Below are positions 1 through 64,000 of a DNA stretch of 64,000 bases, piece after piece. Within the stretch, counting starts at the first letter, position 1; each line of letters opens with the position of its first letter. The stretch comes from Paraburkholderia sp. HP33-1 (GTDB taxonomy: Bacteria > Pseudomonadota > Gammaproteobacteria > Burkholderiales > Burkholderiaceae), in the NCBI RefSeq assembly GCF_021390595.1, contig NZ_JAJEJR010000001.1, positions 2,790,001 to 2,854,000 of the forward strand, written 5' to 3'. A program made the position numbers and the translations under genes. The notes under the pieces were generated by a model. That model was not told the DNA's origin. It saw only the letters and a program-made list of their open reading frames with translations, and did not search any database.

Positions 1-197
1 TTCGCGGCCGCCGCCCGATAGGGCTCGCCGCCGCCCGATGGCCGATCCGTCCCACGCGTGGCTTTAATTTGCCTTTCAAACGCCCCCCGTGCATATCGCC
101 GCCGGGAATGCCGGAATAGCCCCGCGTGGTCTTGTTGCGACTTTTCGTCCCCGATACCTTGGAGTCATCCCAAAACGAGATGGTGGAGACAGACGAT

Positions 198-1607
198 ATG
201 CAAGCAAACACGGTTCACCCGTGCGACGAGCGCCTACCCGCGGGCCAGTTGCTTACCCTCGGTATTCAGCACGTGCTGGTCATGTACGCCGGCGCGGTTG
301 CGGTGCCGCTGATCATCGGCGCGGCGCTGAAGCTGCCGAAAGACCAGGTCGCCTTCCTGATCAGCGCGGATCTGTTCTCCTGCGGCATCGCCACGCTGAT
401 CCAGACGCTCGGACTGTGGATCTTCGGCATCCGCCTGCCCGTCATCATGGGCTGCACATTCGCGGCCGTCGGCCCGATGGTCGCGATCGGCACCAATCCT
501 TCGCTCGGCATCCTCGACATCTTCGGCTCGACGATCGCGGCCGGCGTGATCGGCATTCTGCTCGCGCCCGCGGTCGGCAAGCTGTTGCGCTTCTTCCCGC
601 CGGTCGTGATCGGCGTCGTGATCTCGGTGATCGGCCTGTCGCTGATGGAAGTCGGCATCAACTGGGCAGCCGGCGGCGTGGGCAATCCCGACTACGGCAA
701 TCCGGTGTATCTGGGCCTGTCGCTCCTCGTGCTGACGCTGATCCTGCTGATCAACAAGTTCGCCAGGGGCTTCGTCGCCAATATCTCGGTGCTTCTCGGC
801 ATCGTCGCGGGCTTCGTGATCGCGCTGCTGCTCGGCCGCGTCAACATGGACGGCGTCACGCACGCTCCGTGGGTCGGCTTCGTGATGCCGTTCCACTTCG
901 GCCTGCCGCACTTCGATCCGCTGTCGATCGCGACGATGGTCACCGTGATGTTCGTCACCTTCATCGAATCGACCGGGATGTTCCTCGCGGTTGGCGACAT
1001 GGTCGATCGTCCGGTCGACCAGAAAACGCTGGTGCGCGGCTTGCGCGTCGACGGCCTCGGCACGCTGATCGGCGGCATCTTCAACTCGTTCCCGCATACG
1101 TCGTTCTCGCAGAACGTCGGGCTGATCGGCGTGACCGGCGTGAAGAGCCGCTTCGTCTGCGCGATGGGCGGCGTGATCCTCGTGCTGCTCGGCCTGTTTC
1201 CGAAGATGGCGCAGGTGGTCGCGTCGGTGCCGGCATTCGTGCTCGGCGGCGCGGGCATCGTGATGTTCGGCATGGTCGCGGCGAATGGCATCAAGGTGCT
1301 GTCGCGCGTCGACTTCGTGAGGAATCACCACAACCTGTTCATCGTCGCGGTCAGCATCGGGCTCGGCCTCGTACCAGTCGTGTCACCGCACTTCTTCTCG
1401 CAACTGCCGCCGGCGCTGTCGCCGCTATTGCATAGCGGGATTCTGCTCGCGTCGGTCTCTGCGGTCGCGCTGAACCTGATCTTCAACGGCGTGAAAAGCG
1501 AGAAGAAGGCGAAGAGCGAGATTCGCCGTGCCGGCCGCGATCTCGACAAAAGCGTGGGCGGCGAAGCGCAGCACAGCGAGATGCTGCGAGCGGCGGATCT
1601 GCACTGA
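198..1607 (+). CDS. NCS2-family purine (xanthine/uric acid type) permease
   Basis: Inner-membrane nucleobase:cation symporter-2 protein of 469 residues with about 12-14 hydrophobic segments and a short basic C-terminal tail. The first helix carries the family His (LTLGIQHVLVMYAG). The transport signature near residues 300-320 reads SFSQNVGLIGVTGVKSR, which is closer to the xanthine/urate (PbuX, UacT) branch than to the uracil branch. A helix with FIESTGMFLAVGD supplies the conserved acidic residue. I chose the ATG at 198 because a GGAGA sits 8 nt upstream; an in-frame ATG at 180 is the alternative. It stands alone and ends at a strong bidirectional terminator. Substrate choice between xanthine and urate is inferred. 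Confidence 0.88.
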   Translation: MQANTVHPCDERLPAGQLLTLGIQHVLVMYAGAVAVPLIIGAALKLPKDQVAFLISADLFSCGIATLIQTLGLWIFGIRLPVIMGCTFAAVGPMVAIGTNPSLGILDIFGSTIAAGVIGILLAPAVGKLLRFFPPVVIGVVISVIGLSLMEVGINWAAGGVGNPDYGNPVYLGLSLLVLTLILLINKFARGFVANISVLLGIVAGFVIALLLGRVNMDGVTHAPWVGFVMPFHFGLPHFDPLSIATMVTVMFVTFIESTGMFLAVGDMVDRPVDQKTLVRGLRVDGLGTLIGGIFNSFPHTSFSQNVGLIGVTGVKSRFVCAMGGVILVLLGLFPKMAQVVASVPAFVLGGAGIVMFGMVAANGIKVLSRVDFVRNHHNLFIVAVSIGLGLVPVVSPHFFSQLPPALSPLLHSGILLASVSAVALNLIFNGVKSEKKAKSEIRRAGRDLDKSVGGEAQHSEMLRAADLH

Positions 1608-1657
1608 GCATCGTTGATGCGTCATTGATGCTTCGCGCGACGCCGAATGCCGCGCAT

Positions 1658-1697
1658 AAACAGAAACGCCACGGCATGCCGTGGCGTTTCTGTTTTG
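1658..1697. terminator. Bidirectional terminator, perfect 38-nt palindrome
   Basis: Positions 1658-1695 form an uninterrupted palindrome (AAACAGAAACGCC... and its exact complement) with A-rich and T-rich ends. This gives a U-tract in both directions. It lies between the convergent permease (plus) and outer-membrane efflux gene (minus), so it can end both transcripts. Confidence 0.85.
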
Positions 1698-1724
1698 CTT
1701 CAGCGTTTCATCAACCCGCCGCGC

Positions 1725-3239
1725 TTACCCCGCGCTCGCCGCCGATGCCGCAACCGGCGCGCTCGCCGCACCGTAGTCGACCGGTGCGTCGGCGGGACGC
1801 GGCTGCTCGCCGTTGTGCTCGATCCAGCCGCCGCCGAGCGCCTGATACAGCGTGACCAGGTTCTGCAGACGCTCCATGCGCGCGGTAACCAGCGCCTGCT
1901 GCGCCACATACAGAGCAGTCTGCGCGGTCAACACCGACAGATAGCTGTCGACACCGCTCTTGTAACGGAGGGTCGACAGATCCAGCCGGCGCTGCTCGGC
2001 CGCGGTATCCCGCTCAAGCGCGGCGATCTGCTCGTCGTACGTGCCGCGCGCGGCCAGTCCGTCCGCCACTTCCCGGAAGGCCGTCTGGATCGCCTTTTCA
2101 TACGTGGCGATCTGCACGTTCTTCTCGATGTTGGCGAGGTTCAGGTTGGCGATATTCTGCCCGCCCTCGAAGATCGGCAGCGTGATCGACGGCGCGAAAC
2201 TCCACGCCGCCGAGCCCGGCTTGAACAGGCCGCCGAGTGTGGGACTCAGCGTGCCGACGCTGCCCGTCAGCGTGACCTTCGGGAAGAACGCCGCGCGCGC
2301 CGCGCCGATGTTCGCGTTGGCCGCGAGCAGATTCTCCTCGGCTTCCATGATGTCCGGACGACGCGTCAGCAGATCGGACGGCAAGCCCGCTGGAATATCC
2401 GTGAGCAGACTCTGGTCGCTCAGCGGCAGACCTGGCGCCAGATCAGCCGGCAACGGCTCACCGATCAGCAGCGCCAGCGCGTTGTCGGCCTGCGCCCGCA
2501 AACGCATCTGCGACTGCAGGTTCGCGCTCGCGGTTTCGACGACCGTTTGCGACTGGCGCAGATCGAGTTCCGAACCGGTGCCGTTGTCGAACTGCAGTTT
2601 GGTAATCCGATACGACTCCTGCGCCGTGACCAGCGTGTTCTGCGTGACCTTCAGCAGATCGTCCAGTTCGAGCACCGTCAGGTACTGGTTCGCCACCTGC
2701 GAGACCAGTGCGATTTCCGCAGCCTTGCGCGCCTGCGCGGTGCCGAGGTAAGTGGCCAACGCCTGGTCCCTCAGGCTCTGCACGCGCCCGAAAAAGTCGA
2801 TTTCCCACGACGCGTTCAAGCCCACCGAGTACGAGTTGGAGATCGTCTGGCCGGTGGCCGTGAGGTCTTTCGGCGTGCGCGACTTGCTTTGCGAGGCCGC
2901 GGCGTTGAGCGTCGGGAACAGCTCCGCACGGACGATACGGTACTGCGCCGCCGACGCCTGCATGTTCAGCACCGACACACGCAGATCGCGGTTGTTCTTC
3001 AGCGCGATTTCGATCAACTGCTGCAGACGCGGATCGACGAAGAAGTCGCGCCAGCCGATGTCGGCGGCAGCCTGCCCGTTCGCGCTGTGCGCGCCGGACG
3101 CGCCCGGCTGCTGGTCGTAGACGCCGCCCGTCGGGAAGGTCGCCGTCACGGGCGCAGCGGGCCGCTCGTAGTGCGGCGCCATCGTGCAACCCGTGGCGAG
3201 CAGCACGACCGCCACTGCAATCAAAGAGTGTTTTTGCAT
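1725..3239 (-). CDS. oprB: Outer membrane efflux lipoprotein (OprM/NodT family), OMF of the RND pump
   Basis: Outer-membrane channel of a tripartite RND pump, 504 residues. The N-terminus MQKHSLIAVAVVLLATGC is a lipoprotein signal with the lipobox Cys at residue 18, followed by MAPHYERPAAPV, typical of NodT-family factors. Two TolC-like repeats follow, with the RRPDIMEAEENLLAANANIGAARAA-type motif of OprM near the middle. The start is the ATG beginning that signal; only one base separates it from the stop of the upstream RND gene, so the two are translationally coupled. It is the last gene of a bpeA-bpeB-oprB-like operon. The symbol follows the Burkholderia BpeAB-OprB system; equivalence is inferred from order and sequence character. 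Confidence 0.88.
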   Translation of the reverse strand: MQKHSLIAVAVVLLATGCTMAPHYERPAAPVTATFPTGGVYDQQPGASGAHSANGQAAADIGWRDFFVDPRLQQLIEIALKNNRDLRVSVLNMQASAAQYRIVRAELFPTLNAAASQSKSRTPKDLTATGQTISNSYSVGLNASWEIDFFGRVQSLRDQALATYLGTAQARKAAEIALVSQVANQYLTVLELDDLLKVTQNTLVTAQESYRITKLQFDNGTGSELDLRQSQTVVETASANLQSQMRLRAQADNALALLIGEPLPADLAPGLPLSDQSLLTDIPAGLPSDLLTRRPDIMEAEENLLAANANIGAARAAFFPKVTLTGSVGTLSPTLGGLFKPGSAAWSFAPSITLPIFEGGQNIANLNLANIEKNVQIATYEKAIQTAFREVADGLAARGTYDEQIAALERDTAAEQRRLDLSTLRYKSGVDSYLSVLTAQTALYVAQQALVTARMERLQNLVTLYQALGGGWIEHNGEQPRPADAPVDYGAASAPVAASAASAG

Positions 3240-3240
3240 C

Positions 3241-6200
3241 TCAATGCCCATCCTTGCCCGTGCCATTGTCATCCGACCCGTCGGCCGTGCCACCCGTCGC
3301 GCCGCCTTGCGGATCGTGCGGATGGTGTTGTTGGTAGTGGCGCATCGCCTCATCCGGATCTTCCGTCTCGCCGCCGAACTTCGCGCGAATCACGACGAAG
3401 AACATCGGGATCATGAAGATCGCGAGGAAGGTCGCCGTCAACATCCCGCCGATCACGCCGGTACCGATCGCGTGCTGGCTTGCCGAGCCCGCGCCGTTAC
3501 TGATCGCGAGCGGCAGCACGCCGAGAATGAACGCGAGCGAGGTCATCAGGATCGGACGCAACCGCAGACGCGCCGCTTCGAGCGCGGCCTCGATCGGCCC
3601 CATGCCTTCGCTCTGCTGCAGTTCGCGCGCGAATTCCACGATCAGAATCGCGTTCTTCGCCGACAGACCGACCGTGGTCAACAGACCCACCTGGAAGAAC
3701 ACGTCGTTCTCGAGCCCGCGCAGCGTCGCGGCCAGCAGTGCGCCGATCACGCCGAGCGGCACCACCATGATCACCGAGAACGGGATCGACCAGCTTTCAT
3801 ACAGCGCCGCGAGACACAGGAACACGACGAGGATCGAGATGCCGTACAGGATCGGCGCCTGCGAACCCGACTGGCGCTCCTGCAGCGACAGACCCGTCCA
3901 CTCGTAACCGACGCCCGCCGGCAGCTTCGTGACGAGCGCTTCCATCGCCGCCATCGCCTGACCGGTCGATTTGCCCGGCGCGGCCGCACCCTGGATTTCC
4001 ACCGACGAGATACCGTTGTAGCGCTCGAGTTTCGGCGAGCCGAACGTCCACTGGGTGCTCGCGAAGGCCGAGAACGGCACCATCGTGCCCGCGGCGTTGC
4101 GCACGAACCAGGCGTTCACGTCTTCCGGTTTCATCCGGAACGGCGCGTCGCCCTGCAGGTACACCTTCTTGATCCGGCCGTCGGTGTCGAGGAAGTTGTT
4201 CACGTACGCCGACGCCCACGCGATCGAGAACGTCTGGTCGATCGAGGACAGCGACACACCGAGCGCCGAAGCCTTCTCGTGGTCGATGCTCACCTTGAAC
4301 TGCGGCGTATCGTTCAGGCCGTTCGGACGCACCTGCGCGAGCGTCGGATCCTTCGCCGCCAGACCGAGCAGCATGTTGCGCGCTTCCATCAGCTTCGCGT
4401 GGCCGATACCCGCGCGATCCTGCAGCTGGAAGTCGAAGCCCGCCGCGGTGCCGAGCTCAGGAATCGACGGCGGATTGACCGGATACACCGTTGCGTTCTT
4501 GTAGGTGCTGAAGTGCATGAACAGACGGCCCACCAGCGCCTGCACCTTCTGGTCCGGATGCTGACGCTGCGCGTAGTCCTTCATCCGCACGAACACGAGA
4601 CCGGCATTCTGGCCGCGACCCGCGAAGCTGAAGCCGTTCACCGTGAAGGTCGATTCGACGATCGCCTTCTCGTCGTTGAGCAGGTAGTCCGACACGTCCT
4701 TCAGCGCGTGCGCGGTGGTTTCCTGCGTGGAACCCGCCGGCGTTTGCACGAGCACGAACATCGTGCCCTGGTCTTCGTCAGGCAGGAACGACTTCGGCAG
4801 TCGCACGAACAGCAGCCCCACCGCGAAGATCACCACCATGTAGATGATGAGCCAGCGGCCCGAGCGCTTGATCACGTGGTGCACGCCCGAGTGATACTTG
4901 TCGCGGCTCGTGTTGAACGTACGGTTGAACCAGCCGAAAAAGCCGGTGGCTTTTTCGTGCTGCCCCTTCGGAATCGGCTTCAGGATCGTCGCGCACAGCG
5001 CTGGCGTCAGAACCAACGCGACGAGCACGGACAGCACCATCGCCGCGACGATCGTCAGCGAGAACTGCCGGTAGATCGCACCGACCGAGCCGCCCGAGAA
5101 CGCCACCGGCACGAACACCGCCGACAGCACGAGCGCCACGCCGACGAGCGCGCCGGTGATCTGGTCCATCGCCTTGCGGGTTGCGTCGCGAGGCGATAAG
5201 CCCTCCTCCTGCATCACCCGCTCGACGTTTTCCACCACCACGATCGCGTCGTCCACCAGCAGACCGATCGCAAGCACGAGACCGAACATCGACAGCACGT
5301 TGATCGAGAAACCGACCACGCTCATGATCGCGAACGTACCGAGCAGCACCACCGGCACCGCGATCGTCGGGATCAGCGTGGCGCGCAGGTTCTGCAGGAA
5401 CAGGTACATGACGAGGAACACGAGCACGATACCTTCGAGCAGCGTCTTGACCACTTCCTCGATCGACAGGCGCACGAACGGCGTCGTGTCGTACGGGTAC
5501 TGCACGACGAGACCGTGCGGGAAGTACTTCGACAGTTCGGCGATCTTCGTGCGCACCGCTTTCGCGGTGGAGAGCGCGTTCGCGCCGGTGGCGAGCTGGA
5601 TACCGAAGCCTGCCGTCGGCTGACCGTTGTACTTGGTGTCGAAGTTGTAGTTTTCGCCGCCGAGCTCGATGTGCGACACGTCGCGCAGACGCACCTGCGA
5701 GCCGTCCTGATTCACCTTCAGCAGGATGTTGCCGAACTGCTCGGGGGTATTGAGCAGGGTGGCCTGCGTGATCGTGGCCTGCAGCACCTGACCCGGCACC
5801 GACGGCGTACCGCCGAGCGAGCCGCCCGCGACCTGCACGTTCTGCGCCTGCAGCGCGGTTTCGACATCGAGCGGCGTCAGGCCGAAGTTGTTCAGCTTGT
5901 TCGCGTCGAGCCAGATCCGCATCGCGTACTGCGAGCCGAACAACGTCACCGTGCCCACGCCGTCGATACGGCTGATCGGATCCTGGATGTTCGACGCCAC
6001 GTAGTTCGCGAGGTCGTACTTGTTCATGCTGCCGTCGGTCGACACGAACGCCATCACCAGCAGGAAGCTGCTGCTCGACTTCGTGACCTTGGTGCCGAGC
6101 TGCTGCACCGCCTGCGGCAGCAGCGGCGTGGCGAGCTGCAGCTTGTTCTGCACCTGCACCTGCGCGATGTCAGGGTTGGTGCCGGCCGCGAACGTCAGCG

Positions 6201-6471
6201 TGATGGTGGCCGTACCCGAGTCGTCCGAGGTCGACGCGAGGTACAGCAGGTGGTCGAGACCACTCATCTGTTGCTCGATCACCTGCGTGACGGTGTCTTC
6301 CACCGTCTTCGCCGAAGCACCCGGATAGGTTGCGCTGATCTGGATGGACGGCGGCGCGATGGTCGGGTATTGCGCGATCGGCAGTGTGAACACCGACGCG
6401 AGACCCGCGAGCATCAGGATGATGGCGATCACCCATGCAAAAATCGGGCGATCAATAAAGAACTTTGCCAT
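3241..6471 (-). CDS. bpeB: RND multidrug efflux transporter (HAE1/AcrB-MexB type inner membrane pump)
   Basis: Proton-driven drug exporter of 1076 residues, slightly longer than AcrB because of a His/Gly/Asp-rich C-terminal tail. It starts [17 protein letters not shown], the standard HAE1 opening. Large periplasmic loops follow TM1 and TM7. The proton relay helix is visible as [19 protein letters not shown], with the paired Asp residues near 405-410. The second half repeats the fold. It works with the upstream adaptor (18-bp gap) and the downstream channel (1-bp gap) as one operon, under the divergent TetR regulator. Sequence style and the adjacent BpeR-like repressor favour the BpeAB-OprB clade over AmrAB-OprA, but I cannot run a tree. 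Confidence 0.93.
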
Positions 6472-6489
6472 GAGGCGGGCTCCCTGTTA

Positions 6490-7713
6490 TTACGCGCCCG
6501 ACGCGGCGGAGGCAGGTTGAGCCGCGGGTTGCCCCGTCTGCGCGCCGTTCGCGGCGGCTTCGGAAGCCGGAGTGCCGGGCAGCTGCGCCGGCACGGGCTT
6601 GACCTGCTGGCCGGGGCGCGCCTTGTCGGTGCCCTGGACGATCACGCGGTCACCCATTTTCAGGCCGTCGGAGACCACCCAGTACGAGCCGAAGGTGCCC
6701 GAAGTGACGAGCTGACGCAGTTCGACCTTGTTGTCGCTGCCGACGACGAGCGCAGTAGGCTGACCCTTCTGGTCGTGCGTGACGCCGACTTGCGGCACGA
6801 TCAGCGCGTTCTGGTTGACGCCCTGGTCGATCTTCGCGCGCACGAACATGCCCGGCAGCAGCACATGGTTCGGGTTCTTGAAGATCGCGCGCACCGTGAC
6901 CGAGCCGGTGCTCTGGTCGACGGTCACGTCGGTGAATTGCAGCTTGCCCTTCTCGGCGTAGATACGGCCGTCTTCGAGCACCAGCGACACCTGCGCGGCG
7001 CCGGGGCCGGTCGTCTTCAGACGCCCTTCCTGGATGTCGCGACGCAACTTCAGACCATCGAGGCTCGATTGCGTGAGGTCGACGTAGACCGGGTCGAGCT
7101 GCTGGACCGTGGCCATCAGCGTGGCCGCGCTCTGCTGCACGAAGGCGCCCGGCGTGACCTGCGACACGCCGATCTGGCCGGTCACGGGCGAGGTCACGTC
7201 GGTATAGCCGAGGTTGATCTGCGCGGTATCGACCGCGGCCTTGCCTGCGGCGACGTCGGCGGCGGCCTGGCCTTCGGCGGCGACCGCGTTGTCGTAGTCC
7301 TGCTTGCTGACCGCGTTCGCGGCGACCAGCACCTTGTAGCGACTGGCCTGCGCGGTGGTCGACGCGAGGTTCGCCTGCGCCTTCGCGAGCGTTGCCTTGG
7401 CGTTGTTCAACGACGCGATGTACGGCGCCGGATCGATCTTGTACAGACGCTGGCCGGCCTTGACCTCGCTACCCTCGGTGAACTCGCGGTGCAGCACGAT
7501 GCCGTCGACCCGCGCGCGCACCTGCGCGACGAGGAAAGCACTGGTACGGCCGGGGAGTTCGGTGACGACGGGCACGGTCGTCGGCTGGAGGGTGACGATG
7601 CCGACTTCGGGGGCCTGTGGCGGCGGAGCAGATTGTTTTGGTCCGCATGCCGCCAGCAAGATGGCAGCCGTCGCGGCACTGATTAAGCGGAATGGAACCC
7701 GTTCGACGCGCAT
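6490..7713 (-). CDS. bpeA: RND efflux periplasmic adaptor (membrane fusion) lipoprotein
   Basis: Periplasmic adaptor of 407 residues joining the RND pump to the outer-membrane channel. The N-terminus MRVERVPFRLISAATAAILLAACG has a lipobox Cys near residue 23, so it is probably anchored by lipid to the inner membrane. After it come the split lipoyl domain, an alpha-hairpin rich in Ala/Lys/Gln (about 100-160) and a beta-barrel ending near VIVQGTDKARPGQQVKPV. The C-terminal 30 residues are Ala/Pro/Gln-rich. I chose the ATG at 7713 over the longer reading from 7755 because AGAGG lies about 7 nt upstream and the signal peptide then starts correctly. First gene of the pump operon. Confidence 0.92.
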   Translation of the reverse strand: MRVERVPFRLISAATAAILLAACGPKQSAPPPQAPEVGIVTLQPTTVPVVTELPGRTSAFLVAQVRARVDGIVLHREFTEGSEVKAGQRLYKIDPAPYIASLNNAKATLAKAQANLASTTAQASRYKVLVAANAVSKQDYDNAVAAEGQAAADVAAGKAAVDTAQINLGYTDVTSPVTGQIGVSQVTPGAFVQQSAATLMATVQQLDPVYVDLTQSSLDGLKLRRDIQEGRLKTTGPGAAQVSLVLEDGRIYAEKGKLQFTDVTVDQSTGSVTVRAIFKNPNHVLLPGMFVRAKIDQGVNQNALIVPQVGVTHDQKGQPTALVVGSDNKVELRQLVTSGTFGSYWVVSDGLKMGDRVIVQGTDKARPGQQVKPVPAQLPGTPASEAAANGAQTGQPAAQPASAASGA

Positions 7714-8137
7714 GGAGCGACCTCTGTCAAAGACTGAGAATGAAAAAGCGCGCATCCCTACCCCGGGGACAACAGCGCAAACAGGCGTCTCGCGACGCTC
7801 AACCGGAAGCCCACGGATGCAAACCTTCGCCTGCAGGACACCCTGCTACGAATGCACCATCTCGGGGAGTGCCGCACAGCGCCGCCGTTTGGCGGGTGAA
7901 GTTGCGTTTTGGCATGCAGCAGTGACGGATATTAACCGGTCGTTGCAGCTTGGGCTATCCGATCATGGGGTGCTATTATATATACATCCACGAATGCATG
8001 TATAAGTGCATTTACATCTTTTCGGGGTCGAGGTTCGCAAGTTCGCTTCGTTATTCGCTTGAAAAGTAGTCAGATTGTCATCGGGTTGACTTAAAACCGC
8101 CCGGAGAAACTCCAAGATCAGCGCAGGTCATACCAAT
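7714..8137. promoter_or_regulatory. Divergent control region bpeA / bpeR
   Basis: A 424-bp gene-free stretch between the adaptor gene (minus) and the TetR gene (plus). On the minus strand a perfect -10 TATAAT reads from 7980 to 7975, with the AcrR-like operator directly upstream in its spacer and -35 zone. On the plus strand a TTGAC lies at 8086-8090 and an AGG at 8125-8127 may serve as the ribosome site for the regulator. Nothing else gene-like is seen in it. Confidence 0.65.
7981..8004. promoter_or_regulatory. AcrR/TtgR-like operator
   Basis: A 24-bp imperfect palindrome, TATACAT-N10-ATGTATA, with a further two matching inner pairs (20 of 24 positions symmetric). Its right half contains GAATGCATG, very like the GAATGTATG half of the Escherichia coli acrAB operator bound by AcrR. 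It overlaps the spacer and -35 area of the TATAAT promoter reading into bpeA. It is a strong candidate site for repression by the adjacent TetR protein. Confidence 0.75.
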
Positions 8138-8782
8138 ATGGTCAGAAGAACCAAAGAAGAGGCGTTGGAGACACGCAACCGGATTCTCGACGCGGCCGAA
8201 CAGGTCTTTTTCGAGAAAGGAGTATCGCGCACGTCGCTGGCCGATATCGCACATGCCGCGGGCGTCACGCGCGGCGCCATCTATTGGCACTTCGCGCACA
8301 AGAGCGATGTCTTCACCGCAATGTTCGACCGCGTGCTGCTGCCGCTTGACGAACTGAAGGCGGCGTCGAATGACCCCAACGTGGCCGATCCGCTTGGCCT
8401 CATCATGGAAACCTGCATGGTTTGCCTGCGCGACACTGCCAATGACCCGCGCCGCCGCCGCGTGTTCGACATCCTGTTCCTGAAGTGCGAGCTGGTCGAG
8501 GAGATGGGACCGGTGATGGAACGGTATCAGACCAATATGCGCGAGGGTCTCGCGAATATTGAAGGCGGTCTGCGTAACGCGATCTCCAAAGGCCAATTGC
8601 CCGCCGATCTCGACACCAAGCTCGCCACGGCGATGGTGCATGCTTTTGTCGGTGGCTCGCTGCGCGACATGCTGTTTTTGCCCGATGCGACCGACTTCGC
8701 CACACATGCGCAGCAGATGGTGGAAGCGATGTTCGACGCGTTGCGCCTGAGTCCGGCGTTGCGCAGGAAGGCGGCGGCGTAG
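8138..8782 (+). CDS. bpeR: TetR-family efflux repressor (AcrR/TtgR/BpeR type)
   Basis: Ligand-responsive repressor of 214 residues. The N-terminus MVRRTKEEALETRNRILDAA leads into the TetR DNA-binding domain, with the recognition segment TRGAIYWHFAHKSDVF at about 45-60, characteristic of AcrR/TtgR/SmeT. The rest is a helical ligand-binding domain matching the AcrR-type C-terminal family. It is divergent from the RND pump operon and faces an AcrR-like operator, so it probably represses the pump until a drug or signal binds. An AGG is 10 nt before the ATG. It is followed by its own terminator. Confidence 0.9.
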   Translation: MVRRTKEEALETRNRILDAAEQVFFEKGVSRTSLADIAHAAGVTRGAIYWHFAHKSDVFTAMFDRVLLPLDELKAASNDPNVADPLGLIMETCMVCLRDTANDPRRRRVFDILFLKCELVEEMGPVMERYQTNMREGLANIEGGLRNAISKGQLPADLDTKLATAMVHAFVGGSLRDMLFLPDATDFATHAQQMVEAMFDALRLSPALRRKAAA

Positions 8783-8812
8783 CCGGTGCGCAAGGGTTGC
8801 AGGTTCGGAAAG

Positions 8813-8850
8813 CGGGCGGTCCGGTGAACCGCCCGTTTGTTTTTGTTTTG
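8813..8850 (+). terminator. Terminator after bpeR
   Basis: Stem CGGGCGGT (8813-8820), 7-nt loop, ACCGCCCG (8828-8835), followed by a T-rich run TTTGTTTTTGTTTT. A standard intrinsic terminator for the plus-strand regulator gene. Confidence 0.8.
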
Positions 8851-8882
8851 GTGGACCGGGGCGCTCATCCAACGGGCTGCGT

Positions 8883-9521
8883 TCAGGCAACCGTCTGCCG
8901 CGCTCGAGCCGCCTGATTCGACGTATAGATATTGCCGCGCTCGAGCGGCGCGCCGCTCTTGAGCGCCGCGATCCACTGCTCGGTGCTCGCGACCGCGGCG
9001 AAGCGCGACTGCAGCACCACGCTAAACACGCGATGAATCTCCTCCGCGCTCGCGAAGCCCGCGCTGTTCTCGTACGGCACCGAGCCGGTCGCGTCGTGCA
9101 GGAACTCGACCGCGAGCCCCGCATGCACCGCGTGGTTGATCGTCGAGGCATCGCAGTTGTGGGTCATATAGCCGGTGACGGTCAGCGTATCGATCTGCCG
9201 GGCCGCGAGCCAGTCGGCCAGATCGGTGCCGGTGAATGCGCTCGGCAGTGACTTCTCGACGAAATGGTCATGAGCGCGCGAGCTCACGACCGTATGCAGT
9301 TCGGCGCCCGCGCTGCCGCGCGCAAACAGCGGAGAGGTAGCCGGCGCGACGTTCTGAACGACCACGACCGGCACATCGGCGGCACGCGCCGCATCGATTG
9401 CGCGACCGATGTTGGCGAGCGACGTCCGCACGTCCGGAAACTCGATCGGCAGGTCGCCGCTCACGTATTCGTTCTGTACGTCGATGACGATCAGCGCGCG
9501 GCGCGGTGCGGGTGTGGTCAT
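8883..9521 (-). CDS. Cysteine hydrolase, isochorismatase-like family
   Basis: Predicted cytoplasmic hydrolase of 212 residues with the isochorismatase/nicotinamidase fold. The catalytic triad is readable: Asp in ALIVIDVQNEY (residue about 14), Lys in VEKSLPSAFTGTDL, and the nucleophile Cys in VTGYMTHNCDAST, with the usual cis-peptide segment just before it. The start ATG at 9521 has AAGGAG about 7 nt upstream. It is divergent from a GlxA-type AraC regulator whose family often controls such amide hydrolases, which suggests that regulator controls it. The substrate is unknown. Confidence 0.85.
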   Translation of the reverse strand: MTTPAPRRALIVIDVQNEYVSGDLPIEFPDVRTSLANIGRAIDAARAADVPVVVVQNVAPATSPLFARGSAGAELHTVVSSRAHDHFVEKSLPSAFTGTDLADWLAARQIDTLTVTGYMTHNCDASTINHAVHAGLAVEFLHDATGSVPYENSAGFASAEEIHRVFSVVLQSRFAAVASTEQWIAALKSGAPLERGNIYTSNQAARARQTVA

Positions 9522-9690
9522 GGCAAGACTCCTTGTCAGAAAAAAGGTCGATGGCGCGCGCCCAGCGCGATGGCCGCAGCGCGACGGCAATGGCGGCATT
9601 GTTGCTCCGCGGCCCGCGCGCCGACAGCGGCCCGAATGACAAGCTTCGCTAGAATCGGGCCATACTTCCGGCATTCATGAGGCGTTCGGC

Positions 9691-10686
9691 ATGTCCACCT
9701 CCGCATTTTCCGACGATGTTCCCGACGACGTGCCGCGCCACGTCGTCGCCGTCGTCGCGTTCGATCGCATCAGCCCGTTCCATCTGTCAGTGCCGTGCGT
9801 CGTGTTCGGCGAGGACCGCCGCGGCGGCGGCGTACCGGCCTTCGACTTCCGCGTCTGCGCTGCGGAGACGGGTGCGCTCGCGACGACCGCGGGCTTCTCG
9901 ATCGCGCTCACGCATGGACTCGAAGCCATCGCCGACGCGCACACGATCATCGTGCCGAGCTGGCGCGATCCCGACGAACCGCCACCCGCCGCGCTTCTCG
10001 ACGCGCTGCGGGCCGCGCATGCACGCGGCGCGCTGCTGGTGGGCCTTTGTCTCGGCGCGTTCGTGCTGGCCGCGGCGGGCATCCTCGATGGACGGCCCGC
10101 TTCGACGCACTGGGCCTGGGCCGACGACTTCGCGCGCCGCTACCCGCGCGTGCGGCTTGACCCCGACGTGCTGTACGTCGACGACGGCAACGTGCTGACC
10201 TCGGCCGGCACCGCCGCCGGCCTCGACTGCTGCCTGCACGTGCTGCGCAAGATCTGCGGCGCGCGGGCGGCGAACCATGTCGCACGCCGGCTCGTCGTAT
10301 CGCCGCACCGCCAGGGCGGCCAGGCGCAATACGTGCAGCAGCCGATGCCGCCGAACCCGCGCGGCGACCGCCTGTCGGGCCTGCTCGACTGGATGAACGG
10401 CAATCTGGCCACACTGCATACGCTCGACACACTCGCTGCACGCGCGTTGATGAGCCGCCGTACCTTCACGCGACGTTTCCGGTTAGCGACCGGCACCACC
10501 GTCGGCGCGTGGCTGCTCGCCCAGCGGCTCGCGCGTGCGCAACAACTGCTGGAAAGCACCGACGAGTCGGTCGAAGCGATCGCGGCGAACGCCGGATTCG
10601 GCTCAGCGGCATCGCTACGGCAGCATTTCGGGGACGCATTTCGCACGTCGCCGACCGCCTGGCGGCGGGAGTTTCGCGGGGATTAG
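9691..10686 (+). CDS. GlxA-family transcriptional regulator (DJ-1/PfpI domain + AraC HTH)
   Basis: Regulator of 331 residues with two domains. Residues about 18-190 form a DJ-1/PfpI-type glutamine amidotransferase-like sensor, with the nucleophile elbow GLCLGAFVLAAAGILDG. Residues about 225-328 are an AraC/XylS helix-turn-helix pair (MSRRTFTRRFRLATG, then VEAIAANAGFGSAASLRQHF). In such proteins the N-domain senses an unknown metabolite. It is divergent from the cysteine hydrolase with a 169-bp gap, and the hydrolase is its most likely target. Two copies of ATTTCGTAGT lie just past its end (about 10711 and 10731), without obvious function. Confidence 0.88.
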   Translation: MSTSAFSDDVPDDVPRHVVAVVAFDRISPFHLSVPCVVFGEDRRGGGVPAFDFRVCAAETGALATTAGFSIALTHGLEAIADAHTIIVPSWRDPDEPPPAALLDALRAAHARGALLVGLCLGAFVLAAAGILDGRPASTHWAWADDFARRYPRVRLDPDVLYVDDGNVLTSAGTAAGLDCCLHVLRKICGARAANHVARRLVVSPHRQGGQAQYVQQPMPPNPRGDRLSGLLDWMNGNLATLHTLDTLAARALMSRRTFTRRFRLATGTTVGAWLLAQRLARAQQLLESTDESVEAIAANAGFGSAASLRQHFGDAFRTSPTAWRREFRGD

Positions 10687-10794
10687 GTGGAGGCGGCGAG
10701 AGCACCGGCATTTCGTAGTGCACCACCGAGATTTCGTAGTCGCGCGGGCACATCAGTCGCGCGCTCCAAGAGGCGCCGGGCAGGATCCGACGCC

Positions 10795-11517
10795 TCAATG
10801 CTCGCTAAACCAGCGCGCGAGATACAACAGCAGCGCGACCAGAAAAATCATCCCGGCCCACGCCCAGTACGGCACGACATGATGACCGGGTTCGTGCTGC
10901 GACCAGCTATGCGACGCGCTCGCCGCGCGTCCCGGCAACGCGTGGCTGTGCTCGATGCGCGCGCGCCGCGCGATGCCGCCGAGCGTGATCGGCCGCAAAA
11001 ACACGTACTGGCGACGCGGCGCCGAGCCGCGCGCGCGGTTTGGCCCCTTGCCGTGCTTGGCGCGCACGACGGCGTCGAACTCGGCAAAAAAATCGTCGGC
11101 CAGCTGACGCAGCGCGTTTTCGAGCTGGCGCGTCGGCAGCTCGGCGAGCGGTCCCGACGACGTCGCCCACATCGTGTAATCGATGCGCGTGCCGCGCTCC
11201 CGGCCCTCGTCCGCGCGCACACGCACTTCGATCTGACCGCGCAGCGCGCCGATGCCCTCGGCGCGCGCCTTGAAGCTGATCGTGCGGCGCTGCGCGTCCG
11301 CCGGGCCTGAATCCTGGCCGGCGACGTGCGCGCGCGCCTCGTAATGCGCGCGCAACGGGCCGAGCGGTACAGTCATTGCCAGCGCGTATTCGCCGTGGGC
11401 GAGACGCACGAACGACTCGCAGTTGTCGAGGCTGGCACGCAACAGCGCGAGATCCTGCAACGCGTCCCAGACTTCGGACGGCGCCAGCGGAATCCGTAAC
11501 GCGTCGTTCAGTTCCAT
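10795..11517 (-). CDS. CoxG-like SRPBCC protein with C-terminal membrane anchor
   Basis: Protein of 240 residues. The first 155 residues resemble the CO dehydrogenase subunit G (CoxG) / SRPBCC lipid-binding-like fold: MELNDALRIPLAPSEVWDAL at the start, then a pattern ending LENALRQLADDFFAEFD. A basic linker follows, and a single C-terminal transmembrane helix (WAWAGMIFLVALLLYLARWF) that CoxG relatives use as a tail anchor. No cox dehydrogenase genes are near, so a role in Mo-hydroxylase maturation is not supported here. Its gene faces the GlxA regulator convergently and lies just downstream of the DUF427 gene, possibly cotranscribed (36-bp gap). Confidence 0.75.
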   Translation of the reverse strand: MELNDALRIPLAPSEVWDALQDLALLRASLDNCESFVRLAHGEYALAMTVPLGPLRAHYEARAHVAGQDSGPADAQRRTISFKARAEGIGALRGQIEVRVRADEGRERGTRIDYTMWATSSGPLAELPTRQLENALRQLADDFFAEFDAVVRAKHGKGPNRARGSAPRRQYVFLRPITLGGIARRARIEHSHALPGRAASASHSWSQHEPGHHVVPYWAWAGMIFLVALLLYLARWFSEH

Positions 11518-11553
11518 GACAACCTCCCCCGATGAGCGGCTCCGACCGCAGGA

Positions 11554-11934
11554 TCACGACGTCTGATCGATGCGGTCGACACGCGATGCGTAAAAAGCGA
11601 GATAGCCCTTGATCCGCCCGACCTGCTCGAACGGCGCTTCGTAGCTCCACACCGCGTTCTCGATCACGCCATCTTCGGTGCGCAGATGAAAGTACGACGC
11701 GTCGCCCTTGAACGGGCAATGCGTCGAGTGCGCCGAGCGTTCAAGCCGGGCCATGTTCACGTGCTCACGCGGGAAATAGAACACGTCGGCCAAGCCGGTC
11801 TCCGACAGCGTCAGCGCGGCCTGGGTGTCGGCCATCGTTACGCCGCCGTGAATCACGCGCACGCGGTGACTGTTGTCGCGGATCACGATGGTATGACCGT
11901 CCGGCCGTCCCGCAGATGTCGATGCATCGCTCAT
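11554..11934 (-). CDS. DUF427 domain protein
   Basis: Small protein of 126 residues. It carries the DUF427 features: HTIVIRDNSHRVRVIHGGVTMADT near the start, then FYFPREHVNM, HCPFKGDASYFHL, and ENAVWSYEAP. The biochemical role of this family is unknown. I chose the ATG at 11934 because GGAG is about 7 nt upstream; the longer reading from 12030 adds low-complexity residues only. It is likely cotranscribed with the CoxG-like gene below it. Confidence 0.82.
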   Translation of the reverse strand: MSDASTSAGRPDGHTIVIRDNSHRVRVIHGGVTMADTQAALTLSETGLADVFYFPREHVNMARLERSAHSTHCPFKGDASYFHLRTEDGVIENAVWSYEAPFEQVGRIKGYLAFYASRVDRIDQTS

Positions 11935-12081
11935 GTCCAGGCTCCGTGATGGGGTGGGCGCTGCGGTCGCGACTGTTCCCGCAGGAGCGGCAAAGCCACG
12001 GGAGAGGCCCGTGCCTTCATTATCGGCCAAACTTTGGCCGATTGCGTGAGCTTCCTGCGCGGCGGCGGGCGGATCTCCTCG

Positions 12082-12576
12082 TTACGTCACGTTCCAGATG
12101 AACGCCGATTTGACGTTGCCATGCGCCGGCACGCTAACCGCGCGAGTCTGTTCGCTGTCGTTGTATTTCGCGTGCACCGTGTAGCGGCCGGGGCTCAGGC
12201 GCACCAGCATGAATGGTCCGCGCGACGTCGTGTTCAGCACTTCGCCGTTATGCGCGTCGACGATACGGACGTGCACGTCGGCCAGAAACTCCGCGTTGGG
12301 TCCGGTAAAGCGCAGCGTCAGCGGCCACTGGCTTTGCGCGTTTCGCAGCGCCTGCGATTCGTCGAGGCCGACGCCGCCCGACACGTACGACACGTCGCCC
12401 TGCTGCTGGACTTGCGGCAGACCGCCGCCGTTGGTGTTGCCCGCGCTGGTGTTGTCGGTGGTTGAGCCGCCGGTGACGCCCGCCTTCTGCGCGTACGCAC
12501 CGCCCGCCACTCCGAGCGTGAGCGCGGCGCACAGCGCGGCGGCTACGATTCGTTGCTGACTGCGTTGGGTTTTCAT
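12082..12576 (-). CDS. Secreted hypothetical protein, carboxypeptidase-regulatory-like fold
   Basis: Exported protein of 164 residues. It has a clear signal peptide ending AGGAYAQ (about residue 29), a Gly/Thr/Asn-rich mature N-terminus, and a beta-rich C-terminus with GEVLNTTSRGPFMLVRLSPGRYTVHAKYND. That segment resembles CarboxypepD_reg-like or PEGA-like immunoglobulin folds. A strong AAGGAGGG sits 7 nt before the ATG. Function unknown. Confidence 0.7.
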   Translation of the reverse strand: MKTQRSQQRIVAAALCAALTLGVAGGAYAQKAGVTGGSTTDNTSAGNTNGGGLPQVQQQGDVSYVSGGVGLDESQALRNAQSQWPLTLRFTGPNAEFLADVHVRIVDAHNGEVLNTTSRGPFMLVRLSPGRYTVHAKYNDSEQTRAVSVPAHGNVKSAFIWNVT

Positions 12577-12857
12577 CGGTTCGCCCTCCTTGTTGAAGCC
12601 CCTCCCAAGTACCTGGACGGGCTCAACTCAAGGAGGCAGCAACCTACGTGCCAACCGTCCGATTGCATCGACGGAAACAGCGCGGCTGTCGTGATTTCAA
12701 GGCACGGCGCGCTTTCCGCCTACACGCGCTGGGCGCGACGCCGTAGGTCGGACAGACGAAAAAAAAGCCGGTCCTTGCAGTAAATGCTAAGGACCGGCAA
12801 TCGCTACTACGGCTCTTACTGGGTTGGGCGATCCGTTCGAACCGCCCGGATACTGGA
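12577..12857. other. Intergenic stretch with the degQ terminator
   Basis: A 281-bp gene-free region. It holds the terminator of the protease gene (12759-12798) and presumably the promoter of the secreted protein downstream. Reading frames crossing it are short and have no coding character. Confidence 0.6.
12759..12798 (-). terminator. Terminator of the DegQ/MucD protease gene
   Basis: Read on the minus strand: GCCGGTCCTT, 12-nt loop, AAGGACCGGC, then eight T residues. A 10-bp perfect stem (12767-12776 with 12789-12798) and a long U-tract about 60 bp past the protease stop. Confidence 0.92.
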
Positions 12858-14375
12858 TCAGCCGAGATCAACGGGCACAAAAATCTGCGCGTTGTCCCGC
12901 TGGATCAGCAGCGCAATGCTGTTGCCTGCGCCCGAAATCATCTGCTTCAGTTGATCGATGTTCGTGACCGGACGGCCGTTGACCGCGAGAATCACATCAC
13001 CCGGCTGGATGCCGGCGCTCGCCGCCGCGCCGCCTGCCTGCTGCACGAGCAGACCGTGTGACACCGACGCGCTGCTCTTCTCTTCCGGCGTCAGCGACCG
13101 CACCGCGACGCCGAGACGCCCTTGCAGCTGGGTTTGCTGATCGTTCTTGGCCGCGGACGCGACCTTTGCGTCCGAGAACGAGCCGATCGTCACCTTCACG
13201 TCCTTGCTGGCCTTGTCGCGCCACACTTTCAGCGTCGCCGAGCTGCCCGGTGCGAGGCCGGCGATTTTCCCCGGCAGATCCGTTGAATCGCTGACTTCGT
13301 CGCCATTCACCGACAGGATCACGTCGCCAGGCTGCAGGCCGGCCTTGGCCGCCGGGCCGCTAGCGTCGACCGAGCTGACCAGCGCGCCTTGCGGCTTCTG
13401 CATGCCGAACGAATTGGCGAGCGTCTGGTTCATGCCCTGCACCGCGACGCCGAGGCGGCCGCGGCTCACGTGGCCGGTCTTGACGAGATCGTCCTTGACC
13501 TTGATCGCCTCGCTGATCGGAATCGCGAACGACAGGCCCTGGAAGCCGCCCGTCTGCGAGTAGATCATCGAGTTGATGCCGATCACTTCGCCTTGCAGGT
13601 TAAAGAGCGGGCCGCCCGAGTTGCCCGGGTTCACCGGCACGTCGGTCTGGATGAACGGCGTGTAGTTCTCGTTGGGCAGCGAGCGCGACTTCGCGCTGAT
13701 GATGCCCGAGGTCACGGTGTTGTCGAAGCCGTACGGCGAGCCGATCGCGACGACCCACTGACCGACCTTGCTCTGGCGCGGATCGCCGATCTTCACGGTC
13801 GGCAGATTGCTCGCGTCGATCTTGAGCACGGCGACGTCGGATTGCTTGTCGGCGCCGACCACTTTCGCCTTGAACTCGCGCTTGTCGGTGAGCTTCACGG
13901 TGACGACGTTCGCGCCATCGACCACGTGCGCGTTCGTCAGAATGTAGCCGTCATTGCTGATGATGAAGCCGGAGCCGAGGCTCGAGCTCGGCTGATCGGG
14001 TGCGTCGCCGCCATCGCCGCCTTGCATGCCCGGCACGCCGCCGAAGAAACGTTTGTAGAACTGATAGAACGGATCGTTCGGATCGATCGGCAGCTGGTTG
14101 CCGTTGAGGGTGCCGCCATTACCGCGCATGGCGGTCTGCTTGACCACGTGCTTCGCGCTGATGTTGACGACAGCCGGACCGTATGTCTCGACGAGACCGG
14201 AGAAATCGGGGACACCGGTTTTGGCTGCGGCTTCGGCGGGCATCATGGCGGCAGCTTCCGCCGGCGAGATGATCTGCGGCGCAGGCATATCGCGATGGCC
14301 TGCCACATAGCCGGCTGAAAGAGCAGCGGCGACAGCTACCGCAACAGCGCCGCGGGACAAGGTTTTCGCGTTCAT
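12858..14375 (-). CDS. DegP/DegQ/MucD-family periplasmic serine protease
   Basis: Do-like periplasmic protease/chaperone, 505 residues. The order is a signal or anchor segment (residues 7-26), a protease domain with the triad H150 (TNAHVVDG), D180 (SDVAVLKI) and S253 (NPGNSGGPLF), then two PDZ domains (each with GLQPGDVILSVNG- or GIQPGDVILAVNG-like cores). A Gly/Asp-rich loop (about 114-130) precedes the protease core. The second ATG at 14375 has GGGAG at 6 nt; the ATG at 14378 is too close to it. It clears misfolded envelope proteins. A CTTAA-N6-CTTAA box lies 58 bp upstream, and the two-component genes end just beyond it, suggesting response-regulator control. Family rank (DegP, DegQ or MucD) is not settled. 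Confidence 0.92.
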   Translation of the reverse strand: MNAKTLSRGAVAVAVAAALSAGYVAGHRDMPAPQIISPAEAAAMMPAEAAAKTGVPDFSGLVETYGPAVVNISAKHVVKQTAMRGNGGTLNGNQLPIDPNDPFYQFYKRFFGGVPGMQGGDGGDAPDQPSSSLGSGFIISNDGYILTNAHVVDGANVVTVKLTDKREFKAKVVGADKQSDVAVLKIDASNLPTVKIGDPRQSKVGQWVVAIGSPYGFDNTVTSGIISAKSRSLPNENYTPFIQTDVPVNPGNSGGPLFNLQGEVIGINSMIYSQTGGFQGLSFAIPISEAIKVKDDLVKTGHVSRGRLGVAVQGMNQTLANSFGMQKPQGALVSSVDASGPAAKAGLQPGDVILSVNGDEVSDSTDLPGKIAGLAPGSSATLKVWRDKASKDVKVTIGSFSDAKVASAAKNDQQTQLQGRLGVAVRSLTPEEKSSASVSHGLLVQQAGGAAASAGIQPGDVILAVNGRPVTNIDQLKQMISGAGNSIALLIQRDNAQIFVPVDLG

Positions 14376-14432
14376 CATGAGCTCCCGACTGGAGTAAGTG
14401 ACTTTGGATGTCGACGAGCGTAAGGGGCATCG

Positions 14433-14448
14433 CTTAAACGAGTCTTAA
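14433..14448. promoter_or_regulatory. PmrA/QseB-type direct-repeat box upstream of the protease gene
   Basis: Two CTTAA repeats one helical turn apart: 14433-14437 and 14444-14448 (CTTAA-N6-CTTAA). This matches the half-sites bound by PmrA/QseB-branch OmpR regulators. It lies in the 168-bp gap between the end of the sensor kinase gene and the start of the protease gene. The adjacent response regulator belongs to this branch, so it may bind here. Confidence 0.6.
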
Positions 14449-14543
14449 GCAGCGCCAGATCGTGGGAACCTTTTCCGATGGGCCGCTAACGGCCGTCGTG
14501 GCAGCACGAACGGCGAGTTTGTCCGAAGGACAAACCGCCATTG

Positions 14544-15842
14544 TCAGAACCGTACGACGACCTGCAAACCGCCGGCCGGCGATTCGTCGAGCGACACTTC
14601 CGCATGATGTTGGGTGGCGATCCGGCGCACGATCGCGAGACCGAGACCGGTGCCCGCCACGTCGGCGCGCGCACGATTCGCACCCGCGCCCGCGCGATAG
14701 AAGCGATCGAACACGCGTTCGCGATCGGCCGGATCGATGCCCGGGCCGCTATCGGCGATCCGCACGACCGGATGGCCCTCCTCGATGTGCAGGCTCACGT
14801 CGACGCGCCCCCCGTGCGGCGTGTACTTGGTCGCGTTGTCGACGAGGTTGTTGAACATCACGCGCAGCGCTTCGGCGTCGCCGGTCACGCTGGCGGCCTC
14901 GCTCGCCTCGATGCCGAGGTCGACGCCGCGATTCATCGCGAGCGGCGCGTAAGTCGCGACGCACTCCCGCAGCAGCTCGCGCAGATCGAGTGCCCCGGCC
15001 ACGGCGGCGCCGTCCGGTTCGGCCCGCGCGAGCGCGAGCAACTGCTCGGCGAGGCGCGTCGCACGCGTGACGCCCGCCTGCAGATCGGCGAGCGCTTCGT
15101 TGCGGGCAGCGTCGTCCTTCGCGCGCGCGACCAGCTGCGCCTGAATCTGCACCGCGGCAAGCGGCGTGCGCAATTCGTGCGCGGCATCGGCGACGAACGC
15201 CTTCTGGATGTCGAGCGCCGTCGCGAGCCGCTGCAGCAACCCGTTCAGCGCGCGCACGAGCGGCTGCACTTCGAGCGGCAAGCGCTGATCGGGTAACGGA
15301 TCGAGCGCCTCGGGACGACGCGTGTCGAGCGCGCTCGTCACGCGCCGCAGCGGTTGCAGCCCGCGGCCGACGATCATCCACACCGCGAGCCCGAGTAGCG
15401 GCAGCAACACGATCAGCGGCCACAGCGTGCGCAGCGCGACGTTGGCGGCGAGCCGGTTGCGCACTGACAACGGCTGCGCGAGCTGCACGACGTTATCGCC
15501 GACGATCGCGCCATACACGCGCCAGTCGCCGCGGTCGGTACGCTCTGTCGAAAACCCGAGCTCGGCGCGCGGCGCGAGCGGCGCGCGCGGCCGCGAGTAG
15601 TACATCAGCATGCCGTTGCGATTCCAGATCTGCAGCACGATGCCCTCGTCGCCGGTATCTCGGCCGAGCACCTGCGAGAACGGCTCCGCCGGCAGCGCCG
15701 CGGCGATCTGTTCGAGCTGGTAATCGAACAGCTCGTTCGCTTCGGCGAGCGCCTGCCGGTAGATCAGCCAGCCCGCGATGCCGACGCCGAGCAGCACGAG
15801 CGCGAGCAGCCAGAACAGCAATTGACGGCGAATCGAGCGCAT
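14544..15842 (-). CDS. Sensor histidine kinase (QseC/PmrB-like)
   Basis: Inner-membrane kinase of 432 residues. TM1 is at about 9-28, then a short periplasmic sensor (about 29-138), TM2 at about 140-158, and a HAMP-like segment. The phospho-acceptor is H222 in FVADAAHELRTPLAAVQIQ. The ATPase motifs are FNNLVDNATKYTPHGG (N box), DSGPGID (G1) and GTGLGLAIV (G2). It lies 4 bp behind the response regulator gene in one operon. The short sensor domain is like QseC/PmrB/TctE kinases. The signal is unknown. Confidence 0.92.
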   Translation of the reverse strand: MRSIRRQLLFWLLALVLLGVGIAGWLIYRQALAEANELFDYQLEQIAAALPAEPFSQVLGRDTGDEGIVLQIWNRNGMLMYYSRPRAPLAPRAELGFSTERTDRGDWRVYGAIVGDNVVQLAQPLSVRNRLAANVALRTLWPLIVLLPLLGLAVWMIVGRGLQPLRRVTSALDTRRPEALDPLPDQRLPLEVQPLVRALNGLLQRLATALDIQKAFVADAAHELRTPLAAVQIQAQLVARAKDDAARNEALADLQAGVTRATRLAEQLLALARAEPDGAAVAGALDLRELLRECVATYAPLAMNRGVDLGIEASEAASVTGDAEALRVMFNNLVDNATKYTPHGGRVDVSLHIEEGHPVVRIADSGPGIDPADRERVFDRFYRAGAGANRARADVAGTGLGLAIVRRIATQHHAEVSLDESPAGGLQVVVRF

Positions 15843-15846
15843 CGGC

Positions 15847-16509
15847 TCAGGCGTCCTTCGCGATCATGTAGCCGAGCCCGCGCACGTTGCGAATCAGATC
15901 GGCGCCGAGCTTCTTGCGCAGAGCGTGAATATAGACCTCGACGGTATTGCTGCCGATCTCCTCGCCCCAGCCATACATCTTTTCCTCGAGCTGGCTCTTC
16001 GACAGCACCGCGCCGGGCCGCGCGAGCAAGGCTTCAAGCAGCGCGAATTCGCGCGCGGATAGCGCGACCGGCGCGCCATCGAGCGTCACCTGGTGCGACG
16101 CGGGGTCGAGGGTCAGAGTGCCGTGGCGAATCGTCGAATCGCTGCGGCCGGACTGACGTCGGATCAGGGCGCGCATGCGCGCACCGAGTTCGTCGAGGTC
16201 GAAAGGTTTGACAAGGTAATCGTCAGCGCCGGCGTCGAGGCCCTTGACGCGATCGGCAACCGCGTCGCGCGCGGTGACGATCAGCACCGGCAGCGCATGG
16301 CCGCGCGCGCGCAGCGCGCGCAACACCTCGAGACCATCGCGCTTGGGCAGACCAAGGTCGAGCAACGCGAGATCGTAACGCTGGGCGGCCGCCGCGCGCA
16401 GCGCCGCTTCGCCGTCTTCGACCCAATCGACGGCGAAGCCTTCGCCGCGCAGCGCCTTGCGCACGCCTTCGGCGATCATCCGGTCATCTTCGACTAGCAG
16501 GATGCGCAT
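15847..16509 (-). CDS. OmpR-family response regulator (QseB/PmrA-like)
   Basis: DNA-binding response regulator of 220 residues. The receiver domain has the acidic pocket E7-D8-D9, phospho-acceptor D51 (LALLDLGLPKRDGL) and the switch Lys in DDYLVKPFDLDELGAR. The winged-helix output domain ends VEVYIHALRKKLGADLIRNVRGLGYMI, typical of the PmrA/QseB branch. It pairs with the downstream kinase. It probably recognises the CTTAA-N6-CTTAA box ahead of the protease gene; that link is inferred. Confidence 0.93.
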   Translation of the reverse strand: MRILLVEDDRMIAEGVRKALRGEGFAVDWVEDGEAALRAAAAQRYDLALLDLGLPKRDGLEVLRALRARGHALPVLIVTARDAVADRVKGLDAGADDYLVKPFDLDELGARMRALIRRQSGRSDSTIRHGTLTLDPASHQVTLDGAPVALSAREFALLEALLARPGAVLSKSQLEEKMYGWGEEIGSNTVEVYIHALRKKLGADLIRNVRGLGYMIAKDA

Positions 16510-16844
16510 GGTTGTCCGTTCCGAAACATTTGATGATGCCGCATTCTAGCGCCCGCTTTCGGGCTGCGCGGCGTGTGGCGCTTTTTTCACCGCAGCGCCA
16601 CGGCATGTCACTACAATGGGCGCTTTGCGTCGCGCGACGTTCGTCGGGTGGCACGCGGCGCGTTGGTCCGCCGTTCGGGCGCCCGGATGGTCGTTCCATT
16701 GTGGCGCAAGCGCCGCTCGCCGCACGCCCTGAAATCCCGCTCGTCCGTTTGCCTGTTCACCCGTTCATGACGCACGCTTTTCTGACTTCCGTCGTACGCC
16801 GTGTGGCGCTGCGTCCGCGCCGTATGTTCAATCGCGCAGCCTTC
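16510..16844. other. Divergent intergenic region, response regulator / PBP4
   Basis: A 335-bp stretch if PBP4 starts at 16845. It must hold the promoters of the two-component operon (minus) and of the PBP4 gene (plus). No clear sigma-70 pair, RNA or repeat could be picked out. Part of it may be coding if PBP4 starts earlier, at ATG 16767 or 16824. Confidence 0.4.
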
Positions 16845-18407
16845 ATGCCTCAGCGCTTCTTGCCGCGCGCGACCGTGTGGCTCTTCGCCGCCGCGCTCGG
16901 TGCGAGCGCGCTGCTGCCGCAGGCCGCAGCGGCGCGCGTCAAGGCCGTGCATCCGAGTGTCAACGTCACGACGGTCCTGCCGCAGCCGGTGATGGCCGGT
17001 CTGGCGCGCGCGCACGTGCCGCTGTCGTCGATCAGCGTGGTCATCGAAAAGGTCGGCGACCGCACGCCGATCGTCGCGCTGAACGCCGGCAAGCCAATGA
17101 TGCCCGCCTCGACGATGAAGCTCGTCACCACCTACTCGGGCCTGTCGATCCTCGGGCCCGGCTACCGCTGGCGCACCACCGCATACGCCGACGGCACGCT
17201 CGACGCGAGCGGCGTGCTGCATGGCAATCTGTACATCCAGGGCACCGGCGACCCCAAGCTCGTGCCCGAAGAATTGATCGACCTCGTGCAGAAAATTCAC
17301 AAGGCGGGCATCAACGGTATCGACGGTGCGCTCGTACTCGACAAGCGGTACTTCGATCCGTCAACGCGCGAGCTCCCCGCGTTCGACGACGACGTCAACG
17401 CGCCGTACAACGTCGGCCCCGATCCGCTGCTGTACGCGTTCAAATCGCTGTCGTTCACGCTGACGCCATCGCCGGACGGCACCGTGGCGATCGACGTGCT
17501 GCCGGCACTCGCGCAGCTGCGCATCGACAACCAGCTGCGCGCGACGAACGGCCCGTGCCGCGGCGAGCTGCCGACGCCGACCGTCACGCCGCAGCCCGAC
17601 GGCACGATCGACGCGTTGTTCACCGGCGACTTTCCGGTGCGCTGCGATGCACGTACGATCAACATCGCCGTGCTCGATCACTCGACGTTCTTCGTGCGCG
17701 GCTTTCTCGCGCTGTGGCAGCAAACCGGCGGCACGTTCACCGGCACGACCCGCGAAGGCGCGGTACCGGCCGGCGCGAAGCTCGTCGCGACCCACGAGGG
17801 GCCGATGCTGTCGGACATCGTTCGCGACATCAACAAGTTCAGCAACAACACGATGGCGCGCAACCTGTTCCTGACGATCGGCGCCGCCGAGGAAAGGCCG
17901 CCCGCGACGCCCGACAAAGCCGCGCGCGCGGTCGAAGCATTTCTGCAGCGCGACAGCCTGAACACCGAGTACCTGACGCTCGACAACGGCTCGGGCCTGT
18001 CTCGCGACGAGCACATCACCGCGCTCGCGCTCGCCGATGTTCTGCAACGCGCGAACGCGAGTCCGGTCGCGCAGGTGTTCGTCGACTCGCTGCCGATCGC
18101 GGGTGTCGACGGCACCATGCGCAACCGCCTGACCACCCAGGGCGCGGGCGGCAACGCGCACATCAAGACTGGTACGCTGCGCGACGTGCGTGCGATCGCC
18201 GGCTACGTCGCGTCGGCCGACGGCAACAGCTACATCGTCGTCAGCCTGATCAACGATCCGCATTCGGAAGCCGCGCGCGCCGCGCACGACGCGCTGCTCG
18301 AATGGGTGTACGACGGCCCGTCGCAGGGCTTCACGAAGGTCTCCGCGCCCATCGGGGAAGCGCGCGAGAGGCCCAGGAAAAACCCGCGCAGGCACGTCGC
18401 CCACTGA
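16845..18407 (+). CDS. dacB: D-alanyl-D-alanine carboxypeptidase/endopeptidase (PBP4 class)
   Basis: Periplasmic penicillin-binding protein 4, trimming peptidoglycan cross-links; 520 residues from this start. It has a signal peptide MPQRFLPRATVWLFAAALG ending at QAAAA. The three catalytic motifs are present: SxxK (S89-T-M-K92), SxN in KFSNNTMARN, and KTG at about 441 (HIKTGTLRDVRAIAGYV). A long insert between the first two motifs is normal for class C PBPs. The start is uncertain because no good Shine-Dalgarno is visible; ATG at 16824 or 16767 would lengthen the signal region. The C-terminus ends in a basic tail. Confidence 0.9.
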   Translation: MPQRFLPRATVWLFAAALGASALLPQAAAARVKAVHPSVNVTTVLPQPVMAGLARAHVPLSSISVVIEKVGDRTPIVALNAGKPMMPASTMKLVTTYSGLSILGPGYRWRTTAYADGTLDASGVLHGNLYIQGTGDPKLVPEELIDLVQKIHKAGINGIDGALVLDKRYFDPSTRELPAFDDDVNAPYNVGPDPLLYAFKSLSFTLTPSPDGTVAIDVLPALAQLRIDNQLRATNGPCRGELPTPTVTPQPDGTIDALFTGDFPVRCDARTINIAVLDHSTFFVRGFLALWQQTGGTFTGTTREGAVPAGAKLVATHEGPMLSDIVRDINKFSNNTMARNLFLTIGAAEERPPATPDKAARAVEAFLQRDSLNTEYLTLDNGSGLSRDEHITALALADVLQRANASPVAQVFVDSLPIAGVDGTMRNRLTTQGAGGNAHIKTGTLRDVRAIAGYVASADGNSYIVVSLINDPHSEAARAAHDALLEWVYDGPSQGFTKVSAPIGEARERPRKNPRRHVAH

Positions 18408-18597
18408 GTATTCCTTCTAGCGATGCAGCGCGCGGCAAGCTGCTAACCGTGTACGCTGTCGGGCAGCATGCGGCGCACGACATCACGCGCTTGGCGTGCA
18501 GGGCGCCCGGTCGTTCAGACCGCGCGAGCCGCACGAACGATAACGACACCACCCGCCGCGTACCGCGCGGCGGTCAGGGACCAGGAAGGGAGACACG

Positions 18598-19002
18598 ATG
18601 CAATTCGATGCCGAATTGCTGCTGCTCGCTATGGCGCCCGTCTTTCTTGCCTGCATCGGCTGGGAGGCGTGGCACGTGAGCCGCACGCGCCCGGCCAAGC
18701 GGCTTTATAGCCGGCGCGACACGCTGTGCAACACCGCGCTCGCGCTGATGCGACAGGCCGCCGACAAGCTCGCGTGGCTCGCGATCATTCCTGTCTACGC
18801 TTTTTTCTGCGAACATTGCCGCGCTCATACCTGGCCGGTGACGTGGCTGTCGGTCGTTGTACTGTTCGTCGCGCAGGATCCGCTCTATTACGTGTTTCAT
18901 CGCTGCAGTCATCGGGTGCGCTGGGTGAGCAAGACCACCGCCGAACAATCAGGCTTGAACCCAAATCATATGATCGTGCTTCGGACCTCACGCAGGCCGT
19001 AG
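18598..19002 (+). pseudogene. Truncated sterol desaturase / fatty acid hydroxylase family remnant
   Basis: A reading frame of 134 codons whose first about 110 residues look like the N-terminal half of a membrane-bound fatty acid hydroxylase (sterol desaturase) protein: several hydrophobic helices and the first His cluster DPLYYVFHRCSHRVRW. The family then needs a second and third His cluster for its di-iron centre (an HHSS-type motif directly after this point). Here the sequence switches to an unrelated tail (KTTAEQSGLNPN...) and stops. The 3' half is missing, not frameshifted, because no homologous continuation is seen in other frames. Almost certainly inactive. Confidence 0.7.
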
Positions 19003-19097
19003 AAGATTCTGCAAGCTGTCGTCACGCCGCCGACGCGTCGGACGCCGCCTGCAACACATGGCATCAAGGGCCACACATACGAGGAGATGCAGTCAAC

Positions 19098-20312
19098 ATG
19101 AATCAAACCGCTTCGAAAAAACAGCAATGGATGCGCGTCACGCAGATCGCCGTGGCGAGCGCAGCGTTCGCCGCGCTCGCGGCGTGCGGCGGTGGCAGCA
19201 GCGACAATAGTTCGAGCAGCACGCCGTCGGGGGGCGTCACGCTGCAGGTCGTGTCGTTCGGCGACAGCCTGTCGGATGTCGGCACCTACCAGCCGTCGGT
19301 CCAGGCGAACGTCGGCACGGGCGGCGGCCGCTTCACGACGAATCCGGGCGAAGTCTGGACGCAAAAGATTGCCGAGTACTACGGTGGCACGCTCACCGCC
19401 GCGTATGTCGGCGGCTTCGGCGCGCCCCTCACCGCGGCGGGCGGTCTCGGCTACGCACAGGGTGGCTCACGTGTCGATCTGCAGCCGGGCATCGGCTACG
19501 CGACGAACAACATGGCCGCGACCACGGTGCCGATCACCACGCAGGTCAACGAGTATCTGGCCGCGCACAACAACAGCTTCAATTCGAACCAGCTCGTGCT
19601 GATCAACGGCGGCGCGAACGATATCTTCTACTGGGTGCAAGCGGTCTCGGCTGCCGGCCCGGCAGCGGCGGCGGCAGCGATCGCAGGCGGCGACGCGGCC
19701 GGCGCGCAGGCGGCGGCCACCACCGCGACGTTGAATGCCGAGGCCGCCGCGCAGGCTGCGATCACCACCGCGGCGAGCACGTTCGCCGCCACGGTGGTGA
19801 AGGTCGTCAACGCGGGCGCGACGCATGTGGTGGTGTCGAACGTGCCGGACATCGCGAAGACGCCGCAAGGTGTCGCCGCGGGCACGCAAGGCCAGGCGCT
19901 GATCGACGGCCTCGTCCAACTCTACAACGGCGTGCTGAAGCAAGGACTCGGGTCGACCTCGCAGGTCATCTACGTGGACTCGTATGCGTGGCTGGACCAG
20001 ACGTTGGCGAACTACCAGTCGCTCGGCTTCACCGTGTCGAATACGGGCACTGCATGTAACCTGACGTCGATGGCCACAGCCGCGACCGCGTACGCGACGG
20101 CCAATCCGAGCGTGCTCGCATCGGGCCAGACGGCGGCGTCGTGGGGCAGCGCGTTCGGGTCGTCTCTGTTCTGCTCGCCGCAGACCTACACGGTGGCCGG
20201 TGCTGACCAGAGCTACGTGTTCGCGGACAACGTGCATCCGACCACGCATACGTGGGCGCTGTTCGCGCAGCAGGTCGAGTCGCAGATCGCTGCGAGCGGG
20301 CTTGGGAAGTAA
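19098..20312 (+). CDS. GDSL/SGNH-family hydrolase lipoprotein
   Basis: Exported esterase/lipase-like protein of 404 residues. The signal peptide has a lipobox (FAALAACGGGSSDNSSSS), so it is probably a lipid-anchored protein with a Ser-rich linker. The GDSL nucleophile is S57 in VSFGDSLSDVGTY; the oxyanion Asn is in INGGANDIFYW; the catalytic Asp-His pair is in FADNVHPTTH near the C-terminus. The central part contains a long Ala-rich stretch (about 185-235). AGGAG lies 11 nt before the ATG. It starts right after the broken hydroxylase, so that deletion may have brought it next to PBP4. Confidence 0.85.
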   Translation: MNQTASKKQQWMRVTQIAVASAAFAALAACGGGSSDNSSSSTPSGGVTLQVVSFGDSLSDVGTYQPSVQANVGTGGGRFTTNPGEVWTQKIAEYYGGTLTAAYVGGFGAPLTAAGGLGYAQGGSRVDLQPGIGYATNNMAATTVPITTQVNEYLAAHNNSFNSNQLVLINGGANDIFYWVQAVSAAGPAAAAAAIAGGDAAGAQAAATTATLNAEAAAQAAITTAASTFAATVVKVVNAGATHVVVSNVPDIAKTPQGVAAGTQGQALIDGLVQLYNGVLKQGLGSTSQVIYVDSYAWLDQTLANYQSLGFTVSNTGTACNLTSMATAATAYATANPSVLASGQTAASWGSAFGSSLFCSPQTYTVAGADQSYVFADNVHPTTHTWALFAQQVESQIAASGLGK

Positions 20313-20379
20313 CGCGTTGTTGGCCGCGGGGTAGCTGTATTGACAGCAAACCCGCGGAGCCAAGGTTGCCCAGATGGCA

Positions 20380-20420
20380 AAAGGCCCGGCTCGTTGAACG
20401 AGCCGGGCCTTTATCTTTTT
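20380..20420. terminator. Bidirectional terminator
   Basis: Near-perfect hairpin AAAGGCCCGGCTCG-TTGAA-CGAGCCGGGCCTTT (20380-20412), followed on the plus strand by ATCTTTTT and on the minus strand by TTTTGCC. It separates the convergent GDSL gene and tsaC-like gene. Confidence 0.88.
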
Positions 20421-20458
20421 CCGGTGGCCTCGCGACGCAGCGCCGCGCGCCGAGTGCG

Positions 20459-21508
<1,050 letters not shown>

Positions 21509-21518
21509 GGCGAGCGCG

Positions 21519-22820
<1,302 letters not shown>

Positions 22821-23339
22821 TTACAGCGCCGGCAACACCATCGCGTGAGCCGCTTCGTTCTGGCGCACACGGAATGCGGCGAGCTTGTCCGCGTATTCGG
22901 CGCTCGTGCCGGACAGGAGCGACACCGCAAACAGCGCCGCATTCGCGGCACCCGCCTCGCCAATCGCAAACGTCGCGACCGGCACGCCCTTGGGCATCTG
23001 CACGATCGAATGCAGCGAATCGACGCCCTTCAGGTACTTGCTCGCGACCGGCACGCCGAGCACCGGCACCGTGGTCTTCGCGGCCAGCATGCCCGGCAGA
23101 TGCGCCGCGCCGCCCGCGCCCGCGATGATCGCGCGAATGCCGCGCTCGCGCGCGCTTTCAGCATAGGCGAACATTTCGTCGGGCATACGGTGCGCGGACA
23201 CGACCTTCGCTTCATACGGCACGCCGAATTCCTGCAGAATCGCGACGGCGTTTTTCATGACTTCCCAGTCGGAACTGGAGCCCATCAATACGCCGACAAC
23301 CGGCGCATCATGCGTATGGGCGGTTTGTGCTTCACTCAT
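22821..23339 (-). CDS. purE: 5-(carboxyamino)imidazole ribonucleotide mutase
   Basis: Class I PurE, 172 residues, moving the carboxylate of N5-CAIR to C4 of the imidazole. The motifs [25 protein letters not shown] and [15 protein letters not shown] are intact, including the catalytic His of SAHR. Between purC (57-bp gap) and purK in one minus-strand cluster. Confidence 0.96.
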
Positions 23340-23396
23340 CTTTACGGCTTCCTTGTTTCCCTGCGATGCGCGCCAGACACGGCGCGCGCGATCAGA

Positions 23397-24287
23397 TCAG
23401 TCGAGCTTGTGGCCGGTCAGGCGCTCGAGCGCTTCCTGATACTTCTCGCCCGTTTTCACGACCACGTCGTCCGGCAGCTTCGGCGCCGGCGGCTCTTTCT
23501 TCCACGGCTGGGTTTCGAGCCAGTCGCGCACGAACTGCTTGTCGAACGACGGCGGGTTCGTGCCGACCTGGTACTGGTCCGCCGGCCAGAAGCGCGACGA
23601 ATCCGCCGTGAGCGCCTCGTCCATCAGGTACAGCTTGCCGTTGTTGTCCAGACCGAACTCGAACTTCGTGTCGGCGATGATGATGCCGCGCGTCGCCGCA
23701 TAGTCTGCAGCTTCCTTGTACAGGCGGATCGAGATGTCGCGGATCGTGGCCGACAGCTCGGTACCGATGCGGCGTTCCATCTCGTCATAGGTGATGTTTT
23801 CGTCGTGGTGGCCCATCTCGGCCTTGGCGGCCGGCGTGAAGATCGGCTCGGGCAGCTTCTGCGCGTTCTGCAGACCCGCCGGCAGTTGCACGCCGCACAC
23901 CGAACCGGTGGCCTGGTAATCTTTCCAGCCGCTGCCGGCCAGATAGCCGCGCACCACCGCTTCGACGAGGATCGGCTCGAGACGCTTGACGACCACCGCG
24001 CGCCCCTTGACCTGCTCGACTTCGTCCGGTGCGACCACCGACTCGGGCGCCACGCCCGTCAGGTGGTTCGGCACCACGTGCTGCAGTTTCTCGAACCAGA
24101 AGTTAGCCATCGCGTTGAGCACGCGGCCCTTGTTCGGAATCGGCTCACCCATGATCACGTCGAACGCCGACAGACGGTCGGTCGTGACGATCAGCAACTG
24201 GTCGTTGCCCACCGCATAGTTGTCGCGGACTTTGCCGCGGCCGAGCAGCGGCAGCGAGCGGAGCGTGGATTCGTAGAGGGTAGACAT
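23397..24287 (-). CDS. purC: Phosphoribosylaminoimidazole-succinocarboxamide synthase (SAICAR synthase)
   Basis: Purine synthesis: joins CAIR with aspartate. 296 residues, the length of the longer proteobacterial/yeast-like form. The start [26 protein letters not shown] has the KVRD nucleotide-binding motif; [10 protein letters not shown] and the [14 protein letters not shown] segment follow. First gene of the purC-purE-purK-tsaC cluster, separated from fba upstream by a terminator. Confidence 0.96.
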
Positions 24288-24334
24288 CGTCGTGGTTCGC
24301 TAAAAGTGGGGCAAAAAATGTGACCGGAACAAAA

Positions 24335-24370
24335 GGGAAACGCCGTTCCCCCGATGATGCGGGAACGGCG
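24335..24370 (-). terminator. Terminator after fba
   Basis: On the minus strand CGCCGTTCCC, 10-nt loop, GGGAACGGCG, then TTTCCCTTTTG. It lies about 60 bp past the fba stop and before the purC start. It separates glycolysis from purine genes. Confidence 0.85.
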
Positions 24371-24432
24371 ATCGGACGACAACCTGGCCAATCGGCTAAG
24401 CGAGCGGCCAGGCGCGGAGCCAAAACTACAGC

Positions 24433-25497
24433 TTAGCGGACGACTTGCGCGAGCTCGCCCGACTTGTACTTCTCCGCAATTTTATCAAGCGAAACCGGCT
24501 TGATCTTGCCAGCCTGGCCTTCGCAGCCGAATTGCATGTAACGGTCGATACAGATCTTCATCGCGGCTTCGCGCGCCGGCTTCAGGTAATCGCGCGGATC
24601 GAACTTGCCCGGGTTGGTCGCCATGTAGCGGCGGATCGCGCCCGTGATCGCCAGGCGCAGGTCGGTGTCGATGTTGACCTTGCGCACGCCGTGACGGATG
24701 CCTTCCTGGATTTCCTCGACCGGCACGCCGTAGGTTTCCTTCATGTCGCCGCCGAATTCGCGGATTTCCGCGAGCAGCTCCTGCGGCACCGACGACGAGC
24801 CGTGCATCACGAGGTGCGTGTTCGGAATGCGCTGGTGGATTTCCTTGATGCGCTGGATCGAGAGGATATCTCCCGTCGGCTTCTTGCTGAACTTGTAGGC
24901 GCCGTGCGAGGTGCCGATCGCGATGGCCAGCGCGTCGCACTGGGTCAGCTTGACGAAGTCGGCGGCCTGCTCCGGATCGGTCAGCAGCTGCTCGCGGGTC
25001 ATCGTGCCTTCGGCGCCGTGGCCGTCTTCCTTGTCGCCCTTCATCGTTTCGAGCGAGCCGAGCACGCCCAGCTCCGCTTCCACGGTGACGCCGATCGAGT
25101 GCGCCGCTTCGACGACCTTGCGCGACACTTCGACGTTGTACTCGTACGATGCGACCGTCTTGCCGTCGGCTTCGAGCGAACCGTCCATCATCACGCTCGT
25201 GAAGCCGCTGCGGATCGCCGCCATGCACACCGCCGGCGACTGGCCGTGGTCCTGGTGCATCACGACCGGGATGTGCGGATACGACTCGACCGCCGCTTCG
25301 ATCAGATGACGCAGGAACGGCTCGCCCGCGTACTTACGCGCGCCGGCCGACGCCTGCATGATGACCGGGGCGTTGACCTTGTCGGCCGCGGCCATGATCG
25401 CCTGCACCTGCTCCAGGTTGTTCACGTTGAATGCCGGAAGGCCGTAGCCGTTTTCCGCGGCATGGTCCAGCAGTTGACGCATTGATACGAGAGGCAT
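24433..25497 (-). CDS. fba: Class II fructose-1,6-bisphosphate aldolase
   Basis: Zinc-dependent aldolase, 354 residues, of the Calvin-cycle-like subgroup common in Burkholderiales. The start is [20 protein letters not shown]. Zinc ligands are visible in [11 protein letters not shown], in the HGAYKFS region, and in [12 protein letters not shown]. The ATG at 25497 is followed by a full-length domain; the longer reading upstream has no similarity. It follows pyk (187-bp gap), and pgk is further upstream, so three glycolytic genes lie in line. Confidence 0.95.
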
Positions 25498-25684
25498 GCT
25501 CAAACTCCTTAGATTGAAACGAATTCTTTTGCCGTCGGCATCTTTTGCGGCGATTTTATCGCGAAGCAGGTAGCGTTCCCGCGCTGACGCCGGCGCTTTG
25601 GTGCGCCGTCGCACATGGACCGTGCGGGTTGCGCCGGCCTGCTTCGCTCAATCCAGCCTGTGCCGATCGGGCAGTCCAGCCTGA

Positions 25685-27121
25685 TCAGTACGGTTCACCA
25701 ACCCGCACGATCTTCAACGTATTGGTGCCGCCCGCCTGCCCCATCGGCTCGCCGACCGTCAGCACGACCATGTCGCCGTGCGACGCGTAGCCCTTGCGGA
25801 CCACCGTTTCGAGCGCCTGCTGCAGCGCGGTGTCGCGATCGGTGTTGGTGTCCAGATGCAGCGACGTCACATTGCGGTACAGCGCCATCGCGCGCTCGCT
25901 GCCGACGCGCGGCGTCAACGCAAAAATCGGCACGTGGGTCCAGTGGCGCGACATCCACAGCGCGGTCGAGCCCGATTCGGTCAGCGCGACGATGGCCTTG
26001 GCGCCAAGGTGATAAGCGGTAAACAGCGCGCCCATCGCGATCGACTGGTCGATCCGCGTGAACGTGCGGTCGAGGAAATCCTTGTCGAGTTCCGACTGCT
26101 CGGACTTTTCCGCTTCGACGCAGATCGCGGCCATGGCCTCGATGGTTTGCACCGGGTACTTGCCCGCCGCAGATTCCGCCGACAGCATCACCGCGTCGGT
26201 GCCGTCGAGCACGGCGTTCGCGACGTCCGACACCTCCGCGCGGGTCGGCACCGGCGCGTGGATCATCGACTCCATCATCTGCGTCGCTGTGATCACGAAC
26301 TTGTTCGACTCGCGCGCCATCCGGATCATGCGTTTTTGCAGCGCCGGCACCGCGGCATTGCCCACTTCCACGGCCAGATCGCCACGCGCGACCATGATGC
26401 CGTCCGATGCGTCGAGGATGCCCTGCAGCGCCGGAATCGCTTCCGCGCGCTCGATCTTCGCGATCATCTTCGGCTTGATGCCGTACGGCGCGCCGGCGAT
26501 GTTCGCGAGTTGGCGGGCCATTTCCATGTCGGTCGCGTTCTTCGGGAACGACACCGCGATGTAATCGACGCCGAGCGACATCGCCGTGCGGATGTCTTCC
26601 ATGTCCTTCGCGGTCAGCGCGGGCGCCGACAGGCCGCCGCCCTGGCGGTTGATGCCCTTGTTGTTCGACAGCTCGCCGCCGATCCTCACGACCGTGTGGA
26701 TCTCCTGGCCGATCACGCGCTGCACGCCAAGCACGATCAGGCCGTCGTTGAGCAGCAGCACGTCGCCCGCTTTCAGGTCACGCGGCAGATCCTTGTAGTC
26801 GAGTCCGACGCGCTCGTCGTTGCCGAGCTCGCATTGCGCGTCGAGGATGAACGGATTGCCGGCGACGAGCGTCGTGCGGCCGTTCTCGAACTTGCCGACG
26901 CGGATCTTCGGGCCTTGCAGGTCGGCCATGATGGCGACTTCGCGGCCGGTCAGGCGGGCCGCCTCGCGCACGAATTCGGCGCGCTGACGATGGTCGTCGG
27001 CGGTGCCGTGTGAGAAATTGAGCCGCACCACGTCCAGTCCCGCCTGCATCATTTGCAGCAGGATTTCCGGCGTGCTGGAAGCCGGTCCGATAGTAGCGAC
27101 AATCTTGGTGGCGCGATGCAT
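25685..27121 (-). CDS. pyk: Pyruvate kinase
   Basis: Converts PEP and ADP to pyruvate and ATP. 478 residues, the usual length, from ATG 27121 with a strong GAGGAG 5-6 nt upstream. Motifs: TKIVATIGPASS at the start, RLNFSHG, KPKMIAKIERAEA with the catalytic Lys, and GIMVARGDLAVEVG. A C-terminal allosteric-type domain follows. The reading frame continues upstream without a stop for 135 codons, up to the end of pgk; see the separate entry. Confidence 0.95.
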   Translation of the reverse strand: MHRATKIVATIGPASSTPEILLQMMQAGLDVVRLNFSHGTADDHRQRAEFVREAARLTGREVAIMADLQGPKIRVGKFENGRTTLVAGNPFILDAQCELGNDERVGLDYKDLPRDLKAGDVLLLNDGLIVLGVQRVIGQEIHTVVRIGGELSNNKGINRQGGGLSAPALTAKDMEDIRTAMSLGVDYIAVSFPKNATDMEMARQLANIAGAPYGIKPKMIAKIERAEAIPALQGILDASDGIMVARGDLAVEVGNAAVPALQKRMIRMARESNKFVITATQMMESMIHAPVPTRAEVSDVANAVLDGTDAVMLSAESAAGKYPVQTIEAMAAICVEAEKSEQSELDKDFLDRTFTRIDQSIAMGALFTAYHLGAKAIVALTESGSTALWMSRHWTHVPIFALTPRVGSERAMALYRNVTSLHLDTNTDRDTALQQALETVVRKGYASHGDMVVLTVGEPMGQAGGTNTLKIVRVGEPY

Positions 27122-27526
27122 GAGTCTCCTCGTCTGGATAGGATCGCTGGAAAGAGCGCTGCGAGTCTGGTGCGGAGTCTGCGCATCGGAAGATGCTGCC
27201 AGGGGGCGCGCGCCGGCTGTGGCCGATGTCGCTTTGTGGAGTGATGTGGTATTCGAGACCGGCGCCTCGCGCGCCGGAGATGGGTTGTCCTGCTTGCCGG
27301 AAGGCTGATCCGGCTGGGTGGGATCGGTTGGTGCCGTCGGCGGTTGTACCGCTTCGGCGGCTGCAGGCACTACGAGCACCTCAGCAGCCGCATCCTGTCC
27401 GGCCGTTGCTGCCGCCGCAGCGGCCGCGCGTGTCGTGCGCTCCCCTGCCGGTGCTGCCGCGTCACCGCGCGGCGCTTTCGCGCCGCGCGCCTTCGTCGAT
27501 TTCACCGATGGAGAGCGCGTCGCCAC
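27122..27526 (-). other. Stop-free, in-frame leader between pgk and pyk
   Basis: A 405-bp interval with no stop codon in the pyk frame. It begins with a GTG (27526-27524) one base after the pgk TAA. If translated it would encode 135 residues of Ala/Pro/Thr/Gln-rich, low-complexity sequence with a Lys/Arg-rich start (KSTKARGAKAPRG). There is no Shine-Dalgarno for the GTG, whereas pyk has a strong one at its own ATG. It is either an untranslated spacer, a coupled small protein, or an N-terminal extension of pyruvate kinase. I see no other gene here. Confidence 0.4.
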
Positions 27527-27527
27527 G

Positions 27528-28721
27528 TTATGCCCGCGATTCCAGAACTTCGACCGCCGGCAGCTTCTTGCCCTCGAGGAACTCGAGGAACGCGCCGCCG
27601 CCCGTCGAAATGTAGCTGACCTGGTCGTGGATGCCGTACTTGGCGATCGCCGCGAGCGTGTCGCCACCGCCTGCGATCGAGAATGCCGCCGAGCGCGCGA
27701 TCGCGTCCGCGAGCGTCTTCGTGCCGTTGCCGAACTGGTCGAACTCGAACACGCCGACCGGGCCGTTCCACACGATCGTGCCGGCCTTCTCGAGCTGCGC
27801 GGCGAGCGCCTTGGCCGTGTCCGGACCGATGTCGAGGATCATGTCGTCGTCCTGCACATCGGCGACGGCCTTCACTTCGGCCTTCGCGGTCGGCGAGAAC
27901 TCCTTGGCGGTGACCACGTCGGTCGGGATCGGCACCGAGGCGCCGCGGGCCTTGGCCGCGTCGATGATCGCCTTCGCTTCGCTGACGAGATCGGCTTCGG
28001 CGAGCGACTTGCCGATCTTCAGGCCGGCCGCGAGCATGAACGTATTGGCGATGCCGCCGCCGACGATCAGCTGGTCGACCTTCTCCGCGAGCGACTTCAG
28101 GATGGTCAGCTTGGTCGACACCTTCGAGCCCGCGACGATCGCCACGAGCGGACGCTTCGGCGCGCCGAGCGCCTTGCCGAGCGCTTCGAGTTCAGCGGCG
28201 AGCAGCGGACCCGCGCACGCGATGGGCGCGTACTTCGCGATGCCGTGCGTGGTCGCTTCGGCGCGGTGCGCGGTGCCGAATGCGTCGTTCACGTAGACGT
28301 CGCAGAGCTTCGCCATTTTCTGCGCGAGCTCGTCGGAGTCTTTCTTTTCGCCCTTGTTCACGCGGCAGTTTTCGAGCAGCACGACCGAGCCCGGCGCGAC
28401 GTTCACGCCGTTCTCGACCCAGTTCGCGACGAGCGGCACCTCGCGGCCGAGCAGCTCGGCGAGGCGCTTCGCCACCGGCGCGAGCGAATCTTCCGGCTTG
28501 AAGTCGCCTTCGGTCGGACGGCCAAGGTGGGAGGTGACCATCACGGCGGCACCGGCGTCGAGCGCGGCCTTGATGGCCGGCACGGAGGCACGGATGCGGG
28601 TGTCTTCGGTGATGTTGCCTTGATCGTCCTGCGGCACGTTCAGATCGGCGCGGATGAACACGCGTTTGCCGGACAGCTTGCCTTCGGCGATCAGGTCGGA
28701 GAGACGCAATACCTTGTTCAT
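27528..28721 (-). CDS. pgk: Phosphoglycerate kinase
   Basis: Glycolytic/gluconeogenic kinase, 397 residues, the standard size. Motifs: [12 protein letters not shown] near the start, the basic patch [10 protein letters not shown], and the nucleotide loop [14 protein letters not shown] near the C-terminus ([17 protein letters not shown]). Ends one base before a possible GTG in front of pyk. The 267 bp upstream hold its promoter and no gene. Confidence 0.96.
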
Positions 28722-28988
28722 GGGCTTGAGTATGCGAGTTGATGAGAAGGCGGTGACGGACTGCGCGCGGGGGCGATACGCGGCGAACTCCAGCGCTTCG
28801 GCCCAACGGCTCCGCGGGATCGGGCGCCGGCGGCCGGCCGCGACACTAGGCGCCTTGCTGCGGCACGCTCAACCCGGAAAGGGCCATTTTAACTGATCCA
28901 AACGACCTGCCGACCCGCGGCGCAGCGAATGTCGCGTATTTGATCGCCGGGCCATCGATGTCGCGGCGCAGCATCGACGGCCGGACGG

Positions 28989-29312
28989 TCACAGGAAGAC
29001 CCGCATCAGCGTGAACACGACCATTCCGGTCACGATCGTGCCGAGCATGGTGCGCCGCCACAAAAACCAGCCGAGTCCGGCGAGCGTCGCGTAAAGCTCA
29101 TGGTTGGAGGTCGCGAGCGACAGCCCGGTGGGCGTCGTTAGCACCTCGGGCACCACCACGGCGGCGAGCGCAGCCGCCGGCGCATAGCGCAGCATCTTCT
29201 GCACGCGCGCCGGCAGCACCGTGCGCTCGCCGCCGATCAGGAACAGCGCGCGCGTGAACGCAGTGACGAAGGTCATGCCGAAAATGGCGAGCCAGATTTG
29301 CGTGGAGGTCAT
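28989..29312 (-). CDS. azlD: AzlD-family branched-chain amino acid exporter subunit
   Basis: Small membrane protein of 107 residues with three or four hydrophobic helices (GMTFVTAFTRALFLIGG; YAPAAALAAVVVPEVL; TMLGTIVTGMVVFTLM). Pairs with AzlC in an exporter of branched-chain amino acids. The ATG overlaps the azlC stop by 4 bp, so synthesis is coupled. The neighbouring ilvE fits a branched-chain amino acid theme. Confidence 0.88.
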   Translation of the reverse strand: MTSTQIWLAIFGMTFVTAFTRALFLIGGERTVLPARVQKMLRYAPAAALAAVVVPEVLTTPTGLSLATSNHELYATLAGLGWFLWRRTMLGTIVTGMVVFTLMRVFL

Positions 29313-30064
29313 CGCGAGTCTCCGGCGGGATCGCTCACGGCGCGGATGCGGCGCAGGTCGGCGCGCTCGATCATCAGGTCGGCCGCACTGCCGGCGACGA
29401 TCGCCGCGACCACTGCGAGCGGCAGCGCGAGCCGGTACGGCAGATCGAGCGCGAGCAGCGCCACGATGCCGGCCACGCTGACCGCGACCAGCGTCGAGCG
29501 CGTGGCGATCGCCGACACCATCACCGGCAACAGCGCGAGCGTGCCGGCGAGCGCGAGTCCCCAGTTGTTGGGAATCAGGCTCGCGAGCAGGATGCCGATG
29601 ATCGACGACACCTGCCACGACAGCCAGCTCGACACCGCCATGCCCCAGAAGTACGCCTCCTTGCCCGGCATGTAGCCGGTCGGAAAGCTCTTCTTCACGA
29701 ACAGCAGATAGATCACGTCGCCGTTGAAATAGCCGAGCACGATGCGCCGCCACATCGGCAGATACGAGAAATGGGGCGCGAGGCCGGCGCTGAAAATCAC
29801 GAAGCGGGTGTTGACCACCGCCGCGGTCAGCAGCACGGTCCACACCGGCAGTTTCGCGGCGAGGAGCGGCAGCACCGCCAGCTGCGACGAGCCGGCATAG
29901 CACAGCAGCGACATCGTGAGCGCCTGCGGCAGCGTGAGCACGGACTTGCTCATCGCGATCCCGGTGACGAGGCCCCACGAAAAAATCGCCATCAACGTGG
30001 GGGCATAGGCGCGCGCGCCTTCACGAAAAGCGCGGCGATCGGTATCGGACAGTCGAGCGAGCAT
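29309..30064 (-). CDS. azlC: AzlC-family branched-chain amino acid exporter, large subunit
   Basis: Inner-membrane protein of 251 residues with about seven helices. AzlC traits: REGARAYAPTLMAIFSWGLV at the start and LLCYAGSSQLAVLPLLAA in the second helix region. I chose the ATG at 30064; the earlier reading adds a non-conserved basic segment. It forms an operon with azlD and is divergent from ilvE, which makes branched-chain amino acids, so a shared control region of 226 bp is likely. Confidence 0.9.
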   Translation of the reverse strand: MLARLSDTDRRAFREGARAYAPTLMAIFSWGLVTGIAMSKSVLTLPQALTMSLLCYAGSSQLAVLPLLAAKLPVWTVLLTAAVVNTRFVIFSAGLAPHFSYLPMWRRIVLGYFNGDVIYLLFVKKSFPTGYMPGKEAYFWGMAVSSWLSWQVSSIIGILLASLIPNNWGLALAGTLALLPVMVSAIATRSTLVAVSVAGIVALLALDLPYRLALPLAVVAAIVAGSAADLMIERADLRRIRAVSDPAGDSR

Positions 30065-30290
30065 CGGGCGAAGGGTACGGGCGCAAGGAACGCCGTCGGG
30101 AAGGCCCGGTCGGCGGCGGGTCGCGAGGCCACCCGCCGGCGCATCCGGATTTGATTTATGCGTGCGCTGGATTATAGCGTCCGGGCTGCGCCCCAACGCC
30201 CGTTGTGTGGGCAAAAGACGCTAAAATAGCGCTCCCGGCTATGTCCTGCGCTCATGGCCGCACCTCATAACGCACCTGCTGGAGAACCGT

Positions 30291-31214
30291 ATGTCAATGG
30301 CCGACCGCGACGGCAAGATCTGGATGGATGGCAAGCTCATCGACTGGCGCGCTGCCAAAATCCACGTGCTCACCCACACGCTGCACTACGGCATGGGCGT
30401 GTTCGAGGGCGTGCGCGCTTATAAGACCGCCGACGGCGCCACCGCGATTTTCCGCCTGCAGGAGCACACCAAGCGCCTGCTGAACTCGGCAAAGATTTTC
30501 CAGATGGACGTGCCGTTCGACCATGAAACGCTCGCCGCCGCGCAGCGCGAAGTGGTCCGCGAGAACAAGCTCGATTCGTGCTATCTGCGCCCGATCATCT
30601 GGGTCGGCTCGGAAAAGCTCGGCGTGTCGGCCAAGGGCAACACGATTCACGTCGCGATCGCGGCGTGGCCGTGGGGCGCGTACCTGGGCGAAGACGGCAT
30701 CACCAAGGGCATCCGCGTGAAGACGTCGTCGTTCACACGCCATCACGTGAACGTGTCGATGGTGCGCGCGAAGGCGTCCGGCTGGTACGTGAACTCGATC
30801 CTCGCGAACCAGGAAGCGGTCGCCGACGGCTACGACGAAGCGCTGCTGCTCGACGTCGACGGTTATGTGTCGGAAGGCTCGGGCGAGAACTTCTTCCTCG
30901 TCAACAACGGCAAGCTCTACACGCCGGACCTGTCGTCGTGCCTCGACGGCATCACGCGCGACACCGTGATCACGCTGGCGCGCGACATGGGCCTGCAGGT
31001 GATCGAAAAGCGCATCACGCGCGACGAGGTCTACACCTGCGACGAAGCCTTCTTCACCGGCACGGCAGCCGAAGTCACGCCGATCCGCGAGCTCGACAAC
31101 CGCACGATCGGTGCTGGCGCGCGTGGCCCGATCACCGAAAAGCTGCAGTCCGCCTTCTTCGACGTCGTCAACGGCAAGAACGCGAAATACGCGAACTGGC
31201 TCACGAAGATCTGA
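30291..31214 (+). CDS. ilvE: Branched-chain amino acid aminotransferase
   Basis: PLP enzyme (fold type IV) of 307 residues for the last step of Val, Leu and Ile synthesis. HTLHYGMGVFEGVRAYKT at the start is the IlvE signature. The PLP Lys is in RAKASGWYVNSILA, and VDGYVSEGSGENFFLV closes the cofactor site. GGAGAACC lies just ahead of the ATG. It is followed by a small zinc-finger gene, 54 bp away. Confidence 0.95.
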   Translation: MSMADRDGKIWMDGKLIDWRAAKIHVLTHTLHYGMGVFEGVRAYKTADGATAIFRLQEHTKRLLNSAKIFQMDVPFDHETLAAAQREVVRENKLDSCYLRPIIWVGSEKLGVSAKGNTIHVAIAAWPWGAYLGEDGITKGIRVKTSSFTRHHVNVSMVRAKASGWYVNSILANQEAVADGYDEALLLDVDGYVSEGSGENFFLVNNGKLYTPDLSSCLDGITRDTVITLARDMGLQVIEKRITRDEVYTCDEAFFTGTAAEVTPIRELDNRTIGAGARGPITEKLQSAFFDVVNGKNAKYANWLTKI

Positions 31215-31268
31215 GCGAACGTCCGAGCGAAACTCCAGGAAGCACCCCGCATACAACGAGAAAGACTC

Positions 31269-31463
31269 ATGAGCGAAATCAAGGAAATGCCGCTGGTCGA
31301 ACTGTCGGCAAAAGATCTGCCGGCGTATTGTCCGAACCCGGCCATGCCGCGCTGGAGCGCGCATCCGCGCGTTTTCATCGATGTGTCGCACGGCGAAGCG
31401 CGTTGCCCGTACTGCAGCACGCGCTACAAGCTGCGCGACGGCGAAGTGATCAAGGGCCATTGA
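31269..31463 (+). CDS. CHCC-type zinc-finger domain protein
   Basis: A 64-residue protein with the conserved Cys/His set of the zf-CHCC family: YCPNPAMPRWSAHPRVFIDV and ARCPYCSTRYKL. Homologues relate to the small zinc-binding subunit of respiratory complex I (NDUFS6-like), but free-standing bacterial copies have no proven role. It follows ilvE and precedes waaF, as in other Burkholderia genomes. Confidence 0.88.
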   Translation: MSEIKEMPLVELSAKDLPAYCPNPAMPRWSAHPRVFIDVSHGEARCPYCSTRYKLRDGEVIKGH

Positions 31464-31700
31464 TCCGGCTCATCGAGCGGTTCTGAGCCGGCTTGGGCGG
31501 CACGAGGCGCGGGGTTCGGACCACGCGCCCGCCGCGACGCAGGCTCGAGCCGCGCGGCCACGTTGCCGCCCGCATCGTCATCGCGGTGCAGGTGGGCAAA
31601 CGGCCTCGCGCCGCGCGGTTTTCCGCTTTCCCCTTTTACCAATCCGAGTGCCACGCGCAGCGCGCGCGGCACTCGTTATCGACACCGGACACTCACTCTG

Positions 31701-32726
31701 ATGCGTCGCGCGTTGGTTATCGCACCGAACTGGATCGGTGACGCATTGATGGCGCAGCCGCTGTTTGCGCGCCTCGTGAAATTGCATCCGCGCATCGTCA
31801 TCGACGCGGTGGCGCCCAGCTGGGTCGCCCCCGTGCTCGAACGCATGCCGGAAATCCGCGACGTCTACGCGACCGATCTCGCGCACGGCAAACTGCAGAT
31901 GCTGCGCCGCTGGCAGCTCTCGAGCGATCTGCGCGACGTCGGCTACGACGCGGCCTACGTGCTGCCGAACTCGTTCAAGTCGGCGCTGATTCCGTGGCTG
32001 GCGGGCATTCCGCTGCGCATCGGCTACACCGGCGAGAGCCGCTACGGCGTGCTGAACGTGCGTCACGCGAATCCGCGCAAGGACGAACGTCCGCCGATGG
32101 TCGGCCACTACGCCGCCCTCGCCTACGCGCCCGGCGCCAAGGTCCCCGAGGATCTGGCGATGCCGCGCCTCGACACGGATCTGAACGAGGCGTCGCGCGT
32201 GTCGGCGCGCTTCAATCTCGATACGCGCGTGCCGCTGCTGGTGTTTTGCCCCGGCGCCGAGTACGGTCCCGCGAAGCGCTGGCCGCCCGAGCACTTCGCG
32301 TCGCTCGCGCAGATGGTCGGCCAGTCGTTCCCGTACACGCAGATCGTCGCGCTCGGCTCGCCGAAAGACGCGCCGCTCGCGCAGGCGATCGCCGAGAAAG
32401 CGCCGAACGTGCGCAACCTGTGCGGCCAGACTGCGCTCGGCGAGGCCTGTGCGCTGATCTCGCGGGCCAATGCGGTCGTCACCAACGACTCCGGCCTGAT
32501 GCACGTCACCGCGGCGCTGCGCCGTCCGCTCGTGGCCGTCTACGGATCGACCGATCCGCGCCACACGCCGCCCTTGTCCGAGCTCGCAAAGGTACAATGG
32601 CTTCATCTCGAATGCAGCCCCTGTTTTGAGCGTGAGTGCCCACTCGGTCATCTGAACTGCCTGAAGCAGCTGAGCGCCGAGCAGGTTTTCGGCGATTTGC
32701 GCGGCATGCTGCTCGCGCAGCGCTGA
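31701..32726 (+). CDS. waaF: Lipopolysaccharide heptosyltransferase II
   Basis: Adds the second L-glycero-D-manno-heptose to the LPS inner core. 341 residues, GT9 family. The start MRRALVIAPNWIGDALMAQP is typical, as are CPGAEYGPAKRWPPEHFA and the C-terminal VTNDSGLMHVTAAL with VYGSTDPRHTPPLS. The ATG at 31701 is the natural family start; the reading frame is open further upstream, but only with low-complexity residues. The 237 bp before it show no gene. Confidence 0.94.
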   Translation: MRRALVIAPNWIGDALMAQPLFARLVKLHPRIVIDAVAPSWVAPVLERMPEIRDVYATDLAHGKLQMLRRWQLSSDLRDVGYDAAYVLPNSFKSALIPWLAGIPLRIGYTGESRYGVLNVRHANPRKDERPPMVGHYAALAYAPGAKVPEDLAMPRLDTDLNEASRVSARFNLDTRVPLLVFCPGAEYGPAKRWPPEHFASLAQMVGQSFPYTQIVALGSPKDAPLAQAIAEKAPNVRNLCGQTALGEACALISRANAVVTNDSGLMHVTAALRRPLVAVYGSTDPRHTPPLSELAKVQWLHLECSPCFERECPLGHLNCLKQLSAEQVFGDLRGMLLAQR

Positions 32727-32893
32727 GCAAACTGGTACTTGCACGCAACACCGCACGCCCCCGAGCGCGTCGCGTCATGTTCGCGCCTTGCGGCGCGGGC
32801 AAGCTGACGCCGGGGAGCGAGGGTCCGGCGCATTGGACCGTCCCGCTACCGCAGACCCGCAACCGCGCGCCGCGCACAAGAGACTGACGAGCC

Positions 32894-33340
32894 ATGCCAC
32901 GTTTTGCCCATATCTTCGAAGCCGCCGCCGATACCCTGAACGCCTACTATCAGGCCGTCGCCGAGGTCAATATCGACAGCTTGATGGGCTTGTGGATCGA
33001 CGAGGAGTTCGTCAGCTGCATCTGCGCGGACGGCTCGCATCTGCACGGTCTCGAGAGCATCCGCAATGGCTTGCAGGCCCAGCTCGAAGCGATGCCGGTG
33101 TCGATCGAGCCGCTCGACATCCGCGTTTATGACAGCCTCGGCACCGTCGTCTATGCAATTGCCGAAGCGCATCGCCCGGCCGACCCGACCGCCATGCCCA
33201 CGATGGTTTTCACCACCTACGTGATGGTCCACGAACGCGGCGAATGGCGCATTGCGCATATTCACGCGAGCCCGATGCCGAACGAGACCGCCAGCCAGTT
33301 CGCGACGAAGATGCGGCATGGCCAGGGCCCGCTGCACTGA
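32894..33340 (+). CDS. NTF2/SnoaL-like protein
   Basis: A 148-residue protein with the cone-shaped NTF2-like pattern: an N-terminal helix (AADTLNAYYQAVAEVNIDSLMGLWIDEE), then beta strands (VSCICADGSHLHGLESIRNG; YVMVHERGEWRIAHIHASP). This is the DUF4440/SnoaL-type fold. Function unknown; some relatives are steroid isomerase- or ketosteroid-like. It sits between waaF and the YheT hydrolase. Confidence 0.8.
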   Translation: MPRFAHIFEAAADTLNAYYQAVAEVNIDSLMGLWIDEEFVSCICADGSHLHGLESIRNGLQAQLEAMPVSIEPLDIRVYDSLGTVVYAIAEAHRPADPTAMPTMVFTTYVMVHERGEWRIAHIHASPMPNETASQFATKMRHGQGPLH

Positions 33341-33400
33341 CGCGCGGCACCGCTGAAGCTTCAGGTTCACGCTTTTTCGCTTTCTCGCTTTTCCGCCGGT

Positions 33401-34453
33401 ATGAGTTCGACGCCCGATAGACCCGCTTCCCCCAGTACGGCCCCCGCCAGGGTGGCGGCCGCCGTCGAGCCGACCGTCGAGCTGCTGTACCGCGCGCCCC
33501 TGTGGCTGCCGAACCGGCATGCGCAGACCATCGTCCCGTCGCTGTTCGCGCGCCGCCCCGCGGTATCGTTTCGACGCGAGCGCTGGGACACGCCCGACGG
33601 CGATTTCATCGATCTCGACTGGGTCGCGCACGATAGCCCACCCACCGATACCGCACCGCTCTTCGTGCTGTTTCACGGACTCGAAGGCAGTTCGTCATCG
33701 CACTACGCGGCTACGCTGATGGCCGCCGCGCGCGAATACGGCTGGCACGGCGTAGTGCCGCACTTTCGTAGCTGCAGCGGTCCGCTGAACCGGCTGCCGC
33801 GCTTCTACCATCTCGCCGACAGCAACGAGGCCGACTGGATCCTGCGCCGCCTGCGCGCCGCGCATCGCGGGCCGGTGGTCGCGGCGGGCGTGTCGCTCGG
33901 CGGGAACGTGCTGCTGCGCTGGCTCGGCGAGCGACAAAACGATGCGGCGCAGGTGGTGTCGGCCGCCGCCGCGATTTCGACGCCGATCGATGTCCATGCG
34001 GGCGGCCGCGCGCTGTCGCAGGGCTTTGGTCTCGTCTACACGCGCAGCTTCCTGAAGACGCTGAAGCACAAGGCCAACCAGAAACTCGAGCAGTACCCGG
34101 GCCTGTTCGACCGCGACGCGATGCTCGCGAGCCGCACGATGTACGAATTCGACAACGTCGTGACCGCGCCGCTGCACGGCTTTCGCAATACCGACGACTA
34201 CTGGAGCAGCGCGACCACCCGCCCGCTGCTGCCGCACATTCAGGTGCCGACGCTCGTGCTCAACGCCCGCAACGACCCGTTCCTGCCGGCCGAGGCGCTG
34301 CCGTCGCGGCATGAGGTGTCGGCGGCGGTCGAGCTTTATCAGCCGGAACAAGGCGGCCATGCGGGCTTCATGACCGGGCCGTTCCCGGGCCGCATCGACT
34401 GGCTGTCGCGGCGCGTGTTCAGCTATCTGGAGCGGCACGTCGATCATGGATGA
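33401..34453 (+). CDS. YheT-family alpha/beta hydrolase
   Basis: A 350-residue alpha/beta hydrolase of the YheT (ABHD1/2/3-like) family. LLYRAPLWLPNRHAQTIVPSL is the family start; VLFHGLEGSSSSHYA supplies the oxyanion region; the nucleophile Ser is in VAAGVSLGGNVLLRWLGE; the catalytic Asp is in NARNDPFLP and the His in GGHAGFM. Probably an esterase acting on short acyl chains; the substrate is unknown. Its end overlaps the next gene by 8 bp. Confidence 0.9.
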   Translation: MSSTPDRPASPSTAPARVAAAVEPTVELLYRAPLWLPNRHAQTIVPSLFARRPAVSFRRERWDTPDGDFIDLDWVAHDSPPTDTAPLFVLFHGLEGSSSSHYAATLMAAAREYGWHGVVPHFRSCSGPLNRLPRFYHLADSNEADWILRRLRAAHRGPVVAAGVSLGGNVLLRWLGERQNDAAQVVSAAAAISTPIDVHAGGRALSQGFGLVYTRSFLKTLKHKANQKLEQYPGLFDRDAMLASRTMYEFDNVVTAPLHGFRNTDDYWSSATTRPLLPHIQVPTLVLNARNDPFLPAEALPSRHEVSAAVELYQPEQGGHAGFMTGPFPGRIDWLSRRVFSYLERHVDHG

Positions 34454-35021
34454 CATCGTCAAACAGTCGTTGGCCAAATGGCCGAACGTGCCGAGCTGCA
34501 CCGGCTGGCTGATGCTCGATCGGCGCGGCAACTGGCGCATGCGCGACGAAGCGGCCCAGGCGATCGGCGCGCCCGGCGCGCCGATCCGGCACGAAGCGCT
34601 GCTTGGCTTCATCAACCGGAACTACGAGGCCGATGAGCGCGGGCAATGGTTTTTCCAGAACGGGCCGCAGCGTGTCTATGTCGAGCTGGGTTATACGCCG
34701 TGGGTGGTCAGGTTATCCGCGGACACGAATGGGACGCTCGCGTTGCACGACCAGAGCGGCGGCGCGTTCGAACCGGCGGAGGTGTTCGTCGATGAAGATG
34801 GCGGCATTCTGTTCGCCGATCACTCGCAGCCGGCGCGCATCGCCGTCCTGCATGATCACGACCTCGAGATCTTCTGCGACCACGCAACGCTCGCCGACGA
34901 TGGCTCGTTGAGCGGCGCATTCCACTGGAGCGTGCAGGTCACGTTGCCGCTGCAAAGCGTGCGACGCGATCAGGTGGCCGCGCGCTTTGGCTTCGTCGCG
35001 AGCCCGGCGGCGCAAGTCTGA
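34446..35021 (+). CDS. Conserved hypothetical protein, translationally coupled to the YheT hydrolase
   Basis: A 191-residue soluble protein with no membrane segment or signal peptide. It starts MDDIVKQSLAKWPNVPSCTGWLMLDRRGNWRM and has many Trp/Phe and acidic residues. It overlaps the YheT gene by 8 bp, so the two are made together. I recognise it as a conserved Burkholderiales protein but cannot name a function or a domain with certainty. Confidence 0.75.
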   Translation: MDDIVKQSLAKWPNVPSCTGWLMLDRRGNWRMRDEAAQAIGAPGAPIRHEALLGFINRNYEADERGQWFFQNGPQRVYVELGYTPWVVRLSADTNGTLALHDQSGGAFEPAEVFVDEDGGILFADHSQPARIAVLHDHDLEIFCDHATLADDGSLSGAFHWSVQVTLPLQSVRRDQVAARFGFVASPAAQV

Positions 35022-35052
35022 CGCCCGCACCGGCGCGCGCTCACGTGCACCC

Positions 35053-36777
35053 CTACCCCTTTTCGTCGAGCCGCTCTTCCTTGTAGCGGTTCTCCATCTC
35101 GTGCAGACGCGCATCGACGGTCGCGAGGTCGTAGTAGCCGATCGTCTTCAGGTCGCGCGCGTCCTTTAACTGCCGGATCGCCGACGGCCACGCCCCCTCC
35201 AGCGCGAATTTCTCCGCCATCGCGCGATGCTGCGTCAACGCATCGCCACTGCCCGCGCTCGCCTGCGCGAGATACAGCCACCACGCGGATTGATCGGGAT
35301 GCGCCTGGGTTTCCCGCCTCGCCAGGGACTGGGCGTCGGTGAAACGGTGCAGCGTCAGCAGCGTGCGGATATGAATGTCGATCGCGGCGTTCGATTGCGG
35401 CCAGCGCTTCTGCGCGAACTCGGCCAGATGCGCGGCTTCGTCGGCGTGACCGGCGGACCGCGCGATGTCGGCCGCGAGCACGTCGAGGCTCGCCGAATCG
35501 CGCTCGGGCTCGCCTTCGTCACGCGCGCTCGAGACGAACGTCGCGCGCGCGTTCGCGAGCGACGCCGCCGCGTCGTCGTAGCGCTCGAGCAGCATTTGCC
35601 CGTACGCGATGCCGTACCAGTTCGCCGCGACGTTCAGCGCGGTGCGGTCGTCGATTTCCGAGCGCAGCCGCGAAATCTCGTCCGCGTAATCGCTGCGCGA
35701 GTGGACCTCCAACAGACGGGAACGCGCCCGCACGAAGCCGTACTCGGAGTCCTGATGCGGTTGCCGGTACGGCGCGCGGCGCGCGCGGTCTTCCATGTCG
35801 GCAATGCGCTCGCCCGTCAGCGGATGAGTGCGTGCATAGGCCGGAACGCCGTTTTCGTTCATCGCCGCGCGATCGAGCCGGTGGAAGAACGCCGGCATCG
35901 CATACGGGTCGTAACCGGCGCCGGCAAGCAGCAGAAAGCCGACGCGGTCCGCTTCGTGCTCGGCCGAGCGCGAGAAGCGCAACTGGCTGTCGACCGCATA
36001 GGCTTCGCTGCCGAGCACGATCGCGCTGCCGAGGTCGCCGCTATGCGCGAGCACGCCAGCCAGCACGCCGAACAGCACACCGGCGAGCGCCGCATAGCCG
36101 CTGCGCTCGCTGTTCGAGATCATCCGCGAAATGTGCCGCTGCAGCACGTGTCCCATCTCATGACCGAGCACCGAAGCGAGCTCGGACTCGGTCTGCGTCG
36201 CCACGATCAGCCCGGTGTTCACGCCGATGAAACCGCCCGGCAGCGAAAACGCGTTGATCTGTGCGTCGCGCACCGCGAACAGTTCGAAGTCCGGACGATA
36301 GCCGCCGATGTACAGCGCGCTGGCCGCCGCCGCGAGCCTGGCCGCGACCGAATTCAGGTAGTCGCGCACGAGCCAGTCGTCGAGATAGTCGGGGTCGCGG
36401 CGCAACTCGCGCATCACGCGCTCGCCGAGCTTGCGCTCCGCCTGCGGGGTCAGCGAGCCGGCCCCGCCGCTGCCGAGATCGGGCAATTGCTGCGCGGCGA
36501 TCGGTGCGCGCCAGTCGCTGCGGCCGGCGGTGCTGCCATTGCCGCCGCCGTTGGAGAAGCGGCTCTGCGCACCGCCATAGGTGCCGAACACGCCGCGCGC
36601 GATATCGGACGGCAGGATCGGATCGGCGTAAGCGTCGGTCGGGCCGCTGACGAGCGGCGCCTCCGAAGACGACGTGTCCGCTTCGACGGCCGCCCCGCTG
36701 GTCGCTTGCGCGAATGCGCCCGGCGGCATCGCGAGCGCGACGCAAAGCACTGCAGCGAGGAACCGTTCTGGATGCAT
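35053..36777 (-). CDS. BepA-like periplasmic M48 metalloprotease with TPR tail
   Basis: Outer-membrane quality-control protease, 574 residues. Signal peptide [17 protein letters not shown], ending at AFAQ (residue 24). The M48 domain contains the zinc motif HEMGH (206-210) in [15 protein letters not shown], followed by [21 protein letters not shown] with the third ligand Glu. The C-terminal half (about 350-560) is helical with TPR-like repeats, as in BepA (YfgC), which helps assemble LptD and beta-barrels. It stands alone, facing the upstream gene convergently. An alternative longer start at 36891 lacks a signal peptide. Confidence 0.9.
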
Positions 36778-36964
36778 CGCGAAGCCCGTCAGACGAAGTC
36801 GAAAAGCGCCGCCCGCGGCCCGGACTAAGATAACGGGCAGAGGCGTCGCAGGACACGCACAAGGCAAAACGCAGAGCACGACACAGCGCAAGTGTAACCA
36901 GTCGGCGCGACGATTCGAGGCCGCGCCGCACTGCTATGATAGGCGCCCTCTGAAGGAGCCAACC

Positions 36965-37444
36965 ATGCCTGAACTCACTCATTTCGATGCAGCCGGCGAC
37001 GCGCATATGGTGGATGTCGGCGGCAAGCAGGAGACGAAGCGCATCGCGATCGCGCGAGGCTCGATCCGCATGCTGCCCGGCACGTTCGCGCTGATCCGCG
37101 ACGGCAACGCCAAAAAAGGCGACGTGATCGGCGTCGCGCGCATCGCGGCGATCCAGGCCTCGAAGCGCACCGCCGATCTGATTCCGCTGTGCCATCCGCT
37201 CGCGCTGACACGCGTGAAGGCCGATTTCGAACTCGACGAGCAGATGCCGGGCGTGCATTGCACGGTTCAGGTGGAGACGTTCGGGCGCACGGGCGTCGAA
37301 ATGGAAGCGCTCACCGCCGTGCAGGTCGGGCTGCTGACCGTGTACGACATGTGCAAGGCGGTCGATCGCGGCATGGTCATCACCGATGTGAAGGTGATGG
37401 AAAAGCACGGCGGGAAGTCGGGGGATTGGGTCGCGCAGGGTTGA
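36965..37444 (+). CDS. moaC: Cyclic pyranopterin monophosphate synthase
   Basis: Molybdenum cofactor synthesis: completes cPMP formation from the MoaA product. 159 residues, the normal size. Motifs [19 protein letters not shown] and [27 protein letters not shown] contain the catalytic Asp and Lys residues. AAGGAG sits ahead of the ATG. It is followed 31 bp later by a MazG-like gene. Confidence 0.96.
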
Positions 37445-37475
37445 AGCGCGGTTCGACAACTATCCGGATAGCAAG

Positions 37476-37826
37476 ATGACCATCGACGAACTGCTCAAGC
37501 AGCTACTGGCGTTTCGTGACGCGCGCGATTGGCAGCAGTTTCATACGCTGCGCAACCTGATCGTCTCCACTGGCATCGAAGCCGGCGAGCTACTGGAGAC
37601 GATCCAGTGGAAGACCGATGCGCAGATCGACGCGCTGCTTCGCGATCCGGCGGAATCGACGAACCTCAGGCACGAGTGCGCCGACGTGTTCATGTACCTG
37701 CTGCTGGTCGCCCATACCGCGGGCTTCGATCTCGTGGACGCGGCGGCGGAAAAGCTGAAGCTGAACGAAGCGCGCTACCCCGTCGACAAGGCGAGAGGCA
37801 CGGCCGCGAAGTATTCCGAGCTTTGA
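37476..37826 (+). CDS. MazG-like nucleotide pyrophosphohydrolase
   Basis: A 116-residue all-alpha NTP pyrophosphatase of the RS21-C6/MazG-like group. The metal-binding set is IEAGELLETIQW plus HECADVFMYLLLVAH (an ExxE ... ExxD pattern). Relatives hydrolyse dCTP and modified pyrimidine nucleotides, which keeps the nucleotide pool clean. Probably cotranscribed with moaC. Confidence 0.88.
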   Translation: MTIDELLKQLLAFRDARDWQQFHTLRNLIVSTGIEAGELLETIQWKTDAQIDALLRDPAESTNLRHECADVFMYLLLVAHTAGFDLVDAAAEKLKLNEARYPVDKARGTAAKYSEL

Positions 37827-37836
37827 ACTTCGAGGC

Positions 37837-37872
37837 GCGCAGGCTTGAGCGCCAAAGCGCCCAAGCTTGCGC
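37837..37872. terminator. Hairpin between convergent genes (possible terminator)
   Basis: A 16-bp stem with two non-Watson-Crick positions (GCGCAGGCTTGAGCGC and GCGCCCAAGCTTGCGC) around a CAAA loop. It lies between the convergent MazG-like and pglL genes. No T-tract follows on either strand, so termination is only likely. Confidence 0.45.
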
Positions 37873-37879
37873 AGCACGA

Positions 37880-39664
37880 TCAATCGTCGTCGCCGTTGTC
37901 GTCCGGCGTCGCATCGGCCGCCGGTGTGCCGTAGCGCTTCACCAACTGCTCCTTGAAGCCCGCGAGCGACTTCTGCTCGTCGACGAGCTCGTACAGATAG
38001 CCGAGCTGTGCGGGCCAGTCCTTCAGTTCCTCCGCGAAAATCCGCAGACGTTCGACCGTATCGAGCGCCGCCGCGGTGTCGCCGGTCAATGCCTGCAGCA
38101 CCGCATAGCGACGCAGCACCGTCTCGCCCGGCAACAACGCGATCGCCTGCTTGTGCATCGCGAGCTTGCGTTGCAGGTTCAGCGGATTCATCGGCTGCAG
38201 CGTCGCGAGGCCGTATTCGCCCCAGGAGCCGAACAGGACCGACGGGTCCGCGCCGTACTGCTCGGCCGGACGCGCGCCGTAGTACAGCACCTCGGCGCGC
38301 GCATAGTCGCGATACACCGGATACAGCGCGGCGAGTCCGCCGAACACCACGACCGCGAACGCGCCGAACGACACGCCTGCGGGCACCACGCGCAACGGCC
38401 GTGTTTCGAGCAAGCCGAACACGAACATCGCGGGCAACAGGAAGAACATGTACTGCTGCGGATACTCGACGAGCGCATGCATCGTCAGCACGCCGATCAG
38501 CGCGATGCCGAATACGCGCGCGGCGCTTTGCGGCGCACGCACGACGCGCACGAGCCACGCGACCAGACCCACGAGCACGATCGCGAGACCGATCAGGCCG
38601 GCTTTCGCGAGCAGGTCGATAAAGATGTCGTGCGAGTTGTTGGCGATCTCAACTCCGCCCAGCTGCCTGACGAGCGCGAACTGATAGCCCGGGAATTCGC
38701 CCCAGCCGACGCCGAGCAGCGGATGCGCCTTGAACATCGTCCAGCCGTATTTCCACAGCGCGAGGCGCGGCGCGATCTGGCCGGCGTCCTGGAAGCGCTC
38801 GGCGGCCGACTGCGCGAGCCCGAGGTGATAACGCACGTTGGCCCAGCGGATCAGCGCATTGACCACGAAGAACAGCACCCCGAGCGCGATCGGAACCAGC
38901 CATTCACGGTTGCTGCGGCGCAGTTGCGGCTCGTTGCGCGTCTGCGCGAAGGCCATCCAGAAGCCGGCCACGACGATCACACCCATTTGCAGCCACGGAC
39001 CGCGCGACACGGTCAGCGCGAGTCCGGCTGAGAAAATCGTCGACACGAGCAGCCAGACCGGCACCGCGATGCGGCGCGTCTGCACGAGATACAGCGCGCC
39101 CGCCATCGCGAACGCGATATACGTCGCGAGATGGTTCGCCTGCGCCATGTTGCCGAACGGCCGGCGCTCGACGATCACGTTATACGCGACGACGAACGGC
39201 GCGACTCGCGTCTCGAGGTGAAGCAGCTGGATCACCTGGCTGAACACCGCAAACAGACCGCCGACGATCAGCGCCCCCGCCGCCCAGCGCAAGGCGGTTT
39301 CATCGAGCTTCACGCGCGTGAAGCCATAGCCCACGTGCACGGCCATCCATGCGGCCAGCAGGAAGCCCGCGCCGAGCCAGTTCATCGACGGTTGCGCGAC
39401 CGGCAGCACCAGCGTCTGCACGACCAGCACAAGGCCGAACAGCAATGGCACTAGCGCGACCGTGGGCGACGCGAAGCTCACGCGCGGCCGCGTGGTCGCG
39501 ACCAGCAGCACGACGGCCGCGCCGGTCAGCAGATACAGCGCGAGCGAGGTGAATTCGGCGTAGAAGGTTGGGATCGGATACGTATGGTTGGCAACCGCAT
39601 AGGGCAGGATCAACGCAAGAGCCAGCAGTACGAGAGACAGGTAGCGCGCGAAAGGGGTCGGCAT
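37880..39664 (-). CDS. pglL: PglL-family O-oligosaccharyltransferase (Wzy_C domain)
   Basis: Polytopic inner-membrane protein, 594 residues, moving glycans from undecaprenyl-pyrophosphate carriers onto Ser/Thr of exported proteins. About 11-13 helices in the first 420 residues, with the conserved periplasmic-loop segment NNSHDIFIDLLAKAGLIG of O-antigen-ligase-type (Wzy_C) proteins. A soluble tail of about 150 residues, rich in acidic residues, closes it. It begins 151 bp after the pilin gene, the arrangement known for PglL/PilO-type enzymes dedicated to or adjacent to a pilin. The start at 39664 leads directly into the first helix. Confidence 0.9.
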   Translation of the reverse strand: MPTPFARYLSLVLLALALILPYAVANHTYPIPTFYAEFTSLALYLLTGAAVVLLVATTRPRVSFASPTVALVPLLFGLVLVVQTLVLPVAQPSMNWLGAGFLLAAWMAVHVGYGFTRVKLDETALRWAAGALIVGGLFAVFSQVIQLLHLETRVAPFVVAYNVIVERRPFGNMAQANHLATYIAFAMAGALYLVQTRRIAVPVWLLVSTIFSAGLALTVSRGPWLQMGVIVVAGFWMAFAQTRNEPQLRRSNREWLVPIALGVLFFVVNALIRWANVRYHLGLAQSAAERFQDAGQIAPRLALWKYGWTMFKAHPLLGVGWGEFPGYQFALVRQLGGVEIANNSHDIFIDLLAKAGLIGLAIVLVGLVAWLVRVVRAPQSAARVFGIALIGVLTMHALVEYPQQYMFFLLPAMFVFGLLETRPLRVVPAGVSFGAFAVVVFGGLAALYPVYRDYARAEVLYYGARPAEQYGADPSVLFGSWGEYGLATLQPMNPLNLQRKLAMHKQAIALLPGETVLRRYAVLQALTGDTAAALDTVERLRIFAEELKDWPAQLGYLYELVDEQKSLAGFKEQLVKRYGTPAADATPDDNGDDD

Positions 39665-39815
39665 CGAATCAACAGTGGGCGTCAGCAACCGGCGCACTAT
39701 ACAAAAAATTCGTTGCACTGTGCGCCGGCCCGGCCGAAATAGGCGCAAAACCCGCCTTTTACGTTGCGGCTCCGACTCCTGCGGTCAGCGCCCGGTCACT
39801 CACGCGTTGGCCTCC

Positions 39816-40391
39816 TTACGAACGGCATTCGGGCGGTGCCAGATTCGCGGCGAGCGTCGGCGCTTCGATGGGCATCGGCCCCGAGCCCGGCGCCGGCAAC
39901 GACGACGCGCTCTTGCCGCCCGCAAAGCATTCCCACGTCAGCGCGCCGCCCAGCACCGCGTCCTTGCTCAACGCGACACGCGCGCTCGGGGCATCCGCGT
40001 TGTCCGGCACCGAAGGCACCAGCGTCAGCGTGTTGGCACCGGCCTGCGCGACGCGCGTCGTGTACGTGATCGAGATCTGGCCGGTGTCGTCGTCGATCTG
40101 GATGGACTCGACGTTGCGCGTGGCGGGCGGCGACGCATAACCGCCGCTGAACGCGTTGCCGCTCGCGGCGTTTTCGGCCACCGCGAGCCGCGCCGATGCC
40201 GCGAGCGACAAGCCCTCGCCGACCCGGCTACGCGCCAGATAGTCCTGATACGCGGGAATGGCGTAGGCCGCGATCACGCCGACGATCGCGAGCACGATCA
40301 TCAGCTCGATCAGCGTGAAGCCGACGCCGCAGCGGCGCGACGCTCGGGTGGATTGAGAGTAAGGAAAATATGGCAGCGGGGTAACGATCAT
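39816..40391 (-). CDS. pilA: Type IV pilin (major pilin-like)
   Basis: Pilin precursor of 191 residues. It has a leader of about 23 residues ending Gly, then the N-methylated Phe and the helix [20 protein letters not shown] with Glu5; the cleavage site is [10 protein letters not shown]. The globular domain ends with two Cys (ECFAGGK ... PPECRS) forming the D-region loop. The loop is Ser/Ala/Pro-rich ([11 protein letters not shown]), suitable for O-glycosylation by the adjacent PglL. The ATG at 40391 has AGGAG 8 nt upstream. The leader is longer than the usual 6-8 residues. Confidence 0.88.
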
Positions 40392-40547
40392 CGGCAGACT
40401 CCTGATACGAGAAACGCCTGGCCCGCGAATCGGGAACAGGCGCATTGATCGTAGCGAGCGAGGCTCGCGCGTCACAGTCAGCCGGATGGCCAGGCTTGCG
40501 TTCGGACGGCACCACGGTTTAGGCAGCGGCTCGCGGCGGCCCCACGC

Positions 40548-41252
40548 TCACACCGCCGCGCGTTTCACGTTACGGCGCTTCAGCAGATAACCAACGATCA
40601 CGACGAACAGCGCGCCCGCGACGCTCATCCCGTACTCGGCGACGGGCGTGTCGAGGATCGGCCAGCGGTCGCCGGCCGGGTCGTTGATGATCAGGCCGCC
40701 CGCAATCCAGCCGAGCAGGGCCGCGCCGAACAGCACGATGGACGGAAAGCGATCGAGCAGCTTCAGAATCTGCTGGCTACCCCACACGATCAGCGGAATG
40801 CTCACCACAAGGCCAAAGATCACCAGGGCCAGCCGATGCTCCTGCTCCGCGGCTTCGGCCGCGCCCGCGATCGCGATCACGTTGTCGACGCTCATCACCG
40901 CATCGGCGACGATGATCGTCTTCACCGCCGAGATCAGCTTGTCGGCCGGCTTCACGTTCTCATGTGCGTCGTGCGCCGGCGAGAGCAGACGCACCCCGAT
41001 CCACAGCAGCAGCACGCCGCCCGCGAACTTCAGGAACGGCACGTCGAGCAGCACGACCGCGAACGCGATCAGCACGACCCGCAGCGCGATCGCGCCGACG
41101 GTCCCCCACACGATGCCGCGCATGCGCTGCGACTGCGGCAGGTTGCGGCAGGCGAGCGCGATCACGACCGCGTTGTCGCCGCCGAGCAGAACGTCGATGA
41201 CGATGATCTGAAAGACCGCGCCCCAATGAAGGGTCGTGAAGAATTCGAGCAT
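40548..41252 (-). CDS. TerC-family integral membrane protein (YjbE subgroup)
   Basis: A 234-residue membrane protein of the TerC family with seven or more helices. Its paired Asp motifs are VIDVLLGGDNAVVIALA in TM1-2 and VADAVMSVDNVIAIAG in the middle; these are the proposed metal-binding sites. Relatives export Mn2+ or load metal onto exported enzymes. The ATG at 41252 gives the standard start MLEFFTTLHW. Alone downstream of sucD and a terminator. Confidence 0.88.
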   Translation of the reverse strand: MLEFFTTLHWGAVFQIIVIDVLLGGDNAVVIALACRNLPQSQRMRGIVWGTVGAIALRVVLIAFAVVLLDVPFLKFAGGVLLLWIGVRLLSPAHDAHENVKPADKLISAVKTIIVADAVMSVDNVIAIAGAAEAAEQEHRLALVIFGLVVSIPLIVWGSQQILKLLDRFPSIVLFGAALLGWIAGGLIINDPAGDRWPILDTPVAEYGMSVAGALFVVIVGYLLKRRNVKRAAV

Positions 41253-41310
41253 GGAAAAAAGAATCAGAAAAGTCGGCCGGGCGGACAGAAACCCTGCACA
41301 AGCGCGGACG

Positions 41311-41345
41311 AAAAAAAGCGGGGGAGTCTGCACTCCCCCGCTTTT
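41311..41345 (-). terminator. Terminator of the sucC-sucD operon
   Basis: Stem GCGGGGGAGT (41318-41327), CTGC loop, ACTCCCCCGC (41332-41341), flanked by AAAAAAA on one side and TTTT on the other. Read on the minus strand it ends in seven T residues about 70 bp past the sucD stop. Confidence 0.92.
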
Positions 41346-41415
41346 CGGGACCGCCGCTCACGAAAGGACTTCGTAAGCGTATCAAAAACGCGCGCCTACG
41401 GCACGCGAATTCGAT

Positions 41416-42297
41416 TTACAGCATCGCCTTCAGAAGACGCGCCATTTCCGACGGGTTCTTCGTGACCTTGATACCACATGCGTCCATGATTTCCAGCTTC
41501 GCTTCAGCGGTGTCCGCACCGCCCGAGATCAGCGCGCCGGCGTGGCCCATGCGCTTGCCCGGAGGCGCCGTGACGCCAGCGATGAAGCCGACGACCGGCT
41601 TCTTCATGTTGTCCTTGATCCACTCAGCAGCGTTCGCTTCGTCCGGACCGCCGATTTCGCCGATCATGATGACGGCATCCGTATCCGGATCGTCGTTGAA
41701 CATCTTCATGACGTCGATGTGCTTCAGACCGTTGATCGGGTCGCCGCCGATACCGACTGCCGACGACTGGCCGAGGCCGATCGCGGTCAGCTGGCCGACT
41801 GCTTCATACGTCAGCGTGCCCGAACGCGACACGACGCCGATGCGGCCCTTGCGGTGGATGTGACCCGGCATGATGCCGATCTTCAGCTCGTCCGGCGTAA
41901 TCGTGCCCGGGCAGTTCGGTCCGAGCAGCAGCGTCTTGCGGTTTTCTGCACGCATACGGGCCTTGAGTTCGATCATGTCACGGACAGGAATGCCTTCCGT
42001 GATACAGATCGCCAGATCCAGGTCGGCTTCGACGGCTTCCCAGATTGCCGCAGCAGCGCCTGCCGGCGGAACGTAAATCACCGACACGGTCGCGCCCGTT
42101 TCAGCCTTGGCTTCAGCGACGCTAGCGTAGATAGGAATGCCTTCGAAATCTTCGCCTGCACGCTTCGGGTTCACGCCTGCAACGTACGCTTCGCGGCCGT
42201 TTGCATATTCGCGGCAAGCACGCGTGTGGAACTGACCGGTCTTGCCGGTAATGCCCTGCGTGATGACCTTGGTGTCTTTGTTGATCAGAATCGACAT
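41416..42297 (-). CDS. sucD: Succinyl-CoA synthetase, alpha subunit
   Basis: TCA cycle enzyme subunit, 293 residues, carrying the CoA-binding fold (VITQGITGKTGQFHTRACREYANG at the start) and the phospho-His loop near MGHAGALISGGADTAEAK. Pairs with sucC, 112 bp upstream in the same operon, and ends at a strong terminator. Confidence 0.97.
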   Translation of the reverse strand: MSILINKDTKVITQGITGKTGQFHTRACREYANGREAYVAGVNPKRAGEDFEGIPIYASVAEAKAETGATVSVIYVPPAGAAAAIWEAVEADLDLAICITEGIPVRDMIELKARMRAENRKTLLLGPNCPGTITPDELKIGIMPGHIHRKGRIGVVSRSGTLTYEAVGQLTAIGLGQSSAVGIGGDPINGLKHIDVMKMFNDDPDTDAVIMIGEIGGPDEANAAEWIKDNMKKPVVGFIAGVTAPPGKRMGHAGALISGGADTAEAKLEIMDACGIKVTKNPSEMARLLKAML

Positions 42298-42409
42298 GTA
42301 TTGACCTCTGTTCGTTTGGCGTCGCGCGGGTGCGCCACGAGGCGCGATGTTGCGCGCCCGCGTCGCTCGCGCGCCGCCATTCGTAATCCTGGTAAACGCG
42401 CTGGGGAGC

Positions 42410-43579
42410 TTACGCCTTGCCCGCAGCGGCCGCGACGACCTTCTGAGCCGCTTCTTCCATGCTGTCGGCCGAGATGATCGGCAGACCGGATTCAGCGAGC
42501 ATCTTCTTGCCCAGGTCTTCGTTCGTGCCCTTCATGCGGACCACGAGCGGCACCTTCAGCGACACGGCCTTCGACGCCGCGATCACGCCTTCCGCGATCA
42601 CGTCGCAGCGCATGATGCCACCGAAGATGTTGACCAGAATCGCGGTCAGGTTCGGGTTCTTCAGCATGATCTTGAACGCTTCGGTGACCTTCTCGGTCGT
42701 CGCGCCACCGCCGACGTCGAGGAAGTTCGCCGGTTCGCCGCCGAACAGCTTGATGGTGTCCATCGTTGCCATTGCGAGGCCAGCACCGTTCACGAGGCAG
42801 CCGATGTTGCCGTCGAGCGAGATGTACGCGAGGTCGAACTTCGACGCTTCGACTTCAGCCGGATCTTCTTCGTCCAGATCGCGGTACGCGACGATTTCCG
42901 GGTGACGGAACAGCGCGTTCGAGTCGAAGTTGAACTTCGCGTCGAGCGCGATGACCTTGCCGTCGCCGGTCAGGATCAGCGGGTTGATTTCGGCGAGCGA
43001 TGCGTCGGTTTCCCAGAATGCCTTGTACAGGCCTTGCAGGATCGCGCGAGCTTGCGGGATCGAAGCGTCGGGCACGCCGATCTTCTTCGCGAGGTCGTCC
43101 GCTTCCGCGTCCTTCAGGCCGGTCGACGGGTCGACAGCAACCTTGTGGATCAGCTCAGGCGTCTTTTCCGCGACTTCTTCGACGTCCATGCCGCCTTCGC
43201 TCGACGCCATCACGACGATCTTCTGCGAAACGCGATCGATCACGAGACCGACATACAGTTCCTTCTTGATGTCGGCGCCTTCTTCGATCAGCAGGCGGTT
43301 CACCTTCTGGCCTTCCGGACCGGTCTGGTGCGTGACGAGCTGCATGCCGAGGATCTGGTTCGAGTACTCGCGAACCTGTTCCAGCGACTTGGCGACCTTC
43401 ACGCCGCCGCCCTTGCCACGGCCACCTGCGTGGATCTGAGCCTTGACGACCCATACCGGGCCGCCCAGCTCTTCCGCGGCCTTGACCGCATCATCCACCG
43501 AGAAGACCGGCTTGCCGCGCGGTACCGCGACGCCGAATTTCCGCAGGATTTCCTTACCCTGGTACTCGTGAATCTTCAT
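42410..43579 (-). CDS. sucC: Succinyl-CoA synthetase, beta subunit
   Basis: ATP-grasp subunit of the TCA cycle enzyme, 389 residues. Start [23 protein letters not shown]-grasp features [22 protein letters not shown] and the C-terminal loop [17 protein letters not shown]. Full length and in order with sucD. Confidence 0.97.
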
Positions 43580-43634
43580 GCGTGATTCCCTTCAGTCTGA
43601 GAGTTGGATTGAACTTCGTTTCCGTTGCCGCCGT

Positions 43635-44309
43635 TCAGGCAGACGCAGTGCCGCCTGGGTCGCGGGGCGCCGCGTCGTCCGATGAGGCCGCGCGCTCCGC
43701 TGGACGCGGTGCGTGGCCATACCAGCGCGGATAAAACTGTTGCACCGCCTCGCCGTCGAAACGCAGCGCGTGGCAGCGTCCCAGCTGGAATGGCGGTTTG
43801 TCGTTGGAATGCTCGCCTGTGCCGTTAGACGATTCGTCTCCCGAACCCGCTTTCGCGCCCGCCGCGCGGTCACCGGTGTCCCACACATCGCCGGCGAACG
43901 CCTGGATCGCGGCGGTCGGCAGGATCGCGCACAACTCGGTGAGATGCGTGCAACCGGCCGTGCCGGCCAGCAAACGGGCAGCATCGCGACGGAAGTTATG
44001 GAACAGATTGAGCCCGATGAGGGCACGGTAGGCGGGATTGCTGGCCTGGCACAACCCTGGATAGGGAACCCAGTCGGACGACGCCTCGGCGTCGACGACG
44101 TTGAGCTTGCGATCGATGGTGATGCGAAGCCAGAGTTCATGGATCGGCTGACCATTGGGCCGGACGCCCGACGCAAGCGCCACATCGCGTGGTTTTTCGT
44201 CGGTCAGGCACGCTTCCACGTCCCACAGGCCATCGGCTCGCTCGTAAGCTTCCGCTCTGATTGCGCGACGATGGCGCAACTGACGGGACACGGGCGAGGA
44301 GAGCGACAT
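43635..44309 (-). CDS. DUF2889 domain protein
   Basis: A 224-residue cytoplasmic protein of the DUF2889 family. The conserved features are RRAIRAEAYERADGLWDVEACLTDEKPRDV near the start, IHELWLRITIDRKLNVVDAEAS, and a Cys pair around GCTHLTELC. The insert of about 40 residues after residue 145 (Gly/Ser/Asn-rich) is variable in the family. Function unknown. Its place between recX and sucC is the standard Burkholderia arrangement. Confidence 0.82.
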   Translation of the reverse strand: MSLSSPVSRQLRHRRAIRAEAYERADGLWDVEACLTDEKPRDVALASGVRPNGQPIHELWLRITIDRKLNVVDAEASSDWVPYPGLCQASNPAYRALIGLNLFHNFRRDAARLLAGTAGCTHLTELCAILPTAAIQAFAGDVWDTGDRAAGAKAGSGDESSNGTGEHSNDKPPFQLGRCHALRFDGEAVQQFYPRWYGHAPRPAERAASSDDAAPRDPGGTASA

Positions 44310-44437
44310 GCGGGAAGGAAAGGCCGGATTGGAAAACCTCTGAATTTTAGCATAACGGGTATTTGGGGCAGCCCCGATTGCGCACGGCCGCGCGACGGGG
44401 TACGGCTCGGCAATTGCCGGCTGCCGAGGCTGGGGTG

Positions 44438-45214
44438 CTAGTCGCCGCCCCACATGTCGTCGATGCCCTTCAGGATCTTGCCGATCGTCGCGCCGGAAAA
44501 ACCGCGCGACGCGAGAAAGCGCGCCTGCTTCGCGCGCTCGGCCGGTGTTTGCGGCAGCTCGCCGAATTTTTTGCGCCAGACCGCCTGGGCGCGCGCGAGT
44601 TCGGTTTCGAGTAATTGCGCACTCGCCTCTTCGACGAGCGCCGGGTTGAGCGCGTGCTGCTTCAGTTCACCGAGAATGCGGCTCGTGCCGAGCCGCGAGG
44701 CGCGCCGATGGACCAGGCTTTCCGCGAAGCGCGAGTCGGATAGCCAGTTTTCGGCTTCCAGCGAGTCGAGCACCGTGTCGAGCGAATCGGTTTCCTCGAC
44801 GTAGGGCTTCAGCTTGCGGGCAAGTTCGGCGCGGCTATATTCGCGGCGCGACAGATAGCCGAGCGCACGCGCTTTCAGCGAACGGGTTGGGCGTTGGGAT
44901 TTTCTGCTGTCGTCTTCGTCGGACTGCGCAGGCTTCGCTTCGCCGGGTTCGCGGCGCGAGCGGGTGTAGGTGACTTCGGAGGGAGAGGTGGAATCGCGCG
45001 CGGAGAAATTCAGGCTAGACGACGCCGCCGGGGATACAGACCGCGTACGCTGCGGGCCGCGGCCCGCAGCGCGGTCGTGTGCGTCGAACGATTCGAACGG
45101 ATCGAATGGATCGCCGGCGGATGGGCCGCCGGCATTGGGTGATCCATCCGGCGCTTCGCGCGGGCCGTCCGGATGGCGTCCGGAGTCGGACAACGGCCGG
45201 CCTTTGCGGATCAC
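44438..45214 (-). CDS. recX: RecA regulator RecX with a long N-terminal extension
   Basis: Binds and limits RecA filaments. The RecX core (SLKARALGYLSRREYSRAELARKL ... FLASRGFSGATIGKIL) occupies about 110-258. The first about 108 residues are a low-complexity, Pro/Ser/Asp-rich disordered region with no homology to RecX; no ATG exists between it and the core. The ATG at 45214 lies 7 bp after the recA stop. The extension may be real, or a rare non-ATG start may lie further in. Confidence 0.88.
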   Translation of the reverse strand: MIRKGRPLSDSGRHPDGPREAPDGSPNAGGPSAGDPFDPFESFDAHDRAAGRGPQRTRSVSPAASSSLNFSARDSTSPSEVTYTRSRREPGEAKPAQSDEDDSRKSQRPTRSLKARALGYLSRREYSRAELARKLKPYVEETDSLDTVLDSLEAENWLSDSRFAESLVHRRASRLGTSRILGELKQHALNPALVEEASAQLLETELARAQAVWRKKFGELPQTPAERAKQARFLASRGFSGATIGKILKGIDDMWGGD

Positions 45215-45221
45215 GTGATGC

Positions 45222-46298
<1,077 letters not shown>

Positions 46299-46397
46299 GA
46301 ATCGTCCTTTGCTATGATGAACGGCGTCTGAGGCAGGTGTATGCCCGAGATACCACCAGATTGGGCGGAGTCTTCAGGACATCACACGAAACGCAGA

Positions 46398-46417
46398 CAC
46401 TGTATAAAAAAACAGTA
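46398..46417. promoter_or_regulatory. LexA box (SOS operator) of recA
   Basis: CACTGTATAAAAAAACAGTA, i.e. CTGT-N8-ACAG with perfect half-sites (CTGT 46400-46403, ACAG 46412-46415). It overlaps the -10 element of the recA promoter, about 100 bp before the ATG. Confidence 0.93.
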
Positions 46418-46427
46418 GTCTTGGCAA
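46399..46427 (-). promoter_or_regulatory. recA sigma-70 promoter
   Basis: On the minus strand: -35 TTGCCA (46427-46422), 17-bp spacer, -10 TACAGT (46404-46399). The LexA box covers the spacer end and -10, so LexA binding blocks it. Confidence 0.7.
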
Positions 46428-46551
46428 GCGCGATTGTGATGCGAACGCGCATTTTTGCTGTCGCGCTGCCCCAACTACTCACAATAATGTTCGGAGACCG
46501 CTGCGCGCCGGGGCGAACCCCACGGTGCCGGCAAAGCCAGGCTGGCGCATC

Positions 46552-47355
46552 ATGCGAATTCTGATAGCCGAAGACGACAGCATACTCGCGGACGGTCTGG
46601 TTCGATCACTCCGCCAATCGGCCTATGCCGTCGATCACGTCAAAAGCGGCGTGGAAGCCGATACCGCGTTGTCAATGCAGACGTTCGACCTATTGATCCT
46701 CGATCTGGGCCTGCCGCGCATGTCCGGGCTCGAGGTGCTGCGCCGCCTGCGCGCGCGCAATTCGAACCTGCCCGTGCTGATCCTGACCGCCGCCGATAGC
46801 GTCGACGAACGCGTCAAAGGCCTCGACCTCGGCGCCGACGACTACATGGCCAAGCCCTTCGCGCTGAACGAACTCGAAGCGCGCGTGCGCGCGCTGACGC
46901 GGCGCGGCGCGGGTGGCGGCCCGACGGTCGTGCGGCACGGCTCACTATCGTTCGATCAGGTGGGCCGCATCGCCTACGTGAACGACCAGGTGATCGATCT
47001 GTCCGCGCGCGAACTCGGCCTGCTCGAGGTGCTGCTGCAACGGATCGGCCGGCTGGTCTCGAAGGAGCAACTCGTCGACCATCTGTGCGAATGGGGCGAG
47101 GAAGTCAGCAACAACGCGATCGAAGTCTATGTGCACCGGTTGCGCAAGAAGATCGAGCCGAGCGGCGTGCGCATCATCACCGTGCGCGGGCTGGGCTACT
47201 GCCTGGAAAAGGCCGCGCCGCCGGCGACTGCGAGCCCGGCGCCAGGCGCAACCGCGAACGCGCCCGCCGGCTCCGAGCAGCAGGCGGCGCAAGCGACACA
47301 ATCGCCCAGCGCGCCGCCGTCCGCCGCGATGCCGGCGAGCCACCACTACAAATAG
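46552..47355 (+). CDS. OmpR-family response regulator (TctD-like)
   Basis: Response regulator of 267 residues. Receiver with D9, phospho-acceptor D51 (LLILDLGLPRMSGLEVL) and the Lys in DDYMAKPFALNELEAR; winged-helix output with SNNAIEVYVHRLRKKIEPSGVRIITVRGLGYCLEK. After it comes an Ala/Pro/Gln/Ser-rich tail of about 45 residues that is unusual for OmpR proteins. Operon with the kinase 9 bp downstream; divergent from recA. Confidence 0.92.
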   Translation: MRILIAEDDSILADGLVRSLRQSAYAVDHVKSGVEADTALSMQTFDLLILDLGLPRMSGLEVLRRLRARNSNLPVLILTAADSVDERVKGLDLGADDYMAKPFALNELEARVRALTRRGAGGGPTVVRHGSLSFDQVGRIAYVNDQVIDLSARELGLLEVLLQRIGRLVSKEQLVDHLCEWGEEVSNNAIEVYVHRLRKKIEPSGVRIITVRGLGYCLEKAAPPATASPAPGATANAPAGSEQQAAQATQSPSAPPSAAMPASHHYK

Positions 47356-47364
47356 AGGCCAGCG

Positions 47365-48903
47365 ATGTCCGCACGCGCTGATCGCGCCACGGCGCACGCG
47401 GCGGACCTCGACGAGGCGCGCGACGCGCGCTACGCCAATCCGTTCGCCCCGCCCGACGAAACCGAAGCCGCCGCCGAAGCGCGTCCGCGCTCGCTGTTCG
47501 GCGAGATTCTCGACTGGATGCTCGCGCCGCTCCTGCTGCTGTGGCCGATGAGCCTCGCCGTCACGTATCTGGTGGCGAAGTCGATCGCGAACGGACCGTT
47601 CGACCGCGCGCTCGAAACCGACGCCTACGTGCTCGCGCGCCAGATCCACCCGGTCAACGGCGTCGCGGAGCTGGCGCTGCCCGAGTCGACGCGCGATTTC
47701 CTGCGCGCCGACAACGTCGACAGCGTGTTCTTCCAGGTGCTCGGCACACGCGGCGAGCTCGTCGCGGGCGAGCGCGACATGCCGCTGCCGCACGAGGAGG
47801 ACCGCCCGCAACCCGGCATTGTGGAATTCCGCGACGACGTGCTGCGCGGCAACGACATTCGCGTCGCGTATACAACCGTCGAATTTCCGCAGACGCCGGG
47901 CGCGCAGCCCGTGCTCGTGCAGGTCGCCGAAACGCTCGACAAGCGCAGCCAGCTCGCCAACGACATCATCAAGGGCGTGATCCTGCCGCAGTTCGTGATC
48001 CTGCCGCTCGCGATTCTGCTCGTGTGGTTCGGGCTGTCGCGCGGGCTCGAGCCGCTGCATGCGCTGCAGGCGCACATCCGCGCGCGCCGGCCGGACGATC
48101 TGTCGCCGCTCGAGGCGCGCCGCGCGCCGCCGGAAATCGAGCCGCTCGTCACGTCGTTCAACGATCTGCTCACGCGCCTTGAACAGAACATGGAGCTGCA
48201 GAAGCGCTTCATCGCCGACGCCGCGCATCAGATGAAAACGCCGCTCGCCGGCCTGCGCACTCAGGCCGAGCTCGCGCTGCGCCAGAACGTGTCGGCCGAG
48301 GTGCATCGCTCGCTCGAACAGATCGCGGCGAGCTCCGGGCAGGCCGCGCGGCTCGTCACGCAGCTACTCGCGCTCGCGCGCGCGGAGAACCGCCGGTCGG
48401 GACAGATCTTTACACCGGTTGAGCTGGGCGAACTCGCGCGCAGCGCGGTGCGTGAATGGGTGCAGGCCGCGCTCGCCAAGCAGATGGACATCGGCTACGA
48501 AGCGCCCGGCGAGCCGGTCGAAGTCGCGGGCAATCCGGTCATGCTGCGCGAGATGCTGTCGAACCTGATCGACAACGCGATCCGCTATACGCCGGCGGGC
48601 GGCCGCATCACCGTGCGCGTGCGGCACGATACGGCCGCGCGGCGCGTGCATCTGGAAGTCGAGGACACCGGGCTCGGTATTCCGGTCAGCGAGCGCTCGC
48701 GCGTGGTCGAGCGGTTCTACCGGATTCTCGGCCGCGAGGAAGACGGCAGCGGCCTCGGTCTCGCGATCGTGCGCGAGATCACGGCGATGCACGGCGGCGA
48801 GCTCGTCATCGACGACAACGTCTACCAAGACTCGCCGCGGCTCGCCGGTACGCTTGTGCGTGTCAGCCTGGACGTGCTCGAACGGGGGCGGGACTTACCC
48901 TAA
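47365..48903 (+). CDS. Sensor histidine kinase (TctE-like)
   Basis: Kinase of 512 residues with a long cytoplasmic N-terminus, TM1 at about 52-72, a periplasmic sensor domain (about 73-205, double-Cache/TctE-like), TM2 at about 206-224 and a HAMP-like stretch. Phospho-acceptor H288 in FIADAAHQMKTPLAGLRTQ (HQMKTP instead of HELRTP). Catalytic motifs: SNLIDNAIRYTPAGG, EDTGLGIP and GSGLGLAIV. TctDE systems regulate tricarboxylate uptake in relatives; whether that applies here is unknown. The nearby MHS transporter is a possible target. Confidence 0.9.
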   Translation: MSARADRATAHAADLDEARDARYANPFAPPDETEAAAEARPRSLFGEILDWMLAPLLLLWPMSLAVTYLVAKSIANGPFDRALETDAYVLARQIHPVNGVAELALPESTRDFLRADNVDSVFFQVLGTRGELVAGERDMPLPHEEDRPQPGIVEFRDDVLRGNDIRVAYTTVEFPQTPGAQPVLVQVAETLDKRSQLANDIIKGVILPQFVILPLAILLVWFGLSRGLEPLHALQAHIRARRPDDLSPLEARRAPPEIEPLVTSFNDLLTRLEQNMELQKRFIADAAHQMKTPLAGLRTQAELALRQNVSAEVHRSLEQIAASSGQAARLVTQLLALARAENRRSGQIFTPVELGELARSAVREWVQAALAKQMDIGYEAPGEPVEVAGNPVMLREMLSNLIDNAIRYTPAGGRITVRVRHDTAARRVHLEVEDTGLGIPVSERSRVVERFYRILGREEDGSGLGLAIVREITAMHGGELVIDDNVYQDSPRLAGTLVRVSLDVLERGRDLP

Positions 48904-49132
48904 CGCGGTCAGATCGCCAGCGGCGACGGCGGCTCATTTTTGAGATATTTCGACGCTAGTTGCACGAACATACCAGCGCATTATCTGAAATTGAGCGCCG
49001 ATTCACCGTCATACCGGACTACCCCAGGTTATGCAGTCGAGTCAGAACGCCGTAAGTTTCCGCTCCAATAATCGGTTGCACGGGGACGCCTGTACCGGCG
49101 ATCCGCGTGTATATCAATATTGGAGACGGCAT

Positions 49133-50791
49133 ATGGCTACTGTTGGCGGGCAATACTCGCACGCGCCGATGACGCGCGATGAGAAGCGGGTGATCTTCGC
49201 ATCGTCGCTGGGTACGGTTTTCGAGTGGTACGACTTTTATCTGGCCGGCTCGCTTGCGGCCTTCATCAGCAAGAGCTTCTTCTCCGGCGTCAATCCGACC
49301 GCGGCGTTCATCTTCACGCTGCTCAGCTTCGCGGCGGGCTTCGCGGTGCGGCCGTTCGGCGCGATCGTGTTCGGCCGGCTCGGCGACATGGTCGGGCGCA
49401 AGTACACGTTCCTCATCACGATCGTCATCATGGGCCTGTCGACGTTCCTCGTCGGCTTCCTGCCCGGCTATGCGGCGATCGGCATCGCTTCGCCGGTGAT
49501 CTTCATCGCGATGCGCCTGCTGCAGGGCCTCGCGCTCGGCGGTGAGTACGGCGGCGCCGCGACCTACGTGGCCGAACACGCACCGGCGGGGCGCCGCGGC
49601 TTCTACACCGCGTGGATCCAGACCACCGCGACGCTTGGCCTGTTCCTGTCGCTGCTCGTGATTCTCGGCGTGCGCACGACGATGGGCGAAGACGCGTTCG
49701 GCGTATGGGGCTGGCGCATTCCGTTCATCGCGTCGATCGTGCTGCTCGCGGTGTCGGTGTGGATTCGTTTGCAACTGCACGAGTCGCCGGTGTTCGAGCG
49801 GATCAAGGCCGAGGGCAAGACCTCGAAGGCGCCGCTCTCCGAAGCATTCGGCCAGTGGAAGAACCTGAAGGTCGTGATTCTCGCGCTGCTCGGCCTGACG
49901 GCCGGCCAGGCTGTCGTGTGGTACACGGGCCAGTTCTACACGCTGTTCTTCCTTACGCAGACGCTGAAGGTCGACGGTGCGAGCGCCAACATCATGATCG
50001 CGATCGCACTGCTGATCGGCACGCCGTTCTTCCTGTTCTTCGGCTCGCTGTCGGATCGGATCGGCCGCAAACCGATCATCATGGCCGGCCTGCTGATCGC
50101 CGCGCTGACCTACTTCCCGCTGTTCAAGGCGCTCACGCACTACACGAACCCGGCGCTCGAAGCGGCGACCGCGAAGTCGCCGATCGTCGTGATCGCCGAT
50201 CCGGCTGAGTGCTCGTTCCAGTTCAACCCGGTGGGCACGGCGAAGTTCACAAGCTCGTGCGACATCGCCAAGGGCGCGCTGTCGCGCGCCGGCCTGAACT
50301 ACGACAACGTCGCGGCGCCGGCCGGCACGATTGCGCAAATCCGCGTGGGGGATACGGTCGTCAACACGTTCGACGGCCGCGCCGCCGACGCGAAGGAGCA
50401 AGCCAAGACCTTCGAGAAGACGCTCGCGGCGACGCTGAAGGCCGCCGGCTACCCGCCGAAGGCCGACCCGGCGCAGATCAACTGGCCGATGACCATCGTG
50501 ATCCTGACGATCCTCGTGATCTACGTGACGATGGTGTACGGGCCGATCGCGGCGATGCTGGTCGAGATGTTCCCGACGCGCATCCGCTATACGTCGATGT
50601 CGCTGCCGTATCACATCGGCAATGGCTGGTTCGGCGGCTTCCTGCCGGCGACCGCGTTCGCGATCGTCGCGGCGAACGGCAACATCTACTCGGGGCTCTG
50701 GTATCCGATCGTGATCGCGCTGGCCACGTTCGTGATCGGCATGCTGTTCGTGCGCGAAACCAAGGACTCGGATATCTACGCGAGGGATTGA
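49133..50791 (+). CDS. MHS-type MFS transporter with a large soluble insertion
   Basis: Inner-membrane transporter of 552 residues, metabolite:H+ symporter (MHS) family. The start ATVFEWYDFY-like motif (GTVFEWYDFYLAGSL) and the GRKYTFLITI signature are present. Between the middle helices (about residue 330) and the last helices there is an unusual insertion of about 110 residues, rich in Asp/Ala/Lys and containing two Cys. Substrate unknown; relatives move proline, betaine, ketoglutarate or aromatic acids. TTGGAGAC precedes the ATG. Confidence 0.88.
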   Translation: MATVGGQYSHAPMTRDEKRVIFASSLGTVFEWYDFYLAGSLAAFISKSFFSGVNPTAAFIFTLLSFAAGFAVRPFGAIVFGRLGDMVGRKYTFLITIVIMGLSTFLVGFLPGYAAIGIASPVIFIAMRLLQGLALGGEYGGAATYVAEHAPAGRRGFYTAWIQTTATLGLFLSLLVILGVRTTMGEDAFGVWGWRIPFIASIVLLAVSVWIRLQLHESPVFERIKAEGKTSKAPLSEAFGQWKNLKVVILALLGLTAGQAVVWYTGQFYTLFFLTQTLKVDGASANIMIAIALLIGTPFFLFFGSLSDRIGRKPIIMAGLLIAALTYFPLFKALTHYTNPALEAATAKSPIVVIADPAECSFQFNPVGTAKFTSSCDIAKGALSRAGLNYDNVAAPAGTIAQIRVGDTVVNTFDGRAADAKEQAKTFEKTLAATLKAAGYPPKADPAQINWPMTIVILTILVIYVTMVYGPIAAMLVEMFPTRIRYTSMSLPYHIGNGWFGGFLPATAFAIVAANGNIYSGLWYPIVIALATFVIGMLFVRETKDSDIYARD

Positions 50792-50835
50792 GCGGCTCGA
50801 TGGCCAAGGCTAATCGAAAAAGTTGTGCGACAGGG

Positions 50836-50864
50836 TTGACAGCCTACGGTTGCCCCAGCATAAT
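50836..50864 (+). promoter_or_regulatory. Strong sigma-70 promoter of the tRNA gene
   Basis: -35 TTGACA (50836-50841), exact consensus, 17-bp spacer, -10 CATAAT (50859-50864). The start site would be about 50871, just before the tRNA 5' end. Confidence 0.8.
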
Positions 50865-50876
50865 CTCGCTTCTTTC

Positions 50877-50953
<77 letters not shown>

Positions 50954-50961
50954 GCTTCAAG

Positions 50962-50997
50962 AAAAAGCCGCTGTCCCACAAGGACAGCGGCTTTTTT
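50962..50997 (+). terminator. Terminator of the tRNA gene
   Basis: GCCGCTGTCC (50967-50976), CACAA loop, GGACAGCGGC (50982-50991), then TTTTTT. A 10-bp perfect stem. Confidence 0.94.
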
Positions 50998-51140
50998 GCT
51001 TTGAACCACCGCCAATGCGCCGGAAAAGGCGCACTACACATCTAAATTTTCGATGCGACGCTTCTTCGAAACATCGGGTGCTACACGCCGCATGCCAAAT
51101 CTCCATGCGTGAAAGGGAAACGGCATTTGAGCTTTGACGG

Positions 51141-51350
51141 TCAATCCGCCGTGGACGGACTGACCGCCGGATGAAATCCCGCTGCTTCGATGGCGGCGGC
51201 CAGCCGCTCGGGCGGCAGCACGGAATCGATTTTCACGATTTTGCTTGAGATATCAACGTCGATCCTGGCCGCAGGGTCGACGTTCGTGACCGCGCGCGTA
51301 ATCGCGCTGGCGCAGCCTCCACAGGACATATCCTTTACCTCGAATTCCAT
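51141..51350 (-). CDS. Heavy-metal-associated (HMA) domain metallochaperone
   Basis: A 69-residue CopZ/MerP-type protein. The metal site is MSCGGCASAIT (CxxC near residues 10-13), and the rest follows the beta-alpha-beta-beta-alpha pattern. The ATG at 51350 has GGAGG at 5 nt; the upstream in-frame ATG overlaps that site. It would carry Cu+ or a similar ion, but no P-type ATPase or CueR is next to it, so its partner is elsewhere. Confidence 0.88.
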   Translation of the reverse strand: MEFEVKDMSCGGCASAITRAVTNVDPAARIDVDISSKIVKIDSVLPPERLAAAIEAAGFHPAVSPSTAD

Positions 51351-51670
51351 TTGAACCTCCATTGAGTGACAAGTAACTTAAGCATGAAGCTTCCCACGGT
51401 GGCATGGTCAAGTGGACGATGAGAAGACCGGATGCGGTGAGTCGCCGTCGAGACGATTTGCCCCAGCGAGAACGAGACGCTGAAAAAACCCGCAAAAAAG
51501 AACGCAACCTGACGCGATGCAGTCCTCGACTCTTCTATGGTCTGCCCACGAGGACACTTCCCTTCGAACCCTCCGTAGAGCACTACAACTGCTTACAAAT
51601 CTCACACCGGACCGGTGCACCGCTGTGTCGATCACGGCGTTCTTGCTGACACACATCAACGGAGCGCGAC
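51351..51670. other. Gene-free stretch between the HMA protein and the glycine-zipper protein
   Basis: A 320-bp divergent region of lower coding quality. Short frames on both strands have no start signal, domain or coding bias. It presumably holds two promoters. CAACGGAGCGCGAC gives the ribosome site of the following gene. Confidence 0.5.
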
Positions 51671-52366
51671 ATGAACACCAACCTGACTCCCAGTTCACCG
51701 CAGCGTAGTCGCATTCATCCTTTGGTCGCTGGCGCAGCCGTGGCGGTCATCCTCGCCAGCGCTACGGGTATCGCGGCGATGACGGGCGTTCTTCCGACGT
51801 CCCGAGCTGTGACGGCCCCTCAAACGCAAGCTCTACCGGTCGCCGCACAAATCGCCAGCGCACCGGTCGCTTCGCCGCAACCGAACGTTGAACAGCGTGT
51901 GACCCGGGAGGAAGCGCCCGCCCAACCGCGCGTCCAACATCACCATAGCGCGTCAACTGAGCAACCCCCGAGGTATGCGAACAACGACGCATATCCGTCG
52001 TCGGCACAACCCGCTCCGAGGCCAGTCGCCGTTGACCCGAACGTCGGCGAAGTCGTCGCCGTCAATACACTCCAGGAACCCGAGCCGACAACGGGTCTCG
52101 GGGCCGTAGGCGGGGCCGTCGCCGGTGGGCTGCTGGGAAATCAGGTCGGCGGAGGACGCGGTCGCGTTCTGGCAACGATCGCCGGCGCCGTCGGTGGCGG
52201 CCTTGCGGGCAATGGCATCGAGCATGCCGTACGCAAGGCGACGAGCTACCAGGTGCAGGTGAGGATGCAGGACGGCAGCTACCGGAACTTCAACTATTCG
52301 ACGCAGCCACCGGTCCAGGTCGGTGAGCGCGTTCATGTCTCGGGCGACTCCCTGAGCGCGTCGTAG
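51671..52366 (+). CDS. Glycine-zipper 2TM-domain envelope protein
   Basis: A 231-residue protein with an N-terminal hydrophobic segment (LVAGAAVAVILASATGIAAM) serving as anchor or signal. A Pro/Gln/Ala-rich linker with an HHH cluster follows, then the glycine zipper (GLGAVGGAVAGGLLGNQVGGG; ATIAGAVGGGLAGNGIEHAV) of the SlyB/Rickettsia 17-kDa group. It ends in a small beta-domain (YQVQVRMQDGSYRNF). Such proteins stabilise the envelope; the specific role is unknown. Confidence 0.85.
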   Translation: MNTNLTPSSPQRSRIHPLVAGAAVAVILASATGIAAMTGVLPTSRAVTAPQTQALPVAAQIASAPVASPQPNVEQRVTREEAPAQPRVQHHHSASTEQPPRYANNDAYPSSAQPAPRPVAVDPNVGEVVAVNTLQEPEPTTGLGAVGGAVAGGLLGNQVGGGRGRVLATIAGAVGGGLAGNGIEHAVRKATSYQVQVRMQDGSYRNFNYSTQPPVQVGERVHVSGDSLSAS

Positions 52367-52516
52367 TCAGCCTCCAAAACCGGCGGGACCTTTACGCTTA
52401 CTGCCGGTTACAGAATTGACAACCCGACTGTATCTTCTGCGGTCTGGCAGCCCCACAATCAGCGCCGTTCGTCTTTGTCTGGCACCCGCCAGAAGCGGGC
52501 AGAAAAGGAGAACTCC

Positions 52517-52807
52517 ATGAAGCGCACCACCCTTCTTCTCGCAGTGGGAATTTCCGCTGTCTGTACTTCGAGCGCGGCTTTCGCTCACGCGGATATAGGC
52601 GTTTATCTGGGCGTTCCTGGACCCGTGTATGTCGCACCACCCCCGGTCGTGTACGAAGCGCCACCTCCGGTGGTCTACGCGCCGGCTCCAGTTTATGGCT
52701 ACGGATACGGCTATCACGACGATTACCGCGACGAGCGCCGATGGCATGACAACGGTCATCACCGTGGGTGGTACAAGCATCACCATGGAGATGACGACGA
52801 GCAGTAA
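52517..52807 (+). CDS. Secreted PXPV-repeat, His-rich protein
   Basis: A 96-residue exported protein. Signal peptide to AAFAHA (about residue 25), then three copies of a PxPV/PPPVV(Y) repeat, a GYGYGYH stretch, and a C-terminus rich in His/Asp/Arg (HHRGWYKHHHGDDDE) able to bind metal. This matches the small PXPV-repeat family seen in Burkholderia. GGAG lies 6-8 nt before the ATG. Function unknown. Confidence 0.82.
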   Translation: MKRTTLLLAVGISAVCTSSAAFAHADIGVYLGVPGPVYVAPPPVVYEAPPPVVYAPAPVYGYGYGYHDDYRDERRWHDNGHHRGWYKHHHGDDDEQ

Positions 52808-52921
52808 ACCGGCCCGTCAAAAGCCGCGTCCGCTCACGCAGTGGTTCACCGACGGCGCACAATCCCCGCGCGCCACCCGGGCCCACTGCGACCAGCGGCG
52901 ACCCGTTACCGTGTACCTTGC

Positions 52922-53353
52922 TTACGCCCGTTGCATGCCCGATTTCGTCCGTTCGACGAGTTCGAAGACGGCCATACCCGCCACCATGGCTGCGACGAAT
53001 CCAATGGCCTTCGGGTAGCCCGCACCGAGTGCGACCAGCGCGGGCCCCGGGCAAAAGCCCGCCAGGCCCCAACCGATACCGAAAGCGGCGCTACCGAGGA
53101 CAAGCCTTGGCGTAATCGCCGTGCTTGCCGGAAGCTGCACTGGCAAGCCTAGTAACGAGCGCTTGCGGCGTCTCGCGACGAAGAACGCCAGCGAAGCCAC
53201 GACGATGGCGCCGACCATCACGAACGCGAGTGAGGGGTCCCAACGACCGGCGATATCAAGGAAGCCCTGCACCTTCGCCGGGTTGCTCATACCAGAGACC
53301 ATCAGGCCAATGCCGAAAATCAGGCCCGAAAGCAGTGCTGTGAGGATTGCCAT
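52922..53353 (-). CDS. YeeE/YedE-family sulfur transport protein, second half (DUF6691/PmpB type)
   Basis: A 143-residue membrane protein of the YeeE/YedE (TsuA-like) family, one half of a split transporter. The motif [25 protein letters not shown] segment ([19 protein letters not shown]) carries the conserved Cys thought to pass persulfide or thiosulfate sulfur. Its ATG lies two bases inside the end of the preceding half (GGAGG upstream), so they are made together. Part of the bigR-controlled operon. Confidence 0.88.
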
Positions 53354-53354
53354 G

Positions 53355-53789
53355 TCAGCCTCCAATCAGGTGCCGTTGCACGAAAACAGTCAAAAAGCCC
53401 GCCGCCATGAAGGTCAGTGTGGCGACGAGCGAACGGAGCGAGCCGCGCGAAAGGCCGCACACGCCGTGGCCGCTCGTGCAGCCGCTGGCATAGCGGGTGC
53501 CAAGCCCCACCAGGAAGCCTGCAGCCAGGACGATGCCCCAGCTCGCCTCGATATCCGCAATTGCAGGCTTGCCAAGCAAGCCCGCAATCACAGGAGCGAT
53601 GATGAGGCCTGCGACAAACGCGAAGCGCCAGCCGATATCGTTGCGCGGCAGGCTCAACAGGCCGCCGAAGATGCCGCTGATGCCGGCGATGCGACCGTTG
53701 AACAGCACGAGCACGGCGGCTGCCAGCCCGATGATGAGCCCGCCGGCCAGCGAGAGACCGGGTGTGAAATGGGCAAGGTCAATCAGCAT
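53355..53789 (-). CDS. YeeE/YedE-family sulfur transport protein, first half (PmpA type)
   Basis: A 144-residue membrane protein, the partner of the next gene. The conserved Cys motif is [21 protein letters not shown] with two Cys. About four helices. It starts inside the end of bigR (7-bp overlap), and its stop overlaps the next start region. In Serratia and others the PmpR-PmpA-PmpB set has the same order: BigR-like regulator, then two YeeE halves. Confidence 0.9.
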
Positions 53790-54121
53790 GATTCGTCCCC
53801 TGAAGGATTGGTACAGAACTGTTGATAAAGCACGGCCATGACGGCGAGCGCCTGTGGACTCGCCACCGAATAGAAAATGTTCTTGCCCTCGCGGCGTGTG
53901 GCCACCAGGCCGTTTTCGCGAAGCACGCCCAGCTGCTGGGATAGGGTCGGCTGCAGGATGCCGAGCTCATCCTCGAGTTCGCTAACAGACAGTTCTCCTT
54001 GGGAGAGGCGGCACATCAGCAGCAGGCGGTCCGGGTTGGCGAGCACCTTGAGTAGCGCGCAGGCGTTCGTCGCGGCGGCCTGCATGGTGGCAAGGTCGAT
54101 GGTGGGGTGAGATGGGTCCAT
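53783..54121 (-). CDS. bigR: BigR/PmpR-type ArsR-family sulfide-responsive repressor
   Basis: Winged-helix repressor of 112 residues from ATG 54121 (117 from a TTG at 54136). Two Cys, in LLLMCRLSQGE and YQQFCTNP, are 66 residues apart, the spacing of the Cys pair that forms a polysulfide bridge in Xylella BigR. The recognition helix is LGILQPTLSQQLGVLR. No ribosome site is visible for either start, and a TATAAT on the minus strand lies only 15-30 bp before them, so the mRNA is nearly leaderless. It is first in an operon with two YeeE/YedE halves and sits at the operator described below. Confidence 0.9.
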   Translation of the reverse strand: MDPSHPTIDLATMQAAATNACALLKVLANPDRLLLMCRLSQGELSVSELEDELGILQPTLSQQLGVLRENGLVATRREGKNIFYSVASPQALAVMAVLYQQFCTNPSGDESC

Positions 54122-54134
54122 GGGGCGGTCATTC

Positions 54135-54184
54135 AATTCACAAGTAGATATTATACTAAAACATATAATATCTACTTGTGAATT
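54135..54184. promoter_or_regulatory. bigR operator: perfect 21-bp inverted repeat
   Basis: Left arm 54135-54155 (begins AATTCACAAGTAGAT), 8-nt spacer CTAAAACA, right arm 54164-54184, exact complement of the left. Each arm ends in TATAAT on the outgoing strand: minus strand 54155-54150 reading to bigR, plus strand 54164-54169 reading the other way. The AT-rich arms resemble BigR boxes. Confidence 0.85.
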
Positions 54185-54241
54185 GGGTGATCCTTCCAGG
54201 CTTCATGGCCGCACGCAATGCCAGCTGAACCCAGCCACAAC

Positions 54242-56473
54242 TCAGAAGTATGACCGGAGTGTGCCGCGCCGACGGATGTCGAGGGTCGCACAATGGAAGG
54301 CGCCGCCGAACGGCCCGTAGCTGAGGAACGCACACGGAATCGGTTCGAACCCCCAGTTCCTGAACGCCTTGATCAGCGACACCTGGGACGCGTCGACGAT
54401 CACCCGGTTTTCGTCGAGCATCAACGTGTTGATACTGGTCCAGGGACTGCACATCGAGGCCTTCGACATGATCCCCTTGACCGGATCGGGGCGTGGGGCG
54501 ACCAGTACATCCCAGCTCTTCAGAATCGGTGGGAGCCGGTCAACGTCGATATAGTCCGGGTTGACCAGCACCTTGCCCGGACACAATGGACTAAAGCTGG
54601 AATCGATATGCATGGGCTGACGGCAACGGGTTTCAATCTCGTGAATGCGAAAGCCATCGCCAAGATGGCGCCGGAGCCATTCGATGCCGGCCCGGTTCGT
54701 GACGTTGGAGCGGGTGACGAACAGGTCGCGGCCGCAGCGCGTGAAATCGGCGGCGTCGAACACCGGCTCGAACTCGGTGATGATGTAGCGCAACGGCTCA
54801 GCCGCCCCCGGGATGCGGTAGTCGTAATCGAATAGCTCGTCGGTCAGCTGCGGCCGCGGAGCCGAGACCCAGCGGGCCCCGCTGCGAAAGTACTCCTTGA
54901 ATAGCGCACGGTACGCGTCGCCCTCGAAGTAGCGGGAACGCCAGCACATCGGCGTTTCGATGATCTCGTCGCCGATCACCAGGTATCCGTCACGCGGGCA
55001 GGACACGCAGAAGCCACGGCTGGACCACGAAGGCGTGCGAAAGCGGGCGCGATGGTTGACGACGGCGGGCCGGCGAACGGTTACACCTTCCCCTTCCAGG
55101 ATGCGGACGAACTCCTCGAGTTCCCTGGTCGCCCGATGGATCATCCACTTCGGATAGCGCCGGCCCCCAAAGACCCGGTGCAGTCTGGCGGTGAAGCTCG
55201 GCACGTCGAAGGTGACGGTCACGTGGAATGGAGGAATGACCGCTCCGTCGAGCCGTCCGACGATGACCTCTTCGAGCGGGTCCCACTCGTTCCACGAGTT
55301 GACGGGCTTGCTGCTTTCCGATGTCCGATCCGGTGACAGCGGAACGGTCATTGCTGGCTTAACCTGGATATCGATCTTAGATCCTGTCGGCTGTTCGTTG
55401 GCAAAACGAACTTGCGCATGACCATGTGATGCGGTTACGTCGGCCGACGCGGCCCCCACCCGGCGGCGCAACAGCAAGCGCCGCGTCTCCGTGAGGTGCC
55501 AGGCCAGTAGCCCGGGCAGCCCCAGCGCGACGTCGGGTACCCGCTTGACCAGCGACAGCGCAAGCGCTATCTCCGCAGGCAGCCCGTAGATGTGACCAAG
55601 GAGCAGGAAACCGCCCTCCTGAACGCCGATGGCGCCCGGCACGGGGAAGGCCGCATCGCGCACCGCCTGGCCGATGCTTTCCAGCACCAGCGCCTGCGCG
55701 ATGGTTGGCTCGGCACCCATGCACGTTAGCGCGATCCATATCTCCGCGACCCCGAAGACCCAGGCCGCCAGGTGGGCGAAGAGGGCACCCAGCATGGCCA
55801 ACCTGTTCGCGTGGATGCGCTGCAGGTTGTCGTGCAGCCGGATCTCGCTGCCGAACGATGCCTTCAACCAGCGGGCTGCCGCGAGCATGCCGCGCTCGAC
55901 CAGATCGAACAGGCTGAAGCGCTGTGCGACGTAGAAGCCGACGAGCGCCGCCGCTGCGATCAGCAGGCCGGTCGCCAGCCACTGTGCGATCGCGCCTGCA
56001 CGGCCGTCCGCAACGAGCAGCCCGAACCCCGCAACGGTAAACAGGAACTGGGCGAACGCCTGAATCAGCAGGTCGACAAGAATTGATGCGCCAGCAAGAC
56101 CGCCAGCCACACCCCAGAAGGTCAGCAGCCGCGCGCCGATCAGATCGCCACCGAACGACGCGACCGGAAGCAACACGTTGATCGCCTCTCGCACCCAGCG
56201 CAGGAATACGAACAGCCCGAAACCCCGCTGCGTCAGCGGGCGAACGAGACAGCCCCAAGCTACGCCGGTCAACCCCATGATGCCGGCGCGAATCGCCACG
56301 ATGGCGGCGATGCCCCAACCGACGCGGGCTATGGCATGCAGCACGAGTGTTGCATCGTTGGCGACGACCAGCACAACGGCTGCGATGAGCCCACAGGAAG
56401 TAACGACGACCGTACCGATCGCAATACTCCGGCTATTCTTCAGCGCGGGAATGTCTGTTTGAGTTTCGAACAA
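54242..56473 (-). CDS. HpnL-like membrane domain fused to a glycine amidinotransferase-type domain
   Basis: A 743-residue two-domain protein. Residues 1-335 are a membrane region with about eight helices and HpnL/lysylphosphatidylglycerol-synthase-TM motifs (FLRWVREAINVLLPVASFGGD at 90-110; LESIGQAVRDAAFPVPGAIG at 264-283). A linker of about 40 residues follows. Residues 375-743 form a complete amidinotransferase domain of the arginine:glycine (AGAT) type, with D573 (FDAADF), H622-I-D624, C728 (AFHCATLDIRRRGTL) as the catalytic triad. The start is a TTG with AGGAGG 4 nt upstream; an in-frame ATG at 55351 could start a separate amidinotransferase. It follows a radical SAM gene (58-bp gap). I know no characterised protein with this fusion. 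Product and substrate are unknown. Confidence 0.85.
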   Translation of the reverse strand: MFETQTDIPALKNSRSIAIGTVVVTSCGLIAAVVLVVANDATLVLHAIARVGWGIAAIVAIRAGIMGLTGVAWGCLVRPLTQRGFGLFVFLRWVREAINVLLPVASFGGDLIGARLLTFWGVAGGLAGASILVDLLIQAFAQFLFTVAGFGLLVADGRAGAIAQWLATGLLIAAAALVGFYVAQRFSLFDLVERGMLAAARWLKASFGSEIRLHDNLQRIHANRLAMLGALFAHLAAWVFGVAEIWIALTCMGAEPTIAQALVLESIGQAVRDAAFPVPGAIGVQEGGFLLLGHIYGLPAEIALALSLVKRVPDVALGLPGLLAWHLTETRRLLLRRRVGAASADVTASHGHAQVRFANEQPTGSKIDIQVKPAMTVPLSPDRTSESSKPVNSWNEWDPLEEVIVGRLDGAVIPPFHVTVTFDVPSFTARLHRVFGGRRYPKWMIHRATRELEEFVRILEGEGVTVRRPAVVNHRARFRTPSWSSRGFCVSCPRDGYLVIGDEIIETPMCWRSRYFEGDAYRALFKEYFRSGARWVSAPRPQLTDELFDYDYRIPGAAEPLRYIITEFEPVFDAADFTRCGRDLFVTRSNVTNRAGIEWLRRHLGDGFRIHEIETRCRQPMHIDSSFSPLCPGKVLVNPDYIDVDRLPPILKSWDVLVAPRPDPVKGIMSKASMCSPWTSINTLMLDENRVIVDASQVSLIKAFRNWGFEPIPCAFLSYGPFGGAFHCATLDIRRRGTLRSYF

Positions 56474-56531
56474 ACGACCTCCTACAGGCAGACACTCTCC
56501 CGCCAGTAACCCCGGTTGCGGTAGATCGAGC

Positions 56532-57698
56532 TTATTCGTTTTGCGGCGCCAAACTGCGTGCGCCGGGCCGTCCTGCTAACGAGGCCAGCGACGCCCGAGG
56601 CAATTCCTCAACGGCGAGCGCCCACAGGGAATACGCAACGCCGCGCTGGAACAACGAACTGACAGCAGCGCGAAACTCGCCCCTGCCGAGCGCGTACGCC
56701 GAGTCAGTCACTGCAATGGCGCCATGCATGAGGACACTGGCATGGCGGTAGCACCCCATCATGCAGGCATTGCAGGGCTCCCGATTGTCGGGCAGCCGGT
56801 CGAGGTCGAAGACGGAGCCCATCGGCTCAGGCCACGCCTCGCAACGCCAGATATCGAGGTTCCAGTCGATATAAAAATACTTGCTGCCACCGATACAGGG
56901 GATCAGTTGCTGTTCGCCGCGCACGAACCGCGCGACCTCGGCCAGCGCAGCGCTCGGGTCCATCACACGAAAATGCTTTTTGAGGCGCGCGATTGCGCTC
57001 AACGCTTCGAGCAGTTCGTCAGGGCTGAGATCGACGAGCGTCGATTTTTCGTCGTAAACAAGCGATGTGGAACCGAACGCCTCGCGTCGTGGATAGGAAA
57101 AAACGACGCTATCGAAGCCAAGCCGGTTGAGTGTCTCGGGAAGCAATTCGTAACGGACCAGACGGCTCACCGTAATCGATGCGCAGACCTCGATGCCGAA
57201 GCTATGCGCCTGAGCGATACCCTCGCGGATGCGAGCCTCCAGACCGCGCAGGCCGCGGTTGCGCTCGTGCTCACTCATGTCCGCACTATCGATGGAAATC
57301 AGAAGACGCTTGAGGCCAGCCGCCGCCAGTTCCTTGATGTGGCGGGGGAGAAACCAGCCGTTCGTGATCACGCCGCACTGGATGCCGGCCTTGGTGGCTG
57401 ACGCCACGAGCGATGCGATCTCGGGGTGAACCAGCGGTTCGCCTCCCTGCAGCGTCATGTAACGAATCCGGCGTCTGCGCAGGATCGGCAGCGCACGCGC
57501 GAACTCATCAGGATCGAGATAGCGACGCGGGCCCGCCAGGTTCTTTTCGCGCGAGAACCCGCAGAAGTCGCATGCGGCGTTGCAAACGTTCGTCACCGAT
57601 ACGTCACAGACCGCAGGAAGTGGATTCCTTGGCTCGCTTCCGACAGCGTCTACGCGCGGAAGATTGCGCCACTTGATGGTCCGCTCTGTCGTATCCAT
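56532..57698 (-). CDS. Radical SAM protein with C-terminal cysteine-rich (SPASM/Twitch-like) region
   Basis: Predicted Fe-S enzyme of 388 residues. The SAM-binding 4Fe-4S motif is C39-x3-C43-x2-C46, followed by GGE at 85-87 (LQGGEPLVHPEI) and a TIM-barrel body. A second set, C268, C286, C309, C312, C316, should hold an auxiliary cluster as in SPASM/Twitch enzymes. The ATG at 57698 has GAGG 5 nt upstream; a longer reading starts at 57755. It is upstream of the amidinotransferase fusion and very probably in one operon. It is not the B12-type HpnJ and does not match HpnH. The reaction is unknown; cell-surface lipid or peptide-like substrates are possible. Confidence 0.86.
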   Translation of the reverse strand: MDTTERTIKWRNLPRVDAVGSEPRNPLPAVCDVSVTNVCNAACDFCGFSREKNLAGPRRYLDPDEFARALPILRRRRIRYMTLQGGEPLVHPEIASLVASATKAGIQCGVITNGWFLPRHIKELAAAGLKRLLISIDSADMSEHERNRGLRGLEARIREGIAQAHSFGIEVCASITVSRLVRYELLPETLNRLGFDSVVFSYPRREAFGSTSLVYDEKSTLVDLSPDELLEALSAIARLKKHFRVMDPSAALAEVARFVRGEQQLIPCIGGSKYFYIDWNLDIWRCEAWPEPMGSVFDLDRLPDNREPCNACMMGCYRHASVLMHGAIAVTDSAYALGRGEFRAAVSSLFQRGVAYSLWALAVEELPRASLASLAGRPGARSLAPQNE

Positions 57699-57920
57699 GA
57701 AGCCCTCGCGGTCTGCTGACGAATTCGGCAAGAACCATCGTAGGATACACGCCACTAAAGCGCTCCGGGTTTGTTGCCGCCTCCTTCTCTTGCGAGAATA
57801 GCGTCATGAGCCAGCCCGGCCAGTTCTCTGCGGAGGTTCCAACGCGCATCAAGGATGCAGGACCTGGCAGGCTTCCTTCCAGAATCGCCCATCCGTTGCA
57901 ACTTCGAGGAGGTTCCCCTG

Positions 57921-58259
57921 ATGACGTTCCGCACCGTCGCGCTCGCCGCAACCACCGCTGCGCTCACGCTCGCCGGCACGACCGCCACCCTGACCGCTCA
58001 AGCCCAAACCCCGACCCCGTCCAACAGCCAGTGGCGCGCCAGCTCAACCATGCTCGCGACGTTGCTGCAGGACGGCTACAAGATCGTCGCCGTCGTCAAC
58101 ACGGGCCCGACCGACACGATCTTCGTGCAGCGGGATCAGAGCGCGTTCAAATGCATCGATCCACTGCAGCCGGATGGCAAAGCGAAAACGTCAGCGGCGC
58201 CGGGCTGTTACGAACTGGTACCGCCGAGCGGCGCCGCGGCCGCCTCGGAATCCAGATAA
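57921..58259 (+). CDS. Small exported hypothetical protein
   Basis: A 112-residue protein with a signal peptide (MTFRTVALAATTAALTLAGT, cleaved near LTAQA). The mature part is small, with two Cys (FKCIDP and PGCYEL) that can form a disulfide, and VAVVNTGPTDTIFVQRD. GGAGG lies about 7 nt ahead of the ATG. It is divergent from the radical SAM gene; function unknown. Confidence 0.75.
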   Translation: MTFRTVALAATTAALTLAGTTATLTAQAQTPTPSNSQWRASSTMLATLLQDGYKIVAVVNTGPTDTIFVQRDQSAFKCIDPLQPDGKAKTSAAPGCYELVPPSGAAAASESR

Positions 58260-58294
58260 CGTGATTTGAAGCGCGAGCCAAAGACCGCGACGTT

Positions 58295-58738
58295 TCAGCG
58301 GTCCACCAGCCGGCTCAGATTGCCGCGCACCCGCTGCAAAAACGCGATCAGCTGCGCTGTTTCTTCATCGCTGAAGCCGTCCAGCGCTTCGAGCGCAACC
58401 TCGTCGCCGACCTTGCGCGCCTTGCCGAGCGTGCGCTCGGCCTTCGGCGTCATGCGCACCTGGCGCTCGCGACGATCCTGCGGATTCGCGGCCCGCTCGA
58501 TCCAGCCGCCCTCCTCCATCCGGTCGAGCAGCCGGCCCGCCGAGATCGGAGCGACCTCGAGCAGGTCCGCGAGCCGCGCCTGATTGATGTCGCCGTAATG
58601 GCCGAGATAGGCCAGCACGCGGCACTGCGCGCGCGTCAGATCGACCGACGACTTCGCAAGATCGTCGAACCGCTTGCCCGAGAGGCGGCCGACGTCGTAA
58701 ATCAGAAAGCCGAAGCGCTCTTCGAATTGAGTTTTCAT
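58295..58738 (-). CDS. MarR-family transcriptional regulator
   Basis: Repressor of 147 residues. MKTQFEERFGFLIYDVGRL starts the dimer region; the winged helix contains INQARLADLLEVAPISAGRLLDRMEEGGWIER and the Asp-Arg wing NPQDRRERQVRMT. The ATG at 58738 lies only 6 nt after a TATAAT, so the message may be leaderless; a GTG at 58759 is the alternative. It is divergent from the EmrB-type pump and shares its operator. Confidence 0.88.
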   Translation of the reverse strand: MKTQFEERFGFLIYDVGRLSGKRFDDLAKSSVDLTRAQCRVLAYLGHYGDINQARLADLLEVAPISAGRLLDRMEEGGWIERAANPQDRRERQVRMTPKAERTLGKARKVGDEVALEALDGFSDEETAQLIAFLQRVRGNLSRLVDR

Positions 58739-58834
58739 GCGCGGATTATACGGAAGCACTCCGGCTTGCAGAGCGACTGCGCATGCGTTCGACCGTCAGC
58801 ACAACTCCCGATAGCGCAAACCCGCACATCCGAT

Positions 58835-58854
58835 ATACTAAGCATGCTTACTAT
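58835..58854. promoter_or_regulatory. Operator of the MarR/EmrB pair
   Basis: ATACTAAGCATGCTTACTAT, symmetric at 18 of 20 positions with a perfect AAGCATGCTT core. It lies in the 136-bp divergent gap, 20 bp before the EmrB start, placed to be bound by the MarR protein. Confidence 0.75.
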
Positions 58855-58874
58855 TTCGACGATCCCCACCCTTC

Positions 58875-60413
58875 ATGTCTTCCGCCTCCACGCCGACGAG
58901 CACTACCGCACCGCTCAACCGGCCGATGATCACGATCTCGATCATGCTCGCGACGCTGATCCAGACGCTCGACAGCACGATCGCCAACGTCGCGCTGCCG
59001 CATATGCAAGGCACGCTGTCCGCGTCACAGGACGAGATCACGTGGGTGCTCACCTCCTATATCGTCGCCGCCGCGATCGCCACGCCGCTCACCGGCTGGC
59101 TGTCGGATCGCCTCAGCATGAAGCGGCTGCTGCTGATCGCGATCGGCGGCTTCACGGTGTCGTCCGCGCTCTGCGGACTCTCCGAGACGCTGCCGCAGAT
59201 CGTCGGGTCGCGCCTGCTGCAGGGGGTCTTCGGCGCGTCGCTGGTGCCGCTGTCGCAATCGATCCTGCTCGACATCAACCCACGCGAAAAGCAGGGCCAG
59301 GCAATGGCCGTGTGGGGTATGGGCGTGATGGTCGGGCCGATTCTCGGTCCGACGCTCGGCGGCTGGCTGACCGATAGCTACAACTGGCGCTGGGTGTTCT
59401 TTATCAACGTGCCGATCGGCGCGTTCGCGCTGTTCGGCGTGGCGACTTTCCTGCCGACGCGCGAGCCGAAACACGACGTGAAGTTCGACGCGTTCGGCTT
59501 CATCACGCTCGGCCTCGCGATCGGCGCGTTGCAGGCGATGCTCGATCGCGGCGAGCAGCTCGACTGGTTTTCGTCGACCGAGATCGTGATCGAGGCGCTC
59601 GTCGCGGCGATCAGCTTCGCGTTCTTTCTGGTGCACACGGCGACGGTCGGCAAGGATTCGTTCTTCAAGTACCAGTTGCTGAAAGACCCGAACTTCGCGA
59701 CCGGCACGTTCTTCATCTTCGTGATCGGCGCGGTGATGTACGCGACGCGCGCGCTGCTGCCGCCGATGCTGCAGAACCTGATGGGCTATCCGGTCGCGAT
59801 GACGGGCCTCGTCACCGCGCCGAGCGGCGCGGGCACGATGGTCGCCATGCTGATCGCCGGCCGGCTGCTAAGACGTGTCGACGCGCGGCTGCTACTGCTC
59901 TGCGGCTTCCTGATTTCGGCGTTCGCGCTCTGGCAGATGATGCATTACACGATCGTGCTGTCGGCGTCGAATATCGTGTGGCCTGGCGTGATCCAGGGCT
60001 TCGGGCTCGGCCTCGTGTTCGTGCCGCTGTCCGCGCTGACGTTTTCGACGCTGTCGCCGGAGTTGCGCGCGGACGGCACCGCGACGTACAGCCTGATGCG
60101 CAACATCGGCAGCAGTATCGGCATTTCGATCGTGCAGACGCTGATGACGCGCAACACGCAAATCTCGCACGCGGACCTCGCGGCAAATATCACCGCGTTC
60201 AATCCGGCGATCCGGCCGATGCTCGACAGCGGCTCGAGCTATGACATCGCGGCGCTGAACGCGTCGATCACTCAGCAGGCGTCGATGGTCGCGTATCTGA
60301 ACGACTTCAAGCTGATGTTCATGGCGACGCTGCTAGTGATCCCGCTGCTGCTGCTGATCCGGCCGTCGCGCAAGGCGCCCGATGCATCGGTTGCGCATGC
60401 GGCGATGGATTGA
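58875..60413 (+). CDS. emrB: DHA2-family drug:H+ antiporter (EmrB type)
   Basis: Inner-membrane MFS exporter with 14 predicted helices, 512 residues. The conserved ATLIQTLDSTIANVALPHMQ opens TM1; later GGWLTDSYNWRWVFFINVPIG and the typical DHA2 TM patterns follow. No EmrA-type adaptor is next to it, so it may act alone or with one encoded elsewhere. Regulated by the divergent MarR protein through the AAGCATGCTT operator. No clear Shine-Dalgarno is seen for the ATG. Confidence 0.93.
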   Translation: MSSASTPTSTTAPLNRPMITISIMLATLIQTLDSTIANVALPHMQGTLSASQDEITWVLTSYIVAAAIATPLTGWLSDRLSMKRLLLIAIGGFTVSSALCGLSETLPQIVGSRLLQGVFGASLVPLSQSILLDINPREKQGQAMAVWGMGVMVGPILGPTLGGWLTDSYNWRWVFFINVPIGAFALFGVATFLPTREPKHDVKFDAFGFITLGLAIGALQAMLDRGEQLDWFSSTEIVIEALVAAISFAFFLVHTATVGKDSFFKYQLLKDPNFATGTFFIFVIGAVMYATRALLPPMLQNLMGYPVAMTGLVTAPSGAGTMVAMLIAGRLLRRVDARLLLLCGFLISAFALWQMMHYTIVLSASNIVWPGVIQGFGLGLVFVPLSALTFSTLSPELRADGTATYSLMRNIGSSIGISIVQTLMTRNTQISHADLAANITAFNPAIRPMLDSGSSYDIAALNASITQQASMVAYLNDFKLMFMATLLVIPLLLLIRPSRKAPDASVAHAAMD

Positions 60414-60442
60414 GATCGGGACCGAGTGCGGCGACGCCGGCC

Positions 60443-61168
60443 TTAGCCTTCGATTCTCCCGCGCGTCACGCCGAGCAATGACGCCATCGCCGCGCGCGCC
60501 CCTGCGGCATCGCGCGCGCAGATCGCGTCGAACACCGCCGTGTGCTCGGCGAGCGACGCATTGAACACGTCGGCGCGTTTCGCATTGAGCCGCAACTGGG
60601 CCTCCAGCGTGCGCTCGATCAGCGCACCGAGCGGAATCAGCAATTCGTTGCTGCACGCAGTGAGCACGCTCAGGTGGAACTGCAGATCCGCGCGCACCCA
60701 TTCGTCCACGTTACGCGCCGCCACCATCGAGGCATGCGCGGCCGCGAGCGCGCCCAACGTCTCGTCGGTGTACGCGTCGGCCGCGAGGCCGGCGGCGTAC
60801 GGCTCGATCATCTCGCGCATTTCCTGAAGCTTCAGGGCGAACGCCATCGGCTCGGCGACGCGTGAGTACCAGTCGAGCAGATCGGCATCGAGCAGATTCC
60901 ACGCGGACTTCTGACGCACGCGCGTACCGACGCGCGGGCGCGATCCGATCAGCCCTTTCGACGTCAGCGTGCGCAGCGCCTCGCGCAGCACCGTACGGCT
61001 CACGCCGTACGTCTCCATCAACTCGGCTTCGCGCGGCAGGATCGAGTCCGGCGCGTGGTCGCCGCGCAGAATCGCGGTCGCGAGCAGTTGGGCGACTCGC
61101 CCGTGCAGATCGTGCTGAATGGCTTTCTCCTCGCGGCTGGTGGTGGGGTGGCGCAACGCGGCCGTCAT
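60443..61168 (-). CDS. dgoR: GntR/FadR-type regulator of the galactonate genes
   Basis: Repressor of 241 residues, FadR/FCD subfamily. The winged helix is HDLHGRVAQLLATAILRGDHAPDSILPREAELMETYGVSRTVLREALRTLTSKGLI; the C-terminal FCD effector domain has the metal His residues (e.g. ADLQFHLSVLTACSN, LAEHTAVFDAI). The ATG at 61168 follows GAAAGA. It is divergent from dgoD, with two palindromes in the gap. The name is by context. Confidence 0.87.
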   Translation of the reverse strand: MTAALRHPTTSREEKAIQHDLHGRVAQLLATAILRGDHAPDSILPREAELMETYGVSRTVLREALRTLTSKGLIGSRPRVGTRVRQKSAWNLLDADLLDWYSRVAEPMAFALKLQEMREMIEPYAAGLAADAYTDETLGALAAAHASMVAARNVDEWVRADLQFHLSVLTACSNELLIPLGALIERTLEAQLRLNAKRADVFNASLAEHTAVFDAICARDAAGARAAMASLLGVTRGRIEG

Positions 61169-61183
61169 TCTTTCAGTCTGACC

Positions 61184-61214
61184 ACTATTTGGCAAATAGT
61201 ACTATTAATAGTAC
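61184..61214. promoter_or_regulatory. Two palindromic operators between dgoR and dgoD
   Basis: ACTATTT-GGC-AAATAGT (61184-61200) is a perfect 17-bp palindrome. It overlaps GTACTATTAATAGTAC (61199-61214), a perfect 16-bp one. Both contain ACTATT half-sites, as if two GntR dimers bind side by side. Confidence 0.8.
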
Positions 61215-61303
61215 TTTAAAGCGCTTTTGTTGTAGCATCGAATCTCCGAATTTTTCCGCGGCCGCGCAGGCCTGCTTTGCATGGGACATAGGAGACACGC
61301 GCC

Positions 61304-62452
61304 ATGAAAATCACCAAGCTCGAAACCTTCATCGTCCCGCCGCGCTGGTGCTTCCTGAAGATCGAGACCGACGAGGGCATCGTCGGTTGGGGCGAGCCGG
61401 TGGTGGAAGGCCGCGCGCATACGGTCGCCGCGGCCGTCGAGGAACTGTCCGACTATCTGATCGGCAAGGACCCGCTGCTGATCGAGGATCACTGGCAGGT
61501 GATGTACCGCTCGGGCTTCTATCGCGGCGGCCCGATCACGATGAGCGCGATCGCCGGCGTCGATCAGGCGCTGTGGGACATCAAGGGCAAGCATCATGGC
61601 GTGCCGGTGCATGCGCTGCTCGGCGGCCAGGTGCGCGACAGGATCAAGGTGTATTCGTGGATCGGCGGCGACCGTCCGAGCGATGTCGCCAACAACGCGC
61701 GCGCGGTGGTCGAGCGCGGCTTCAAGGCCGTCAAGATGAACGGCTCGGAAGAGCTGCAGATCATCGACACCTTCGACAAGGTACAAGGCGTCATCAACAA
61801 CGTCGCGGCGGTCCGCGAGGCGGTCGGGCCGAACATCGGCATCGGCGTGGACTTCCACGGCCGCGTGCACAAGCCGATGGCGAAGGTGCTCGCCAAGGAA
61901 CTCGACCCGTACAAGCTGCTGTTCATCGAAGAGCCGGTGCTCTCGGAGAACGCCGAGGCGCTGCGCGACATCGTCAATCAGACCAACACGCCGATCGCGC
62001 TCGGCGAGCGTCTGTATTCGCGCTGGGACTTCAAGCACATCCTGTCGGGCGGCTACGTCGACATCATCCAGCCGGACGCGTCGCACGCGGGCGGCATCAC
62101 CGAGTGCCGCAAGATCGCCGCGATGGCCGAAGCCTACGACGTCGCGCTCGCGCTGCATTGCCCGCTCGGCCCGATCGCGCTCGCGACCTGCCTGCAGATC
62201 GACGCGGTGAGCTACAACGCTTTCATCCAGGAACAGAGCCTCGGCATCCACTACAACCAGGGCAACGACCTGCTCGACTACATCCGCAACCCGGAAGTCT
62301 TCAAGTACGAAGACGGCTTCGTGTCGATTCCGCAGGGCCCGGGACTTGGCATCGAGGTCAACGAAGAGAAGGTGCGCGAGATGGCGAAGGTCGGTCATCG
62401 CTGGCGCAATCCGGTGTGGCGTCACGCGGACGGCAGCGTCGCCGAGTGGTGA
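61304..62452 (+). CDS. dgoD: D-galactonate dehydratase
   Basis: Enolase-superfamily enzyme of 382 residues (mandelate racemase group) converting D-galactonate to 2-keto-3-deoxygalactonate. Residues seen: Lys in FKAVKMNG, metal ligand Asp and acid His in GVDFHGR, Glu ligands in FIEEPVL and [10 protein letters not shown], and the base His in ALHCPLGP. The start [25 protein letters not shown] fits GalD/DgoD. GGAGACACG precedes the ATG. In an operon with the transporter below. Confidence 0.94.
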
Positions 62453-62567
62453 TCTGAGCAGCTGAGCGAATCAGGCGGAATGCTGCCGGCGGGCGGCGTT
62501 CCGGCTTTGCGCGGTTTGCGTTTCACCCTCACCCGCCGTCGATAAAAAACACCAAAAGGCTACCTCC

Positions 62568-63863
62568 GTGGAGACAACCCACATTCACGTCCACGCGCAA
62601 GCGACCGGCAAGCGCCACCGCCTGCTCGCGATGCTGTTCATCACCGTGGTCATCACGTATCTCGATCGCAGCAATCTGTCGATCGCCGCAACCGCGATCG
62701 GCCAGGACCTGCAACTCGATCCCGCCCAGATGGGCCTCGTGTTTTCGGCCTTCGGCTGGTCGTACGCGCTGCTGCAGATTCCCGGCGGCATCCTCGTGGA
62801 CCGCACGCGCCCTCGCCTGCTGCTCGCGCTGATCATCGGGCTGTGGTCGCTCGCGACGCTGCTGCAAGGCTTCGCCAGCGCGTTCGTGATGCTGCTGTCG
62901 CTGCGCGTGCTGCTCGGAGCGCTCGAAGCGCCCGCCTATCCGACGCTCAATCGCGTCGTCACCACGTGGTTTCCGGATAACGAGCGGGCCCGCGCGATCG
63001 CCACCTACACGTCCGGCCAGTACGTCGGGCTGGCATTCCTGACGCCCGCGCTCGTGCTCACGCAGCAGCATTTCGGCTGGCCGGGCGTGTTCTTTCTGAC
63101 GGGCGCGATCGGCCTCGGCTGGGCGCTCGTCTGGTACGCGCTGTACCGCGAGCCGTCCGAGGCCACCGACATTAACGCCGCCGAGCTCGAAACCATCCGC
63201 GCGGGCGGCGGCCTCGTCGACCTCGGGAACATGCAGCGCGCCCGCGCGCGCTACACCGCCGCCGACTGGCGCGCCGTGCTCGGCAACCGTAAGTTGTGGG
63301 GCGTGTATATCGGCCAGATCGCCGTGACCTCGACGCTGTGGTTCTTCCTCACCTGGTTTCCGACCTACCTCGTCAAGTACCGGCACATGGACTTCCTGAA
63401 GGCCGGCTTCATGGCGGCCGTGCCGTTTCTCGCCGCGTTCGTCGGAATTCTGGGCTCGGGTCTGCTGTCGGACTGGATGATCCGGCGCGGCGTGTCGGCC
63501 ACGGTCGCGCGCAAGGTGCCGATCGTCACGGGCCTCCTGCTATCGACAACGATCGTCGGCGCGAACTACGTCGACACGCCCGCGATGGTGATCCTCTTCA
63601 TGGCGATCGCGTTCTTCGGCAGCGGCTTTGCGTCGATAACGTGGGTGCTGGTGTCGTCGATGGCGAAGAAGGAATTGCTCGGCCTGACCGGCGGCATGTT
63701 CAACCTGATGGGCAATCTGTCGTCGATCTGCGTGCCGGTGGTGATCGGGTTCATCGTCCGCAACGGCGACTTCAAGCCCGCGCTGATGTTCATGAGCGCA
63801 GTCGGCGTGATCGGCGCGCTGTCGTATCTGTTCCTAGTGGGCAAGATCGAGCGCATCCGCTGA
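62568..63863 (+). CDS. dgoT: ACS-family MFS transporter (D-galactonate uptake, DgoT-like)
   Basis: Inner-membrane anion:cation symporter of 431 residues, 12 helices. FITVVITYLDRSNLSIAA is the ACS start, and SAFGWSYALLQIPGGILVDR follows. The start codon is GTG at 62568 with AAGG about 9 nt upstream. It follows dgoD by 115 bp and most likely imports the substrate. Symbol by context; close relatives also carry glucarate or galactarate. Confidence 0.88.
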   Translation: METTHIHVHAQATGKRHRLLAMLFITVVITYLDRSNLSIAATAIGQDLQLDPAQMGLVFSAFGWSYALLQIPGGILVDRTRPRLLLALIIGLWSLATLLQGFASAFVMLLSLRVLLGALEAPAYPTLNRVVTTWFPDNERARAIATYTSGQYVGLAFLTPALVLTQQHFGWPGVFFLTGAIGLGWALVWYALYREPSEATDINAAELETIRAGGGLVDLGNMQRARARYTAADWRAVLGNRKLWGVYIGQIAVTSTLWFFLTWFPTYLVKYRHMDFLKAGFMAAVPFLAAFVGILGSGLLSDWMIRRGVSATVARKVPIVTGLLLSTTIVGANYVDTPAMVILFMAIAFFGSGFASITWVLVSSMAKKELLGLTGGMFNLMGNLSSICVPVVIGFIVRNGDFKPALMFMSAVGVIGALSYLFLVGKIERIR

Positions 63864-63882
63864 GCGCCTCGTTCGTGGCCCT

Positions 63883-63914
63883 GCCCGCGCGTCACGGCCA
63901 CGTGACGCGCGGGC
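63883..63914 (+). terminator. Hairpin after the galactonate operon
   Basis: GCCCGCGCGTCACG (63883-63896), GCCA loop, CGTGACGCGCGGGC (63901-63914): a 14-bp perfect stem 20 bp past dgoT. No strong T-run follows, so termination is probable but not certain. The remaining 86 bases to the end of the window show no gene I can support. Confidence 0.6.
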
Positions 63915-64000
63915 CTTCGCACCGTTTGTTCGGTATCGGACAGACGTATCGCCAGCGCCTTGCTGAAATGCATGCAAACGACACATGCATTGGGCACGGC

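Follow-up and report, generated by a model that had tools for sequence, protein, structure and literature searches.

A gene fusion of an HpnL-type membrane domain and an amidinotransferase in Paraburkholderia, and its candidate role in hopanoid guanylation

Organization of the fusion gene

The DNA analysed here is a 64-kb stretch of the genome of the soil bacterium Paraburkholderia sp. HP33-1 (hereafter the window). On its minus strand, positions 54242–56473 hold a single uninterrupted frame of 743 codons plus stop, and the plus strand carries stops over the same interval. The frame opens with a TTG start codon at 56473, with the sequence AGGAGG four bases ahead of it. I define it as one gene from the open frame, this motif and the occurrence of the same fusion in P. 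translucens (L065) and in a Paraburkholderia MAG (L066, protein P0001). Three parts were delineated, all on the minus strand: an HpnL domain with a predicted MprF-like flippase fold (residues 1–336, positions 55466–56473), a linker that is mostly predicted disordered (residues 337–388, 55310–55465), and an amidinotransferase domain (residues 389–743, 54245–55309).

A domain search, as proposed in the preliminary description of this locus, identifies the N-terminal half: residues 22–329 match the HpnL model TIGR03476 (271.5 bits, for a curated cut-off of 195.65), and residues 29–312 match PF03706 (66.4 bits, cut-off 33.4). It was less informative for the C-terminal half, where no Pfam or NCBIfam family scores above its cut-off. 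Comparison with solved amidinotransferases, on the other hand, gave high scores for residues 388–743, namely 444.7 bits for SxtG, 335.7 for human AGAT, 331.1 for HsvA and 250.1 for StrB1. In the alignment, Asp573 (codon 54755–54757), His622 (54608–54610) and the nucleophile Cys728 (54290–54292) correspond to the catalytic triad D254, H303 and C407 of AGAT, and the protein ends on RRRGTL. The earlier reading of a single frame joining an HpnL-type membrane part to a full amidinotransferase, with this triad and this C-terminus, is thus borne out.

Structure prediction agrees with both assignments, giving an amidinotransferase fold for the C-terminal domain and a flippase-type membrane fold for the N-terminal domain. 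The top 50 Foldseek matches listed cover the C-terminal domain alone, and among the 50 VIA matches listed, those to the N-terminal domain are MprF entries. The predicted fold of this domain is therefore shared with the flippase-type membrane domain of MprF. However, the aminoacyl-transferase catalytic domain of MprF was not found in the fusion, where a Pfam search up to E 1 returned PF03706 only; its place is taken by an amidinotransferase, and the supposed lipid is a hopanoid. The N-terminal domain passes the curated HpnL cut-off, but unlike it, known HpnL proteins are separate proteins. An Arg-rich stretch closes the last membrane helix of this half, which suggests, from hydropathy and charge only, that the enzyme half lies on the cytoplasmic side.

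In order to compare catalytic pockets, I used an alignment of 35 near relatives (42 rows minus 7 distant ones). The Asp-His-Cys triad is invariant in all 35, as are D495 (AGAT D170) and M621 (AGAT M302), while at the position of AGAT D305, 34 rows have Asp and the MAG fusion (G010) has Asn. The residue corresponding to AGAT Arg322, presumably the contact for the substrate carboxylate, is Tyr641 in the window and Tyr in 32 of the 35 rows, with Phe, His and Cys once each, so that the pocket would differ from that of AGAT. Compared with human AGAT (1jdw), which is without an HpnL half, N300 is also replaced, by Gln619. The description of the enzyme as AGAT-type is therefore only loosely right: the closest solved relative is SxtG (PDB 6u1r), and AGAT proper, with glycine as acceptor, is made less likely by the loss of R322. 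According to its PDB title SxtG belongs to saxitoxin biosynthesis; the 6u1r entry has no membrane domain, and SxtG is not known to be linked to hopanoids. StrB1, which guanylates a cyclitol amine, provides a chemical precedent.

On one side of the fusion, positions 52922–54136 of the minus strand encode, by eye, an ArsR-like regulator and two small membrane proteins resembling YeeE/YedE sulfur transporters. Directly upstream lies a gene for a radical SAM protein (56532–57698, minus strand; PF04055, 89.9 bits), which was assigned a start at an ATG, codon 20 of a 407-codon frame, and has a Cys-rich, SPASM-like C-terminal end. It lies ahead of HpnL not only in the window but also in Burkholderia sp. 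H160 (L063) and P. translucens. In the MAG it is on a different contig from the fusion, and it was found in 6 of 35 genomes of the genus, plus a fragment in G032; among 398 genomes sampled across the phylum, only the window's own gave a match at E 1e-40. Patchy in the genus, confined to it among the genomes searched and absent beside the MAG fusion, it is not supported as a fixed part of the unit. In G009, though, it adjoins a separate HpnL gene, and the radical SAM protein is a possible, if uncertain, partner of HpnL or of the fusion.

Distribution and state of the fused form

Among 144 Paraburkholderia genomes, a full-length match to the fusion was found in three: the window's own, P. translucens (G1010; 743 codons, 88% identity) and the MAG (G010; 735 amino acids, 75%). 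The preliminary description had noted that two ordinary adjacent genes might lie here if relatives lacked the fusion. The search found it in relatives, and for these three genomes the open fused frame rejects that reading. Three more of the 144 genomes have partial or distant matches. P. adhaesiva (G910, L064) matches residues 354–743 with one stop, thus possessing enzyme and linker but no HpnL; G961 matches residues 11–389, corresponding to HpnL and linker with one internal stop, and no amidinotransferase match is present within the 18 kb examined around this remnant; G963 encodes an amidinotransferase at 46%. In Burkholderia sp. H160, one absent base, which DNA alignment places at about 55452–55460 in the window's linker, splits HpnL (340 amino acids) from the enzyme in two frames; this break may be biology or a sequencing error. 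At the loci examined outside Paraburkholderia, HpnL and the enzyme are encoded separately, or the enzyme stands without HpnL beside it.

Both domains appear to be under constraint. Between the window and P. translucens or the MAG respectively, dN/dS is 0.14 and 0.21 for the HpnL domain and 0.30 and 0.13 for the amidinotransferase domain, while the linker shows 0.43 and 0.68. The linker is 28% identical between the window and the MAG, its residues 344–385 have a pLDDT below 50, and it contains an in-frame ATG at residue 375 (55349–55351). The two halves could be made as two proteins, either from this internal start or because the record holds a frame error, and the fusion would have no significance in itself; the split frames of H160, the lack of HpnL in P. 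adhaesiva and the stand-alone enzyme domains of other bacteria would all be in line with this. I nonetheless consider it unlikely, since the fused frame is open in three species down to 75% identity with dN/dS of 0.13–0.30 in both domains, and since P. adhaesiva and the G961 remnant, with only one half left apiece, still retain linker sequence.

When about 5.8 billion proteins were searched, restricted to lengths of 0.55–1.75 times the query and with the best 8000 candidates scored, one full-length fusion was listed besides the window's, that of the MAG (P0001). Taken together, the distribution in the genus, the dN/dS values and this search indicate a fused form that is selected, rare, and broken or lost in some relatives. 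As far as searched, it is confined to Paraburkholderia.

Other fusions were seen among the protein matches listed: HpnL-type domains joined to a CDP-alcohol phosphatidyltransferase (P0008, whose Pfam pair occurs in at least six further listed proteins) and to a sulfotransferase (P0011). These suggest that the HpnL domain may be a platform for lipid head-group enzymes.

Hopanoid genes around the enzyme relatives

I next consider the gene neighbourhoods of the enzyme. The domain alignment was scanned against one genome per species, which gave at least 586 stretches that include at least 556 relatives; the analysis covers the best 80 of these relatives. Among these best 80 of at least 556 loci, HpnL lies within 1.5 kb of the enzyme in 73 (68 divergent, 5 co-directional), HpnJ is in the stretch at 68, and hpnL, hpnI and hpnJ are found together in 66; for the loci outside Paraburkholderia, HpnL is within 1.5 kb in 70 of 76, as a separate gene. 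The closest relatives in this set thus adjoin hpnL, most of them within the Methylobacterium hpnL-M-I-J-K neighbourhood. At one further locus (L094) HpnL is 3.7 kb away, and at six of the best 80 the stretch is free of hpn genes (L064, L068, L070, L071, L074 and L127). By rank, four Paraburkholderia/Burkholderia loci come first, followed by Acetobacteraceae, Sphingomonas, Hyphomicrobiaceae, Syntrophobacteraceae and Enterovirga, above all those of Methylobacterium/Methylorubrum.

The 62 loci of Methylobacterium/Methylorubrum type among the best 80, one of them a family-level MAG, form one related group and are not independent. The layout varies between lineages: enzyme and hpnL are divergent in Methylobacterium, L075, L069 and Sphingomonas (where hpnI and hpnJ are turned round), co-directional in L087, L067 and G135, and fused in Paraburkholderia. 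Because one group dominates the raw count, a partnership that survives such rearrangement is the better evidence. The hpn family identities were confirmed with curated models in Methylorubrum rhodinum (L103; HpnN, HpnK, HpnJ, HpnI and HpnL, with HpnM below cut-off), in L075 (squalene-hopene cyclase, HpnH and HpnK), in G135, L087 and L067 (HpnL), and in the window's genome.

Across genomes, the enzyme also co-occurs with HpnJ. Of the 80 loci, 22 were submitted to an HpnJ genome search covering 21 genomes (L063 being outside it), and HpnJ was found in 19 of the 21, in 18 over cut-off and in G079 split over two contigs. The Acetobacteraceae MAG G062 has the enzyme, with HpnJ, HpnI and HpnH not found, while Crenalkalicoccus (G066) has the enzyme, HpnH and HpnI, with HpnJ not found, a gene set that would fit guanylated bacteriohopanetetrol (BHT) glucosamine. 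In the class sample of G075 (142 genomes), two genomes have the enzyme (the seed and G135) and 12 have HpnJ, among them the two with the enzyme. Ten of these 12 HpnJ genomes are without the enzyme, as expected if the lipid is rarer than BHT cyclitol ether. A phylum sample of G069 (297 genomes, L127 enzyme as query, E 1e-80) returned the enzyme in three, one being the seed; G411 has HpnJ and HpnI over cut-off, and G515, which has the enzyme, shows HpnJ below cut-off only and leaves HpnI and HpnH unmatched. The proposal of the preliminary description that a membrane lipid, conceivably a hopanoid (a sterol-like lipid of bacteria), is guanylated gains support from the hpnL neighbourhoods and from this co-occurrence, both of them genomic evidence.

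In the window's own genome, the HpnL half of the fusion has no hpn neighbour within the 64 kb. About 1 Mb away, at C1:1.852–1.861 Mb, lie hpnJ, hpnI and a canonical hpnL, followed by a second hpnI and hpnK, with hpnH on C2; HpnJ, HpnI (twice), HpnK and HpnH are all over cut-off, so these four substrate genes are present. The two HpnI genes (G000:C1:1852908–1853945 and 1858231–1859346; L158) flank a response regulator gene and one resembling a sensor kinase.

In an amidinotransferase tree of 42 rows, the Paraburkholderia copies branch near Acetobacteraceae, within a group made up largely of Alphaproteobacteria; with support of 93/88 and 81/22 on the forks concerned, their exact sister is unsure. 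In an HpnL tree, in which two rows are short fragments and one row was left out, the window's HpnL clusters with the copies of this unit in other Paraburkholderia and separately from the canonical HpnL of its own genome. The codon fit of the fusion is weak, by a home-made score trained partly on the genes it judges. The amidinotransferase tree position and this codon fit suggest that Paraburkholderia probably acquired enzyme and HpnL as a pair, which were fused later.

One locus directs attention to a different acceptor. In G036 (L061, C89 2347–3462), a 59% relative of the enzyme lies among arnT-, arnB-, arnC-, arnA- and arnD-like genes, most of them below their equivalog cut-offs, and this genome is without HpnH, HpnI and HpnJ over cut-off. 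The L061 enzyme may have as its acceptor a 4-amino sugar carried by lipid A or undecaprenyl phosphate. By extension, the fusion could act on a membrane amine other than that of a hopanoid, for instance aminoarabinose on either carrier, and the link to hopanoid genes would be secondary. This is improbable for the window's enzyme, whose group is tied to hpnL and hpnJ; L061 lies on a long branch outside the group found beside hpnL.

Relatives of 65–67% identity to the window's domain also exist elsewhere. The conjugative plasmids of Bradyrhizobium carry them at L162 8947–10071 and L163 8953–10116, with hpn genes absent from the neighbourhood, and the plasmid tblastn further returned a 48% Streptomyces copy and two unannotated records. 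The other cases are the cyanobacterial amidinotransferases P0139, P0149 and P0153 (Xenococcaceae, Prochloraceae and Chlorogloeopsis). Standing alone, the Bradyrhizobium copies would suit an enzyme whose guanidino product is soluble, its acceptor being glycine, a polyamine or a free aminocyclitol and HpnL just an anchor or exporter; the solved relatives AGAT, HsvA and StrB1 act on soluble amines. I give this little credence, in view of the repeated company of hpnL, hpnI, hpnJ and hpnK, the chemistry of the known guanidine lipid, and the loss of AGAT R322.

A candidate enzyme for guanidine hopanoids

A guanidine-substituted BHT cyclitol ether is known chemically. PMC5642901 traces its first description to methylotrophs (with a 1985 reference to Methylobacterium organophilum), reports it also from Zymomonas mobilis, Geobacter sulfurreducens, an enrichment of Gloeocapsa and the study's own strains of Dolichospermum and Aphanizomenon, and discusses it as a possible marker lipid of Geobacter and cyanobacteria; the cyanobacterial relatives noted above fit these reports. 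The Methylobacterium group of this first description is also the one to which 62 of the best 80 enzyme loci belong. According to PMC5358736, M. extorquens AM1 makes both BHT cyclitol ether and the guanidine-bearing form of it from adenosylhopane. PMC12583986 attributes BHT cyclitol ether to HpnI, HpnK and HpnJ, treats the function of hpnL as not established, and sees no obvious candidates near hpn clusters besides hpnA, B, L and M. In searches of the open-licence literature, no paper that pairs a hopanoid with an amidinotransferase was found, none of those listed assigns, by title or abstract, a gene to the guanidine step of BHT cyclitol ether, and none was found to name the fusion gene.

PMC12583986 is a 2025 lipid survey of 54 Alphaproteobacteria strains that includes four species with an enzyme locus: E. 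rhinocerotis (L094), M. soli (L076), M. oxalidis (L083) and M. rhodesianum (L119). Despite this, the string 'guanid' is absent from its main text, which either counts against the hopanoid reading or mirrors the survey method.

I propose that the fusion encodes a membrane-bound hopanoid guanidylase, transferring the amidino group of arginine to BHT cyclitol ether, or to BHT glucosamine, with the HpnL half as anchor and perhaps flippase; I would put the probability of this reading at roughly three in four. The hopanoid target is supported by the company of hpnL, hpnI, hpnJ and hpnK in relatives and by the co-occurrence with HpnJ. Against it count the distance of about 1 Mb between the fusion and its own hpn cluster, the loci and genomes where hpn genes were not found (the Bradyrhizobium plasmids, G062 and G515 among them), the kinship of the 62 Methylobacterium-type loci and the Asn of the MAG fusion. 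AGAT forms an amidino-enzyme intermediate and then transfers the group to an amine. By analogy, on the cytoplasmic side, Cys728, assisted by His622 and Asp573, would attack a guanidine donor, most likely L-arginine, and load its amidino group to form an amidino-enzyme, with release of ornithine if arginine donates. The group would then pass to a primary amine in the head group of a hopanoid. BHT cyclitol ether bears an amine and would be the most likely acceptor, BHT glucosamine being the alternative; guanylation would add 42.02 Da (CH2N2). The HpnL domain would hold the enzyme at the site of substrate synthesis, and may also present the cationic lipid or flip it. In hopanoid makers such as Methylobacterium, the same roles would fall to separate adjacent genes: in the guanidine-BHT cyclitol ether pathway of Methylobacterium, the enzyme relatives adjoin hpnL near hpnI, hpnJ and hpnK, while the fused form is found, as far as searched, in Paraburkholderia only.

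A stronger version would make the protein a complete "MprF of hopanoids", in which the amidinotransferase guanylates the head group of BHT cyclitol ether at the cytoplasmic face and HpnL flips the cationic hopanoid outward. I hold this version only tentatively, and doubt it more than I credit it; if true, it would supply the enzyme still missing for guanidine-substituted hopanoids and make HpnL a flippase of head-group-modified hopanoids.

The idea of a guanylated hopanoid has good support from gene context. More widely, one gene family emerges as a candidate for making guanidine hopanoids, built from known kinds of parts and with HpnL as its usual neighbour. The amidinotransferase group is a strong candidate for the guanidine step, one that can be named, deleted and assayed. 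If this is right, genomes could predict the makers of guanidine-BHT cyclitol ether, and HpnL would gain a testable role. The design known from MprF, in which an enzyme that adds charge is joined to a lipid flippase, would then reach beyond phospholipids to hopanoids.
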